Below, piece by piece: positions 1 through 47,624 of a stretch of 47,624 nt of DNA. A program made the translations under genes and the position numbers. Within the stretch, counting starts at the first letter, position 1. Each line of letters starts with the position of its first letter. Origin of the DNA: an uncultured bacterium (GTDB taxonomy: Bacteria > UBP6 > UBA1177 > JAKLFG01); NCBI GenBank assembly GCA_937871295.1, contig CALMRE010000175.1, positions 1-47,624 of the forward strand, written 5' to 3'. The notes under the pieces were generated by a model. It saw nothing but the letters and a program-made list of their open reading frames with translations, was not told the DNA's origin and did no database searches.

Positions 1-803
1 CGGCCACCAAGCCATCGGCACGGCGGGGTCACGCGATGGCCTACGACAGCGCCCGCGGGAAGGTGGTCTTGTTCGGGGGATATAATGAATCAGAAAACAA
101 AGCAATCGACGAGACATGGGAATGGGACGGCAACAACTGGACACAATTGAATCATTCTGTCAAACCCTTGGCACGATACCGTCACGCGATGGCCTACGAC
201 AGCGTCCACGAAAAAGTGATCCTCTTTGGGGGGACGATCGTTACGACACCCAACGACGAAACATGGGAATGGAACGGCACCGACTGGGCACAACTGAATC
301 CTGTCGTCAGACCATCGACACGAGCAGCTCACGCGATGGCCTACGACAGCGCCCGAGGCATATCGGTGTTGTTCGGCGGCTCCTATGGCGGTGACGAAAC
401 TTGGCTCTGGGATGGTGGCGCCAACGACCGCCCCGGTCAGATAATGAACATCGCATGGGGCAGTTCGGGTATCACAGACGATTCGCAAATTCAATCGCTC
501 TTCGTCTTCTTCAACGCCGGCGGCCTTGGCGACATTACAGGAACTCCGACCAATGGTGTTGACCTGCTGACATGGAAGCACGACCGCTGGGTCACGGTGT
601 CGTCGAACGAGGCCGATCCCGACAACCTTGCCCCGGTGACTTGGGAAACGACCGACCCGGTCGAGATACAGACACTCCTCAACAGCGGTCTGCGCAAATT
701 CAACTTCGCCGTTGTTCCCTCCGCCCCCAACGGCTTCCTGACCGACATGGGCTCCATCGCCACCGACTACGCCGAGGTCGTCGTCCGCTACACGATACCG
801 TAG
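1..803 (+). CDS. Kelch-repeat protein, 5' end outside window
   Basis: The reading frame is open from the first bases of the window, so the start lies upstream and only the C-terminal part is seen. Three kelch-type repeats of about 50 residues are visible, each with the core HAMAYDS, then a V(I)LFGG strand and a DETWEWDG..W.QL strand, as in beta-propeller blades. After about residue 145 comes a non-kelch domain of about 120 residues ending in VVVRYTIP. Repeats of this kind usually make an extracellular beta-propeller that binds protein or glycan; the ligand cannot be told. The repeats are also near-identical as DNA: the block TCACGCGATGGCCTACGACA occurs at 29, 181 and 330. No signal peptide can be assessed because the N-terminus is missing. 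Confidence 0.85.
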   Translation, partial: ATKPSARRGHAMAYDSARGKVVLFGGYNESENKAIDETWEWDGNNWTQLNHSVKPLARYRHAMAYDSVHEKVILFGGTIVTTPNDETWEWNGTDWAQLNPVVRPSTRAAHAMAYDSARGISVLFGGSYGGDETWLWDGGANDRPGQIMNIAWGSSGITDDSQIQSLFVFFNAGGLGDITGTPTNGVDLLTWKHDRWVTVSSNEADPDNLAPVTWETTDPVEIQTLLNSGLRKFNFAVVPSAPNGFLTDMGSIATDYAEVVVRYTIP

Positions 804-807
804 AAAT

Positions 808-872
808 GTAGGGGCGCGATTCATCGCGCCCAAATAATCGTTGACCTATCAAGGGCGCAATGAATTGCGCCC
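808..872. repeat. Pair of REP-like hairpins in inverted orientation
   Basis: Two perfect 9-bp stem-loops lie just after the kelch gene. The first is GGGCGCGATTCATCGCGCCC at 812-831. The second, at 853-872, read on the minus strand is GGGCGCAATTCATTGCGCCC. They differ at only two positions, which pair with each other in the stem (G-C becomes A-T), so the fold is kept. The flanks GTAGG and TACAAGG also match in inverted orientation. Neither hairpin is followed by a T run, so they do not look like simple intrinsic terminators. A third related copy lies at 42365-42388. Confidence 0.75.
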
Positions 873-984
873 CTTGTATATTACCCTAAGCCGTGGCGAG
901 TAGATTGTTCGCCCCTTGGGTAACCCCCGCATGTAGCAAACTCACTTGCCACGGCATTGAATCCCAAAGAGGAAAGGATTAAAA

Positions 985-1140
985 AGGTTCCGGCAACAGG
1001 CCGTTTCGCCCCCCGTCGTAAGGGTCGCAAGTAGCTTGGTCGTTGCCGGAAACCAAGGCGCAACCGTAGGCCCGAACAGTCGGTTGGTGGCAAGCACCGT
1101 ATAACAAGGACGGGACAGGTTGCAAGGCATTATAAAACAG
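985..1140 (+). ncRNA. Candidate IS110 bridge RNA
   Basis: The region between the element's left end and the recombinase start folds into successive stem-loops. TTCCGGCAAC (988-997) pairs perfectly with GTTGCCGGAA (1042-1051) around a 44-base interior, and CAACCG (1061-1066) pairs with CGGTTG (1081-1086). A small GGTG/CACC hairpin follows. In IS621-type IS110 elements a non-coding RNA in just this position has two internal loops that base-pair with target and donor DNA. The position and fold are seen here. The bridge function is inferred from the family, and the exact RNA ends and guide loops are not resolved. Confidence 0.45.
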
Positions 1141-1151
1141 CGGAGGAGGAA

Positions 1152-2105
1152 ATGGCAACAATTTTGGGGATCGATGTGAGTTCGGAGACATTGGATGCTT
1201 GCGCGCTCACCGAAGATGGAACGAAGCACTCGAAGGCATTCGTCTACTCATTGGAAGGATGTCGGAGCCTCGTCAAATGGGCTCAGAAGCATCAGGTCGG
1301 AGTCGTGGTGATGGAAGCCACGGGCGGGTATGAACAGCGCGCGGCGCTTGCGTTGGTACAGGCCGAGTTCCCGGTAAAGATCATCAACCCGAGTCAGGTT
1401 CGCAATTTCGCCAGAGGGATCGGGAAGATCGCCAAGACGGATCAGATCGACGCCTATGTCATAGCCCGTTTTGCACAAGTAGTTCCCTTGCCGGAGACCT
1501 TTCGTGTTTCCCTCGGGGAGATACGCTTGAAGCGATTGGTTCAACGGCGCGTAGTATTGATCGAGATGCTGTCGGCGGAGAAGAATCGCAAGTCTCTTGC
1601 CGACGACGAGATCATGGAAAGCATCTCGGCCATAATTGGGGTGCTTCAAAGCGAGGTCAAAAGAATCGAAAGCGCGATGGATGAGATACGGAAAGAAGAC
1701 CCGGTGATCACGCGGAAATGCGAAGTCTTAACGAAGCAAAAAGGCATTGGCTCTATCACCGCGCTCTCTTTGATCGCGCTTATGCCGGAGCTTGGTCAGA
1801 TAAACAGGAAACAGGCTGCCGCTCTCGCAGGACTCGCGCCCATTGCGCGAGACAGCGGTAAGATGAAAGGCAAACGATTCATTTCCGGTGGCCGCTTCGA
1901 TGTCAGGCGTGCGCTGTATATGCCGGCATGGGTGTCCGTTCAGCGTGATCCGGAAATGCGCGATAGCTATGAAAGACTGGTCGGAAAGGGTAAATTAAAA
2001 AAGGTGGCTATCGTTGCCATCATGCGAAAACTACTCATAAGATCGAATGCATTGCTTAATAGATATTGCTTCGGAGGGGGCGTGGTCAACGAAAGTTTTT
2101 GTTGA
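1152..2105 (+). CDS. IS110-family transposase (DEDD recombinase)
   Basis: This 317-residue protein catalyses excision and insertion of the element. The N-terminal RuvC-like DEDD domain has LGIDVSSE (D8), VVMEATGGYE (E55) and KTDQIDAYVIARF (D97, D100). The C-terminal transposase_20 (IS116/IS110/IS902) part has GLAPIARDSGKMKGKRFISG, where S234 is the likely nucleophile, then DVRRALY. The length is close to the IS621-like norm, and no stop or frameshift is present, so the enzyme looks functional. A strong ribosome site GGAGGAGG (1142-1149) sets the start. Base composition is less GC-rich than in the housekeeping genes around it, as expected for a mobile gene. Confidence 0.93.
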   Translation: MATILGIDVSSETLDACALTEDGTKHSKAFVYSLEGCRSLVKWAQKHQVGVVVMEATGGYEQRAALALVQAEFPVKIINPSQVRNFARGIGKIAKTDQIDAYVIARFAQVVPLPETFRVSLGEIRLKRLVQRRVVLIEMLSAEKNRKSLADDEIMESISAIIGVLQSEVKRIESAMDEIRKEDPVITRKCEVLTKQKGIGSITALSLIALMPELGQINRKQAAALAGLAPIARDSGKMKGKRFISGGRFDVRRALYMPAWVSVQRDPEMRDSYERLVGKGKLKKVAIVAIMRKLLIRSNALLNRYCFGGGVVNESFC

Positions 2106-2164
2106 CAACCAAGACAGTCGCTACAACGCCGCGACACCTTCCGCCCCATTGTGCCCTCCAAGGG

Positions 2165-2302
2165 GATTTTGCATTCTCTGAAAAGCGGTGCTATACTGCC
2201 TTTCCACTGGTGATGGAGAGCCGCGATGACCGAACATGCCGTACAGATAGTTCTTCCCGGCGGGGCGACCGAAGAGGCGAACCTGTCGTCCGAACTGTTG
2301 AT
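2165..2302 (+). pseudogene. Relic of a nucleoside kinase promoter and N-terminus
   Basis: From GATTTT at 2165 the DNA closely parallels the promoter and start of the intact nucleoside kinase at 3831 onwards. It has a -35-like TTGCAT (2169-2174), the identical -10 TATACT (2192-2197) with 17-bp spacing, the shared TTTCCACT leader, and an ATG at 2226. The ATG opens MTEHAVQIVLPGG, against MAEEHAVQMILPDG in the intact gene. Similarity stops after about 25 codons, where the minus-strand ATPase gene ends (2303), and the frame closes at 2345. The copies differ at many positions, so this is not a fresh target-site duplication. It is an old paralogue remnant or a fragment brought in from a relative. 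Confidence 0.8.
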
Positions 2303-3718
2303 CTATGCTTTTCGTAGGATATCCTTCAGCGTAACGATATGGTGAAAATAGTCGCTTTCCCGAAGTGACTTGTCGGGCCCGTAGATGCTGATAAGCGCCC
2401 GTTCCACCGTATGTCCCCGCGGTATTTTGAGCAGTCTGCATTTCCGTTCGACCGCCGGGATGACCTGCGGCCCGATCTCGCGGTCCTGATACTTGATCTC
2501 ACAGACGGTAATGACCTTGTCGGAACGGCGATAGACCAGATCGATCTGAAACCGTTCATCACTTCTGCCGAAATAGGGGGCGGCGCGCAGGACCGTATCC
2601 TCAAAACCCATGATGCGGGCAAGTATTCCCGCATATTTGAGGCAGAAACGCTCGAAGGCGAATCCGAGCCAGATGTCGAAACTGTCCTTGGTGATCACCT
2701 CGAACAACTTTCGCGAGGTTGATTCCCGGATAGTCGACAGATTCGGCGCCATATACTTGAAATAGAAAGAGAGAAATTCGTCGACCAGCGTATAGGCCCG
2801 GAATTTCGACCGGGAATCTCGATCGAAAGGAACGACCGAGCGGATGATGTCGGCATGTTCGAGGTTGTCGAGATAAAGTTTCAGTCCCCCTCCCGACGGG
2901 ATGCCGAGCCGGACCGATATCTCCCCGGCGCTCAGGGAACCGCTCTGCAGTAAAGTGACGATCTGCTGATAGGTGCGCCCCTCGCGGAATTGACTATAGA
3001 AAATACGGTCGGGTTCATTGAGCATGAGGCCGGCGGGAGAAAAACAGAGGCGATTCATGTTCTGTTCGAAGGATTGGGAACAGTCTATTTCCTCAAGGTA
3101 TTTGGGAACCGTGCCGAACACCATCTGATATTTCAGCAATTCCTCTTCGCTGCGCCTGTCTTTGAAAAAGCGGATCGCCTCGTCGGGGAAAAGTCCGCGA
3201 AGCAGTATCTCGGCATTCACCCGGCCATATAATGCCTTGGAAGAAAGGACCCTGCGGACCATGAAGGAGGCAACCGATCCGCAGAGGATGAGCATCACCT
3301 TCTTTTTCTTCCAGAAGTTGTCCCAGAAGTATTTGATGATGCTGATGAGTTTTCCCTGTCCCGCGGCCATCCATTGAAGTTCGTCGAAGAAAAGGACCGG
3401 CTTTGCCCCGCTGTCCGTTTTCAGCAGGTGGTCGGTCAAATACGCGAAAACATCGTTCCAGTTCCGGAACTGCAGCGAAGCGGCAAGCGACTCTTCCTTC
3501 TGGGCGAAAAGTTGAGCGGTGAAATGTTGTATCTGCCCGCCGGTGTCGAGACCCTCCAAGGCTTCGAAACGGTAGAATTTCTTCTTCCCCGCGCCAAACT
3601 CCTCGACAAGGCGGCTTTTCCCGATCCGGCGCCTGCCGTAAATGACCACCAGCCGCCCATCGGCGGCACGGTAGGCTTGATCGAGTATCTTGGTCTCTTT
3701 TTCCCGTCCGACGAACAT
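2303..3718 (-). CDS. AAA-type ATPase with DUF234 nuclease-like C-terminus
   Basis: This 471-residue protein belongs to the archaeal-ATPase/DUF234 family. MFVGREKE opens the protein, followed by the P-loop GRRRIGKSRLVEEF at about residues 27-40 and a Walker B-like VLFFDELQWM at about residue 115. A winged-helix-like middle has GEISVRLGIPSGG, and the C-terminal DUF234 part has QIDLVYRRS....VCEIKY, a D..ExK pattern like that of PD-(D/E)XK nucleases. The family is common in archaea and in anaerobic bacteria. Its role is unknown, though mobile or defence-linked contexts are frequent. I chose the ATG at 3718 over a GTG at 3733 because GCGGAG lies just upstream of it. The gene lies between a relic and an intact copy of the nucleoside kinase 5' end, and its own promoter carries repeat operators. 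Confidence 0.85.
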   Translation of the reverse strand: MFVGREKETKILDQAYRAADGRLVVIYGRRRIGKSRLVEEFGAGKKKFYRFEALEGLDTGGQIQHFTAQLFAQKEESLAASLQFRNWNDVFAYLTDHLLKTDSGAKPVLFFDELQWMAAGQGKLISIIKYFWDNFWKKKKVMLILCGSVASFMVRRVLSSKALYGRVNAEILLRGLFPDEAIRFFKDRRSEEELLKYQMVFGTVPKYLEEIDCSQSFEQNMNRLCFSPAGLMLNEPDRIFYSQFREGRTYQQIVTLLQSGSLSAGEISVRLGIPSGGGLKLYLDNLEHADIIRSVVPFDRDSRSKFRAYTLVDEFLSFYFKYMAPNLSTIRESTSRKLFEVITKDSFDIWLGFAFERFCLKYAGILARIMGFEDTVLRAAPYFGRSDERFQIDLVYRRSDKVITVCEIKYQDREIGPQVIPAVERKCRLLKIPRGHTVERALISIYGPDKSLRESDYFHHIVTLKDILRKA

Positions 3719-3747
3719 GGCTTTTCTCCGCACCGGTTTTCAAAAAA

Positions 3748-3776
3748 ACCTTATCTCTGTTTGCGTATTATGTCAA
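3748..3776 (-). promoter_or_regulatory. Promoter of the DUF234 ATPase gene
   Basis: On the minus strand TTGACA (3771-3776) is followed after 17 bp by TAAGGT (3748-3753), 30 bases before the ATG. The spacer contains one copy of CGCAAACAGAG (3755-3765 in complement), so a repressor bound there would block RNA polymerase. Confidence 0.7.
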
Positions 3777-3828
3777 TAAAAAATGAGGAATCCGCAAACA
3801 GAGTCGTTTAAACTTTCTTTGCGGATTC
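3755..3828. repeat. Three overlapping inverted-repeat elements in a divergent promoter region
   Basis: CTCTGTTTGCG (3755-3765) is the exact reverse complement of CGCAAACAGAG (3793-3803). The latter overlaps GAATCCGCAAA (3788-3798), which is in turn the exact reverse complement of TTTGCGGATTC (3818-3828). The middle element can therefore pair with either neighbour. One copy is inside the ATPase promoter, and the last lies just upstream of the kinase -35 box. Operator sites for one regulator of both divergent genes is the simplest reading. Alternating RNA hairpins are also possible. Confidence 0.75.
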
Positions 3829-3835
3829 CCGCGAT

Positions 3836-3864
3836 TTTACATTCCTCCTCCGGTGTGCTATACT
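3836..3864 (+). promoter_or_regulatory. Promoter of the nucleoside kinase gene
   Basis: TTTACA (3836-3841), a 17-bp spacer and TATACT (3859-3864), with TG one base before the -10 as in extended -10 promoters. The same arrangement is kept in the relic at 2169-2197. Because the promoter covers 3853-3864, an in-frame GTG at 3853 cannot be the real start. Confidence 0.75.
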
Positions 3865-3891
3865 GCTTTTCCACTGTTGACGGAGCACCCG

Positions 3892-5565
3892 ATGGCCGAA
3901 GAACATGCCGTGCAGATGATACTTCCCGACGGGAAGCAGGAGGAACTCCAACTCTCGCCGGGCGCCCACCTGAAGACGCTCGCCGACCGGTTCGCCGACC
4001 GATTCGACCTGCCGATACTCGGCGCGATCTGTGACAACCGCGTGGTGTCGCTCGAGGGGAAGGTCAACACCTTCTCAAGCATCGAGTTCATCACGATGCG
4101 CGACAAGAACGGGCGGCTCATCTTCCTCCGGTCGCTCCTGTTCGTCTTCATCAAGGCGGCAAAGGAGATGTTCCCCCACGCCCAATTGCACATCGAATAC
4201 GGCATCGGCAACGGCCTCTACTGCTATTTCGAAGGGCTCGAATGGATACGACTCGAAGAGGTCGAGGAACTCGAAAAGAAGATGCGCAGTATCATCGCGC
4301 AGGACCTCCGCTTCATCCGCAAGGAGATGCCGACGCCCGAGGCGGTGCGACTCTTCAAGGAGGCGGGCCTGCAGGATAAGGTGCGGATATTCTCGACGCG
4401 GACCGACGAAACATCGAGCGTCTACTACCTCGGCGGGCTCATCGATTATTTCTACGGCCACCTCGCCTACTCGACCGGCGCCATCACCGATTTCCGCCTG
4501 CAGTACTACAACCGCGGCATCGTGCTGCTCATCCCCGACCAGCACGACCCGACGAAGGTCGAGGCGTTCAAGGACCAGCCGAAGTTCTTCAACATCATCA
4601 CCGAGAACAAGAAGTGGCTCGACATCCTCGATCTCGAGAACTGCGGGCAACTCAACGAGGCGGTGCGACGCGGCCGCGCCAAGGAGATCGTGCTGGTGCA
4701 GGAATCGCTCCACGAGAAGAAACTGGCCATCATCGCCGACGAGATACACCGCCGCCGCGAGACGGTGCGGGTCATCTCCATCGCCGGCCCCTCCTCGTCG
4801 GGCAAGACCACGACCGCCAAGCGGCTCGCGATACAACTGCGGGTGAACGGGTTCCGGCCGATACTCATCAGTCTCGACAACTACTTCGTCGACCGCGACA
4901 AGACCCCGAAGGACGCGAGCGGCAAGCACGATTTCGAGGGGCTCGACGCGATCGATGTGGCGCTCTTCAACGAGCAGGTGCTGAGGCTCCTGCAGGGGAA
5001 GGGGACCAACCTCCAGCGGTACGATTTCCTTACCGGCAAAAGCACGCGCGGCGAAACGAAATACCGCCTGCCCAAGAACGGAATCATCATCGTCGAGGGT
5101 ATCCACGGGCTCAACCCGCAGCTCTTCACCGAACTCAACTACGACCGCACCTACAAGATCTATGTCTCGGCGCTCGCCAACCTCAACATCGACCACCACA
5201 ACCGTATCCCGACCACCGACTGCCGGCTCATCCGCCGCATGGTCCGCGACGCGCAGTTCCGCGGCCACGACGCCATCGAGACGATAGACCGCTGGCCTTC
5301 GGTGCGGCGCGGCGAGGAGCGCAACATCTTCCCGTATCAGGAACGGGCCGACATCATGTTCAACTCGTCGCTCGTCTACGAACTCTCGGTCCTGCGCAAG
5401 TACGCCGAACCGATCCTGCAGAAGATAACTCCCGACCGGCGCGAGCACCTCGAGGCGCGGCGGCTCCTCAAGTTCCTCTCCTTTTTCGAGCCGATCGATG
5501 AGACCGTCATCCCGTTCAACTCGATCATCCGCGAGTTCATCGGCGGCTCGGCCTTCGACTATTGA
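3892..5565 (+). CDS. TGS-domain nucleoside (uridine) kinase
   Basis: This 557-residue protein has an N-terminal TGS/threonyl-tRNA-synthetase-like half (about residues 1-270) fused to a C-terminal uridine/phosphoribulokinase-type P-loop kinase. The P-loop GPSSSGKTT is at 299-307, followed by ISLDNYFVDRDKTP, the DFEGLDAID lid region and IIVEGIHGLNP. Such fused nucleoside kinases are widespread in Firmicutes, Thermotoga and deltaproteobacteria; they phosphorylate a nucleoside, probably uridine, in salvage. The exact substrate is not shown by sequence. The ATG at 3892 follows CGGAG and fits the promoter position. The first codons and promoter also exist as a relic at 2165. No following gene shares the transcript, since folP has its own promoter. 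Confidence 0.88.
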   Translation: MAEEHAVQMILPDGKQEELQLSPGAHLKTLADRFADRFDLPILGAICDNRVVSLEGKVNTFSSIEFITMRDKNGRLIFLRSLLFVFIKAAKEMFPHAQLHIEYGIGNGLYCYFEGLEWIRLEEVEELEKKMRSIIAQDLRFIRKEMPTPEAVRLFKEAGLQDKVRIFSTRTDETSSVYYLGGLIDYFYGHLAYSTGAITDFRLQYYNRGIVLLIPDQHDPTKVEAFKDQPKFFNIITENKKWLDILDLENCGQLNEAVRRGRAKEIVLVQESLHEKKLAIIADEIHRRRETVRVISIAGPSSSGKTTTAKRLAIQLRVNGFRPILISLDNYFVDRDKTPKDASGKHDFEGLDAIDVALFNEQVLRLLQGKGTNLQRYDFLTGKSTRGETKYRLPKNGIIIVEGIHGLNPQLFTELNYDRTYKIYVSALANLNIDHHNRIPTTDCRLIRRMVRDAQFRGHDAIETIDRWPSVRRGEERNIFPYQERADIMFNSSLVYELSVLRKYAEPILQKITPDRREHLEARRLLKFLSFFEPIDETVIPFNSIIREFIGGSAFDY

Positions 5566-5582
5566 ACTTTATCCCCTATAAT

Positions 5583-5611
5583 TTGACATAGCCCTTCCTT
5601 TGTTCTAGTAT
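5583..5611 (+). promoter_or_regulatory. Promoter of the folP-cdaA-cdaR-glmM operon
   Basis: A consensus TTGACA (5583-5588) and TAGTAT (5606-5611) are separated by 17 bp, 26 bases before the folP start. Confidence 0.75.
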
Positions 5612-5637
5612 TCACCGGCATTCATCGCGGGGCAGAG

Positions 5638-6837
5638 ATGCAGATTTTTCCGCTACATACCGACAGCGTCGAGGCCGTCGGCGTCATGGGGAGGTACGGT
5701 GTTTCGCATACCGGCGTCGCTCTGATGCGCGACCGGTTCGCGGAGCGTTCGTTCGTGGTGAAGGGGCTTTCGAGTCCCGGCGCCAACGCCCTCAAACAGC
5801 ATCTCCTGTCGCTCGGCGGCGAGGCGGCGCTCCCGAAACACGCGATCACCGGCGGCGCGGAAAAATGCGACCTTCTTTTTTCTCTGCGTGACGACCGCTA
5901 TCCCGCCCTCATCGAACGGCTCCGGATGCAGTGTTTTCATCTGCCCGAAATTGCCGACGCGATCGAATTGTTCCGCACGGCGCAGGGGCCGTGGTACGAC
6001 TTCCGGCACGACCGTATCCCGGCCGACCGTCCCGCGATCATGGCGATACTCAATGTGACCCCCGACAGTTTCAGCGACGGCGGCCGTTACGCGACGGCCG
6101 ACGCCGCAGTGGCGCGCGCCGATGAGCTCATCGCGCAGGGGGCCGATATCATCGACATCGGTGGCGAATCGACCCGTCCCGGCGCCGCCCCGGTCGACGC
6201 GGCCGAGGAGACACGGCGCGTTGTCCCGGTCATTAATCGCATCCGCTCTGCGCATAAAAAGACGGTCATCTCGATAGACACGACCAAGGCGACGGTCGCG
6301 GCGGCCGCGCTTGCGGCGGGGGCCGATATCATCAACGATATCTCGGCGCTCACCCACGATCCGCAGATGGCTTTTGTCGCTTCCCAAGCGGCGGTGCCGC
6401 TCATCCTGATGCATATGCGGGGGACGCCGCGCACCATGCAGGACGATCCGCGCTACGACGATCTTCTCGCCGACATCAACGCCTACTTTGACGCGGCGAT
6501 ACTCCGGGCGCTTGACGCCGGGGTGAAGCGGGAAAAGATTATTATCGACCCCGGCTTCGGGTTGTTCGGGAAGAGCGCGGCGCACAATCTGACGCTGCTC
6601 AAACATCTTGAGGCCTTCACGATGCACCGCCTGCCGCTGCTCGCGGGGCTGTCGCGCAAGTCGTTCATCGGCGCGACGACCGGCCGCACGGAGCCGACCG
6701 ACCGGCTTGCCGGGACGCTCGCGGCCCAGATGCTCGCCCTGTCGAAAGGGGCGGCGATCCTGCGGGTCCACGATGTCGCCGCGGCTCACGACCTTATCCT
6801 CATGCACTGCGCGGTACGGGGGGCGTCATGCTGCTGA
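5638..6837 (+). CDS. folP: Dihydropteroate synthase
   Basis: The enzyme joins pterin pyrophosphate and p-aminobenzoate to make dihydropteroate in folate synthesis. The TIM-barrel motifs are present: ILNVTPDSFSDGG (138-149), IDIGGESTRPG (172-182), a Mg/pterin site DINDIS-like INDIS, LMHMRGTP, and DPGFGLFGKSAAHN. At 399 residues it is about 120 longer than E. coli FolP because of an N-terminal extension (1-130), a form I recall from deltaproteobacterial homologues. The DPGFG-to-HN loop seems one residue longer than in E. coli. The last 10 bases overlap the cdaA start, so the genes are co-translated. The first gene of the c-di-AMP/cell-wall operon. Confidence 0.95.
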   Translation: MQIFPLHTDSVEAVGVMGRYGVSHTGVALMRDRFAERSFVVKGLSSPGANALKQHLLSLGGEAALPKHAITGGAEKCDLLFSLRDDRYPALIERLRMQCFHLPEIADAIELFRTAQGPWYDFRHDRIPADRPAIMAILNVTPDSFSDGGRYATADAAVARADELIAQGADIIDIGGESTRPGAAPVDAAEETRRVVPVINRIRSAHKKTVISIDTTKATVAAAALAAGADIINDISALTHDPQMAFVASQAAVPLILMHMRGTPRTMQDDPRYDDLLADINAYFDAAILRALDAGVKREKIIIDPGFGLFGKSAAHNLTLLKHLEAFTMHRLPLLAGLSRKSFIGATTGRTEPTDRLAGTLAAQMLALSKGAAILRVHDVAAAHDLILMHCAVRGASCC

Positions 6838-7622
6838 ATCATTTTATGACCTTCCTCGATTCGATATGGGGCGGCAATCCCTTCGCCCTGCTCATCTCCA
6901 TCGTCGATCTCCTGCTGGTCTGGTTCTTCGTCTACAAATTCCTCCTGCTCATCAAGGGAACCCGCTCGATGCGCATTCTCGCCGGCTTTTTCCTCCTGCT
7001 CGCCCTCTATTTCGTCGGCAAGCTCATCGGGATGAAGGCGATGGTGTGGCTGCTGGGCGGCATCTTCGAGTACTTCATCCTCATCGTCGTGCTCATTTTC
7101 CGGGAGGAGATACGCAACATCCTGTCGAGTTTCGAATTCATGCGGATGCTGTCGGGCGAAGGGACGACCTATGAAAGCATCGTCATGTCGGAGGAACTGG
7201 CCGAGGCGCTCTGGCATCTCGCGCAGGCGCGGGAAGGGGCGCTCTGCATCGTTACGCAGAAGGGAGATCCCGAGCCGTTCGTCACCGGCGGGGTCACGCT
7301 GGGCGCCGAGGTGAAGAAAGAACTGCTCATCTCGATATTCCGCAAGAATTCGCCGCTCCACGACGGCGCGGTCATCATCAAGGATGGTCGTATCGCGCAG
7401 GCGAGTGTGGTCCTGCCGCTCTCCACCAATCCCGAGATAGACGCGAATTTCGGCACTCGCCACCGCGCCGCCTACGGCATCTCGGAGCGCGTCGACGCGC
7501 TGGTGTTCGTCGTCTCCGAGGAGCGCGGTCAGATATCGATGCTCAAAGAGGGCCGGATCACCCGCAACATGACCCGCGAGATGATAAAGAAAGTGCTTTC
7601 CAAACATCTGGCGCAGGATTAG
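6828..7622 (+). CDS. cdaA: Diadenylate cyclase CdaA
   Basis: This membrane enzyme makes the second messenger c-di-AMP from two ATP. Three hydrophobic segments fill about residues 18-95, then comes the DisA_N/DAC domain with the catalytic HDGA (178-181, inside SPLHDGAVII) and GTRHRAA (209-215, RHR at 211-213). The length of 264 residues is typical of CdaA. It overlaps folP by 10 bases and is followed after 3 bases by cdaR, then glmM. The cdaA-cdaR-glmM order is the conserved module in which CdaR and GlmM modulate cyclase activity. GGGGGG directly upstream serves as ribosome site. Confidence 0.96.
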   Translation: MLLNHFMTFLDSIWGGNPFALLISIVDLLLVWFFVYKFLLLIKGTRSMRILAGFFLLLALYFVGKLIGMKAMVWLLGGIFEYFILIVVLIFREEIRNILSSFEFMRMLSGEGTTYESIVMSEELAEALWHLAQAREGALCIVTQKGDPEPFVTGGVTLGAEVKKELLISIFRKNSPLHDGAVIIKDGRIAQASVVLPLSTNPEIDANFGTRHRAAYGISERVDALVFVVSEERGQISMLKEGRITRNMTREMIKKVLSKHLAQD

Positions 7623-7625
7623 CCG

Positions 7626-8549
7626 ATGAAACGGATTCGCGAATTCTTCACCGTCAACGGCCGCGAGAAAGTGCTCGCGCTGCTCGCCACCTTCGCCATC
7701 TGGGCCGGCGTCATCGCGAGCCGCGAGGAGCCGGTGAACTTCACCGTGAAGGTCCGGTTCGATACCGGCAACGACCGCATCGTCACCACCTCCCGTCCGG
7801 AGGAGACGGTCCACGTGCAGGCGAAGGGAAGCGTTTTCGCCGTGGCGCAGGTGGCGGCGAGCGATCTCGAGGTGGTCATCGACGCGACGCGACGCGACCC
7901 GGGCCGCGCCGTCTATTTCCTCGATGAGCGCGAGATTCCGCTGTCGCGCTACCTCAAGATAGAGCAGATCATGCCGCGTGACATCTCTTTCACGGTATCC
8001 AATCGCGGATCCAAGACGGTGAACGTGGATCCCTCGCTCGACGGTCAGCCCAAGAAGGGCTACAAGATAGCGGGGGTGCGGAGCAAGCCCGCCTCCGTGC
8101 TGGTGACCGGCCCCGAAGAGATCGTCGCGGCGCTCGAAACGGTGCCGACCGAACCGGTCGACCTTACCGGCATCGCGGAGACCTTCACCCGCGCCGTCCG
8201 GATATCGCCGGGGCAGCCGGGCGTCACGACCGCCGGAGAGGAGGGGACGGTCGAACTTACCGTCGCTATAGAACGCGATCTCCGCGAACTGACCCTGTCG
8301 CGCGTGCCGCTCTATGTCGACGGAGAACTGCCCGCCGAGATCGAACCGGCCTACATCGCCGTCCGGGTCAAAGGGCCCGCCGAAAGTATCGAACAGCTCG
8401 CCGTGCGGGGCCTCAAGGCGTTCGTGCAGAGCCTCCCGGCGCGGCTCTATGTGGTCGATCGCTACTATTTCAAGGACATGCCTTCCGGCATAGAGATACT
8501 CGAGATGGAAAAGGTCAAACAGGTAACGGTACGCAGGAAGAACCCATGA
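7626..8549 (+). CDS. cdaR: CdaA regulatory protein CdaR (YbbR domains)
   Basis: This 307-residue protein has one N-terminal membrane segment (about 16-33, LALLATFAIWAGVIA) followed by an extracytoplasmic region of tandem YbbR-like beta repeats, each with a pattern such as KPASVLVTGPEEIV....VPTEPVDLTG (around 155-185). In other bacteria CdaR binds CdaA through the membrane and tunes c-di-AMP production. It is recognised from its context between cdaA and glmM and from the YbbR repeat pattern. The gene starts 3 bases after the cdaA stop and overlaps the glmM start by 4 bases (ATGA), showing translational coupling. Confidence 0.9.
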   Translation: MKRIREFFTVNGREKVLALLATFAIWAGVIASREEPVNFTVKVRFDTGNDRIVTTSRPEETVHVQAKGSVFAVAQVAASDLEVVIDATRRDPGRAVYFLDEREIPLSRYLKIEQIMPRDISFTVSNRGSKTVNVDPSLDGQPKKGYKIAGVRSKPASVLVTGPEEIVAALETVPTEPVDLTGIAETFTRAVRISPGQPGVTTAGEEGTVELTVAIERDLRELTLSRVPLYVDGELPAEIEPAYIAVRVKGPAESIEQLAVRGLKAFVQSLPARLYVVDRYYFKDMPSGIEILEMEKVKQVTVRRKNP

Positions 8550-9907
8550 CACGAAAACTTTTCGGCACCGACGGCGTCCGCGGCACGGCCAACGCCTTCC
8601 CGGTGACGGTCGACAACGCCCTTATCCTCGGCCGCACCGTGGTCCGCTGTTTTCAGCGGACCAGCCCGATCCGCGAAGGGAAGCACCGCATCGTCGTCGG
8701 CAAGGATACCCGCCTCTCCTCCTACATGCTCGAAGCGGCCATGGCGGCCGGCATCTGTTCTGCGGGCGCCGACGCGATACTGCTCGGGCCGCTCCCGACC
8801 CCCGGCATCAGCTTCATCACCCGCTCGATGCGGGCCGACGCAGGCGTCGTTATTTCGGCCAGCCACAATCCCTACTTCGACAACGGCATCAAGTTCTTCA
8901 CCAAGGACGGCATGAAACTGACCGACGAGGCGGAACTCGAGATAGAGACGGCCTTTCACAAAGATACGGTCGACAGTCTCCCGACCGGCAAAGGAGCGGG
9001 GAAGATCTACCGCGTCAACGACGCGCAGGGCCGCTATGTCGAATTCCTCAAGGCCAGTTTCCCGCGCGATCTCACGCTCGACGGGATGCAGATATCGCTC
9101 GACTGCGCCAACGGCGCCGCCTACCTCGTCGCCCCGACCATATTCTCGGAACTCGGTGCGGCGCTGAAAGTCTACGCCAAAACGCCCAACGGTGAGAACA
9201 TCAACGACAACTGCGGTGCGCTCCATCCCGAAAATGTCGCCGGGAAGGTGGTTGCTGACAGCGCGGACATCGGCATATCGCTTGACGGCGACGGTGACCG
9301 CGTCATCCTCGTCGACGAAAAAGGGGAGATCGTGGACGGCGACCGGATCATCGGCGCGGCGGCGCTTTACCTGAAAGAACAGGGGAAGTTGGTGAACGAC
9401 CGCGTGGTCACCACCATCATGACCAATGTCGGGCTTGAACTCTACCTCAAGGACAAGGGGATCGCGATGTCGCGCACCGGCGTGGGCGACCGCTATGTCT
9501 CCGAGGAGATGCAGCGGACCGGCGCCATCGTCGGCGGCGAGAATTCGGGCCACATCATCTTCAGCGAATTCAACCCGACCGGCGACGGCATCCTCACCGC
9601 GCTCCAGATACTCGCCATCATGCAGAGAAGCGGCCGGAAACTCTCCGAACTGGTCGCCGGGATCCCGCTTTTCCCGCAGGTGATGAAGAAGCTCACCGTT
9701 GCGCAGAAGATACCGCTTAAGGACCTTCCGAAGACGACAAAGGCGATAGCCGACGGTGAGAAGGCGATCGGCCGCGGCCGCGTGGTGGTCCGCTATTCCG
9801 GTACCGAACCGGTGCTCCGCGTCATGGCCGAAGGCGAGGACGAATCGAAGTGCGCGGCGGTCGTCGCCGCCATCATGGACACCGCGAAGAAAGAACTGGG
9901 CACATAA
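8546..9907 (+). CDS. glmM: Phosphoglucosamine mutase
   Basis: The enzyme converts glucosamine-6-phosphate to glucosamine-1-phosphate for UDP-GlcNAc and peptidoglycan. The 453-residue protein has FGTDGVRG at the start, ISASHNPYFDNGIKFF with the phosphorylated serine S106, the metal loop SLDGDGDRV (around 239-247), GGENSGHI (sugar binding) and RYSGTEPVLRVM (phosphate binding) near the end. All expected motifs are intact. The last codons (KKELGT) are encoded in GAAGAAAGAACTGGGC, which recurs 1.8 kb downstream after the inserted ATPase/DUF4276 pair. The gene therefore kept a complete end when that DNA entered. Confidence 0.97.
   Translation: MTRKLFGTDGVRGTANAFPVTVDNALILGRTVVRCFQRTSPIREGKHRIVVGKDTRLSSYMLEAAMAAGICSAGADAILLGPLPTPGISFITRSMRADAGVVISASHNPYFDNGIKFFTKDGMKLTDEAELEIETAFHKDTVDSLPTGKGAGKIYRVNDAQGRYVEFLKASFPRDLTLDGMQISLDCANGAAYLVAPTIFSELGAALKVYAKTPNGENINDNCGALHPENVAGKVVADSADIGISLDGDGDRVILVDEKGEIVDGDRIIGAAALYLKEQGKLVNDRVVTTIMTNVGLELYLKDKGIAMSRTGVGDRYVSEEMQRTGAIVGGENSGHIIFSEFNPTGDGILTALQILAIMQRSGRKLSELVAGIPLFPQVMKKLTVAQKIPLKDLPKTTKAIADGEKAIGRGRVVVRYSGTEPVLRVMAEGEDESKCAAVVAAIMDTAKKELGT
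9886..9901 (+). repeat. Left direct repeat: glmM 3' end
   Basis: GAAGAAAGAACTGGGC at the end of glmM is identical to 11689-11704. The two copies bound the AAA/DUF4276 gene pair. The first is followed by ACATAA and the second by GCGTAG, so both close a frame reading KKELG. Confidence 0.85.
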
Positions 9908-9945
9908 TAATTTCATAGGGGCGAGAGTAGGTGTTGGAGGAATAG

Positions 9946-11136
9946 ATGAAGATCGAGTCGTTACGACTGAAGAACTTTCGTGCGTTTCGTGATGTGGAAA
10001 TGCGCGATATTCCGAATTTCGCGGTTATCGTCGGCGCCAACGGAACCGGCAAATCGACCCTGTTCAATGTATTTGGTTTTCTGCGCGACGCCATGACGGG
10101 CAATGTCAATAGTGCCCTGCAAAAATTGGGCGGCAGCCGTGGCTTTGACGAGGTAAAGAGTCGGGGTGCGGAAGGAAACATCGAGATAGAGATCAAATTC
10201 AGAGAGAATGCGTCTTCTCCGCTTGCAACATATTTTCTCTCATTAGACGGGAAAAATGGCATTGCTAAGGTGGAGCGAGAAGTATTAAAATATCGACGCG
10301 GAAGCAAAGGGCAGCCATGGCATTTTCTTGATTTCTCAAACGGAGACGGAACTGCGGTTATTAACGAGGTTGAAACCGACATCAAGCAGGAAAGTTTGCT
10401 TAAACGAGAACGGCAACAACTTAAATCCCCCGACATACTTGCCATCAAGGGTCTTGCCCAGTTCGAGAAATTTCCCGCAGTCAAAGCATTGGGAAATCTT
10501 ATAGAAAATTGGCATGTCTCCGACTTTCATATCAACCGTGCTCGTTCGGAACAGGAGTCGGGATACGCGGAGCATTTATCGAGCGAAGGAGAAAACCTCG
10601 CACTTGTGACACAATATCTCTACAACAATCACCGTGTCGTTTTCGATACGCTCTTGAAAAAGTTGGCCGAAAGAGTTCCCGGCATTACCAAAGTCGAGGC
10701 AAAGCCAACCGAAGAAGGAAAGATACTACTCAAATTTCAGGATCAGGAATTTACCGATCCATTTCTTGCTCGTTTCGTTTCTGACGGTACGATAAAGATG
10801 TTTGCCTATCTGGTACTTTTATATGATCCAAAACCGCACCCGCTTTTGTGTGTTGAAGAGCCGGAGAACCAACTTTATCCCGCATTACTCACGGAACTGG
10901 CCGAAGAGTTTCGTAGCTATTCTCGGCGTGGTGGACAGGTTCTTGTCTCGACCCATTCGCCTGACTTTCTTAACGCCGCTGCGCTTGATGAGGTGTTCTG
11001 GCTCGTTAAAGAAAAGGGATACACTAGCATCAAGCGGGCGAGCGAAGACGAGCAAATACGGGCATATATGCAGGATGGCGATAAGATGGGGTATCTCTGG
11101 AAGCAGGGCTTTTTTGAGGGAGCCCATCCCGCATGA
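9946..11136 (+). CDS. AAA_21-type ATPase (RecF/OLD-like), putative defence protein
   Basis: This 396-residue protein has an ABC-type ATPase core split by a central insert. MKIESLRLKNFRAF is typical of RecF/OLD/SMC-like ATPases, with Walker A VGANGTGKSTL (27-37), Walker B LLCVEEPE and the switch region LVSTHSPDFLNAA near 340. No nuclease domain is fused. Its start follows TTGGAGG (9934-9940). The downstream DUF4276 gene overlaps by 4 bases, so the two are coupled, as in two-gene defence systems where an ATPase sensor controls a TOPRIM-like effector. Defence is inferred from family habits and context. Base composition is clearly more AT-rich than glmM. Confidence 0.85.
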   Translation: MKIESLRLKNFRAFRDVEMRDIPNFAVIVGANGTGKSTLFNVFGFLRDAMTGNVNSALQKLGGSRGFDEVKSRGAEGNIEIEIKFRENASSPLATYFLSLDGKNGIAKVEREVLKYRRGSKGQPWHFLDFSNGDGTAVINEVETDIKQESLLKRERQQLKSPDILAIKGLAQFEKFPAVKALGNLIENWHVSDFHINRARSEQESGYAEHLSSEGENLALVTQYLYNNHRVVFDTLLKKLAERVPGITKVEAKPTEEGKILLKFQDQEFTDPFLARFVSDGTIKMFAYLVLLYDPKPHPLLCVEEPENQLYPALLTELAEEFRSYSRRGGQVLVSTHSPDFLNAAALDEVFWLVKEKGYTSIKRASEDEQIRAYMQDGDKMGYLWKQGFFEGAHPA

Positions 11137-11687
11137 GGTATATTGCCTTTTTTCTCGAAGAAGAATCGGCTCAAGAACTGCTGAAAGGATTGCTTCCCCG
11201 ACTTTTACCGTCGGGTGTCGAGCCGCGGTATATCGTTTTCGAGGGGAAAAGCGATCTGGAAAGTCAACTCGCCGGCAAACTGCGGGGTTGGCGGCTTCCA
11301 GAGACGCGGTTCGTCGTTTTGCGGGACAAAGATTCGGCCGATTGCCGGGAGGTCAAGGAGCGTCTTCGAGCGCTTTGCATCGCTGCGGGAAAGACAGAGA
11401 CGCTCGTTCGGATAGCCTGCCATGAGATCGAGAGTTGGTATCTCGGTGATCTAAGCGCGGTGGAACGGGCTTTTGAAATAAAAGGAATTGCGAAGCAACA
11501 GGGTAAGTCAAAATATCGTGATCCTGATAAGATCGCTGCTCCGGTGCAAGAATTGAGGAAGATAACCCGCGATGCCTATCAGAAGGTTTCCGGCTCACGG
11601 TCGATAGGTCCTCTTCTGTCGCCGGAGGAGAATCTTTCGCATAGTTTCAAGGTGTTCGTTCAAGGGATACAGAAACTACTGAAGTAA
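11133..11687 (+). CDS. DUF4276 family protein, TOPRIM-like
   Basis: This 184-residue protein has the features of DUF4276: an acidic N-terminal motif FFLEEESAQELL (E9-E11) after a first strand, a DxD-type motif VVLRDKDSAD (D65, D67), and the signature ACHEIESWYLGD (96-106). A glutamate plus DxD layout is that of TOPRIM nucleases/topoisomerase-primase folds, so a metal-dependent nuclease is likely. It overlaps the ATPase gene by 4 bases (ATGA). The ATPase-plus-TOPRIM pairing resembles PARIS (AriA/AriB) and RloAB-type systems, but DUF4276 is a different family from DUF4435, so I do not give those names. Confidence 0.82.
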   Translation: MRYIAFFLEEESAQELLKGLLPRLLPSGVEPRYIVFEGKSDLESQLAGKLRGWRLPETRFVVLRDKDSADCREVKERLRALCIAAGKTETLVRIACHEIESWYLGDLSAVERAFEIKGIAKQQGKSKYRDPDKIAAPVQELRKITRDAYQKVSGSRSIGPLLSPEENLSHSFKVFVQGIQKLLK

Positions 11688-11688
11688 T

Positions 11689-11704
11689 GAAGAAAGAACT
11701 GGGC
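11689..11704 (+). repeat. Right direct repeat: second copy of glmM 3' end
   Basis: GAAGAAAGAACTGGGC, identical to 9886-9901. It lies one base after the DUF4276 stop codon (TAA 11685-11687) and closes with GCGTAG, as if the original glmM terminus (KKELGA) were left here. It marks the right edge of the inserted segment. Confidence 0.85.
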
Positions 11705-11742
11705 GCGTAGGGCCGCTTTTCTGATCGGGGGGACATGACCGC

Positions 11743-12561
11743 ATGACATACAAGGTGCTAAAAGTTTTAAGTATTTTAACGCTATTGCTCTCAGCGTGTG
11801 GCGGGAAGGAGAGTTATACCGAAAAAGAATATCTGGAAGATGCTTTTCTGGCAACTTGCACGAAATATCAAAAATGCGACAACACGGCATTCAGTAACAA
11901 GTTTTCTTCCATAGGCGATTGCGTAGAAAACTATAAAAAAGAAAAAGACTCGAATTCTGGCGACGATGCCATAACTTATCGGCCGGTTTGCGGTAGCGAT
12001 TATATGTTCGATCCCGATGCCGCCAAACGAGCGGCAGCCTGCCTGTCTGCCGGAGATTGTCAATTCTGGGATCTCGAGGATGTTTACAGCAGCACCTGCG
12101 CTTATTTGGAAGAAGTGTGTCTTGAGCGGTGCAGTAATAAAGGAGAAAAAAAGTGCGCGAACAATGTGGTGAGAGAATGTAATGGGCAAACGTGGGAAGA
12201 AAAAGAGGATTGCGACCTGACCGATAAGGAGTGTCTTCAATCTGCCGGTGCCGCGGAGTGTCTTCCCCCGAGCTGTACCGGTGACGAGATGAAATGCGTA
12301 GGTCGTCTGTTGCTGGAATGCAAAGACACCGTTTTTGAACAAACCGACTGCGGAGAGACCTGTAATACCTGCGCGACGGGGAAAGGGTGTGTTCCGCGCG
12401 ACGATGCCTGTTTGACCGATGGTCAGATGAAATGTGAGGGAACCAAGGTTTTCCAGTGTGTTGAGTGTGATTGGGCTGATATATGGGATTGTGCCACACA
12501 GGGACAACGCTGTGTCCTTGTCGGTGAAAATGTTGTTGCTTGTGAGAATGGCCCTTTGTAG
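11743..12561 (+). CDS. Cysteine-rich lipoprotein, function unknown
   Basis: This 272-residue protein has a lipoprotein signal peptide with lipobox LLSAC (C19). The rest is secreted and rich in paired cysteines. The second half contains about four imperfect repeats of the type K C..N.V.EC....W....DC (for example KKCANNVVRECNGQTW, MKCVGRLLLECKDTVF, MKCEGTKVFQCVECDW), probably small disulphide-bonded modules. GGGGGGAC nine bases upstream sets the start at 11743. Composition is AT-richer than pdxJ downstream. It is not recognisable as an enzyme; surface binding or structural roles are possible. Confidence 0.8.
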   Translation: MTYKVLKVLSILTLLLSACGGKESYTEKEYLEDAFLATCTKYQKCDNTAFSNKFSSIGDCVENYKKEKDSNSGDDAITYRPVCGSDYMFDPDAAKRAAACLSAGDCQFWDLEDVYSSTCAYLEEVCLERCSNKGEKKCANNVVRECNGQTWEEKEDCDLTDKECLQSAGAAECLPPSCTGDEMKCVGRLLLECKDTVFEQTDCGETCNTCATGKGCVPRDDACLTDGQMKCEGTKVFQCVECDWADIWDCATQGQRCVLVGENVVACENGPL

Positions 12562-12574
12562 CGTTCCCGAATGC

Positions 12575-12602
12575 TTGCATTTTAGCGGTACTGCGGTAGC
12601 AT
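12575..12602 (+). promoter_or_regulatory. Promoter of pdxJ-acpS
   Basis: TTGCAT (12575-12580), 16 bp, TAGCAT (12597-12602), 30 bases before pdxJ. Confidence 0.6.
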
Positions 12603-12631
12603 TCCTCCGCATATAGATAAGGGAGTGAACC

Positions 12632-13363
12632 ATGCATCAGCATAAACTCGGCGTGAACATCGACCATGTCGCGACACTGCGGCAGGCGCGCGGCACCAAA
12701 TATCCCGATCCGGTCTTCGCCGCCCTCATCGCCGAACAGGCGGGCGCGTCGAACATCACCCTCCACATCCGTGAGGATCGTCGCCATGCGCAGGAACGCG
12801 ATCTGGAACTTATCCGGAAAAGCGTCGGCATCAAGGTGAATCTTGAGATGGCGATGACCGCCGACCTCAAGCGGGTCGCCCTTGCCCACCGTCCCCACTC
12901 CTGTACGCTGGTTCCCGAAAAGCGGCAGGAATTGACGACCGAAGGGGGCATGGATCTTTGTAGCGACCGATACGCGGGACTCAAGAAATACATCGCCGAT
13001 CTGAAAAAAGCGGGGATCGAGGTGTCGCTTTTCATCGATCCCGACGATACGCAGGTAACGATGGCGCGTAAACTCGGCGCCGATGCGGTCGAGTTCAACA
13101 GCGGCCGCTACGCCGAGGCCGAAAACGATAAAAAAGCGGCGGCCGAGATCGAGCGGATACGGAACGCGGCGGTGTTCGCCCTCTCCAACGGGCTCAGGGC
13201 CCATGTCGGTCACGGCATCAACTATCACAATGTTCATCCGCTCGTTGAGTTGGGACTGCTCGAAGAATTCAATATCGGTCATGCCATCGTGGCGCGTGCC
13301 GTGATGGTCGGCTTCGAGAGGGCGGTGAAGGAGATGCTCGAACTTTTGAAGAGCGCGCGATGA
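12632..13363 (+). CDS. pdxJ: Pyridoxine 5'-phosphate synthase
   Basis: PdxJ condenses 1-deoxyxylulose-5-phosphate with 3-amino-2-oxopropyl phosphate to give pyridoxine 5'-phosphate (DXP-dependent vitamin B6 pathway). The 243-residue protein matches the family length and has GVNIDHVATLRQARG (8-22), ITLHIREDRRH (43-53), VNLEMAMT, an SLFIDPD strand, and the closing GLRAHVGHGINYHNV (phosphate binding). GGGAG precedes the ATG. It overlaps acpS by 4 bases; pdxJ-acpS is a common pair in proteobacteria. Confidence 0.97.
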   Translation: MHQHKLGVNIDHVATLRQARGTKYPDPVFAALIAEQAGASNITLHIREDRRHAQERDLELIRKSVGIKVNLEMAMTADLKRVALAHRPHSCTLVPEKRQELTTEGGMDLCSDRYAGLKKYIADLKKAGIEVSLFIDPDDTQVTMARKLGADAVEFNSGRYAEAENDKKAAAEIERIRNAAVFALSNGLRAHVGHGINYHNVHPLVELGLLEEFNIGHAIVARAVMVGFERAVKEMLELLKSAR

Positions 13364-13689
13364 TCCGCGGCGTCGGCATCGACATCGCGGTGATCGACCG
13401 GTTCCGTAACGCCGATCCGGCGCTCCTTGACCGTATCCTCGCCCCCGCCGACCGCGACTACACCGGCAAGTTCGCCGACCCGTCGGCCCATATCGCCGGT
13501 TTCTGGGCGGCGAAAGAGGCGCTGGTCAAGGCGCTTTCCCGCACCGACATCGCCTTCAACCGGGTGGCCGTGCTCCACGAACCGAACGGCCGTCCCTATT
13601 TCGATTACCGTCCCGACGAGGGGCGACTCCATCTTTCCATATCCCACGAAAAGGAACACGCCGTCGCCGTCGTGATCTGGGAAGAGTAA
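13360..13689 (+). CDS. acpS: Holo-[acyl-carrier-protein] synthase
   Basis: AcpS transfers 4'-phosphopantetheine from CoA to the serine of apo-ACP. The 109-residue protein starts with RGVGIDIAVIDRFRN, whose Asp binds Mg, and has FWAAKEALVKAL (the FAAKEA signature with a Trp inserted in place of the usual residue) and LHLSISHEKEHAVAVV. It is slightly shorter than the E. coli enzyme (126 residues) but holds the metal-binding Asp and Glu. It overlaps pdxJ by 4 bases (ATGA) and is followed after 6 bases by a DMT transporter. Confidence 0.94.
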   Translation: MIRGVGIDIAVIDRFRNADPALLDRILAPADRDYTGKFADPSAHIAGFWAAKEALVKALSRTDIAFNRVAVLHEPNGRPYFDYRPDEGRLHLSISHEKEHAVAVVIWEE

Positions 13690-13695
13690 CGGTCG

Positions 13696-14595
13696 ATGAG
13701 TATCCCTTTCATCGGTGAGATCGCGGCGCTGCTGACCGCCTGCTGCTGGGTCATATCGTCGCTTTCGTTCCAGACGGCGGGGCGCAAGGTCGGATCGCTT
13801 CCGGTCAACATCATCCGCATCGTGCTCGGCTTCTTATTTCTTTCCGGTTATTTGACGATCGCCCGCGGGGCGCCCATACCGTTGGACGCCACGCCGCATG
13901 CGTGGTTCTGGCTGTCGCTTTCGGGGGTGGCGGGGTTCCTCTTCGGCGATCTCCTGCTGTTCAAGGCGTTCGTCGTGGTCGGGGCGCGCACCTCGATGCT
14001 CGTGATGTCGTCGGTCCCGGTGCAGGCGGCGGTCATCGGCTATTTCCTGATGGACGAGACCCTTACGCCGCTGGGACTCATCGGGATGGCGGTCACCATC
14101 GGCGGCATTGCGCTGGTGGTGCTCAAAAAGAACGGGGACGCGGGCGACGGATCGCCGCGCGACCATAAGCGGGGCCTGCTCTACGCCTTCGGCGGCGCCT
14201 TCGGACAGGCGGTCGGCCTGATACTGTCGAAGTACGGCATGGGCGACTTCGATCCCTTCGCGGCGACGCAGATACGGGTCATCACCGGCGTGATCGGCTT
14301 CATCGCGCTGGTCACCTACCTCGGCGCGTGGGGTCGGGTCACGGCGGCGCTGCGCGATATCCGGTCGATGGGCTTCATCGCCAACGGCGCCTTCTTCGGC
14401 CCGTTCATCGGGGTGTCGCTGTCGCTCCTAGCGGTCCAGCATGCCCCGACCGGCATCGCCGCCACCATCATGTCGACCACCCCGGTCCTCATCATCGCCC
14501 CGGCGGTTCTTATATTTAAGGAGAAGGTCGGCCTGCGCGAGATCACCGGCGCCCTCATCGCGGTGGCGGGCGTGGCGCTGCTGTTCCTCCGGTGA
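13696..14595 (+). CDS. EamA/DMT-family transporter
   Basis: This 299-residue protein has about ten hydrophobic helices in two EamA halves (about 5-140 and 160-298), the usual drug/metabolite transporter plan. A cytoplasmic break KKNGDAGDGSPRDHKR separates the halves. Family members export amino acids, metabolites or drugs; the substrate cannot be told. The gene sits 6 bases after acpS and is likely the last gene of that operon, because a strong promoter for the next gene lies right after its stop. Confidence 0.88.
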   Translation: MSIPFIGEIAALLTACCWVISSLSFQTAGRKVGSLPVNIIRIVLGFLFLSGYLTIARGAPIPLDATPHAWFWLSLSGVAGFLFGDLLLFKAFVVVGARTSMLVMSSVPVQAAVIGYFLMDETLTPLGLIGMAVTIGGIALVVLKKNGDAGDGSPRDHKRGLLYAFGGAFGQAVGLILSKYGMGDFDPFAATQIRVITGVIGFIALVTYLGAWGRVTAALRDIRSMGFIANGAFFGPFIGVSLSLLAVQHAPTGIAATIMSTTPVLIIAPAVLIFKEKVGLREITGALIAVAGVALLFLR

Positions 14596-14604
14596 AAAAA
14601 ACAG

Positions 14605-14633
14605 TTGACATTGGCAAGCGTTCCCACTAGGCT
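14605..14633 (+). promoter_or_regulatory. Promoter of the subtilisin gene
   Basis: Consensus TTGACA (14605-14610), 17 bp, TAGGCT (14628-14633), 44 bases before the chosen ATG. It overlaps an in-frame earlier TTG, which is thereby excluded as start. Confidence 0.65.
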
Positions 14634-14676
14634 CCGCTCAACGAGGTGGATAGAACATATTTTTTTGGAGGTGCCG

Positions 14677-17235
14677 ATGAGAAAGATCGCCGTGTTCATG
14701 CTTCTGACGATCGTCTGTTCGTCGCTCTTCGCGGCAAAGATGTACCGCCGCGACGGGTCGTTCGTCGAATTCAAGAAGGATCCCGCCCTGACCGCCCGGT
14801 TCGTGAACCCGGCCGACGTTGCGGGGATCAAGGCTCCCGAACTGCTCTGGAAAAGCGATGCGCGCTATCTGGCGGTCGAAAAGAGCACCGTCAATCCCCT
14901 GCCGGTCTACCGCTTCAACGGTCAGCCCTACGTCATGAACGCCCAGCTCTTCTGGCGCGGCAAGATGCCGGCGGACAAACTGGCGAAGAAGTACGGCCTG
15001 ACGCTCCGGGAGATCTATGCATCGACCGACCTGTACCGCTTCACCGTAACGGGCGACGCGGCCGCCATTGCGCAGAAGATCGTCGAAGCGGGCGACGGGT
15101 TCGCCTTCCCCGACATGATCCGCCGTCAGGTCCTGCGGGCCGAGCCGGTCATGCCGATACCGGACAAATACTACAAGGAAGGGTACCAGTGGGCGCTCAA
15201 GAACACCGGCACCGCCATCGGCCTGTCGAACCCCGAACTGCCGACGACCGCCAACGCCGATATCCGTTTCGAGCAGGCGATGCAGTTCATCGTCGACCGG
15301 CTGGCGGCCTCCGAACTCCCCAACTTCGACGGCGACACCAAGGTCGCCATCATGGATTCGGGCGTCGATCTGACCCACCCCGATCTCAAGAACAAACTCG
15401 AAGAGGGTTGGGACGCCGTTAATCATGAGGCGGGCGGCGACTACGGCACGATAGAGGAGGGCGATCCCTACGGCACCGCCGGCTATTCGCACGGCACCAA
15501 CTGCGCCGGCGTCGCGGCGGCCGAAGGGAACGAGATCGGTACCACCGGTGTCTGCCCGTGGTGCGGCATCTACCCGGTCCAGTTCATGGAGGGGGGCATG
15601 GGCTCCGCCAGTTCCGATCAGGGCTACATCGAATCCTACGAAAAATATGTCGCCGATCCGCTGATCGTAGCGGTCAATTGCTCCTTCGGTCCGATGGCCG
15701 GCATGGGGACCGTTCCGGTGACGGCCGCCGAAGAGGAGTCGCACCTGAACTTCCTCCAGAACGGCCGCGACGGCAAGGGCGGGGCCATCCTTTACGCGTC
15801 GGGCAACGACGGTGTGGACACCAATTACATGGAACTGCACGGGTACAAGTTCGAGTTCAAGCGCAACGATGTCGATGTGGTCGCGACCGTCTTCTCGGTC
15901 GGCGGCACCAGCGCGTGGGACAACCGCGTTTCCTACTCGAACTACGGGCAGGAACTCGCCGTGGTCACCCCGACGCTGACCCAGTCGCCGCTCCTCGGTA
16001 TCGCCACCACCTATATCCAGACCTACGGCGACCTCGACGACGACTACTCCAACCAGTTCTCCGGCACCTCGGCCGCGTCGCCTTTCGCGACCGGCGTGAT
16101 GGGGGTCATCTTCTCGGTCAATGCCGAACTTACGCTCGAGGAGGCGACCGAGATACTGCGCCTCTCTTCCGATAAGATACATCCCGAGACCGGTTTCTGG
16201 AACAAGACCCCCGATGCGGCGGCGACCGACGCTCACAGCCCCAAATTCGGCTATGGCCGCGCCAATCTCATCAAGGCGGCGCGTCTGGCGGCGGGGCTCG
16301 AGATGTGCGCGACGACCGCCGACGAGAGCAAGAACAACCTAGACGACGACTGCGATGGCTGGGTCGACGAAGGGTTCGCTCCCGACCTGTCGACCGTCGG
16401 CGGCCCCTGCACCGCGGCGGCCGATTGCGTTACCGCCGATCTCGCCGAGGAGAACGTGCAGTGTCTGACCGACCTCAACGGTACGCTGGTGGCGAGCGGC
16501 TACTGCGTCGTCCTGCCCAACAAGACCGACTGCCCCGACGGCACCCGCGCGCCGGGCGACGGCGGCTCCTACTGCTACAAGGACTGCAACAAAGATAACG
16601 ACTGCGCCCGCGAAGGTTTCTTCTGCACCGAGGAGAATCTCGGTTACTGTCAGGGGACCTGCAAGAGCGACGACGATTGTTCAGGCGACTCCTACTGCGA
16701 CGACGAAGGGCACTGCAAGCGCAATCCCTCCGAACCGGGCGGAGAATGCTCGAGCAACGAGGACTGCCTCTACGGCGGCTACTGCATCACGCAGGTGCCG
16801 GGCGGTTTCTGTTTTGTCCAGTGCGCCGACGGCATCGACGACTACTGCGGCGATCAGGGAGCCAAATGCGTCCACGTGTCGATCCCGCAGATGGGCGAGA
16901 TGGATGTGTGCGTGCCGCCGTGCGAAGAGGCTTCCGACTGCCGCAGTCTGGGCGGTCAGTCGATGGCGTGCCACGAGACGCTCAACGGCAAAGAGGATGT
17001 CTGCTGGATGCCCTGCGAGGCCGACGAGGATTGTTTCGACGAGAACGCCGAATGCAACGACGGCACCTGTGTTCCCAAGGGCTCGGTGACCGACGACGAT
17101 CCGGCGGCCGACGAGGATGAACTGACCACGGACGATATCGCGGCGACCGACGACATGACCGACACGACGGTCGTGCCCGATACCGGCACCGTCAAGAAAA
17201 GCGACGACGGCTGCGGTTGCACGATGGTGTTCTAA
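14677..17235 (+). CDS. Secreted subtilisin-like (S8) protease with cysteine-rich tail
   Basis: This 852-residue protein has a signal peptide (1-20, ending SLFAA), a pro-region, and a full S8 catalytic domain: D227 in AIMDSGVDLTHPDL, H272 in YSHGTNCAGVAAA, and S465 in FSGTSAASPFATG. After the protease comes an NNLDDDCDGWVDEG motif (MopRI-like calcium/anchor signature), then several six-cysteine modules (about 560-810). An acidic Thr/Asp linker follows, then the C-terminus KSDDGCGCTMVF. The start at 14677 follows TTGGAGGTG and gives a proper signal peptide. The layout resembles myxobacterial and related secreted proteases, but the end lacks the transmembrane helix and arginines of a MYXO-CTERM tag. 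Confidence 0.92.
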   Translation: MRKIAVFMLLTIVCSSLFAAKMYRRDGSFVEFKKDPALTARFVNPADVAGIKAPELLWKSDARYLAVEKSTVNPLPVYRFNGQPYVMNAQLFWRGKMPADKLAKKYGLTLREIYASTDLYRFTVTGDAAAIAQKIVEAGDGFAFPDMIRRQVLRAEPVMPIPDKYYKEGYQWALKNTGTAIGLSNPELPTTANADIRFEQAMQFIVDRLAASELPNFDGDTKVAIMDSGVDLTHPDLKNKLEEGWDAVNHEAGGDYGTIEEGDPYGTAGYSHGTNCAGVAAAEGNEIGTTGVCPWCGIYPVQFMEGGMGSASSDQGYIESYEKYVADPLIVAVNCSFGPMAGMGTVPVTAAEEESHLNFLQNGRDGKGGAILYASGNDGVDTNYMELHGYKFEFKRNDVDVVATVFSVGGTSAWDNRVSYSNYGQELAVVTPTLTQSPLLGIATTYIQTYGDLDDDYSNQFSGTSAASPFATGVMGVIFSVNAELTLEEATEILRLSSDKIHPETGFWNKTPDAAATDAHSPKFGYGRANLIKAARLAAGLEMCATTADESKNNLDDDCDGWVDEGFAPDLSTVGGPCTAAADCVTADLAEENVQCLTDLNGTLVASGYCVVLPNKTDCPDGTRAPGDGGSYCYKDCNKDNDCAREGFFCTEENLGYCQGTCKSDDDCSGDSYCDDEGHCKRNPSEPGGECSSNEDCLYGGYCITQVPGGFCFVQCADGIDDYCGDQGAKCVHVSIPQMGEMDVCVPPCEEASDCRSLGGQSMACHETLNGKEDVCWMPCEADEDCFDENAECNDGTCVPKGSVTDDDPAADEDELTTDDIAATDDMTDTTVVPDTGTVKKSDDGCGCTMVF

Positions 17236-17254
17236 CAGCGCGACGGGGTGAGAG

Positions 17255-17725
17255 ATGGAAAAGACCGGACCGGAACAGGCTTCAGGGCGCGGCGTGTGGG
17301 TGGCGGTGATACTGCTGGCCGCCGCCGCCGTCCTTTTCGCCGTATTCTACTTCTCCCTTTCGGCCGAGATCGACAGGACCCGCGCCGAACTGGATAAAGT
17401 GAAACAGGATCAGCTGAACCTTATGGCCGACTACAAGGCGGCGCTCGAGGAGAACCACAAACTCCTCACGCAGAACCTGTCGGAACGCTATTTCGATTAT
17501 CTCATCGACCTGCGCAACCGCATCGAACAGGCGAACTACGCGCCGACCGACGAGGAGAAGAAAAAAGCGTTCGACCGCGCCGCCTTCATCGTCGAGAACA
17601 TGTCGGCGCTCGATCTGCCCGCCGAAGAGGCGAAACTGCGGCTTCAGTACATCGTCATGACCAAGAACCTGCTTGAGAAACCGGCCGCACCGGTCCCTGC
17701 CGGGAAGCCGGGACACAAGAACTAA
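17255..17725 (+). CDS. Small membrane-anchored coiled-coil protein
   Basis: This 156-residue protein has one membrane helix at about 14-34 (VWVAVILLAAAAVLFAVFYF). A probable coiled coil follows (about 38-70) and then a helical region rich in charged residues. No known family is recognised. The gene lies 19 bases after the protease stop on the same strand and may be co-transcribed with it. A bitopic topology with the coiled coil outside the cytoplasm is likely, since the N-terminus carries few positive residues, but this is uncertain. Confidence 0.7.
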   Translation: MEKTGPEQASGRGVWVAVILLAAAAVLFAVFYFSLSAEIDRTRAELDKVKQDQLNLMADYKAALEENHKLLTQNLSERYFDYLIDLRNRIEQANYAPTDEEKKKAFDRAAFIVENMSALDLPAEEAKLRLQYIVMTKNLLEKPAAPVPAGKPGHKN

Positions 17726-17783
17726 TCGAGAGATCCCCTCAAAACCACTTGTCGGAACCCCCCCTTTCGTTCAAAAAGCATCG

Positions 17784-18671
17784 CTACCCGTTCCGGGTGA
17801 TGAGCCGTCCCGACGCGATAATAAGAATGCCGCCGATGACGATATAGGCGTTGAGGGCGAGGTTGAGGAAGAGCAGTTCGTTGATCGCGGTGAAGAGGAT
17901 GGTGAGCAGGAACAGGACCGACGCGGTGTTGACCGGCACATCGCGTAGGGCGTAATTCCAGCAGAGGTAAGCGCCGCCCGACTGGAACAGCCCCATCTCC
18001 ACCAGCCAGAACCATTCGTCGGCCTTCTGCGGTTTCGGACAATCGCGGAAAAGGAACGGAAGCATCAGCACCGTCGATATGACGAATATCTTGAAGAGGA
18101 ACTGCACGACCTTCACCGGATCGTCGCGCAGAGGAACGACCAGATCGGCCGAGAAATAGACATACCAGCCGAAGGTGACCCCGGCGCCGACCGCCCAGAG
18201 GATGCCGACGGTGACATCGCCGCCGCCGAAATCGAACGAGTCCTTGCCGTACACGATCAGCAGCATCCCGAGGAGCGACAGGATCAGGGCGACGATCTCG
18301 CGCCACGTCGGCCGCACCCCGGCAAGGGCGAAGGAGAGGAAGAAAACGAACACCGGCGAGAGATTCTCGATGATCATCACCAGCGTTCCCGATATGGTAT
18401 TGAGGGCGAGGTGGAAGGTGACGGTGTTGAGGAAGAGTCCCACGAACGAGAGCGCCGCGACGGTGCGCCACCGTTCGCGCCAGTCCATCGTGAATTTGCC
18501 GGTGGCCAGCAGGAACACGGCGAAGATGACCGTTCCCATGAGCACCCGGGCCGAGGCGACCCAGAGCATGTCGATACCGCGGGTGGCGAGGAAATGTCCC
18601 GCCGGTCCGTGGATCCCCCACAGGAACATCGCGATGAACAGGAAGATGTAGCCGCGCCGGGTATGGCTCAT
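17784..18671 (-). CDS. EamA/DMT-family transporter
   Basis: This 295-residue protein has ten predicted helices in two EamA halves, for example GYIFLFIAMFLWGIHGP at the start and NAYIVIGGILIIASGRLI at the end. Its substrate is unknown. The ATG at 18669-18671 overlaps the TGA of the small upstream lipoprotein gene (ATGA), so I prefer it over longer in-frame starts that would run through that gene. The two DMT proteins in this window (the other at 13696) are distant paralogues. Confidence 0.87.
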   Translation of the reverse strand: MSHTRRGYIFLFIAMFLWGIHGPAGHFLATRGIDMLWVASARVLMGTVIFAVFLLATGKFTMDWRERWRTVAALSFVGLFLNTVTFHLALNTISGTLVMIIENLSPVFVFFLSFALAGVRPTWREIVALILSLLGMLLIVYGKDSFDFGGGDVTVGILWAVGAGVTFGWYVYFSADLVVPLRDDPVKVVQFLFKIFVISTVLMLPFLFRDCPKPQKADEWFWLVEMGLFQSGGAYLCWNYALRDVPVNTASVLFLLTILFTAINELLFLNLALNAYIVIGGILIIASGRLITRNG

Positions 18672-18805
18672 TTCGCCGGTTCGCTTAGATCGTCGTCGCT
18701 TTCGGCGGCGTTCTGGATGGCGTATTCCTGATAGAACTCGTTCTTCTTGGTGCAGGCGGCGCAGAAAAGGGCCGCGAGCGCTAAGCACAAAAGAAGGTAA
18801 CGCAT
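18668..18805 (-). CDS. 45-residue lipoprotein
   Basis: This short gene encodes a lipoprotein signal peptide with lipobox LFCAAC (C18) and a mature part of only 28 residues (TKKNEFYQEYAIQNAAESDD and a short tail). A good ribosome site CGGAGG stands before the ATG and a clear promoter lies upstream. The stop overlaps the start of the DMT transporter, so the pair is translationally coupled. The size recalls entericidin-like small lipoproteins, but no sequence match is claimed. Confidence 0.75.
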   Translation of the reverse strand: MRYLLLCLALAALFCAACTKKNEFYQEYAIQNAAESDDDLSEPAK

Positions 18806-18830
18806 GGAAGCCTCCGTCATCGTTCGGGGC

Positions 18831-18859
18831 AGTATAGAGCAGCTCTTCTCCCGAAGCAA
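18831..18859 (-). promoter_or_regulatory. Promoter of small lipoprotein and DMT transporter
   Basis: On the minus strand TTGCTT (18854-18859), 17 bp, TATACT (18831-18836), 25 bases before the ATG. Confidence 0.65.
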
Positions 18860-18931
18860 GGCGGCGGAGAAAAAAATGGCAAAAAAAGGGACAACGGTTA
18901 GAATGAGGCGTTCCGAAACCGGAGGAAGATC

Positions 18932-20356
18932 ATGCGTACGATACTGTTGCTGTCGTTGTCGGCCCTGAGTCTGCTGTTCGTCTCCTGCACGGTGGAAGAG
19001 GAGAGCACGGTCGATACCGATGACCCGGCGACCGACCAGACGATCGCCGACGACACGGTGAACGATGAGGAGATAAAGGACGAAAACGACATAAGCGACG
19101 AAAAGGACGAGATGGCCGAAGAGGATGAAAATCCCGATCCGACCGACGATGATCCGACCGATCCGACAGATCAAACGATCATCGACGAAGACACCGTCCA
19201 GCCCGACGATGTGATACCGGCGGGGGAACTCATCATCGAACAGATCTATCTGCCGGGGCTCAATATGGGCGAGGCGATACTCGTGGTCGGCCCCGACGGG
19301 ACGACGGTGCTCATCGACACCGCCAACGACGGTCACGGGCCGCAGTTGCTCGAAGCGGTGACGCGGCGGAAGGGGGAGGCGGCCATCGACTGGGCCATCA
19401 TCACCCACTACCACAACGATCATATCGGCGGGTTCGACAACCTTTTCGGCGCAGGGGCGAACCAGCATCTCGAGGTGCGCAAGGGGATCGTCCATCGCGG
19501 TTTCTACGATATCGGCTCCGACATGCCGGGGGTCGAGGACTTCAACCAGTTCTGTACCCTGTCGCAGGGAGAACTCGCGGCGCAGGTGGTGACCCTCTGC
19601 ACCGGCGCGGCCGAGATGCCGTGCGGTAACGCGAGCAGTCGCTATCCCACCTCCGATTGTCCGGGACTGCTCAAAGGCGATCTTTCGACCGCGGACGACG
19701 ACGCGGCGGGCGACCTGTCGTACATCCCGCTGGGGAGCGGCGCGAAACTCTACTTCACCCACGCCAGCGGCTGGGTGGCGCAGTCGGGCGGTGCGATCTC
19801 GGCCGAGAATAACGGCATCACCATCGGCTACGGCGAGACCGATCAGGAGAATGCGCGCAGTCTCGGCGGCGTCATCGTCTGGGGCGATTTCCGCTACATT
19901 TTCGCCGGCGATACGCAGGGCCGCGACATCAAGATCGAAGGCTTCATCGCGTCGCACAGCGCCGGGCTGACCGTGACGCCGGGGGGCGCCGAACTGGCGC
20001 CGTCGGGAAGCATCGACACGGCCCATCTGTCGCACCACGGGCTTGCATCGTCCACTTCTCAGGAGTGGGTCGACTGGATATTCCCCGCGAACGGGAAAGA
20101 CCGTAACGCCATCGTCGGGACGACCGGCATCTATGTCACCTCCCCGGCGCAGTCGGTGCTCGATTCGCTCACCCCGCGCGTCGGGAACGGCTTCATCTTC
20201 GCCAACGCGAAGGCGTATACCAGCGGCACGAGTCCCAAGTTCATCGTCGCCAACGCGGCGGTCACGCTCGATGTCACCAGCGGCGGCGCGCAGTATGTCG
20301 TCATCACCGGACTCGGCTCCGGCGCCATCACATCGGGCATCTACACCACCAACTGA
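18932..20356 (+). CDS. Lipoprotein with ComEC-like metallo-beta-lactamase domain
   Basis: This 474-residue protein has lipobox LFVSC (C19) followed by a very acidic Asp/Glu/Thr linker to about residue 95. The metallo-beta-lactamase fold follows: IEQIYLPGLNMGEAILVV, VLIDTAN, the metal motif THYHNDHIGG (158-167, H159, H161, D163, H164), FAGDTQGRD and LSHHGLASS. The sequence type is that of the ComEC/Rec2 extracellular hydrolase domain, found here as a stand-alone anchored protein. A role in DNA, nucleotide or lipid breakdown outside the cell is inferred. A weak -10 TAGAAT (18899-18904) lies upstream. Confidence 0.88.
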   Translation: MRTILLLSLSALSLLFVSCTVEEESTVDTDDPATDQTIADDTVNDEEIKDENDISDEKDEMAEEDENPDPTDDDPTDPTDQTIIDEDTVQPDDVIPAGELIIEQIYLPGLNMGEAILVVGPDGTTVLIDTANDGHGPQLLEAVTRRKGEAAIDWAIITHYHNDHIGGFDNLFGAGANQHLEVRKGIVHRGFYDIGSDMPGVEDFNQFCTLSQGELAAQVVTLCTGAAEMPCGNASSRYPTSDCPGLLKGDLSTADDDAAGDLSYIPLGSGAKLYFTHASGWVAQSGGAISAENNGITIGYGETDQENARSLGGVIVWGDFRYIFAGDTQGRDIKIEGFIASHSAGLTVTPGGAELAPSGSIDTAHLSHHGLASSTSQEWVDWIFPANGKDRNAIVGTTGIYVTSPAQSVLDSLTPRVGNGFIFANAKAYTSGTSPKFIVANAAVTLDVTSGGAQYVVITGLGSGAITSGIYTTN

Positions 20357-20359
20357 AAA

Positions 20360-20387
20360 TTGCCTTTTACCGTTTTCGCGGTAGAGT
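20360..20387 (+). promoter_or_regulatory. Promoter of proS
   Basis: TTGCCT (20360-20365), 16 bp, TAGAGT (20382-20387), 41 bases before the ATG. Confidence 0.5.
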
Positions 20388-20427
20388 AGCGGCTGTTTTT
20401 GTCCTTTTACGGAACGGGTACATTATC

Positions 20428-22152
20428 ATGAGAGCAACACGACTGTTCGTACAGACGCTCAAGGAAGTGCCGAAAGAGGCGCAGGTCGCGAGCCACATCC
20501 TCCTTTACCGCGCCGGGATGATCCAGAAACTGGCCAGCGGCATCTACAACTACCTGCCGCTCGCCCTCAAAAGTCTCCGCAAGATCGAGAACATCCTGCG
20601 CGATGAACTGAATAAGCGCGGCTGTCAGGAGGTCGAGATGCCGGTGGTGCAGCCGGCCGAACTGTGGCAGGAGAGCGGCCGCTGGAATTATTATGGCCCT
20701 GAACTGCTCCGCTTCAAGGACCGCAAGGGGGGCGACTTCTGCCTCGGGCCGACCCACGAGGAGGTCATCACCGACATGGCGCGGCGCAACCTGAAGTCCT
20801 ACAAGCAACTGCCGTGGAACCTCTACCAGATACAGACCAAGTTCCGCGACGAGATACGGCCCCGTTTCGGCCTGATGCGCGGCCGCGAATTCACGATGAA
20901 GGACGGCTACTCGTTCGATGTGGACGAAGAGGCGGCGCTCAAGACCTACCAGCTCATGTACGAGGCCTACACGGCGATATTCACCCGCTGCGGACTCAAA
21001 TTCAAGGCGGTCGACGCGGCGACCGGGGCCATCGGCGGCGACAAGAGCCACGAGTTCCAGGTGCTCGCCGATTCGGGCGAGGATATGATCCTTTCCTGCT
21101 CGAAGTGCGACTACGCCGCCAACGAAGAGAAGGCGCGGACGAAGATAGGGGAGGCGTTGGTCGATCCGGCGCAGTTCAAGGCGCTGGAGACGATACTTAC
21201 CCCCGATAAAAAGTCGGTGGAAGAGGTCGCGGCGTTCCTGAAACTGCCGGTCGAGCGGTTCATCAAGTCAATGATCTACCTCGTTGATGACGAGCCGGTG
21301 CTCGTCATGGTGCGGGGCGACCGCGAGGTCAACGAGGCGAAGATACAGGCCCAACTCCGCGCCAACAAGGTCGAACTGGCCCCCGACGCGGTGATCGAGG
21401 CGGTCACCGGCGCGGCGGTCGGCTTCGCGGGGCCGGTCGGCATGAAGAAAAAGATAAAGATGGTCGCCGACCACATGGTGGCGGGCATCGTGAACGCCGC
21501 GACCGGCGCCTGCAAGAGCGATCACCACATCGTCAATGTCAACAGTGGCCGCGATTTCACCCCCGATCTCATCGGCGATTTCATCAAGACGAAGAAGGGC
21601 GAAGCATGCCCGAAGTGCGACGGGGTGCTCGAAGAGTTCCGCGGCATCGAGGTGGGACAGGTCTTCTTCCTCGGGACCAAGTACAGCGAGAAGATGAAGT
21701 GCACCTTCATCGACGCGGCGGGCGCCGAAAAACCGGCGGTCATGGGCTGTTACGGCATCGGCGTCGGCCGCACGATGTCGGCGGCGATAGAGCAGAATCA
21801 CGATGAGCACGGCATCATCTGGCCGATGGCGATAGCGCCTTACGAGGCGGTGGTCCTGCCGCTCCAGATGAACAAAGATGAGGTTGTCAAGGCCGGGGAA
21901 ACGCTCTACGCCGAACTTCTGGCGGCGGGTGTCGAGACGGTCATCGACGACCGCGACGAGCGGGCCGGGTTCAAGTTCAACGACGCCGATCTCATCGGCT
22001 ACCCGGTACAGGTGGTCATCGGCGGCAAGTCGCTTGAGAAAGGGGTGGTCGAGGTGAAGATACGGAAGACCGGCGAGAAGAAGGAGATACCGGTCGCCGA
22101 GGTCGTGAAGTTCGTCACCGAATTCAAAGAAGCGGAACTCGCCGCAAAGTAG
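20428..22152 (+). CDS. proS: Prolyl-tRNA synthetase (bacterial type with editing domain)
   Basis: ProS charges tRNA-Pro with proline. The 574-residue protein has the length of the E. coli enzyme. Class II motifs are present: the LGPTHEEVITD region, motif 2 FRDEIRPRFGLMRGREFTMK, and motif 3 GIGVGRTMSAAIEQ. The YbaK-like insertion that clears mischarged Ala-tRNA spans about 240-390 (VKSMIYLVDDEPVLVMVRGD-like strands), and an anticodon-binding domain ends the protein. No clear Shine-Dalgarno is seen before the ATG. It is a single-gene unit, facing the terminator of the convergent lipoprotein gene. Confidence 0.97.
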   Translation: MRATRLFVQTLKEVPKEAQVASHILLYRAGMIQKLASGIYNYLPLALKSLRKIENILRDELNKRGCQEVEMPVVQPAELWQESGRWNYYGPELLRFKDRKGGDFCLGPTHEEVITDMARRNLKSYKQLPWNLYQIQTKFRDEIRPRFGLMRGREFTMKDGYSFDVDEEAALKTYQLMYEAYTAIFTRCGLKFKAVDAATGAIGGDKSHEFQVLADSGEDMILSCSKCDYAANEEKARTKIGEALVDPAQFKALETILTPDKKSVEEVAAFLKLPVERFIKSMIYLVDDEPVLVMVRGDREVNEAKIQAQLRANKVELAPDAVIEAVTGAAVGFAGPVGMKKKIKMVADHMVAGIVNAATGACKSDHHIVNVNSGRDFTPDLIGDFIKTKKGEACPKCDGVLEEFRGIEVGQVFFLGTKYSEKMKCTFIDAAGAEKPAVMGCYGIGVGRTMSAAIEQNHDEHGIIWPMAIAPYEAVVLPLQMNKDEVVKAGETLYAELLAAGVETVIDDRDERAGFKFNDADLIGYPVQVVIGGKSLEKGVVEVKIRKTGEKKEIPVAEVVKFVTEFKEAELAAK

Positions 22153-22160
22153 CGTTCAAT

Positions 22161-22188
22161 AAAAAAAACCCGGGGCCGAAGCCCCGGG
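22161..22188 (-). terminator. Rho-independent terminator of the large lipoprotein gene
   Basis: CCCGGGGC (22169-22176), loop CGAA, GCCCCGGG (22181-22188) form a perfect 8-bp stem. Read on the minus strand the stem is followed by eight T (22161-22168), so it ends the 22211-25570 transcript. In the proS direction no T run follows the stem. Confidence 0.9.
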
Positions 22189-22210
22189 CAGAAGCGGAAG
22201 TTCGATAGAA

Positions 22211-25200
22211 TTACTCGGGGGTGTACTGCAGGACGACCCGCTCCCAAGTGTTGTCGCTGTTCAGGCCCAGCGTGTTGCCGCAGCGGTACCCGCCGGAGGC
22301 GGCTTCGGTATGCCAGCACAGCCGCGAAGAGCCTGCGGTAGCGTCGCAGGAGTCTTTGCCGACCGTTTCGCCGGCGGGAGCGAAGCCCCACGACCAGGCG
22401 GCATTGTAGTACCACTCGACGCCGTTGGCGGCGTGCGTGGTGGTAATATCGGTGCCGGTGTCGAAAAGGACATCGGCGCGCGGCGCCCACGCGGCCACGG
22501 TGTAGGTGCCCGCGCCGGCCGGCCGGCAGGCGATCATGAGATTGTCGCCGTCGCAGTTGGTGGTGATGTCGCCGAGCACGCTTCCCATGGCGACATCATA
22601 GGTGTCGGTATAGCAGACCGTCCAATCGCCGAGCAGTTCTTCCGATATGTTTATTTTGACGCCCGAGAACATCGGGTTGAACGGTTCGTGCTCCAATTCA
22701 ACGGCGCCGATCTTTTCCACACCCATGTCGCCTATCGGTATCGCCACCATGTCCTCCATGGAGAAGGCATACAAATAGGTGGTCGTATCATTGCGAACGA
22801 CCGAGAATCCGACGCCGCTCTGGGAGATATCAAGAGCATTGTGCAACCATTCGTGGGTATCGCCGTTCTCGGCCTCGAACGGCAGGAAGTCGATATCGGC
22901 GTTATAGGTCACTGCGCCGGTCATCTGATCTATCAGGTACAGTCTGTTCTTTGCAAGGGCCCATAAAAGATCATCGGTATCGAAAGCTATCGCCGTTCCC
23001 GATGTGGAAACACCGCTGTCGCCCACTTTTGTACCGATGCCCGTTTCGGGGTCGATGGTTATGAGATATCCGTCGCCCTGATCCCATGCATACAAAGCGC
23101 CGTTAACCGAGAAGACGGCATCGGAGCAATAGCTGTGTCCGGTCGGACCGATATAGGTAACCTCTGCGGTGTCGAGATCGATACCGTAGAGAGCGTTGAC
23201 GCCGTTATTCTGGATCACATAGGCCGATCCGTCAGCCGGATCCAGCGCGAGCGACACGACATAGGAGATGCCGGTGTCGCCGATAAGAGTCGTTTGCGCA
23301 GTACTCGGATCGAGCCGATACAGCAGGGTCGAGTCACCGGTGATGGCGTAGCCCATGCCGGGGTCGGCCGGGGTGGCGGTGACCGTCACTTCGCCGGAAC
23401 GCTGATCGATGCCGTCGACCGCGACGACGGTGAAGGTGTATTCGGTGCCGTTCAGCAGGCCGTCGATGCAGCGGAAGAAGGAATCGGCCGGGACCTGCAG
23501 CGGTTCGGTCGGGCCGCCGGGGGTCCAACTCACTTCATAGTAGTCGAGCGATAAGTCGCCCGCATCGTCCCAGCGGAAGCAGGCGCGATCATTGAGTCCT
23601 ATCGCGTGAGGATTGGCGACATCGGCGGGGACGGTCACATCGAGCGTCCGGGTGCTGGTGAGGCCGTACATGAAGACATTGCCCGCCGCGTCGCGCGCGA
23701 GAACATTGAAGTGGTAGAGATCGCCCTCGTCGAGCCAGTCGAGGTAGTAGTCGTAGACCTCGGTTCCCCAGTCGACCAGTATGCGCCAGTCTCCGCCCAT
23801 CAGGTCGTTTATCTCGAGTTCGGTATCGATATCGGCCGCATCGGTCGAGTAGACCAACTTGTATTCGATGAACTCCGGATCGGTGGCGTTGTCGGTCGCC
23901 GGGGTCCACGCAACGGTGAGCTCATTCACCGTGATGTCGGAGAACGAAATGCCGCCGGTGGTGGTCGGCGCGGTCACATCGACGGTCGGCTGATAGCCGA
24001 GGTTGTACATCGCCATCAGGTGATATTCGTCGCGGACGAGCACCGCGACCCAGTATTCGGTCCCGTCGTCAAGGCCGTCGATATCGACCGTGTAGGTGTC
24101 CGCGGTCCAGTCGAGCGCGATGGTGCCGCCGCCCGCTTCGATCTCTTCGATGGTGTCTATCTCATCGGGATCGGTGGCGTAGACCGCCTTGTATTCCAGA
24201 TCCTGCGGATCGGTCATGTTGTCGTTGGCCCACATCCAGCTGACGGTGAAGCCGTCGCCGTCGACATTGGTGAAATGGAGGTCGCTGTCGTTGAGCCACG
24301 GGCCGCCGGTAGGATCGCCGGAAACCGCTTCGACCACGAGGTCGCCCATCGTTATCTGACAACCGTCGCTCACGATGACGGCGTAGGAGAAGGGGCCGCC
24401 CTCGGCGCGCGGGGTCAGTTCGAACTCGCCCGCCGTCGCGCCCGCCGCGATGGTGGCATAGCCGCCGATCAGTTTATAGGTCGGGGCGTCGCCGTCCTCG
24501 TCGGTGACCGTCACGGTGACGGTGTAGGGCATATCCAGTTTGTAGGTGTCGTCGATGCCGTCGGGCGGGGCCATGGTGATGCTGTCGATGACCGGGGCGT
24601 GGTTGCCGGCGCAGACGCCGTCCTCGCCGTCAACGCCGTCGACGCCGTTGCAGACGACCGTTTCTTCATATTCGCCGTCGTCGAGTAGGCCGTTGTCGTT
24701 CATATCGACGCCGGTCTTGAACAGGTAGCCGCCCGCCACGCAGCCGCCGTCGCCCGGGGCCAGCGTGGTAACTTCGGTCAGGGCGTTATGGCCGTCCGCG
24801 CCGTTGTTCCCGTCCGTGCCGTCGACGCCGTTACAGACGAAGACATCGCTGACGACCTCGCCCGCGTCGAGCGTGCCGTTGTTGTCGGTGTCGACGCCGT
24901 TCTTTATCTCGTACCCGCCCGCGGTGCAGTCGGCGCCCGGAGCAACCGGGTCGATGGTGGTGAGCGAGTCGTTGCCGTCGGCGCCGTTGCAGAGGTACTT
25001 GGTCGCCGTTATTTCTTCGGTGTCGAGCAGGCCGTTGTCGTTCGTATCGATACCTATCGTCACCTTCTGGCCGCCGTCCGGACAGGTCCCGTCCGGGGCA
25101 TCCTCGATGACCACGAGGCTGTTGTGGCCCGCCGCGCCCGTACCGCCATCGCTGACGGTGACCTCGGTGTCGCCGCAGGTGATGGTCTTGGTGCCGTTGC

Positions 25201-25570
25201 CGTTGTCGGAAACGGTGCAGTCCTCGCCGTCGGCGCCCGCCGCGCCGTCGCTGACCGTGACGGAGGTATCGTCACCGCAGGAGATGGTCTTGGTGCCGTC
25301 CTCGTTATCGGTCACGGTGCAGCCGGTATCGCCCACGGAACCGCCGCCGCCACAGACATAGCGGAGATCCTTGACCTCTTCGGGGTCGAGCGTGCCGTTG
25401 CCGTTGTTGTCCAGCCCGGTCTCGATCTTAACGCCGCCGTCGGCGCAGATATCGCCCGCCGGCACCTCGGTCATCTTGATCAGCGAATTCTTGCCGGTCA
25501 ATCCGTCCTCTCCACAGGCGGCGAGGAACAGGATGCTCACGGCGAACAGGGACGCAAGAACGAGTCTCAT
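22211..25570 (-). CDS. Large multidomain lipoprotein with EF-hand-like and fibronectin III modules
   Basis: This 1119-residue protein has lipobox LFLAAC (C19). About residues 25-330 hold four repeats with EF-hand-like loops (DNNGNGTLDPEE, DTNDNGLLDTEE, DTDNNGTLDAGE, DMNDNGLLDDGE), each closed by a [V/L]C[N/G]G strand. Between them are short collagen-like GAxGxDGxD stretches and two NGTKTI(S/T)CGD repeats. Residues 330-420 look like a cadherin/PKD-like domain. Three fibronectin type III-like domains follow (about 430-740), then a beta-propeller-like region (STLLYRLDPSTAQTTLIGDTG, about 745-960) and a C-terminal domain. It is an anchored surface protein, probably calcium-stabilised; the binding partner is unknown. 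GGAGG lies before the ATG. Confidence 0.85.
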   Translation of the reverse strand: MRLVLASLFAVSILFLAACGEDGLTGKNSLIKMTEVPAGDICADGGVKIETGLDNNGNGTLDPEEVKDLRYVCGGGGSVGDTGCTVTDNEDGTKTISCGDDTSVTVSDGAAGADGEDCTVSDNGNGTKTITCGDTEVTVSDGGTGAAGHNSLVVIEDAPDGTCPDGGQKVTIGIDTNDNGLLDTEEITATKYLCNGADGNDSLTTIDPVAPGADCTAGGYEIKNGVDTDNNGTLDAGEVVSDVFVCNGVDGTDGNNGADGHNALTEVTTLAPGDGGCVAGGYLFKTGVDMNDNGLLDDGEYEETVVCNGVDGVDGEDGVCAGNHAPVIDSITMAPPDGIDDTYKLDMPYTVTVTVTDEDGDAPTYKLIGGYATIAAGATAGEFELTPRAEGGPFSYAVIVSDGCQITMGDLVVEAVSGDPTGGPWLNDSDLHFTNVDGDGFTVSWMWANDNMTDPQDLEYKAVYATDPDEIDTIEEIEAGGGTIALDWTADTYTVDIDGLDDGTEYWVAVLVRDEYHLMAMYNLGYQPTVDVTAPTTTGGISFSDITVNELTVAWTPATDNATDPEFIEYKLVYSTDAADIDTELEINDLMGGDWRILVDWGTEVYDYYLDWLDEGDLYHFNVLARDAAGNVFMYGLTSTRTLDVTVPADVANPHAIGLNDRACFRWDDAGDLSLDYYEVSWTPGGPTEPLQVPADSFFRCIDGLLNGTEYTFTVVAVDGIDQRSGEVTVTATPADPGMGYAITGDSTLLYRLDPSTAQTTLIGDTGISYVVSLALDPADGSAYVIQNNGVNALYGIDLDTAEVTYIGPTGHSYCSDAVFSVNGALYAWDQGDGYLITIDPETGIGTKVGDSGVSTSGTAIAFDTDDLLWALAKNRLYLIDQMTGAVTYNADIDFLPFEAENGDTHEWLHNALDISQSGVGFSVVRNDTTTYLYAFSMEDMVAIPIGDMGVEKIGAVELEHEPFNPMFSGVKINISEELLGDWTVCYTDTYDVAMGSVLGDITTNCDGDNLMIACRPAGAGTYTVAAWAPRADVLFDTGTDITTTHAANGVEWYYNAAWSWGFAPAGETVGKDSCDATAGSSRLCWHTEAASGGYRCGNTLGLNSDNTWERVVLQYTPE

Positions 25571-25614
25571 GGTAAAGCCTCCGCTCAGGTGAAAATATAC
25601 CCAATGAACGGGGC

Positions 25615-25642
25615 ATTATAGCAGAGGAACGACAAGTTGCAA
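25615..25642 (-). promoter_or_regulatory. Promoter of the large lipoprotein gene
   Basis: On the minus strand TTGCAA (25637-25642), 16 bp, perfect TATAAT (25615-25620), 44 bases before the ATG. It is divergent from the nifJ promoter. Confidence 0.75.
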
Positions 25643-25677
25643 TTTTTCTTCCCGCGCGGCGATCCGGCTCTAAAAAT

Positions 25678-25706
25678 TTGCAAACAATCGGGCTTCGTGA
25701 TATGGA
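25678..25706 (+). promoter_or_regulatory. Promoter of nifJ
   Basis: TTGCAA (25678-25683), 17 bp, TATGGA (25701-25706), 39 bases before the ATG. The ribosome site is a full AGGAGG at 25734-25739. Confidence 0.6.
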
Positions 25707-25745
25707 CCCCCGTACGAACAACCTTTCCTTTATAGGAGGACATAC

Positions 25746-28700
25746 ATGTCACAGAAGATCATGAAGGCCATCGACGGCAACATGGCGGCGACCCACGCGA
25801 GCTACGCGCTCACCGAAGTGGCGGCCATCTACCCCATCACCCCGAGTTCCAACATGGGCGAATACGCCGACGAATGGTCGGCCTACGGGCGCGAGAACAT
25901 CTTCGGCGAGAAGGTGATCGTTGCCGAACTGCAGTCGGAAGGCGGCGCCTCGGGCGCGGTCCACGGCTCGCTCTCGGCCGGATCGCTGACCACCACCTAC
26001 ACCGCATCGCAGGGACTCCTGCTGATGATCCCCAACCTCTATAAAATAGCGGCCGAACTGCTCCCCGGCGTGTTCCATGTCTCGGCGCGCACCGTCGCGA
26101 CCCACGCCCTGTCGATCTTCGGCGACCACAGCGATGTCATGGCCTGCCGCCAGACCGGCTGTTGCCTGCTGTCGTCCAACTCGGTGCAGGAGGCGCAGGA
26201 CCTCGGGCTGGTCGCCCACCTGTCGGCCATCCGGTCGAGTCTGCCGTTCATCCACTTCTTCGACGGCTTCCGCACCAGCCACGAAGTGAACAAGATCGCG
26301 ATGATCGACTATGAGGACATCAAGGGTGTCGTCGACCATGAGGCGATCGCCGCCTTCAAGGACCGCGCCCTCCGTCCCGAGCATCCGATCCTGAAAGGTA
26401 CCGCGCAGAATCCCGATATCTTCTTCCAGGCGCGCGAAACCTGCAATCCGTACTACGACGCGGTACCGCAGATCGTGCAGGAGGAGATGGACAAGGTGTT
26501 CGCCATCACCGGCCGCCGCTACCGCCTGTTCGACTATGTCGGTCATCCCGAGGCGGAACGCGTCATCATCGCGATGGGTTCCGGCTGTGAGGCGATCGAC
26601 GAGACCATCTGTCACCTGATGGGCAAGGGAGAGAAGGTGGGCGTGGTCAAAGTACGTCTCTACCGTCCCTTCTCCATCGAACACTTCATGCAGGCGATGC
26701 CCCGCACCGTCAAGGCGATCGCGGTCCTCGACCGCACCAAGGAGCCGGGTGCCGAGGGCGAACCGCTGTATAAGGATGTGGTCACCGCTCTCTACGAGCA
26801 GGGCGACGATATCACGGTGGTCGGCGGCCGCTACGGACTTTCGTCCAAGGAATTCACCCCCGGCATGGTCAAGGCGGTCTTCGACAACCTTAAGAGCCGT
26901 TCACCGAAACATAACTTCACCGTCGGCATCACCGACGATGTCTCCTTCACCTCGATCCCCTACGAAGCGCTCGACACCGTCCCGGCCGGCACCACGCAGG
27001 CGAAGTTCTGGGGCTTCGGTTCCGACGGCACCGTCGGCGCCAACAAGGACGCCATCAAGATCATCGGCGACCACACCGACCTGTTCGCGCAGGGCTATTT
27101 CCAGTACGATTCGAAAAAATCGGGCGGCGTGACCGTGTCGCACCTCCGCTTCGGCAAAAGCCCGATCCGGTCGACCTACCTGCTGACCGACGCCGACTAT
27201 ATCGCCTGCCATCGCCAAGCCTATGTCTATCTCTACGATCTGACCGAGGGACTCAAACAGAACGGTACCTTCGTCCTCAACACCTCGTGGTCGAAGGAGG
27301 AACTCGAAGAGAAACTGCCCGCGTCGCTCAAGCGCGATATCGCGAAGAAGAACGCGAAGGTCTATCTTATCGACGCGGTCAAGATCGCCGACGAGATCGG
27401 GCTGGGCGGCCGCATCAACATGGTCATGCAGACCGCCTTCTTCAAGCTCGCCAATGTCATCCCGTTCGACGAGGCGGTCAAATATCTCAAAAAAGCGGTC
27501 GAGAAGACCTACGGCAGAAAGGGTGAAAAGGTCGTCAAGATGAACTTCGACGCGATCGACCGTAGCGCCGCAGCGCTCGCCGAACTCAAGTACGACGCCA
27601 AGAAATGGCTTGCCGCCGCCGACACCGACATCGACATCAAAAAGGTCCATGAGCCCTACGGCGACGAGCAGGAACAGTGGTTCGTCGAGACGGTCATCGG
27701 CAACATCGCCAAGATGAAGGGCGATCTCCTGCCCTCTTCCTGCTTCAATTCCGACGGTACCTTCCCGACCGGCACCTCGAAGTTCGAAAAGCGCGGCGTC
27801 GCGATCAAGCTGCCCAAGTGGCACGCCGGCAACTGCATCACCTGCAACCAGTGCGCCTTCGTCTGCCCGCACGCCGCCATCCGGCCGGTGCTCGTGAACG
27901 CCGAAGAGAAGGCGGCCGCCCCGCAGAACTTCGAGACCATCAAGCCCAAAGGAAAGGCCTTCGAAGGCTACGAATACCGCATGCAGGTCTACCCGATGGA
28001 CTGTCAGGGCTGCGGCAACTGCGCCGATGTCTGCCCCGCGCCGAAAAAAGCGCTCGACATGGTCTTCTTCGACGAGATAGCGGCGGTCGAGGCCGAGAAC
28101 AACGACTTCTCGATCCATATCCCCGTCCGCGACAATCTCATGAAGGCCGACACGGTGACCGGTTCGCAGTACCGCCAGCCGCTCTTCGAATTTTCGGGCG
28201 CCTGCGCCGGCTGCGGCGAGACCCCCTATGTGAAACTGCTCACCCAGCTCTTCGGCGACCGGATGGTCGTCTCCAACGCGACCGGCTGCTCCTCCATCTA
28301 CGGCGGCACCGCCCCGACGATACCCTACTGCACCAACCATAAGGGCTTCGGTCCCGCGTGGGCCAACTCGCTGTTCGAAGACAACGCCGAACACGGCTAC
28401 GGCATGGCGCTGGCCATCCGCCAGAAACGCGACCGGCTCGAGATGCTGATGAAGAAACTGCTCGAACTCAAGTGCGACTGCGACGACGACTGCGACTGCG
28501 GCTGTAAGGACGGCGCCGACTGCACCTGCGGTTGCGAGCTTTCGTCCGAGACCAAAGCGCTCTTCACCGAATGGATAGCCAACAAGAAGAGCGCCGATAA
28601 GACCCGCGAACTGGCGCCGAAGATCGAAGAGGCGCTCACCCGCGAAGCGTGCGACGATCCGATGGTCGACGAGGTGCTCGACATGGCCGACTACCTCGTC

Positions 28701-29351
28701 AAGAAGTCGGTCTGGATCGTCGGCGGCGACGGATGGGCCTATGACATCGGCTACGGCGGGCTCGACCATGTCCTTGCTTCGGGCGAGGATATCAATGTGC
28801 TCGTGCTCGACACCGAGGTCTACTCGAATACCGGCGGTCAGGCGTCGAAGGCGTCGCAGTTCGGGCAGGTGGCCAAATTCGCCGCTTCCGGCAAGAAGAT
28901 GCGCAAAAAGGACCTCGGCCTCATCTCGATGACCTACGGCTACATCTATGTCGCCTCGGTCGCGATGGGGTCGAACCAGAACCAGACGCTCAAGGCGATG
29001 CTCGAAGCGGAACAGTACGACGGCCCCTCGATCGTCATCGCCTACAGCCCCTGCATCAACCACGGCATCGACATGACCCACTCGCAGAAGGAGATGAAAC
29101 TCGCGGTCGAAACGGGTCTCTGGCCACTGTACCGCTACAATCCCGAACTCAAGAAGGAAGGGAAGAACTGCTTCCAGCTCGACATGAAGGAACCGACCCG
29201 CGATGTGCAGGAGATAATTAATAACGAGGTCCGCTTCAAGACGCTCGAAAAACAGTTCCCCGACGAGGCCAAGCGCCTGCATCAGCTCCTGAAGGAAGAC
29301 CTCAAGGATCGCTGGGAGCGGCTCAAGAAACTCGCCGAACACGGCTTCTAA
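25746..29351 (+). CDS. nifJ: Pyruvate:ferredoxin (flavodoxin) oxidoreductase
   Basis: This single-chain enzyme oxidises pyruvate with CoA to acetyl-CoA and CO2, passing electrons to ferredoxin or flavodoxin, a central step of anaerobic metabolism. The 1201-residue protein has all domains in order: YPITPSSNMGE (domain I), the gamma part, two 4Fe-4S motifs CITCNQCAFVCPHAAIRP and CQGCGNCADVCPAPKKAL, and the TPP-binding half with CAGCGETPYVKLL, NATGCSSIYGG, GGDGWAYDIGYGGLDH and EVYSNTGGQASK. Unusual is an extra loop at about residues 908-931 with eight cysteines in 21 residues, inside the TPP domain. A strong ribosome site and a terminator flank the single-gene unit. Confidence 0.97.
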   Translation: MSQKIMKAIDGNMAATHASYALTEVAAIYPITPSSNMGEYADEWSAYGRENIFGEKVIVAELQSEGGASGAVHGSLSAGSLTTTYTASQGLLLMIPNLYKIAAELLPGVFHVSARTVATHALSIFGDHSDVMACRQTGCCLLSSNSVQEAQDLGLVAHLSAIRSSLPFIHFFDGFRTSHEVNKIAMIDYEDIKGVVDHEAIAAFKDRALRPEHPILKGTAQNPDIFFQARETCNPYYDAVPQIVQEEMDKVFAITGRRYRLFDYVGHPEAERVIIAMGSGCEAIDETICHLMGKGEKVGVVKVRLYRPFSIEHFMQAMPRTVKAIAVLDRTKEPGAEGEPLYKDVVTALYEQGDDITVVGGRYGLSSKEFTPGMVKAVFDNLKSRSPKHNFTVGITDDVSFTSIPYEALDTVPAGTTQAKFWGFGSDGTVGANKDAIKIIGDHTDLFAQGYFQYDSKKSGGVTVSHLRFGKSPIRSTYLLTDADYIACHRQAYVYLYDLTEGLKQNGTFVLNTSWSKEELEEKLPASLKRDIAKKNAKVYLIDAVKIADEIGLGGRINMVMQTAFFKLANVIPFDEAVKYLKKAVEKTYGRKGEKVVKMNFDAIDRSAAALAELKYDAKKWLAAADTDIDIKKVHEPYGDEQEQWFVETVIGNIAKMKGDLLPSSCFNSDGTFPTGTSKFEKRGVAIKLPKWHAGNCITCNQCAFVCPHAAIRPVLVNAEEKAAAPQNFETIKPKGKAFEGYEYRMQVYPMDCQGCGNCADVCPAPKKALDMVFFDEIAAVEAENNDFSIHIPVRDNLMKADTVTGSQYRQPLFEFSGACAGCGETPYVKLLTQLFGDRMVVSNATGCSSIYGGTAPTIPYCTNHKGFGPAWANSLFEDNAEHGYGMALAIRQKRDRLEMLMKKLLELKCDCDDDCDCGCKDGADCTCGCELSSETKALFTEWIANKKSADKTRELAPKIEEALTREACDDPMVDEVLDMADYLVKKSVWIVGGDGWAYDIGYGGLDHVLASGEDINVLVLDTEVYSNTGGQASKASQFGQVAKFAASGKKMRKKDLGLISMTYGYIYVASVAMGSNQNQTLKAMLEAEQYDGPSIVIAYSPCINHGIDMTHSQKEMKLAVETGLWPLYRYNPELKKEGKNCFQLDMKEPTRDVQEIINNEVRFKTLEKQFPDEAKRLHQLLKEDLKDRWERLKKLAEHGF

Positions 29352-29380
29352 GTCACCGCATCATTTCGACGATATCCGTT

Positions 29381-29411
29381 CGGGGCGGCCACAAGCCGTC
29401 CCGTTTTTTTT
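29381..29411 (+). terminator. Rho-independent terminator of nifJ
   Basis: CGGGGCGGC (29381-29389), loop, GCCGTCCCG (29395-29403) make a 9-bp stem with one G-T pair, followed by eight T (29404-29411). The last T residues are also the start of the next promoter's -35 box. Confidence 0.9.
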
Positions 29412-29437
29412 GACAAAATCCTCTCGTTTGTTATGGT
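29410..29437 (+). promoter_or_regulatory. Promoter of the NHL lipoprotein gene
   Basis: TTGACA (29410-29415), 16 bp, TATGGT (29432-29437). It directly abuts the nifJ terminator. Confidence 0.65.
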
Positions 29438-29486
29438 TTCCCATGGGCAACTAGTCGTGGACTAAAAGATTTTTAGGGAGGACGGC

Positions 29487-30914
29487 ATGAAGTGGGGGTT
29501 GCTATTGGTTATGTTGTCAGTCTTGCTGGTGTCATGCGAGACGAAGAAAACAGAAACAGATAAAGATATGGTCACTGTCGACGATACTGATAAGATCGTT
29601 GATGATGTAACGGAGAATGACGACGATGCTTTTTCTGAGATTGATGCCGATGAGCCGATCACCGATGACTCGATTACTGACGAACTGCTTTCCGACGATG
29701 CTACTACTGGACCCGATAGCGACTTGCCGGAAGGTCCGGCGAATTTTACAGCCTCGGCGGGGACATACCACAATAGAATAAAGCTCACATGGGATCCTCT
29801 TGGCGATGATAAAAGAGTTTATATCCTGAGAGCTGAATCGGTCGACGGCATTTTTGAAGACAACAATATTTGGACCGAATCCGACAGTTATATTGACGAA
29901 GAAATCGTTGCGGAGAAAAGATATTATTATAAAGCGTATTGGCAGAACAAAACCCTTGCAAAAGATCGGAGTGCGCTTACTGCGGCAGCGGAAGGTTATT
30001 CCAATCTGGATAAAAGAAGTTATGCTTCCCAAGCGGTTTGGGAAATGGCGAATTCAACCGTATCGTTTAGTAATGAAATAACTGACATTGCTTTTTCTAA
30101 AGGTCAGATGCTCTACGTTGCCGATACAGGGCAGAATCTGATATCGGTTTTTTCGCCCGAGGGAGAATTTGTAGAAGACCTCACCGTTACGCGACCACAT
30201 TATTTGAACTATGTCAAAGGACACACCATGTTTAGTACCGGTGATGAAGTGCGACCCCTAGCGTATTTTCCCGATTATTCGGGTTTTTGGTTGAAGATGG
30301 GTGAAAATCCTCCCCTTTCGCCTCAAGGACTTGCTTCGCCGCCGTCAATAATTTCAGGTCCCTTGAACGACCGCGTGGTTGCCATCAGCGACGAAAACTG
30401 TGGTTGCATCAAAGAGTACTACATAAGGATAGATGAAGAGATGTATGAAAACGACATTCTGGTTTATGCCAGAAAATACGGTTCTCAAGGTTCCGGCGAA
30501 ACCCAGCTCTCAGGACCGAAAGGGTTGACGCTTTTAACCAACACGGTTGATTGGAATTTTGCTTTATTTAACCTGTATGTCGCGGATTCAGATAACAATC
30601 GGATACAAGTTTTCATCGTAAGTTTGGGACAACATCTTTTTTCTTTTGGATCGTTCGGTTCGGCGGAAGGTCAATTTAATCGGCCGTTGGATGTCGAGAT
30701 TGACCGTGATGGCTATGTCTTTGTGGCTGACAGTGGAAATAACCGAGTACAGAAATTTACCACAACCGGAGACTTTGTCATGTCGTTTGGAGAGGAGGGA
30801 AACGGAGAGGGGCAGTTAAAAAATCCGACCGGCATTGCAGTTGATGAGGCGGGAAATGTGTATGTGGCTGATTCGGGAAATGCTCGAATACAGGTATTTG
30901 CTCCGGTAGAATGA
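29487..30914 (+). CDS. NHL-repeat (beta-propeller) lipoprotein
   Basis: This 475-residue protein has lipobox LLVSC (C17), an acidic Asp/Thr-rich linker (about 20-85), and a fibronectin III-like domain (about 88-165, NFTASAGTYHNRIKLTWD). An NHL-type propeller follows, with units such as LYVADSDNNRIQVF, VFVADSGNNRVQKF and VYVADSGNARIQVF, each preceded by a G..G.G(Q/E)F/L..P segment. NHL propellers bind protein, RNA or glycan; on the surface, adhesion or ligand binding is likely. The ribosome site is GGGAGG. The gene is visibly AT-richer than nifJ and the downstream synthase, which hints at a different origin or weak selection. Confidence 0.87.
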   Translation: MKWGLLLVMLSVLLVSCETKKTETDKDMVTVDDTDKIVDDVTENDDDAFSEIDADEPITDDSITDELLSDDATTGPDSDLPEGPANFTASAGTYHNRIKLTWDPLGDDKRVYILRAESVDGIFEDNNIWTESDSYIDEEIVAEKRYYYKAYWQNKTLAKDRSALTAAAEGYSNLDKRSYASQAVWEMANSTVSFSNEITDIAFSKGQMLYVADTGQNLISVFSPEGEFVEDLTVTRPHYLNYVKGHTMFSTGDEVRPLAYFPDYSGFWLKMGENPPLSPQGLASPPSIISGPLNDRVVAISDENCGCIKEYYIRIDEEMYENDILVYARKYGSQGSGETQLSGPKGLTLLTNTVDWNFALFNLYVADSDNNRIQVFIVSLGQHLFSFGSFGSAEGQFNRPLDVEIDRDGYVFVADSGNNRVQKFTTTGDFVMSFGEEGNGEGQLKNPTGIAVDEAGNVYVADSGNARIQVFAPVE

Positions 30915-31056
30915 GAAAAAGCAGAGAGCGACCCGTCTCGGTAACTTGTTTATCCTTCGTTTGTTGCTTTTCCAACAAGAAATAGTGGCCGTGTGTGCGA
31001 AAATGCACACCTGAGTTCAATTTTATTAGATAACGATTTTTATTAAGTCAGCTTTC

Positions 31057-31084
31057 TTGACAAACTTTTTTTTCGTTATAGGGT
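31057..31084 (+). promoter_or_regulatory. Promoter of the KAS III-like gene
   Basis: TTGACA (31057-31062), 16 bp, TAGGGT (31079-31084), 55 bases before the ATG. Nothing else is evident in the AT-rich gap 30915-31139. Confidence 0.6.
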
Positions 31085-31139
31085 GACAACCGGTTTCCGG
31101 TCGTTTTTTGGACTCTGAGTACAGAAAAGAGGTCTAACG

Positions 31140-32060
31140 ATGCTCGGTATCAAGGAAATCGGCGTTTACATCCCGGCGGGCCGGGAGGACAATTACACCA
31201 AGAAGGAAAAGTACGGTATCGACGATGCCTTTCTGCACGACAAGATAGGGGTCAGCCGTCACGCGGTCCGCGACGCGGGCGACGATACGACCGATATGGG
31301 GCTCAAGGCCTACCAGCATCTTGCCTCCAAGATCGACATCGACCGCTCGAAGGTCGAGGTGCTCGTCTTCGTGACGCAGAATCCCGATGTCCGGATGCCG
31401 CACGCCGGAACGATACTGCATGAGAAGATCGGACTGCCCTACACCTGCGCCTCGTTCGATATCCCGCTGGGCTGTTCCGGCTTCATGTACGGCCTGTCGG
31501 TCATCACCGGTTTCATGAAGGAGAACGGGATGACGCGGGGGCTACTCATCGCCGCCGACCCGTACACCAAGTGCGTCAACCCGGAGGACAAGAACACCTC
31601 GCTCCTCTTCGGCGACGCCGCGACGGCCACCTACATCACCGACGACCCGGTGCTCGTGCCCGGGAAATATGTATTCGGCAACAACAGCGAAAAATGGCGC
31701 GACATCAAACTGGTTGACGGCTGGCTCTACATGAACGGGTCGGCGGTCGTGAAGTTCGTCGCGAAGTTCGTTCCCGAAAATGTCCGCCAGACGCTTGAGA
31801 AGAACGGCATCAAAAAGGATGAGATAGACCGCTGGGTCATGCATCAGGCGAGCCGTTTCATGCACAAAGTGCTCTGCGAATATACCGATATCGACCCGAG
31901 CAAGATGCCGTGGGACTGCCGCGATTACGGGAACACCGTGTCGAGTTCCATCCCCATCATCCTTGAAAAAGAACTGCACGACAAGAGCCGCAAGACCTTC
32001 TTCATCTGCGGCTTCGGCATCGGCCTGTCGTGGGGTAGTACGGTCTTGAGAAGGGTCTAA
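31140..32060 (+). CDS. 3-oxoacyl-ACP synthase III-like enzyme
   Basis: This 306-residue thiolase-fold protein resembles FabH. The triad is present: C112 in PLGCSGFMYGLS, H235 in VMHQASRFM, and N265 in DYGNTVSSSIP. FabH starts fatty-acid chains by condensing acyl-CoA with malonyl-ACP. This copy stands alone, away from other fab genes, and departs from the usual AAC(S/A)GF pattern around the cysteine (LGC here), so it could be a paralogue that uses another starter or acts in a special lipid pathway. GAGGT precedes the ATG. A REP-like palindromic repeat follows the stop. Confidence 0.85.
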   Translation: MLGIKEIGVYIPAGREDNYTKKEKYGIDDAFLHDKIGVSRHAVRDAGDDTTDMGLKAYQHLASKIDIDRSKVEVLVFVTQNPDVRMPHAGTILHEKIGLPYTCASFDIPLGCSGFMYGLSVITGFMKENGMTRGLLIAADPYTKCVNPEDKNTSLLFGDAATATYITDDPVLVPGKYVFGNNSEKWRDIKLVDGWLYMNGSAVVKFVAKFVPENVRQTLEKNGIKKDEIDRWVMHQASRFMHKVLCEYTDIDPSKMPWDCRDYGNTVSSSIPIILEKELHDKSRKTFFICGFGIGLSWGSTVLRRV

Positions 32061-32153
32061 CACCCCCACCGCTTCGCGGAGCCCCCTGCATCAGGGGGCC
32101 TTTCCGACCAGCCTCCCTGTCGCAGGGAGGTGGCGCGTAGCGACGGAGGGTGT
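32060..32153. repeat. Nested palindromic repeat element
   Basis: Between two convergent genes lie two hairpins, AGCCCCCTGCATCAGGGGGC and CCTCCCTGTCGCAGGGAGG. They are framed by outer arms ACACCCCCACCGCTTCGCG and CGCGTAGCGACGGAGGGTGT, which are imperfect inverted repeats of each other. The whole forms a cruciform-like unit of about 90 bases without a T run. It looks like a dispersed REP- or MITE-type element and may also end both transcripts. The last bases include the stop codon of the DUF1343 gene. Confidence 0.65.
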
Positions 32154-33331
32154 CAGTACAGCAGATATTTCTTCCGTATTTCCTTGAATTTCTCGCAGTC
32201 GGCGTTCGCTTCGGCGAGTATCGTTTTGACCGACGCTCCCTTTTTCAGCCGCTGATCGATACCCGCTTTGCCCATGCTCAGGGCGAAGTCGGTGGTCGGG
32301 TCGAATTCGGGCGCGATGGCGAAAAGTGTTTTGAGCACTATCAATCCGAGCCGAAAGGTGTCGATCTTTTTCAGGTCGCCTACGGTCAGCCGCACGCCGC
32401 CGCACTCCTTGCCGAAGTGGCGGTGAAGTTTGTCGGTCGGGGTGAATTTTGTCGGCGCGGCGGTCACCCCGGCGGGAAGTTGTTTTTTCAGCGCGGCGGC
32501 GAGCTTCGTTCCGTCGATGAACGGTGCGCCGTAGATGAAAAAGGGCGCCTCGGTGCCGCGGCCGACCGAGATATTCGTCGTCTCTATCCACCCCATCCCG
32601 GCGTAGATGAACGCCGCGTCGGGGTTCCGCAGGTTGGGTGACGGCGGTACCCACGGCAGGCCGGTGTCGTTCCAGAGCATGGCCCGTGTCCAGCCGGTCA
32701 TCGCCACCACTTCAAGCGTGGCGCCGAGGCCGAAATGGTCGTTGAAAAGACGGGCGAGTTCGCCGATGGTCATCCCGTGGCGGGTCGGTAGGGGATAGAG
32801 ACTCGTGAACTTTCCGGTCAGTTCGATGGGCGGCGCGAAACCGGATACGATGTCGCCGCCGGTCGGATTGGGGCGGTCGAGGACGATCACCTTCTTCCCC
32901 GCCGTCTTCGCCGACTCCAGCGTGTAAGCGAGCGTCGCCGGATAGGTGTAGTAGCGGGCGCCGACATCCTGCATATCGAAGAGGATGAGGTCGCAGTCGG
33001 CAAGCAGTTCGGGCCTCGGCTTTTTCTCTTTGCCATACAAAGAGGTGACCGGGATGTCGCGGTAGGCGCCGTCGGCGACCGCTTCGTCGGCGAGCCCCGT
33101 CAGCCCGTGTTCCGGGGTGAAGATGCGGACGACCGTCGCCTTCTTCCCGTCGAGGAGCAGATCGATGATATGTTTCCCGGCGGCGTCGCGGGCGGTGTGA
33201 TTGACCACGAGCGCCACCCGTTTTCCGGCAAGGATATCGAACCCCCGCGCTTCGAGCACATCGAGTCCGGTCTGCACCGCGGCCGCGGCCGCGAAGGGAA
33301 GGAGGAGGAGCAGAACAAGAAGCGTCCTCAC
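32153..33331 (-). CDS. DUF1343 protein, NamZ-like exo-muramidase
   Basis: This 392-residue protein has a signal peptide (LLVLLLLLPFAAAAA) and the DUF1343 fold: VQTGLDVLEARGFDILAGKR, VVNHTARD, FTPEHGLTG, DMQDVGARYYTYPATL, VLDRPNPTGG and the end GKAGIDQRLKKGASV. Characterised members (NamZ of Bacillus, Tannerella) release N-acetylmuramic acid from the non-reducing end of peptidoglycan fragments in wall recycling. The start is GTG at 33329-33331, which overlaps the TGA of the upstream histidine kinase (GTGA) and directly yields the signal peptide; longer in-frame starts would run through that gene. Confidence 0.85.
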   Translation of the reverse strand: MRTLLVLLLLLPFAAAAAVQTGLDVLEARGFDILAGKRVALVVNHTARDAAGKHIIDLLLDGKKATVVRIFTPEHGLTGLADEAVADGAYRDIPVTSLYGKEKKPRPELLADCDLILFDMQDVGARYYTYPATLAYTLESAKTAGKKVIVLDRPNPTGGDIVSGFAPPIELTGKFTSLYPLPTRHGMTIGELARLFNDHFGLGATLEVVAMTGWTRAMLWNDTGLPWVPPSPNLRNPDAAFIYAGMGWIETTNISVGRGTEAPFFIYGAPFIDGTKLAAALKKQLPAGVTAAPTKFTPTDKLHRHFGKECGGVRLTVGDLKKIDTFRLGLIVLKTLFAIAPEFDPTTDFALSMGKAGIDQRLKKGASVKTILAEANADCEKFKEIRKKYLLY

Positions 33332-34659
33332 GAACGGACCCCGACCGTCACCGGCAGATCCACGATGAAGCGGCTGCCCTGCCCGACCGTGCTTTCGACC
33401 CGTATCGTGCCGTCGTAGCGCGTCACCAATCCGTTGATGATGGAAAGACCGAGTCCCGTTCCCTCGCCGTTCGACTTGGTCGTAAAGAAGGGGTCGAATA
33501 TCTTTTCGCGGTGTTCCGGAGCGATGCCGGGACCGTCGTCGGCCACCGAAAGAGTGACCGTACCGTCCGCCGGACCGGTGCCGCAACAGAGCGCTATCCA
33601 GATGCGGCCGTGACCGCGCTCCTGCATCGACTGGTAGGAATTGATCGTCAGATTGGTGACGATCTGATGAAAATGGGTCGGGTCGATCAGAACGGGCGGA
33701 CAGGACGGGTCGAGCTCCTGTTCGATACTGAAGGCGGGCGGTATCAGCGGCCGGAGCATCGCGATCGTTTCGGTGAGGGTCCGCTGGAGATGGGTCGGCT
33801 CGATCCGCGTGTTTTTCGGCCGGGAGAAGGAAAGTATCTGTTTGACCAGTCCGGCGCCCCGTTCGGCCGAGGCGCGGATGCTCTCCGCCGGTCGTCGGTA
33901 CGGCGAATCGGGTTCGCTGCGGCGCGCCAGCAGGTCGGCGTTGCCGAGGATGCCGGTCAGGATGTTGTTAAAGTCGTGGGCGATGCCGCCGGCGAGCGTT
34001 CCGATGGCGTAAAGCCGTTCATTCTGCAGGAGCCGTTCCTCCATCAGCCGCCGCTCCTCTTCTGCCTTCAGCCGCAGGGCCAGTTCCTTTTCGCGGTCGG
34101 CGCCGATCCGCTGGAGCGTTAAGGAGATGAAGTATTGGACGAAAAAGGCGAGGATGAGGAAGATGGTGGCCGAGGTCCAGTGAAAGATCGGGTCGAACGG
34201 CGCGGCGCCGGGGGCGTCGATAAGGCTCCACTTCTGCGCGGCGGCGATGAGATAACCGGAAACGATGCACAACAGCGTCATGTAGAAACCGGCGTGCCAG
34301 CCCAGCAGGAACCCGGCGAAGGGAATAACGACGAAGTAGCCGTAGAGCGGCGTGGCGAGCAATCCCTCCTGTAACAGCGGGAACAGGGTATTGAGTCCCC
34401 AGAAGGCGAGCAACGACAGATAGGCGACCGTCCTGACCCGGCCGTGGCGGAGCAGGCCGAGCAGAACCAGATTGTTTGCGATGGCGACGACACAGGCGAT
34501 CATGTCGAGCAGGTTGGCACGAATTGCGAACAGTATCGGCGCGCCGATCAGGGCGAGTGTTATGCCGCCGATAAGGAAATAATGCAGTATCGGGGCGATG
34601 TGGTTCTTTTCGGCGTCGTCGAACAGCGGCGGCCGCAGAAGCTGCGAAAACGTGGTCAT
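33328..34659 (-). CDS. Membrane sensor histidine kinase
   Basis: This 443-residue protein has about six transmembrane helices (about 25-185) and a short coiled stretch rich in Glu/Arg. The dimerisation/phosphoacceptor helix carries the H-box GGIAHDFNNILTGILGNADL. The HATPase domain has N box TNLTINSYQSM, VADDGPGI, FDPFFTTK and GTGLGLSI. The H-box form HDFNN is that of the NtrB/HPK4-type kinases. No response regulator lies nearby, so the partner is unknown. Coupling to the NamZ-like gene suggests sensing of cell-wall or membrane state. GGGGAGGAG precedes the ATG. Confidence 0.92.
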   Translation of the reverse strand: MTTFSQLLRPPLFDDAEKNHIAPILHYFLIGGITLALIGAPILFAIRANLLDMIACVVAIANNLVLLGLLRHGRVRTVAYLSLLAFWGLNTLFPLLQEGLLATPLYGYFVVIPFAGFLLGWHAGFYMTLLCIVSGYLIAAAQKWSLIDAPGAAPFDPIFHWTSATIFLILAFFVQYFISLTLQRIGADREKELALRLKAEEERRLMEERLLQNERLYAIGTLAGGIAHDFNNILTGILGNADLLARRSEPDSPYRRPAESIRASAERGAGLVKQILSFSRPKNTRIEPTHLQRTLTETIAMLRPLIPPAFSIEQELDPSCPPVLIDPTHFHQIVTNLTINSYQSMQERGHGRIWIALCCGTGPADGTVTLSVADDGPGIAPEHREKIFDPFFTTKSNGEGTGLGLSIINGLVTRYDGTIRVESTVGQGSRFIVDLPVTVGVRS

Positions 34660-34690
34660 GGTCTATTCTCCTCCCCGGGTCGGACGGCGC

Positions 34691-34718
34691 ATTCTATCGT
34701 AAACGGTTCTTTTGTCAA
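34691..34718 (-). promoter_or_regulatory. Promoter of the histidine kinase-NamZ operon
   Basis: On the minus strand TTGACA (34713-34718), 16 bp, TAGAAT (34691-34696), 32 bases before the ATG. Confidence 0.75.
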
Positions 34719-34729
34719 ACAGAAATGGA

Positions 34730-35860
34730 TCACCGTTCCTGTGCATAGCCGAGGAACGGGGCGACCAGTAGCGGGTCTGTGGTGATGAAGTAGAGTTCGT
34801 CGTTCTTCTGACAGCCCGAATAGGTCCAGTTCATCGAACCGAACTCGACGATGTCGCCGGTGACGAAGAACTTGTGATGGAACAGCATCGAGCCGTCGTA
34901 GTAGGCCACAGCGGCCCCCGCCGCGTCGAGGTCGTCGAGGGCGGCCTGATTCGCCGGATCGCCGCCGCTGTCCCAGTCGTCGAGCGTCGCGTGGAGCGTG
35001 ACGCCGCGGCCGGGCAACGCCAGCAGTTCGTCGTACATCGGCGCGCTGTCGGTCAGCGTGTACATCGCGAGCCACGCCTCGGCGCCCGCAGGGAGCGCGT
35101 CGAGCATCCCGCCGACCGCGTCGCAGGAGGAGGGAGAGAGGTAGAGCGTGCCGTTCTCCACCGGACAACCCTCGGCGCACGGTCGCGATTTGGCGGCGCC
35201 GCGCCGTCCCGTGTCGAACTCGTCGAATTCGTCGGCGAGCCGCGCGGCCAGATCGGCCGCGTCCCGGAATATAACGAGAAAGTTCAGAATGTTGTTGTAG
35301 GCTATGTTGGCCGATGAAAGGAGCACCGTCGCCTCGTCGATGACGAAAAATTTCTCGTGGACGATGCCGTCGCCGGTATCTTCGTATATCTTCAGCGGGA
35401 AGGAGGGACTTCCCGCCTCGACCGGCGTTCCGATGACGCCGCGCACATCGACCCCGTTCCCCGCCAGTCCGTTGAGTTTGGACATCACGCCGCTGTCGCT
35501 GAAGGTGAAGGAGACGAACCGGACCGACTCCTGCGCCGCGTCCAGTTCCGCCAGCACTTTGGTACGTATCTGGTCGTCGAACAGGACCTCGACGGCGCGA
35601 AGCGGGGCGGTATCGACATCGGGCACGGGGTCGTCGTTCCCCTCGTCTTCGTCTTCGTTTTCGTCCTTTATGTCCTTTTCGTCCCTTTCGTCCTTTTCTT
35701 CGCTGTCCGTCTGATCCGCCTGATCGGTCTGATCGGTCTGATCGGTCTGATCCGATTGATTGTCGGTCTGATCGTCGTCCCTTTCCCTTTCTTGGGCATC
35801 GGGGGTGGAGAAACAGCCGATGCAAAACAGCGGCAGCAGAAGGATGAGGGCGCGGAGCAT
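34730..35860 (-). CDS. Phospholipase D-like lipoprotein
   Basis: This 376-residue protein has lipobox FCIGC (C16) and an acidic linker with a run of QTD/QSD triplets (about 30-55). Two PLD half-sites follow. The first is IVHEKFFVIDEATVLLSSANI (HxKx4D), and the second is LFHHKFFVTGDIVEFGSMNW, in which the Asp is shifted by one residue. PLD-fold proteins cleave phosphodiesters of lipids or nucleic acids; an anchored extracytoplasmic nuclease or lipase is likely. I chose the ATG at 35860 because it follows GGAGGAAG and gives the signal peptide. The linker is encoded by a tandem repeat (35709-35770). Confidence 0.88.
   Translation of the reverse strand: MLRALILLLPLFCIGCFSTPDAQERERDDDQTDNQSDQTDQTDQTDQADQTDSEEKDERDEKDIKDENEDEDEGNDDPVPDVDTAPLRAVEVLFDDQIRTKVLAELDAAQESVRFVSFTFSDSGVMSKLNGLAGNGVDVRGVIGTPVEAGSPSFPLKIYEDTGDGIVHEKFFVIDEATVLLSSANIAYNNILNFLVIFRDAADLAARLADEFDEFDTGRRGAAKSRPCAEGCPVENGTLYLSPSSCDAVGGMLDALPAGAEAWLAMYTLTDSAPMYDELLALPGRGVTLHATLDDWDSGGDPANQAALDDLDAAGAAVAYYDGSMLFHHKFFVTGDIVEFGSMNWTYSGCQKNDELYFITTDPLLVAPFLGYAQER
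35709..35770 (-). repeat. Tandem 9-bp repeat inside the PLD lipoprotein linker
   Basis: The unit TCTGATCGG and close variants recur about six times in a row, encoding the QTD-type triplets of the lipoprotein linker. The unit is a multiple of three, so changes in copy number alter linker length but not frame. Confidence 0.8.
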
Positions 35861-35885
35861 TTCTTCTTCCTCCGGAAAACGGCGC

Positions 35886-35914
35886 ACTATAGCGCATCGG
35901 CGGGAGAGAGTCAA
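35886..35914 (-). promoter_or_regulatory. Promoter of the PLD lipoprotein gene
   Basis: On the minus strand TTGACT (35909-35914), 17 bp, TATAGT (35886-35891), 26 bases before the ATG. Confidence 0.75.
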
Positions 35915-35942
35915 CCGGGGTACCGCAAAGGCGGTCGCGAAG

Positions 35943-35970
35943 TTGCTTTTTTACGACGGTTTATTATGAT
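35943..35970 (+). promoter_or_regulatory. Promoter of the WecA/TagO-like transferase gene
   Basis: TTGCTT (35943-35948), 16 bp, TATGAT (35965-35970), 28 bases before the ATG. It is divergent from the PLD lipoprotein promoter. Confidence 0.55.
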
Positions 35971-35997
35971 GGGCGTGTGTTTTCTGTGGAATGACCG

Positions 35998-37389
35998 ATG
36001 AAAACCTATCTGAGTGCCTTCCTCATATCGTTCGCCTTCCTCGTAGTGGTCACCCCTATCCTTATACATTATGGGCGGAAATGGGGACTGGTCGATGTTA
36101 CCAACCGGCGCACCATCCACCGGGGGCGCATCCCGCGCATCGGCGGGATCGGCATCTCGGTCGGGACGCTTTTCCCACTGGTCCTGCTCTACTTTTACCA
36201 CAACAATGTATCGCAGGTCTTTTTCAGCACGCTCTACAATCCGCTGATCATCATCGGCGGCGGTATCCTCATCAGCGGTCTGGGCCTGCTTGACGACATA
36301 AAGGGGGTGCCCGCCCGCTGGAAGTTCCTGTTCCAGATCGCTCTGGCGGTGACCGCCTACTATCTCGGTTTCGATATCGAACAGATATCGCTACCGGGCG
36401 GCGTTGTTCATTTCGGCTGGTTCTCTTTGCCGATCACGATCCTCTGGATCGTCGGCATCATCAACGCATTCAACCTCATCGACGGGATGGACGGCCTTTC
36501 GTCGGGCATCGCTTTCTTCGTCTCGATCACGATACTCATCCTCGCGCTCCACAACAACATCCCGTTCGTGGCCCTCATTTCGGCGGCCCTCGCCGGAGCG
36601 GTGGTCGGTTTCCTGGTCTACAATTTCAACCCGGCCAAGATATTCATGGGCGATTCGGGTTCGATGTTCATCGGCTTTATTCTCGCCGTCCTTTCGCTCA
36701 AAGGGGCCTCGAAGCACTCCACCCTCGTTTCGGTCCTCGTTCCCATCGTCGCGATGGGGGTGCCGATACTCGACACGACGCTCGCCTTCGTGCGTCGGTT
36801 CCTGCGCCATCAGCCGGTGTTCATGGCCGACCGCCAGCACATACACCACATTCTTCTTTCAAAGGGCTGGAACCAGCGGCGGGTGGTCATCACCCTCTAC
36901 GGCATCACGGTCCTGTTCACCGCGCTCGCGCTCTTCTCGATATTCCTGAAGGACCGCGAGGCGTTCCTCATCATACTCGTTTTCTCGGTCGTGGTGGTGG
37001 TGCTCATCACGAAACTGGGTTATCTCGACATGCTTCTCAGCAAACACCGGACGGGGCGGGAGAATCGTACCGAGGACATGCTGGAAAGAATGCTGGTCCA
37101 ACGGTTGAGTCATCTGCCGCTGCGTGATATGGAGGAACTCATCTTCTCGTTGCCCATTCAGGGCTTCGCCTTCATCACCGGCGAAGGGAAACAGCTGTTC
37201 GAATCGGGAGACAAGGACCCGGTCAACTTCCTCGACATCCCCGCCGACGGAGAACATTTCCTGCGGCTCTACTGGAAAGGGGTGGTGCCGACCATCAACT
37301 CGCGCGAGTCGCTGATGTTCACCATCATCGCGAAATCGCTCCTTTCCTTCTTCGGCGAAGAAAAAAAGAATCCAGCGAACTTGACTTGA
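35998..37389 (+). CDS. WecA/TagO-like undecaprenyl-phosphate GlcNAc-1-P transferase
   Basis: This enzyme family transfers a sugar-1-phosphate from UDP-sugar to undecaprenyl phosphate and starts surface polysaccharide synthesis. The 463-residue protein has about ten membrane helices and the family signatures RTIHRGRIPRIGGIG, GLLDDIKGVPARWKF, NAFNLIDGMDGLSSG, FMGDSGSMFIG and ADRQHIHHILLSKGW. WecA/TagO proteins are usually near 350 residues. Here a cytosolic tail of about 120 residues follows the last helix (LGYLDMLLSKHRTG onwards), with no known domain recognised. Which sugar is used is not shown by sequence. Confidence 0.93.
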   Translation: MKTYLSAFLISFAFLVVVTPILIHYGRKWGLVDVTNRRTIHRGRIPRIGGIGISVGTLFPLVLLYFYHNNVSQVFFSTLYNPLIIIGGGILISGLGLLDDIKGVPARWKFLFQIALAVTAYYLGFDIEQISLPGGVVHFGWFSLPITILWIVGIINAFNLIDGMDGLSSGIAFFVSITILILALHNNIPFVALISAALAGAVVGFLVYNFNPAKIFMGDSGSMFIGFILAVLSLKGASKHSTLVSVLVPIVAMGVPILDTTLAFVRRFLRHQPVFMADRQHIHHILLSKGWNQRRVVITLYGITVLFTALALFSIFLKDREAFLIILVFSVVVVVLITKLGYLDMLLSKHRTGRENRTEDMLERMLVQRLSHLPLRDMEELIFSLPIQGFAFITGEGKQLFESGDKDPVNFLDIPADGEHFLRLYWKGVVPTINSRESLMFTIIAKSLLSFFGEEKKNPANLT

Positions 37390-37409
37390 CGGCGCGGCAC
37401 GCATAGAAT
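37381..37409 (+). promoter_or_regulatory. Promoter of the XRE regulator gene
   Basis: TTGACT (37381-37386), 17 bp, TAGAAT (37404-37409). The -35 box lies in the last codons of the preceding gene. Confidence 0.7.
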
Positions 37410-37442
37410 GACCTCCGCACAACGGCTCATACATGGTGGGAT

Positions 37443-37676
37443 ATGACGACGATACAAACGAAAGAACGCGCGGCGGCCAACCGGCTGAAGGAATACCGCG
37501 AAAGCAACCTCATCAGTAAGACCGAACTCGCCCGGAACGCCGAGATATCGCTCGTGACGCTCGACCGCATCGAGAAGGGCTATGCCTGCCGTATGGCGAC
37601 CAAGCGCAAGATACTCGAAGCGCTTGGGATGGACATCGCAGAGACCGAAGAGATCTTTCCCGGCGAGGAACTGTGA
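37443..37676 (+). CDS. Small XRE-family DNA-binding regulator
   Basis: This 77-residue protein is one HTH_3 domain: RLKEYRESNLISKTELARNA, then EISLVTLDRIEKGYACRMATK as the recognition part, then a helix and a short acidic tail. It has no sensor domain. The gene has its own promoter and lies between the glycosyltransferase and the ankyrin lipoprotein. Its targets are unknown. Confidence 0.85.
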   Translation: MTTIQTKERAAANRLKEYRESNLISKTELARNAEISLVTLDRIEKGYACRMATKRKILEALGMDIAETEEIFPGEEL

Positions 37677-37733
37677 CCGGCTCCGCCCGGCGATACCCTG
37701 CACCCGAATCATTATAGCGCGAAGGAGGGGAAC

Positions 37734-38639
37734 ATGAGAGCGTGGTTGTTCATCTTTACTGTCTGCGTCGCCGCGCTTCTGGCCGCCTGCCAGACCGTCC
37801 CGGTGACCGCCGATTACGCCAAGACCTACGGCGAGGCGTATGCCCAAGGGTTCGAGGCCGGGTTCAACAAGGCGAAGACACTGAACACCGGCACCGGCGG
37901 CGTCTACGGGAATCTTTACAACGATCCCTACTACAACGATTACGGCGCGGTCGACAAGGAATCGCTCGCCTACGCCGTCCAGAAGAACGATCTCAAAAAG
38001 GTGAAGGAGCTGGTCGATGCCGGACGCGCCGTGGACGAACTGGATCCGAGCGGTTACACGCCGCTGCAGCTCGCCGCCCGATCCGGTTTCCAGCCGATGG
38101 TCGAATATCTCCTGTCGAAGGGGGCCGAGGTCAACTTCCAGTCCTCCGACGGCTATACCCCGCTCAAGGAGGCGGTCACCTACCGCAAGGCGGCGATGGC
38201 CGAGCTGCTCATCGCGAAAGGGGCCGACATCAACTTCGTTGACACCTCCGGCGCGAGCATCCTCTACTACGCCGCGCAGGCGGGCGACCAGACGCTGGTG
38301 AAACTGCTCCTCTCGAAGAAGGTCGCGCTCGAACAGAAGACCATATCGGGTGGCTGGACCCCGTTCCTTATCGCCGCCAGCTACGGGTTCCATCCCATCG
38401 TGACCCTTCTTGCCGATGCGGGCGCCGATGTCAACGCCCGCGAAACGACCTCCGGCAAGACGGCGCTGTTCTACCTCATCCCTTCCGGCAACCTCACCAC
38501 GATAAAACTCCTGCTCGACAAGGGCGCCAAGATCGATATGCCCGACAACGCCGGCGATACCCCGCTGCTGCTTGCCAAGCGGCTCGGCCAGCAGGCGGTG
38601 ATCGATCTGCTCGAACAGAAGAATGTGAAACCGATGTAG
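37734..38639 (+). CDS. Ankyrin-repeat lipoprotein
   Basis: This 301-residue protein has lipobox LLAAC (C19), a short region with GEAYAQGFEAGFNKA, and about six ankyrin repeats from residue 80 to the end. Examples are DPSGYTPLQLAARSGFQPMV, SDGYTPLKEAVTYRKAAMAE and NAGDTPLLLAKRLGQQAVID. Ankyrin repeats bind proteins, so an envelope-located binding or inhibitor protein is likely. GGAGGGG stands right before the ATG. TTATAG (37712-37717) may be its -10, but no clear -35 is seen. It could be co-transcribed with the regulator. Confidence 0.88.
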   Translation: MRAWLFIFTVCVAALLAACQTVPVTADYAKTYGEAYAQGFEAGFNKAKTLNTGTGGVYGNLYNDPYYNDYGAVDKESLAYAVQKNDLKKVKELVDAGRAVDELDPSGYTPLQLAARSGFQPMVEYLLSKGAEVNFQSSDGYTPLKEAVTYRKAAMAELLIAKGADINFVDTSGASILYYAAQAGDQTLVKLLLSKKVALEQKTISGGWTPFLIAASYGFHPIVTLLADAGADVNARETTSGKTALFYLIPSGNLTTIKLLLDKGAKIDMPDNAGDTPLLLAKRLGQQAVIDLLEQKNVKPM

Positions 38640-38693
38640 CCCGCCGGCTGACCGAAAACCTCCGCTATTTCAGGAATATCCATAAAAATTCTG

Positions 38694-38720
38694 TTGACTT
38701 CCTAATAAATAGGCTACAAT
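38694..38720 (+). promoter_or_regulatory. Promoter of the Kazal lipoprotein gene
   Basis: TTGACT (38694-38699), only 15 bp, TACAAT (38715-38720). The block AGGCTACAAT is identical in the AbiE promoter at 39861-39870. Confidence 0.55.
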
Positions 38721-38804
38721 GGTGGCACTAGAGAGGCGACCCCGTTCCGTCACAACCGGTAAAAAGTGGAGCGTTCAGAGATGATAACCGAAAAGGAGAA
38801 AGCC

Positions 38805-39809
38805 ATGAAGATGACCGTGATGCTGGCGGCGCTTGCGGCGCTGTTCCTTATCGCCTGCGGCGAAGAGACCGATCCGGCCCCCAACGGCGCGAAGACCACC
38901 GGTCAGGTCCTGTTCGACGCCTACAAGGCCTATGCCGAAAATAGCGACGGCACGACCACCACGACCCCCGACACCACCGATCCCGCCACCGGCATGCCGT
39001 GCGACGAGAAAGAGGGGATCGACAGCAACGGCGACGGTGTGATCACCGACTGCAACGGCGGCGGCAGTTCTGAACCGGGCTATCCCGGTCAGCCCGAGAA
39101 ACCGGGCGACGGCGGCTACGGCGCGATGCCGCTCTGCCCCGAGATCATCGGCCTCAACTTCGATACCTGCCGTCCCGAAATGGGCCGCCCGCTCTTCATC
39201 ATCGATTTCGGCCGTTCCTGCGTGCTCGGCATGAAGTGCGAATACAACGGCACCGAACCGGCCTGCCCGATGGTGTGGGATCCGGTCTGCGGCACCGACG
39301 GCTGGACCTACGACAACGAGTGCTTCGCGAAGATCGCGGGCGTCGGCGTGGCCTATTGGGGCGAATGCATCGGCGAACCGCCCTACCCGTGCCCCGATGT
39401 CATGATAGAGGAGCCTTTCTGTGAGGATGGTTCCTATCCGGAGAAAATGTTCGATCCCATGGGCTGCTTCATTGGTTTCGAGTGCGTCTGGTACAACGAC
39501 CCGAACTGTCCCGATCTCGCCTATCCCGCCCCCGATTTCTGCCCGAACGGCAAGATAGAGTATGTGTACGATGCGGCGACCGGCTGTCATGTCGCTTTCG
39601 AATGCGTCGACTACACCGATCCGGCCTACTGCAAGATGGACTCCGACTGCGGCGCGGGGATGTACTGCATGAACGGTATGTGCAACTACGGCGACCCGTT
39701 CGAATGTCCCGCCATCGATATGATGATGCCCGATTGCGGCGAAAACATGAAGCCCGAACCGATCTATGACGCCGCCGGGTGCCTCATCGACTACGCCTGC
39801 CCGCTCTAG
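38805..39809 (+). CDS. Cysteine-rich lipoprotein with Kazal-type inhibitor domain
   Basis: This 334-residue protein has lipobox FLIAC (C18), a Thr/Pro linker, and a cysteine-rich body. About residues 147-180 match a Kazal serine-protease-inhibitor domain: CPMVWDPVCGTDGWTYDNEC, with a further Cys in GEC. Around it are repeated units of the form CP(D/E).....C...G....YD..GC.(I/V)(A/G)(F/Y)(E/D)C, four or five in all. A protease-inhibiting surface protein is plausible, perhaps against self or rival proteases. I chose the ATG at 38805 because AAGGAG precedes it and the signal peptide begins there. Confidence 0.85.
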   Translation: MKMTVMLAALAALFLIACGEETDPAPNGAKTTGQVLFDAYKAYAENSDGTTTTTPDTTDPATGMPCDEKEGIDSNGDGVITDCNGGGSSEPGYPGQPEKPGDGGYGAMPLCPEIIGLNFDTCRPEMGRPLFIIDFGRSCVLGMKCEYNGTEPACPMVWDPVCGTDGWTYDNECFAKIAGVGVAYWGECIGEPPYPCPDVMIEEPFCEDGSYPEKMFDPMGCFIGFECVWYNDPNCPDLAYPAPDFCPNGKIEYVYDAATGCHVAFECVDYTDPAYCKMDSDCGAGMYCMNGMCNYGDPFECPAIDMMMPDCGENMKPEPIYDAAGCLIDYACPL

Positions 39810-39842
39810 TAAATTTCCCCCTTACCATTCCTCAAAAAAACC

Positions 39843-39870
39843 TTGACGCGCCAAACAAGAAGGCTACAAT
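39843..39870 (+). promoter_or_regulatory. Promoter of the AbiE operon
   Basis: TTGACG (39843-39848), 16 bp, TACAAT (39865-39870), 32 bases before the antitoxin start. Confidence 0.65.
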
Positions 39871-39883
39871 CTATTTCTGGATA

Positions 39884-39900
39884 ATCGCCTCGGAGGCGAT
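39884..39900 (+). promoter_or_regulatory. Palindrome over the AbiEi ribosome site (candidate operator)
   Basis: ATCGCCTC (39884-39891), G, GAGGCGAT (39893-39900) is a perfect 8-bp inverted repeat. It contains the Shine-Dalgarno GGAGG (39892-39896) and ends two bases before the ATG. AbiEi antitoxins repress their own operon at inverted repeats near the promoter, so this may be the operator. As RNA it may hide the ribosome site instead, although a one-base loop would force the stem to open. Confidence 0.55.
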
Positions 39901-39902
39901 CT

Positions 39903-40724
39903 ATGAGAAATACAATATATGCCGTCGGCAAGGCGAAACTTGGAGCGCTGGAGCAACGATTCCTCTCCTATTCCCAACTGCGGCGACTCACCGTAGTGCG
40001 TTACGGTCAATTGCGCGAAGAACTCTTCCTCACCGCCGCGCAGGAAAAAAGAATGCTTTCCCGTCTGGCCCGTTCCGGCATGATCGTCCGGTTGAAACGG
40101 GAGGTATATCTGGTCCCTTCCCGGCTCCCGCTCGGCGGGGCATGGAATCCGGGAGAGAACCTGATACTGCAGGAACTGATGCGCGCGTCGGACGACGGCG
40201 TTTACCAACTGTGCGGATTGCAGACCTTTAACCGCTACGGCTTCAGTGAGCAGATCGCGGCGCGCGTATACTGTTATAACAATCGGATATCGGGCGAGAA
40301 GGTCATTGCCGGACTGGAATTCACTTTCATCAAAGTGGCGGACGGACGGCTGGGCGGAGTGGAGCGTCTCGAAACTCCCGATGGGGCGATCATGCTCATG
40401 CCGACCAAGGCGCGCGCGCTGATGGACGCCGTGTACGACTGGTCGCGGTTCGGCACCCTGCCGGCCGCCTATGAATGGATAGTGGCCGCGGTGCAACAGG
40501 AAGTATCCATGGCCGCGGAACTTGCCGACATGGCGGTGCGGTACGGCAATCAGGGGACCGTGCGGCGTATCGGTCATCTGCTCGACCGTCTCACGGAAGA
40601 AAAGGGATGGAAGAAGAAAATGTTGAGAACACTAAGCGCCACCTCCTCTCTTTTCCCGTTTGTCCCCGGCCGTCCGGCAAAAGGAAAGATAGATCGCGAA
40701 TGGGGGGTGCAGGTCAATGAGTAA
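39903..40724 (+). CDS. abiEi: AbiEi-family antitoxin (type IV toxin-antitoxin)
   Basis: This 273-residue protein has an N-terminal winged-helix domain (LSYSQLRRLTVVRYGQLREE, FLTAAQEKRMLSRLARSGMI, then RLKREVYLVPSRLPLGG) and the AbiEi C-terminal region that counters the toxin (NGVYQLCGLQTFNRYGFSEQ-like start, TPDGAIMLMPTKARALMDAV). AbiEi represses its own operon and neutralises AbiEii without direct binding. It overlaps the toxin gene by 8 bases. The pair acts in abortive phage defence or plasmid/island stabilisation in known systems. Confidence 0.88.
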   Translation: MRNTIYAVGKAKLGALEQRFLSYSQLRRLTVVRYGQLREELFLTAAQEKRMLSRLARSGMIVRLKREVYLVPSRLPLGGAWNPGENLILQELMRASDDGVYQLCGLQTFNRYGFSEQIAARVYCYNNRISGEKVIAGLEFTFIKVADGRLGGVERLETPDGAIMLMPTKARALMDAVYDWSRFGTLPAAYEWIVAAVQQEVSMAAELADMAVRYGNQGTVRRIGHLLDRLTEEKGWKKKMLRTLSATSSLFPFVPGRPAKGKIDREWGVQVNE

Positions 40725-41604
40725 CGCTTTTTCGGTATATCTGGCCTTGCAGAATTCACCGGCGGTGCTTCGGGAATTCATCGATGCCACCGCGCAGAGG
40801 ACCGGTTTCCGGAGAGAATTGATCGAAAAGGATCTCTACTGCTCGGTCCTCCTCGAAAGGCTGGCCGGAGAACTGCCGTCGCATATCGTTTTCAAAGGCG
40901 GCACCTGTCTCAGTAAGGTGCACGCCGATTTCTACCGGCTCAGCGAGGATCTCGATTTCGCGGCCGATCTTCCGCTTGGAGCGTCACGCACTACGAAACG
41001 CGCGCTCATCGAGCCGGTGAAACGGACATGGGCGGCCATGGTAAAAGACCCGTTGCCGGGGATCACGGAAGCGGTGCAGCTCAAAGGTGCGAACGAATCG
41101 ACCCAGTATGTCGGGGCATGGAGTTATCGTTCGCTCGTTTCCGGATCCGAAGAAAAGGTAAAGGTGGAATTCGGTTTGCGTGAGCCGCTGCTTCTGCCGC
41201 CGGAAGAGAAACCGGCCAAAACGATACTGCTCAATCCGATGAGCGGACGCGGACATCTTCCTCCTTTCACCGTCAGGGTCATGGCTTTTCAGGAGGTCTG
41301 GGCGGAAAAAGTGCGGGCGGCGCTGACCCGCAAAGGACCGGCGATACGCGATTTCTTCGATCTGGATCATGCCCTTCAACGGTCGGCCCTGAAACTTGAC
41401 GATGAGCGGTTCGTGGAGATGGTGAGAAAGAAACTGGTGGTGCCGGGCAACGATCCCTTTTCTTTATCGGGAGAGAAGTTCGCGGTGCTGAAACAACAAC
41501 AGGAAGGTCAGTTGCGGCCGGTCTTGCGCGCTCTGGAATACGAGGCATTCTATCTGGAACGGATATGGCGCCAGTTGCAAATATTGACCGAACGGATCAG
41601 CTGA
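40717..41604 (+). CDS. abiEii: AbiEii nucleotidyltransferase toxin
   Basis: This 295-residue protein is an AbiEii/DUF1814 nucleotidyltransferase. Its core motifs are IVFKGGTCLSKVHADFY (58-72) and RLSEDLDFA (74-82, metal-binding D78 and D80). A later ITMAFQEVWAEKVRAAL-like helix and the FFDLDH motif are typical of the family. The toxin adds nucleotides to tRNA in characterised relatives and stops growth. All key residues are intact, so the system looks active. The start overlaps the antitoxin end by 8 bases, coupling translation. No terminator is seen after it. Confidence 0.9.
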   Translation: MSNAFSVYLALQNSPAVLREFIDATAQRTGFRRELIEKDLYCSVLLERLAGELPSHIVFKGGTCLSKVHADFYRLSEDLDFAADLPLGASRTTKRALIEPVKRTWAAMVKDPLPGITEAVQLKGANESTQYVGAWSYRSLVSGSEEKVKVEFGLREPLLLPPEEKPAKTILLNPMSGRGHLPPFTVRVMAFQEVWAEKVRAALTRKGPAIRDFFDLDHALQRSALKLDDERFVEMVRKKLVVPGNDPFSLSGEKFAVLKQQQEGQLRPVLRALEYEAFYLERIWRQLQILTERIS

Positions 41605-41717
41605 AGCCGCTAGAATTTTCCGGCGATATTTAGTCCATACACCGGCGGTCGTTTCGGTTTCGGGAGTGCATTTGGGGCATTTCTATCAAAGTTTAGCAAC
41701 TTCTTCGTCGTCCGAAA

Positions 41718-41746
41718 TTGCGACTACCTTAAATATATGCTATAAC
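41718..41746 (+). promoter_or_regulatory. Promoter of the DUF1566-like lipoprotein gene
   Basis: TTGCGA (41718-41723), 17 bp, TATAAC (41741-41746), 28 bases before the ATG. GGGAGGGG is the ribosome site. Confidence 0.6.
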
Positions 41747-41773
41747 CGCCCGACCTGATGAGGGAGGGGCCCC

Positions 41774-42259
41774 ATGAACAAATACCTTGTGATCTTTGCG
41801 GTGCTGGTGGTGCTGGCGTGTAGTGACGACGGTTTGCCACACATCGACTACACTGCCGACGGCTGGGCGATCTACGCTGGTCTCGAATGGTCGCCGAGAA
41901 GCACCAGTTCGATGAAGTGGGACAAGGCCGAAGAATACTGCGCCGCGCTTGGTGCCCGCCTCCCGACCATCGACGAACTACGGAGACTCATCATCAATTG
42001 TCCCGACACTGCCTCCGACGGTCTCTGCCCGGCCAGCGACCCCGACTGCCTGAATTCTCAAGAATGTTATGTCGGCCAACCCTGCCAATGCAAACGAGAA
42101 GATGGCCCCTTCTCGGTGCTTGGCGATGATCTCTATGCGCTGTGGTCATCCTCCGAGTCCAGCGACCTCGAAGGTCTTTTCTGGTATGTTTCCTTTATCG
42201 ACGCTCTCGTGCTCCCCACCGTTGGAGGCACCTACATATCCTTCCGCTGCGTTCGCTGA
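41774..42259 (+). CDS. DUF1566-like (Lcl C-terminal type) lipoprotein
   Basis: This 161-residue protein has lipobox VVLAC (C16) and one domain with the DUF1566 pattern: MKWDKAEEYCAALGARLPTI, DELRRLI, then LWSSSESSD and FWYVSF..., ending in FRCVR. Such domains are C-type-lectin/FGE-like folds found on bacterial surfaces, often repeated and in large paralogue sets. Six cysteines in the middle suggest disulphides. The ligand is unknown. It is a single-gene unit, facing the tRNA-Arg operon. Confidence 0.8.
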   Translation: MNKYLVIFAVLVVLACSDDGLPHIDYTADGWAIYAGLEWSPRSTSSMKWDKAEEYCAALGARLPTIDELRRLIINCPDTASDGLCPASDPDCLNSQECYVGQPCQCKREDGPFSVLGDDLYALWSSSESSDLEGLFWYVSFIDALVLPTVGGTYISFRCVR

Positions 42260-42364
42260 CCGCATAACAATCCGCCCGTCCGGATCTGTGACTAGCTTGC
42301 TATATATATGGTGACAGTCGCCGCACCGGTCTCGGCCGTACAAATACCTCGGCAGGAATTAGTC

Positions 42365-42388
42365 GGGTGCGATGAATCTTGCACCTAC
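42365..42388 (-). repeat. Third copy of the REP-like hairpin, downstream of tRNA-Arg
   Basis: Read on the minus strand the unit starts GTAGGTGCAAGATTCATCGC and ends ACCC. It matches the 808-831 unit (GTAGGGGCGCGATTCATCGC, then GCCC) at most positions, including the central ATTCAT. The GGTGC/GCACC arms keep a stem. It lies about 40 bases past the tRNA 3' end. Confidence 0.6.
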
Positions 42389-42423
42389 GAAATCAGAATA
42401 AAAAATAAATTATTTCAAGAAGT

Positions 42424-42502
42424 TGGTGGCCCCAGCAGGAGTCGAACCTGCGGCAGACGCGGATTAGGAATCCGCCGCTCTATCCATCTGAGCTATGGGG
42501 CC
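42424..42502 (-). tRNA. tRNA-Arg, anticodon CCT, CCA encoded
   Basis: The cloverleaf is complete on the minus strand: acceptor GGCCCCA/TGGGGCC, D-stem GCTC/GAGC, anticodon stem GCGGA/TCCGC around TTCCTAA (anticodon CCT at 42466-42468, reading AGG), and T-arm GCAGG TTCGACT CCTGC. The discriminator is A at 42427, followed by encoded CCA (42424-42426). The variable loop GTCTGCC is seven bases, longer than the usual five. Its first ten bases (42493-42502) are also the last codons and stop of the M23 endopeptidase gene, so the tRNA must be cut from the operon mRNA. Confidence 0.93.
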
Positions 42503-43218
42503 GCCCGGGGAAGGAACGGCATCGGGTCCTGCGGTTTGGAACCGATGCGCACTTCAAAGTGGAGATGCGGGCCGGAGGAGCGCCCGGTGTTGCCCGAGAG
42601 CGCTATTTTGTCTCCCTGCTTGACCGTCTGACCCTCCTGCGCGATCAGCTTACTGTTATGGGCATAAACGGAGAAGTAGTTGTCGGCGTGCTGGATGATG
42701 ACCACATTACCGTAGCCGCCGTGGTCGGCCGCGAATATCACCTTGCCGTCGCCCGCCGCGACCACCGTCGTCCCTTCCGGCACGCTGATGTCTATCCCTT
42801 CGTGCATGGTGCCGTTGCGGACGCCGAAGGGCGAAGTGACCACCCCTTTGAGCGGCCAGATGAACTTCGCGTCGCCGGTCGCCTTGAGTTGTTTGCCCTG
42901 TGCGCCGTGAGTCGTCGCGAGCGCCTGTTTGCCGGTGCCCACCGCTTTGCCCGTATCTTTCTTTTGTGAAGGAACGCTTTTTACCGTGCCGTCGGAGGGG
43001 GCCTTGATCCCCGGGACGAACAGGTAGTCGCCCGTCTTCACTTCGTCGGCGGGGCCCATGGTATTCGCGGCCCGCAGTTTGTCAATGTCCACCTGATAGA
43101 GGAGCGATATCTTCTGCAGGTCCTCTTTGTCGCGCACTTTATGGTAGATGCCGTAGGGGTCGGCGCAGGCGGCGATGAAAAGCGCGAGGAGGGCGATGCA
43201 GAACGACCGCACCGTCAT
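42493..43218 (-). CDS. LysM/M23 murein endopeptidase lipoprotein (NlpD/EnvC-like)
   Basis: This 241-residue protein has lipobox FIAAC (C18), a LysM domain (about 24-70, YHKVRDKEDLQKISLLYQVD), a Lys/Gly-rich linker, and an M23 peptidase domain (about 118-238). The zinc ligands are intact: HEGID (H139, D143), YAH (H187) and PHLHFE (H218, H220). That differs from E. coli NlpD, which has lost the catalytic residues, so an active endopeptidase is expected. The start ATG overlaps the pyrD stop (ATGA). The stop codon TAG (42493-42495) lies inside the following tRNA gene. Confidence 0.92.
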   Translation of the reverse strand: MTVRSFCIALLALFIAACADPYGIYHKVRDKEDLQKISLLYQVDIDKLRAANTMGPADEVKTGDYLFVPGIKAPSDGTVKSVPSQKKDTGKAVGTGKQALATTHGAQGKQLKATGDAKFIWPLKGVVTSPFGVRNGTMHEGIDISVPEGTTVVAAGDGKVIFAADHGGYGNVVIIQHADNYFSVYAHNSKLIAQEGQTVKQGDKIALSGNTGRSSGPHLHFEVRIGSKPQDPMPFLPRAAP

Positions 43219-44123
43219 TCCTGCACCGATCCGATGAGCTGATCGATGGTCTCCTGTCGTTCGGCGAGGTAGCGGTCGAGTCCTTCGGCAAGCGTCTGCG
43301 CGATGCCGGGATCGACGAAGTTGGCCGATCCGACCTGCACGGCGCGGGCGCCAACGATGAGGAAATCGAGCACATCGCCGAGTGTCGCGATGCCGCCCAT
43401 CCCGATGACCGGGATCTTCACCGCCTTGGCCGTCTGCCACACCATCCGCAGGGCGACCGGCTTTATCGCGGGGCCCGACAGGCCGCCGACTTTATTGCCG
43501 AGTATGAAGCGGCGGGTCCGGCGGTCGACGGCCGTCCCGACGAGCGTATTGATGAGCGATACCGCGTCGGCACCGCCCGCTTCGGCGGCGCGCGCCGTGA
43601 GGGTGATGTCGGCGACATTGGGCGAGAGTTTCACGATGAGCGTCTTGGCCGTCACCTTCCGCACCGCGGCGGTGAGTGATTCGATGAGTTTCGGATCGGC
43701 CCCGAAGGCGCTGCCGCCCTGTTTGACATTGGGGCAGGAGAGGTTCATCTCAAGCGCGTCGATGCGGGGATTCTCCGAAAGAACCGCCGCGAGTTTGACG
43801 AAATCATCTTCACTATAGGCGTAGAAATTGACGATGATGGCGGTGTCGTAGTGGGCGATCTTCGGCATCGTCTCATCAAGGAAGACGCGTGAACCGCAGT
43901 TTTCAAGCCCGATGGAGTTGAGCATCCCTGACGCCGTCTCGACGATGCGGATGCCGGGATTGCCGGGCCGCGGTTCGAGCGATATCCCCTTCGTGCAGAA
44001 GCCGCCGAGCTTGTTCAGGTCGAGATACGGTTCGAACTCGGGGCCGTAGCCGAAGGTCCCCGAGGCGGTCAGTATCGGGTTCTTGAGCGTCGTTTTGCTG
44101 ATGTGTACGCGCAGGTCGGTCAC
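43215..44123 (-). CDS. pyrD: Dihydroorotate dehydrogenase, class 1B catalytic subunit
   Basis: PyrD oxidises dihydroorotate to orotate in pyrimidine synthesis. The 302-residue protein has the class 1B features: TASGTFGYGPEF (19-30), GISLEPRPGNP, catalytic C130 in MNLSCPNVKQGG, KLSPNVADI, GGLSGPAIKPVALRMVW, and GMGGIATLGDVLDFLIVGA (FMN phosphate). It pairs with PyrK, encoded just upstream with a 4-base overlap, to pass electrons to NAD+. Confidence 0.97.
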   Translation of the reverse strand: MTDLRVHISKTTLKNPILTASGTFGYGPEFEPYLDLNKLGGFCTKGISLEPRPGNPGIRIVETASGMLNSIGLENCGSRVFLDETMPKIAHYDTAIIVNFYAYSEDDFVKLAAVLSENPRIDALEMNLSCPNVKQGGSAFGADPKLIESLTAAVRKVTAKTLIVKLSPNVADITLTARAAEAGGADAVSLINTLVGTAVDRRTRRFILGNKVGGLSGPAIKPVALRMVWQTAKAVKIPVIGMGGIATLGDVLDFLIVGARAVQVGSANFVDPGIAQTLAEGLDRYLAERQETIDQLIGSVQE

Positions 44124-44875
44124 TTTTTTTCCTCAAAAATAGAGCCGTCGAACACCGGGCCCTCCTTGCAGACGAGCACCGACGCCCCCGGCATTTGGAC
44201 GCGACAGCCGAGGCACGCGCCGATGCCGCACCCCATCCGCGATTCGAGCGAATGGATATCGCGTATACCGTGTTTCTTCGCCACCTCGTGGACCGCCGCC
44301 ATCATCTTCTCGGGGCCGCAGGCGATGACCAGATCGGGTTTTTCGCCCGCCTTGACCAGCGCGTCGAGTTTTTCGTGCGGGAACAGCTTCACGCCGAGCG
44401 ATCCGTCGTCGCTGACGAAGTGGGTGTCGGCCACCTTGAGATAGTCGTCGGTAAGATAGCTCTCCTCGGCCGAACGGAAGCCGAGTATGAAGGCCTTGTT
44501 CTTTGCATGCGATCGTTTCGCGGCGTAGTAGAGGGGCGCGATGCCGATGCCGCCGCCGATGAAAAAGACCCGACCCGCCTCATCGGGGAACGAGTTGCCC
44601 AGCGGTCCGGTCACCCGAACCGGCATCCCGACCGCCTGATGCGCCATGAGCAGTGTCCCGCGGCCGACCACCCGGATGAGGAGCGTCAGCATTCCGCCCT
44701 CCCAGTCGAATATCGATATGGGGCGGGGGAGGAAGGGGTCGGTGCGGCCGTCGCCGAAGGAGAGCATCACGAACTGCCCCGGCAGCGGCTCGGATTCGAA
44801 CGGCGCCGCCAGAAGGAACGCGTCGTTCGACACCTGCATCAGGTCGGCTATCTTGGTCACTATCGATCGTTGCAC
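44120..44875 (-). CDS. pyrK: Dihydroorotate dehydrogenase electron-transfer subunit
   Basis: PyrK carries FAD and a 2Fe-2S cluster and links PyrD to NAD+. The 251-residue protein has the ferredoxin-reductase fold: PGQFVMLSF, RPISIF (FAD), GGGIGIAPLYYAAK (NAD), and the PyrK cysteine motif MGCGIGACLGCRVQ...VLVCKEGPVF (C216, C221, C224, C236). It overlaps pyrD by 4 bases at its end and the rimI gene by 16 bases at its start. Confidence 0.96.
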   Translation of the reverse strand: MQRSIVTKIADLMQVSNDAFLLAAPFESEPLPGQFVMLSFGDGRTDPFLPRPISIFDWEGGMLTLLIRVVGRGTLLMAHQAVGMPVRVTGPLGNSFPDEAGRVFFIGGGIGIAPLYYAAKRSHAKNKAFILGFRSAEESYLTDDYLKVADTHFVSDDGSLGVKLFPHEKLDALVKAGEKPDLVIACGPEKMMAAVHEVAKKHGIRDIHSLESRMGCGIGACLGCRVQMPGASVLVCKEGPVFDGSIFEEKK

Positions 44876-45327
44876 GGGGCCTCCAGCGTCCGGCGCATGA
44901 CTATCGCATCCTCGGACGGCGCACTATAATACATTTTTCTCACGCCTACAACATTAAACGACATTTTTTCGTAGAGCCGTCGTGCCGAGAGGTTGCTTGC
45001 GCGCACCTCCAGATAGCATGCCGTCGCGCCACGGGCCGCGGCGAAGGCAAGCGCCTCGGTGACGAGTTCTATTCCGATGCCGCGTCGGCGCAGGGCGGGC
45101 GGCACCGCGACATTGATGATCTCCGCCTCGTCAGCCGCGATCGACAGCAGAAGATACCCGCCGATCGTTCCGTTCTCATCCTGTGCGACGAAGTAGTGCA
45201 TGTGGGCCGCCGCATCGTCGTAGAGCGACGAGAAGATATTGCCGTTCTTCGGGTCGGCGAAGCTTTCGCGCTCGATGGAGAGCAGTTCTTCGATGTGATC
45301 GCGCATGAAGCGGCGGTCGGCCTGCAT
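44860..45327 (-). CDS. rimI: Ribosomal protein alanine N-acetyltransferase-like GNAT protein
   Basis: This 155-residue GNAT protein has the RimI pattern: LLSIERESFADPKNG near the start, AEIINVAVPPALRRRGIGIEL (acetyl-CoA binding R/Q-x-x-G-x-G/A at 84-90) and YLEVRASNLSARRLYEKMSF. RimI acetylates the N-terminus of ribosomal protein S18. A paralogue with another substrate is possible. Start and end are both tied to neighbours: 24 bases after the M29 gene, with a CCCGCC/GGCGGG palindrome in the gap (45335-45346), and a 16-base overlap with pyrK. Confidence 0.88.
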   Translation of the reverse strand: MQADRRFMRDHIEELLSIERESFADPKNGNIFSSLYDDAAAHMHYFVAQDENGTIGGYLLLSIAADEAEIINVAVPPALRRRGIGIELVTEALAFAAARGATACYLEVRASNLSARRLYEKMSFNVVGVRKMYYSAPSEDAIVMRRTLEAPCNDR

Positions 45328-45351
45328 CGGGTCACCCGCCGGCGGGCCGGC

Positions 45352-46473
45352 TTACTTGAGGTTCTCGGGGTTGAGCCCCTTCAGTTCCTTGAGGACGAAC
45401 AGACCGTCCTTGCGGACCAACTTGCCGTCGAACCAGATCTCGCCGCCGCCGTATTCGGGCGTCTGTATCATCACCAGATCCCAGTGGACCTGACTGTGGT
45501 TGCCGTTGGGCGCTTCGTCGTAGGAGTTGCCGGGGGTGAAGTGGATCGAGCCGGCGATCTTCTCATCGAAGAGGATGTCGACCATCGGCTTGACGACGTA
45601 GGGATTGACGCCGATGGCGAACTCGCCGACATAGCGGGCGCCCGGATCGCTGTTGAATATCTCTTCGAGCTTGGCGACATTGTCCCCTTCGACCTTGACG
45701 ATCTTCCCCTTCTTGAAGGTGAGGATGACCTTCTCGAACTTCTTGCCGAGATAGACGGTCGGGGTGTTGTACTCGATGACGCCGTTGACCGAATCCTTGA
45801 CCGGCGCGGTGAAGACCTCGCCGTCGGGGATGTTCATCTGGCCGGCGCATTTGATGATCGGTATCTTCTTGATCGAGAAGGTAAGATCGGTGCGGCCGGG
45901 GCCCAAGAGACGGACCTTGTCGGTCTTCGACATCAGCTTCACCAGCGGGTCCATCGCCTTGTCCATCTTGGCGTAGTCGAGCGTCGTCACATTGAAGTAG
46001 AAGTTCTCGAACGCCTCGGTCGACATGGTCGAGCCCTGTGCGTAACTCGGGTTGGGGTAGGCGAGGATGCACCACTTGGTGTGCTTGACCCGCTGGTCGA
46101 AATGGACCGGCTGGACATATTTCTGCATGTAGTTCTTCATCTTCGGACCCGGGATGTCGGAGAACTCGTAGGAATTGTTACGGCCGTTGATGCCGATGAA
46201 GGCGTGCATCTTCTTCATCTTGAGGAGGTCGACCTCCTTCATGATGTCGAACCACGCGTCGCTCGCGCCGCCGATGAGTTTCCGCATGATGCGCTGATCG
46301 TAGAGATTGACGAACGGTGTCGCCCCGGCCGCCTGTATCTCTTCGACGAGCGCCTCGACGAGCGGTTTGGCCGACTCGTCCTTCACCTCGATGAGGACAT
46401 TCTCCCCCTTCTTGACGCGGCACGAGAAACGGACCAGATTCTTCGCCAGCTTTTCCAATCTCGGATCTTTCAT
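45352..46473 (-). CDS. M29-family metallo-aminopeptidase
   Basis: This 373-residue protein matches aminopeptidase T/AmpS-like M29 enzymes. Near the middle are NIPDGEVFTAPVKDS (metal Glu), then YVGEFAIGVN (Glu), SIHFTPGNSYDEA (His, Tyr) and VHWDLVM (His, Asp), the expected co-catalytic metal ligands. It releases N-terminal residues from peptides in the cytoplasm. No signal peptide is present. GGGAG precedes the ATG. It is the first gene of the operon that continues with rimI, pyrK, pyrD, the M23 gene and tRNA-Arg, and it has a long leader. Confidence 0.93.
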   Translation of the reverse strand: MKDPRLEKLAKNLVRFSCRVKKGENVLIEVKDESAKPLVEALVEEIQAAGATPFVNLYDQRIMRKLIGGASDAWFDIMKEVDLLKMKKMHAFIGINGRNNSYEFSDIPGPKMKNYMQKYVQPVHFDQRVKHTKWCILAYPNPSYAQGSTMSTEAFENFYFNVTTLDYAKMDKAMDPLVKLMSKTDKVRLLGPGRTDLTFSIKKIPIIKCAGQMNIPDGEVFTAPVKDSVNGVIEYNTPTVYLGKKFEKVILTFKKGKIVKVEGDNVAKLEEIFNSDPGARYVGEFAIGVNPYVVKPMVDILFDEKIAGSIHFTPGNSYDEAPNGNHSQVHWDLVMIQTPEYGGGEIWFDGKLVRKDGLFVLKELKGLNPENLK

Positions 46474-46680
46474 CAGATACTCCCTGCGTTGTTAGAGAAC
46501 TTCACGACGGAGCGATGATGACGCAAAGGGGGAGGCGAGTCAAGTTTCTCGCCGACGGAACAAAAAAAGGGATTGAGGGGCAGGGCAGGTTTGAAAGAAA
46601 AAAGAACTTGGCAAGAGCCAAATTGAAGCCACTTTGCCCCGTTCAGGCCCCTCATGTAAAGTGGCAAGTGAATCGAAGGG

Positions 46681-46709
46681 AGTTTACCCGAAACGGGAGG
46701 CCCTGTCAA
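46681..46709 (-). promoter_or_regulatory. Promoter of the M29-rimI-pyrK-pyrD-M23-tRNA operon
   Basis: On the minus strand TTGACA (46704-46709), 17 bp, TAAACT (46681-46686), about 208 bases before the M29 start. Confidence 0.7.
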
Positions 46710-46804
46710 CCCCCTTCCTCAAAAAAAATTATCGTTCTGCGCGATTTGCATGCCTGTTAGAGAGATCGATATGATCGCTCGGTTCTTTATTTAGGTATAT
46801 TTAT

Positions 46805-46833
46805 TTGACTTGGTTCCGGCGATTCACTAAAAT
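46805..46833 (+). promoter_or_regulatory. Promoter of the zinc-ribbon protein gene
   Basis: TTGACT (46805-46810), 17 bp, TAAAAT (46828-46833), 29 bases before the ATG. Confidence 0.75.
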
Positions 46834-46861
46834 CGCACCGCTGTGAATGAGGAGTTCTTCG

Positions 46862-47624
46862 ATGGAACAGAGTTCGGTCATTACCTGTCCCTCTTGCGGC
46901 ACGCAATACCGGCGTCCCGCCAATATACCGCCCGAAGGGGCGCAGGTGCGTTGCAAGAACTGTAGCGCCTTCTTCGTGGTCGAAGGCGACGCACCCGCAG
47001 TGCAGGAGACCTCTTTTGCCGCCCGCTTCGACAATGCCCTGATACGCAAACCGACCGGCATTATCTTCAAACTGCGCGGCTTCGACGACCTTGAAGAACG
47101 TATCGGACGGCGCGAAGTGACGCCGCGCGACGAGGTTTCGTTCGACGGCCAGCAGTGGTCGCCCCTTTCCTCTTTCCCGCAACTGGCCGGACACTTCGAG
47201 CAGGTCGGTCTGCAGGGCGCCGACGAGGCGACCTTTTTCACCGATTCGCTTATCCGTGTGCCCGGCGGCCGCGTGCTTCGCATCGCCGATGTGCGTGAAC
47301 TGATGACCAAGGTGCGGGACGGCGCAGTGGGAGAGGCCGACGAGGCGTCTCATAACGGGATAGACTGGTTCCCCATAACCAGTTTTGAGACCATCAAGGA
47401 GCTGTTGGCCGAACGGCGCAAACAGAAGACGATAGTTCCCGGGGTCATCACCGCCGGGAGTCGCGAACCGAAAAAGACGGTAATGCTCGAAGCGGGCGGC
47501 GCGCCCGAAATGGAACGGCAGGAACAGATCGTCACCGCGATCAAACCGCCGGAGGAAAAACCCAAGACGAAGCCCGAGCCGAAGCCCGAGCCGAAACCCG
47601 AGCCGAAACCGGAGCCGAAACCGG
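46862..47624 (+). CDS. Zinc-ribbon protein with two tandem modules and KPEP repeat, 3' end outside window
   Basis: The frame opens at ATG 46862 after GAGGAG and runs off the window with at least 254 codons. The N-terminus is an MJ0042-type zinc ribbon, ITCPSCGTQYRRP...VRCKNCSAFFVVEG (two CxxC pairs). Next come two similar modules of about 55 residues: VSFDGQQWSPLSSFPQLAGH and ASHNGIDWFPITSFETIKEL. They resemble GYF_2/DUF4339-type domains, each with a glutamate- or arginine-rich helix before it. A TI(V)P-type linker leads into KPEP repeats at the edge. Proteins of this plan are frequent in deltaproteobacteria and often continue into a membrane helix and tetratricopeptide or other domains, which cannot be seen here. 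Confidence 0.8.
   Translation, partial: MEQSSVITCPSCGTQYRRPANIPPEGAQVRCKNCSAFFVVEGDAPAVQETSFAARFDNALIRKPTGIIFKLRGFDDLEERIGRREVTPRDEVSFDGQQWSPLSSFPQLAGHFEQVGLQGADEATFFTDSLIRVPGGRVLRIADVRELMTKVRDGAVGEADEASHNGIDWFPITSFETIKELLAERRKQKTIVPGVITAGSREPKKTVMLEAGGAPEMERQEQIVTAIKPPEEKPKTKPEPKPEPKPEPKPEPKP

What the first reader, a model, noticed from the sequence alone, without database searches (positions are those of the whole stretch)
873..1151. Candidate bridge RNA in an intact IS110 element
The region before the DEDD/serine recombinase folds into a long 10-bp stem with a 44-base interior and a second stem-loop, in the place where IS621-type bridge RNAs lie. The recombinase has all catalytic residues, so this could be an active RNA-guided element with new target specificity.
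Basis: partly seen in the sequence, partly recalled or inferred. Interest (0 to 1): 0.55.

Follow-up and report, generated by a model that had tools for sequence, protein, structure and literature searches.

The report
IS110 bridge RNA with extra loop
This is a complete jumping gene of a recently described kind that uses an RNA to choose where it inserts; its RNA matches the site where it sits, and it and its nearest relatives carry an extra, third guide-like loop whose job is not yet known.

Summary
The window carries a complete, single-copy IS110-group element (875-2122): recombinase 1152-2105 with DEDD and serine residues, long left end, 15-nt right end. It sits in the foot of a REP-like palindrome (...GCGCCCCT|AC), core CT at both junctions. 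The left end encodes a bridge RNA. The target loop (889-955) matches the flanks: left guide 8/9, right guide CTACA. The donor loop (1060-1123) matches both element ends. The ends joined in a circle would read TTGACA-17-TATATT. Over 15 elements, left ends fit their own flank better than swapped flanks (0 of 20,000 permutations).

It is an extra module, M, with target-loop anatomy, seen in all six clade members with a known left end and, by eye and model, in none of nine other elements; carriers form one clade. M shows compensatory stem changes and GNNNGTAGC, but its left guide does not track the insertion site, and M-type sites are not enriched where countable. Most likely a duplicated target module; its DNA partner, if any, is unknown. 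New variant of a known kind.

The parts
806..874 (+). REP-like palindromic repeat, left part of the insertion site; LT = TGCGCCC 866-872
   Evidence: Other copies in own genome and family end ...GCGCCCCTAC; 11 places with up to 3 mismatches, 3 of them in this copy, against 2 for the control pattern
873..874 (+). core dinucleotide CT, left junction
   Evidence: all 15 elements compared start CT|TGTA
875..1151 (+). left end (LE), non-coding, encodes the bridge RNA
877..882 (+). -10-like TATATT; with TTGACA at 2102-2107 gives a 17-bp-spaced sigma-70-type promoter only when RE and LE are joined in a circle
   Evidence: same arrangement (TTGACA or TTGACT, TATATT or TATAAT) in L010-L012, L080, L081
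889..955 (+). target-binding loop (TBL); left guide TTCGCCCCT 908-916, right guide (T)GTAG 932-936, handshake C937
986..1054 (+). extra TBL-like module M; left-guide-like TTCGCCCC 1005-1012, right-guide GCAAGTAGC 1027-1035
1060..1123 (+). donor-binding loop (DBL); LDG ACAGTCG 1076-1082, RDG CAAG 1105-1108, handshake G1109
1152..2105 (+). IS110-group DEDD/serine recombinase, 317 aa
2106..2120 (+). right end (RE); LD = ACAGTCG 2114-2120; the -35-like TTGACA starts inside the ORF end (2102-2107)
   Evidence: for relatives
2121..2124 (+). core CT plus first two bases of the right target (AC), completing the REP foot CTAC

Best explanation
An IS110-group insertion sequence that moves by bridge-RNA-guided recombination. 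Excised, its ends join to a circle; the joined ends form a promoter that transcribes an RNA from about 889 through about 1123. The target loop pairs with the foot of REP-like palindromes (LT-CT-AC), the donor loop with the joined ends (ACAGTCG-CT-TG), and the recombinase exchanges strands at the CT core. The position-7 handshake bases fit after strand exchange (TBL C937 with LD G2120; DBL G1109 with LT C872) and do not pair before it. This clade also carries a third module, M, between the two loops: a duplicated target-type loop conserved over large divergence. Shown by sequence: ends, core, guide matches, M's anatomy, clade and covariation. Inferred: transcription, activity, and M's role, for which I favour a second (auxiliary or ancestral) target-binding module.
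For: Ends and target. Guide matches: LTG 8/9 and TGTAG, LDG 7/7, RDG 4/4; all together in 0 of 20,000 dinucleotide shuffles of the left end. Across 15 elements own-flank matches beat swapped flanks, 0 of 20,000 permutations reach the observed sum; in the six-member clade 12 of 720 do. Natural reprogramming: L012 and L080, nearly identical, differ together in LT and LTG. Recombinase. M: in 6 of 6 clade members with a left end; both-sided pair changes in its stem (columns 181/250, 182/249, 186/245, 187/244). A model built from M alone scores the window TBL at 21.1 bits (E 5.5e-5 in 301 bases) and the DBL at 0.1 bits. With filters off it also falls on the TBLs of L013 20.3, L108 17.4, L019 14.7, L105 14.2 and L084 13.1 bits (positions checked).
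Against: No transcript or movement data. Rfam has no matching family (one tRNA only). Whole-region fold energy is ordinary, and the RNAalifold covariation term is slightly unfavourable (+0.92). The window's left guide has one mismatch to its target. Own LT ranks first (ties counted as first) in only 8 of 15 elements, and some best matches (L011, L013) lie outside the loop. Against M as a guide: its left guide does not track the target (208 of 720 permutations reach the own sum), its core-facing bases are not CT in any of six, and M-type sites are not enriched where countable. The M model misses L081's M, whose hairpin is expanded. Outgroup TBL scores are weak (E 0.01-0.7), similar-scoring chance hits lie among them, and L104, L106, L107 and L110 gave no hit at their TBL. 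The DBL model did not reach E 1 in L013, L019, L106 or L110.
Confidence: 0.88

Rival explanations
1. M is a pure protein-binding or folding scaffold: a duplicated loop kept for the recombinase contacts, its guide positions no longer pairing with DNA (comparable to the 5' stem-loop of IS621, which raises RNA binding).
For: Conserved G-N3-GTAGC and stem geometry, but left guide not tracking the target and no enrichment of M-type sites where countable. IS621's 5' stem-loop has a helper role (PMC11208158, passage).
Against: The conserved GTAG is exactly the right-guide sequence for the REP foot CTAC, more than protein contact needs; the left part keeps GCCC at positions 4-7, as in the targets of the window, L010, L080 and L081.
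Confidence: 0.33
2. M is an excision loop: it helps recognise the integrated element's hybrid junctions (LD-CT-RT or LT-CT-RD).
For: GTAGC in M can pair with GCTAC, the end base of LD + core + RT at the right junction; PMC11208158 says it is unclear whether and how the bridge RNA complex does natural excision (passage).
Against: By eye the left guide of M does not match LD (ACAGTCG) in any of six members and matches LT only partly; the same GTAGC is in the ordinary TBL.
Confidence: 0.12
3. The element and RNA are dead relics with fortuitous matches.
For: Single copy in this genome; one mismatch in the left guide.
Against: Intact ORF, all catalytic residues, guide and handshake matches; 0 of 20,000 shuffles give the guide set.
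Confidence: 0.04
4. The stems are something else, for example a riboswitch or attenuator of the recombinase gene.
For: Structured RNA directly before the gene.
Against: No Rfam match; loop sequences match flanks and ends.
Confidence: 0.02

Closest known systems
IS621 of E. coli (IS110 group), PMC11208160 and PMC11208158; DNA read here as L110
   Same: LE-encoded RNA; target loop then donor loop; CT core; RDG CAAG; right guide GTAG on a REP foot CTAC; short RE and junction promoter (from the papers); recombinase homologous over nearly its full length
   Different: Left guide for another REP foot; the window RNA would start directly with the TBL, without a separate 5' stem-loop; an extra TBL-like module M between TBL and DBL
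ISCro4 recombinase (PDB 9t56)
   Same: Closest solved protein by sequence (5e-39)
   Different: Its RNA was not compared here
   Same: CT|TGTA left end; TBL-DBL layout by eye; right guides match RT by eye (e.g. L019 CTAACGG, L084 CTTCACG, L105 CTTGCGG)
   Different: No module between TBL and DBL; the best score of the M model in them is 20.3 bits, on a TBL, against 57-90 for true M

Membership tests
IS110 group of the IS110 family | DEDD RuvC-like domain plus Tnp domain with conserved serine | tested here: met
IS110 group of the IS110 family | long left end, short right end, RNA in LE | tested here: met
   LE 277 nt, RE 15 nt
IS110 group of the IS110 family | same short core at both junctions | tested here: met
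   CT at 873-874 and 2121-2122
IS110 group of the IS110 family | bridge RNA with target and donor loops complementary to target and to joined ends | tested here: met
IS110 group of the IS110 family | promoter reconstituted at the RE-LE junction | tested here: inconclusive
   Sequence TTGACA-17-TATATT present; transcription not testable here
IS110 group of the IS110 family | circle formation and RNA-guided insertion | not testable with these tools
   needs bench work
IS621-type two-loop bridge RNA | 5' stem-loop, one TBL, one DBL | tested here: not met
   No separate 5' stem-loop in the window after the inferred start; TBL, M, DBL
IS1111 group | long RE carrying the RNA | tested here: not met
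   RE only 15 nt, the RNA lies in the LE
IS1111 group | subterminal inverted repeats of 7-17 bp | not tested
   No repeat search of the two ends was run

The most novel reading that the evidence does not exclude
A clade of IS110 elements whose bridge RNA carries three guide modules, giving one RNA three DNA specificities (two targets plus donor, or a separate one for excision); the upstream target loop is being reprogrammed while M stays fixed.
Probability: 0.35. Interest if true: 0.75.

Novelty: new variant of a known kind. Interest (0 to 1): 0.55.

Why it matters
Bridge RNAs are known as bispecific. A natural, phylogenetically conserved three-module version would show how such RNAs gain loops, offer an RNA that might address two targets, and give a handle on how integrated IS110 elements excise, which PMC11208158 calls unclear. 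Even without that, the clade gives clear natural reprogramming pairs (L012/L080, L010/L011) and adds REP-like targets in lineages known here only from assembled genomes.

Tried and rejected
Rfam scan for an IS110 RNA: none. Viral contigs: no relative by protein or alignment; the pattern AAGACAGTCGCTAC gave 99 stretches (80 shown, all 99 held as loci), none with a recombinase. An empty site in near relatives was sought (four genomes): no place with both flanks together was seen. Idea of an internal promoter between TBL and M driving a separate M+DBL RNA: suggested by eye in L012 and L081, but a scan of window 840-1160 found no forward promoter-like site; dropped. Idea of M aiming at a second abundant REP: in register GCC|CT, counts against the reversed-pattern control are 8/57 in G000, 3/20 in G099, 6/42 in G217, 1/0 in G100 and 2/3 in G220. 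In register GCCC|CT the whole class HYHGCCCCTAC counts 43/95 in G000, 59/55 in G099, 194/98 in G217, 7/1 in G100, 14/3 in G220. Of the sites listed, the M-specified ones are 0 of 29 in G099, 1 of 100 in G217, 1 of 14 in G220 and 1 of 7 in G100; the TBL site TTCGCCCCTAC is 28 of 100 in G217 and 3 of 14 in G220, and ATCGCCCCTAC is 4 of 29 in G099. The list was cut for G217 and G099, and no site of G000 was listed, so the window's own M could not be tested this way; its left guide equals that of its TBL over eight bases anyway. M model against L081: missed its expanded M, found its TBL (15.6 bits). L018 and L082 belong to the clade but lack a left end in the assembly, so they could not be scored for M. 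Of the other relatives found (L083, L085-L093), loops were not assessed. The IS621 recombinase in the tree is truncated and on a long branch.

Full report
Observation. The second stem-loop is 986-1054. Each beats all 200 shuffles. The region as a whole does not (z -1.4), so the case must rest on anatomy and comparison.

Element. The ORF 1152-2105 (317 aa) has both IS110 domains and matches ISCro4 (9t56) and IS621 (8wt6) recombinases in the PDB. It is single copy in its genome. The left flank 806-874 is one copy of a palindromic repeat found elsewhere in the genome and in the same family of genomes, whose intact copies read ...GCGCCCCTAC or close to it. In the window the repeat stops after CCCCT at 874, and CTAC reappears at 2121-2124. 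This places core CT at 873-874 and 2121-2122, a 277-nt left end and a 15-nt right end. The ends joined would read TTGACA-17 bp-TATATT, a sigma-70-type promoter starting RNA near 889, as described for IS621 (PMC11208160: passages, section 12; PMC11208158: passages).

Guides. The target loop contains TTCGCCCCT (908-916) against the flank TGCGCCCCT (866-874), 8 of 9, and TGTAG (932-936) against CTACA. The donor loop contains ACAGTCG (1076-1082), identical to 2114-2120, and CAAG (1105-1108) against CTTG (873-876). Handshake bases fit (C937:G2120, G1109:C872) without pairing to their own DNA. The four guide matches, paired as in the real RNA, occurred together in 0 of 20,000 dinucleotide shuffles.

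Relatives. Clade members are the window and seven others at 44-54% identity to it: L010, L011, L012, L080, L081, L082 and L018; L018 and L082 lack left ends. Genomes with a match were 25 of 99 (E<=0.001), 5 of 142 (E<=1e-40, all five in the clade), 9 of 396 (E<=1e-40, two in the clade) and 10 of 396 (E<=1e-60, five in the clade); the sets overlap. All six with left ends begin CT|TGTATA and have GACAGTCG|CT|AC at the right. All six left flanks end in CCCCT; by eye five are feet of palindromes and L080's is not. Left guides follow the flank: L010 ATCGCCCCT 9/9, L080 and L081 TTCGCCCCT 9/9, window 8/9, L011 and L012 7/9. L012 and L080 are near-identical yet differ together in flank and guide. For 15 elements including nine outgroups, the own-flank sum is 111 and 0 of 20,000 swaps reach it; the mean is 7.4 of 9 against 6.3. 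Relatives are not independent, and the own flank ranks first, ties included, in 8 of 15.

The extra module. In all six clade members with a left end a third module, M, lies between target and donor loops. G-N3-GTAGC occurs exactly twice in each left end, once in TBL and once in M; two or more occur in 2-14 of 2000 shuffles per element. M's outer stem changes on both sides across members (arms), with bulged or mismatched A, inner stem (one mismatch in L012 and in L081), G, a left-guide-like NNNGCCC, hairpin and right guide. A covariance model of M from five members finds M in those five at 57-90 bits; they match by construction. With filters off, its other hits include TBLs: window 21.1 bits with E 5.5e-5 in 301 bases, L081 15.6 bits, L013 20.3, L108 17.4, L012 15.0, L019 14.7, L105 14.2, L084 13.1, L080 11.8 and, in part, L010 8.9 bits (positions checked). 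One by one the outgroup scores are weak (E 0.01-0.7), chance hits of 13-15 bits lie among them, and L104, L106, L107 and L110 gave none at the TBL. The window DBL scores 0.1 bits. So M is target-loop-like. A separate model of DBL finds DBLs in its six source elements and, at E<=0.011, in L104, L105, L107, L108, L084 and L086, but not at E<=1 in L013, L019, L106 or L110. In the recombinase tree M carriers form one clade with L018 (100/98); the nine elements labelled without M were judged by eye and.

What M does. Its left guide does not track the insertion site (208 of 720 permutations reach the own sum; TBL 12 of 720). The bases facing the core are never CT. Sites that M would specify are not enriched where they could be counted, whereas the TBL site TTCGCCCCTAC is the commonest of the 100 listed sites in G217 (28; the next are 23 and 20). 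No site of the window's own genome was listed in that search. M has nonetheless lasted across recombinases 44-54% identical to the window's, so it is probably used. I favour a duplicated target module, auxiliary or ancestral, over scaffold or excision roles, without strong evidence between them.

Known or new. Searches of open papers showed the two 2024 IS621 papers, the seekRNA paper (PMC11187229, passages) and, as listings only, reviews and unrelated papers. In the passages I read, IS621-type bridge RNAs have one target and one donor loop; PMC11208160 mentions diverse structures and a multi-loop donor region in many IS1111 elements. I did not see its figures or supplements, preprints or subscription papers, so a three-module RNA may already be drawn somewhere.

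Noticed in passing
window 2188-2264 and 3855-3933: Upstream region and first codons of the gene at 3853-5565 (uridine-kinase-like by eye) are partly duplicated (81% identity) downstream of the element, cut off before the ATPase gene.
   Followed up: no
window 1129-1158 (minus strand): A promoter-like site TTGCCA-18-TATAAT (11 of 12) points from the recombinase start back into the left end and could make RNA antisense to the bridge RNA (0.2 expected in shuffles).
   Followed up: no
window 806-874; L006, L059-L064: REP-like repeats, often as inverted pairs with GTAG/CTAC feet, recur in this genome and its family; their mobiliser was not looked for.
   Followed up: partly
L081 2515-2640 (minus strand): The M hairpin is enlarged by short repeats (GTACTGT / GGAAGTAT), and a further stem-loop lies 5' of the target loop.
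   Followed up: partly
L082 (minus strand): Right end of a clade member reads GACAGTCG|AT|AC instead of |CT|AC.
   Followed up: no
window 36-803; L002, L003: Kelch-repeat gene with similar 3' ends elsewhere in the genome (86-91%).
   Followed up: no
window 2303-3733 (minus strand): ATPase_2/DUF234 type ATPase gene next to the element.
   Followed up: no
L107 left end: A plasmid IS110 with a very large hairpin 5' of its target loop, possibly another expanded bridge RNA.
   Followed up: no
G000, G099, G217: MMYAGCCCTAC is under-represented relative to its reversed pattern (8 against 57 in G000).
   Followed up: no
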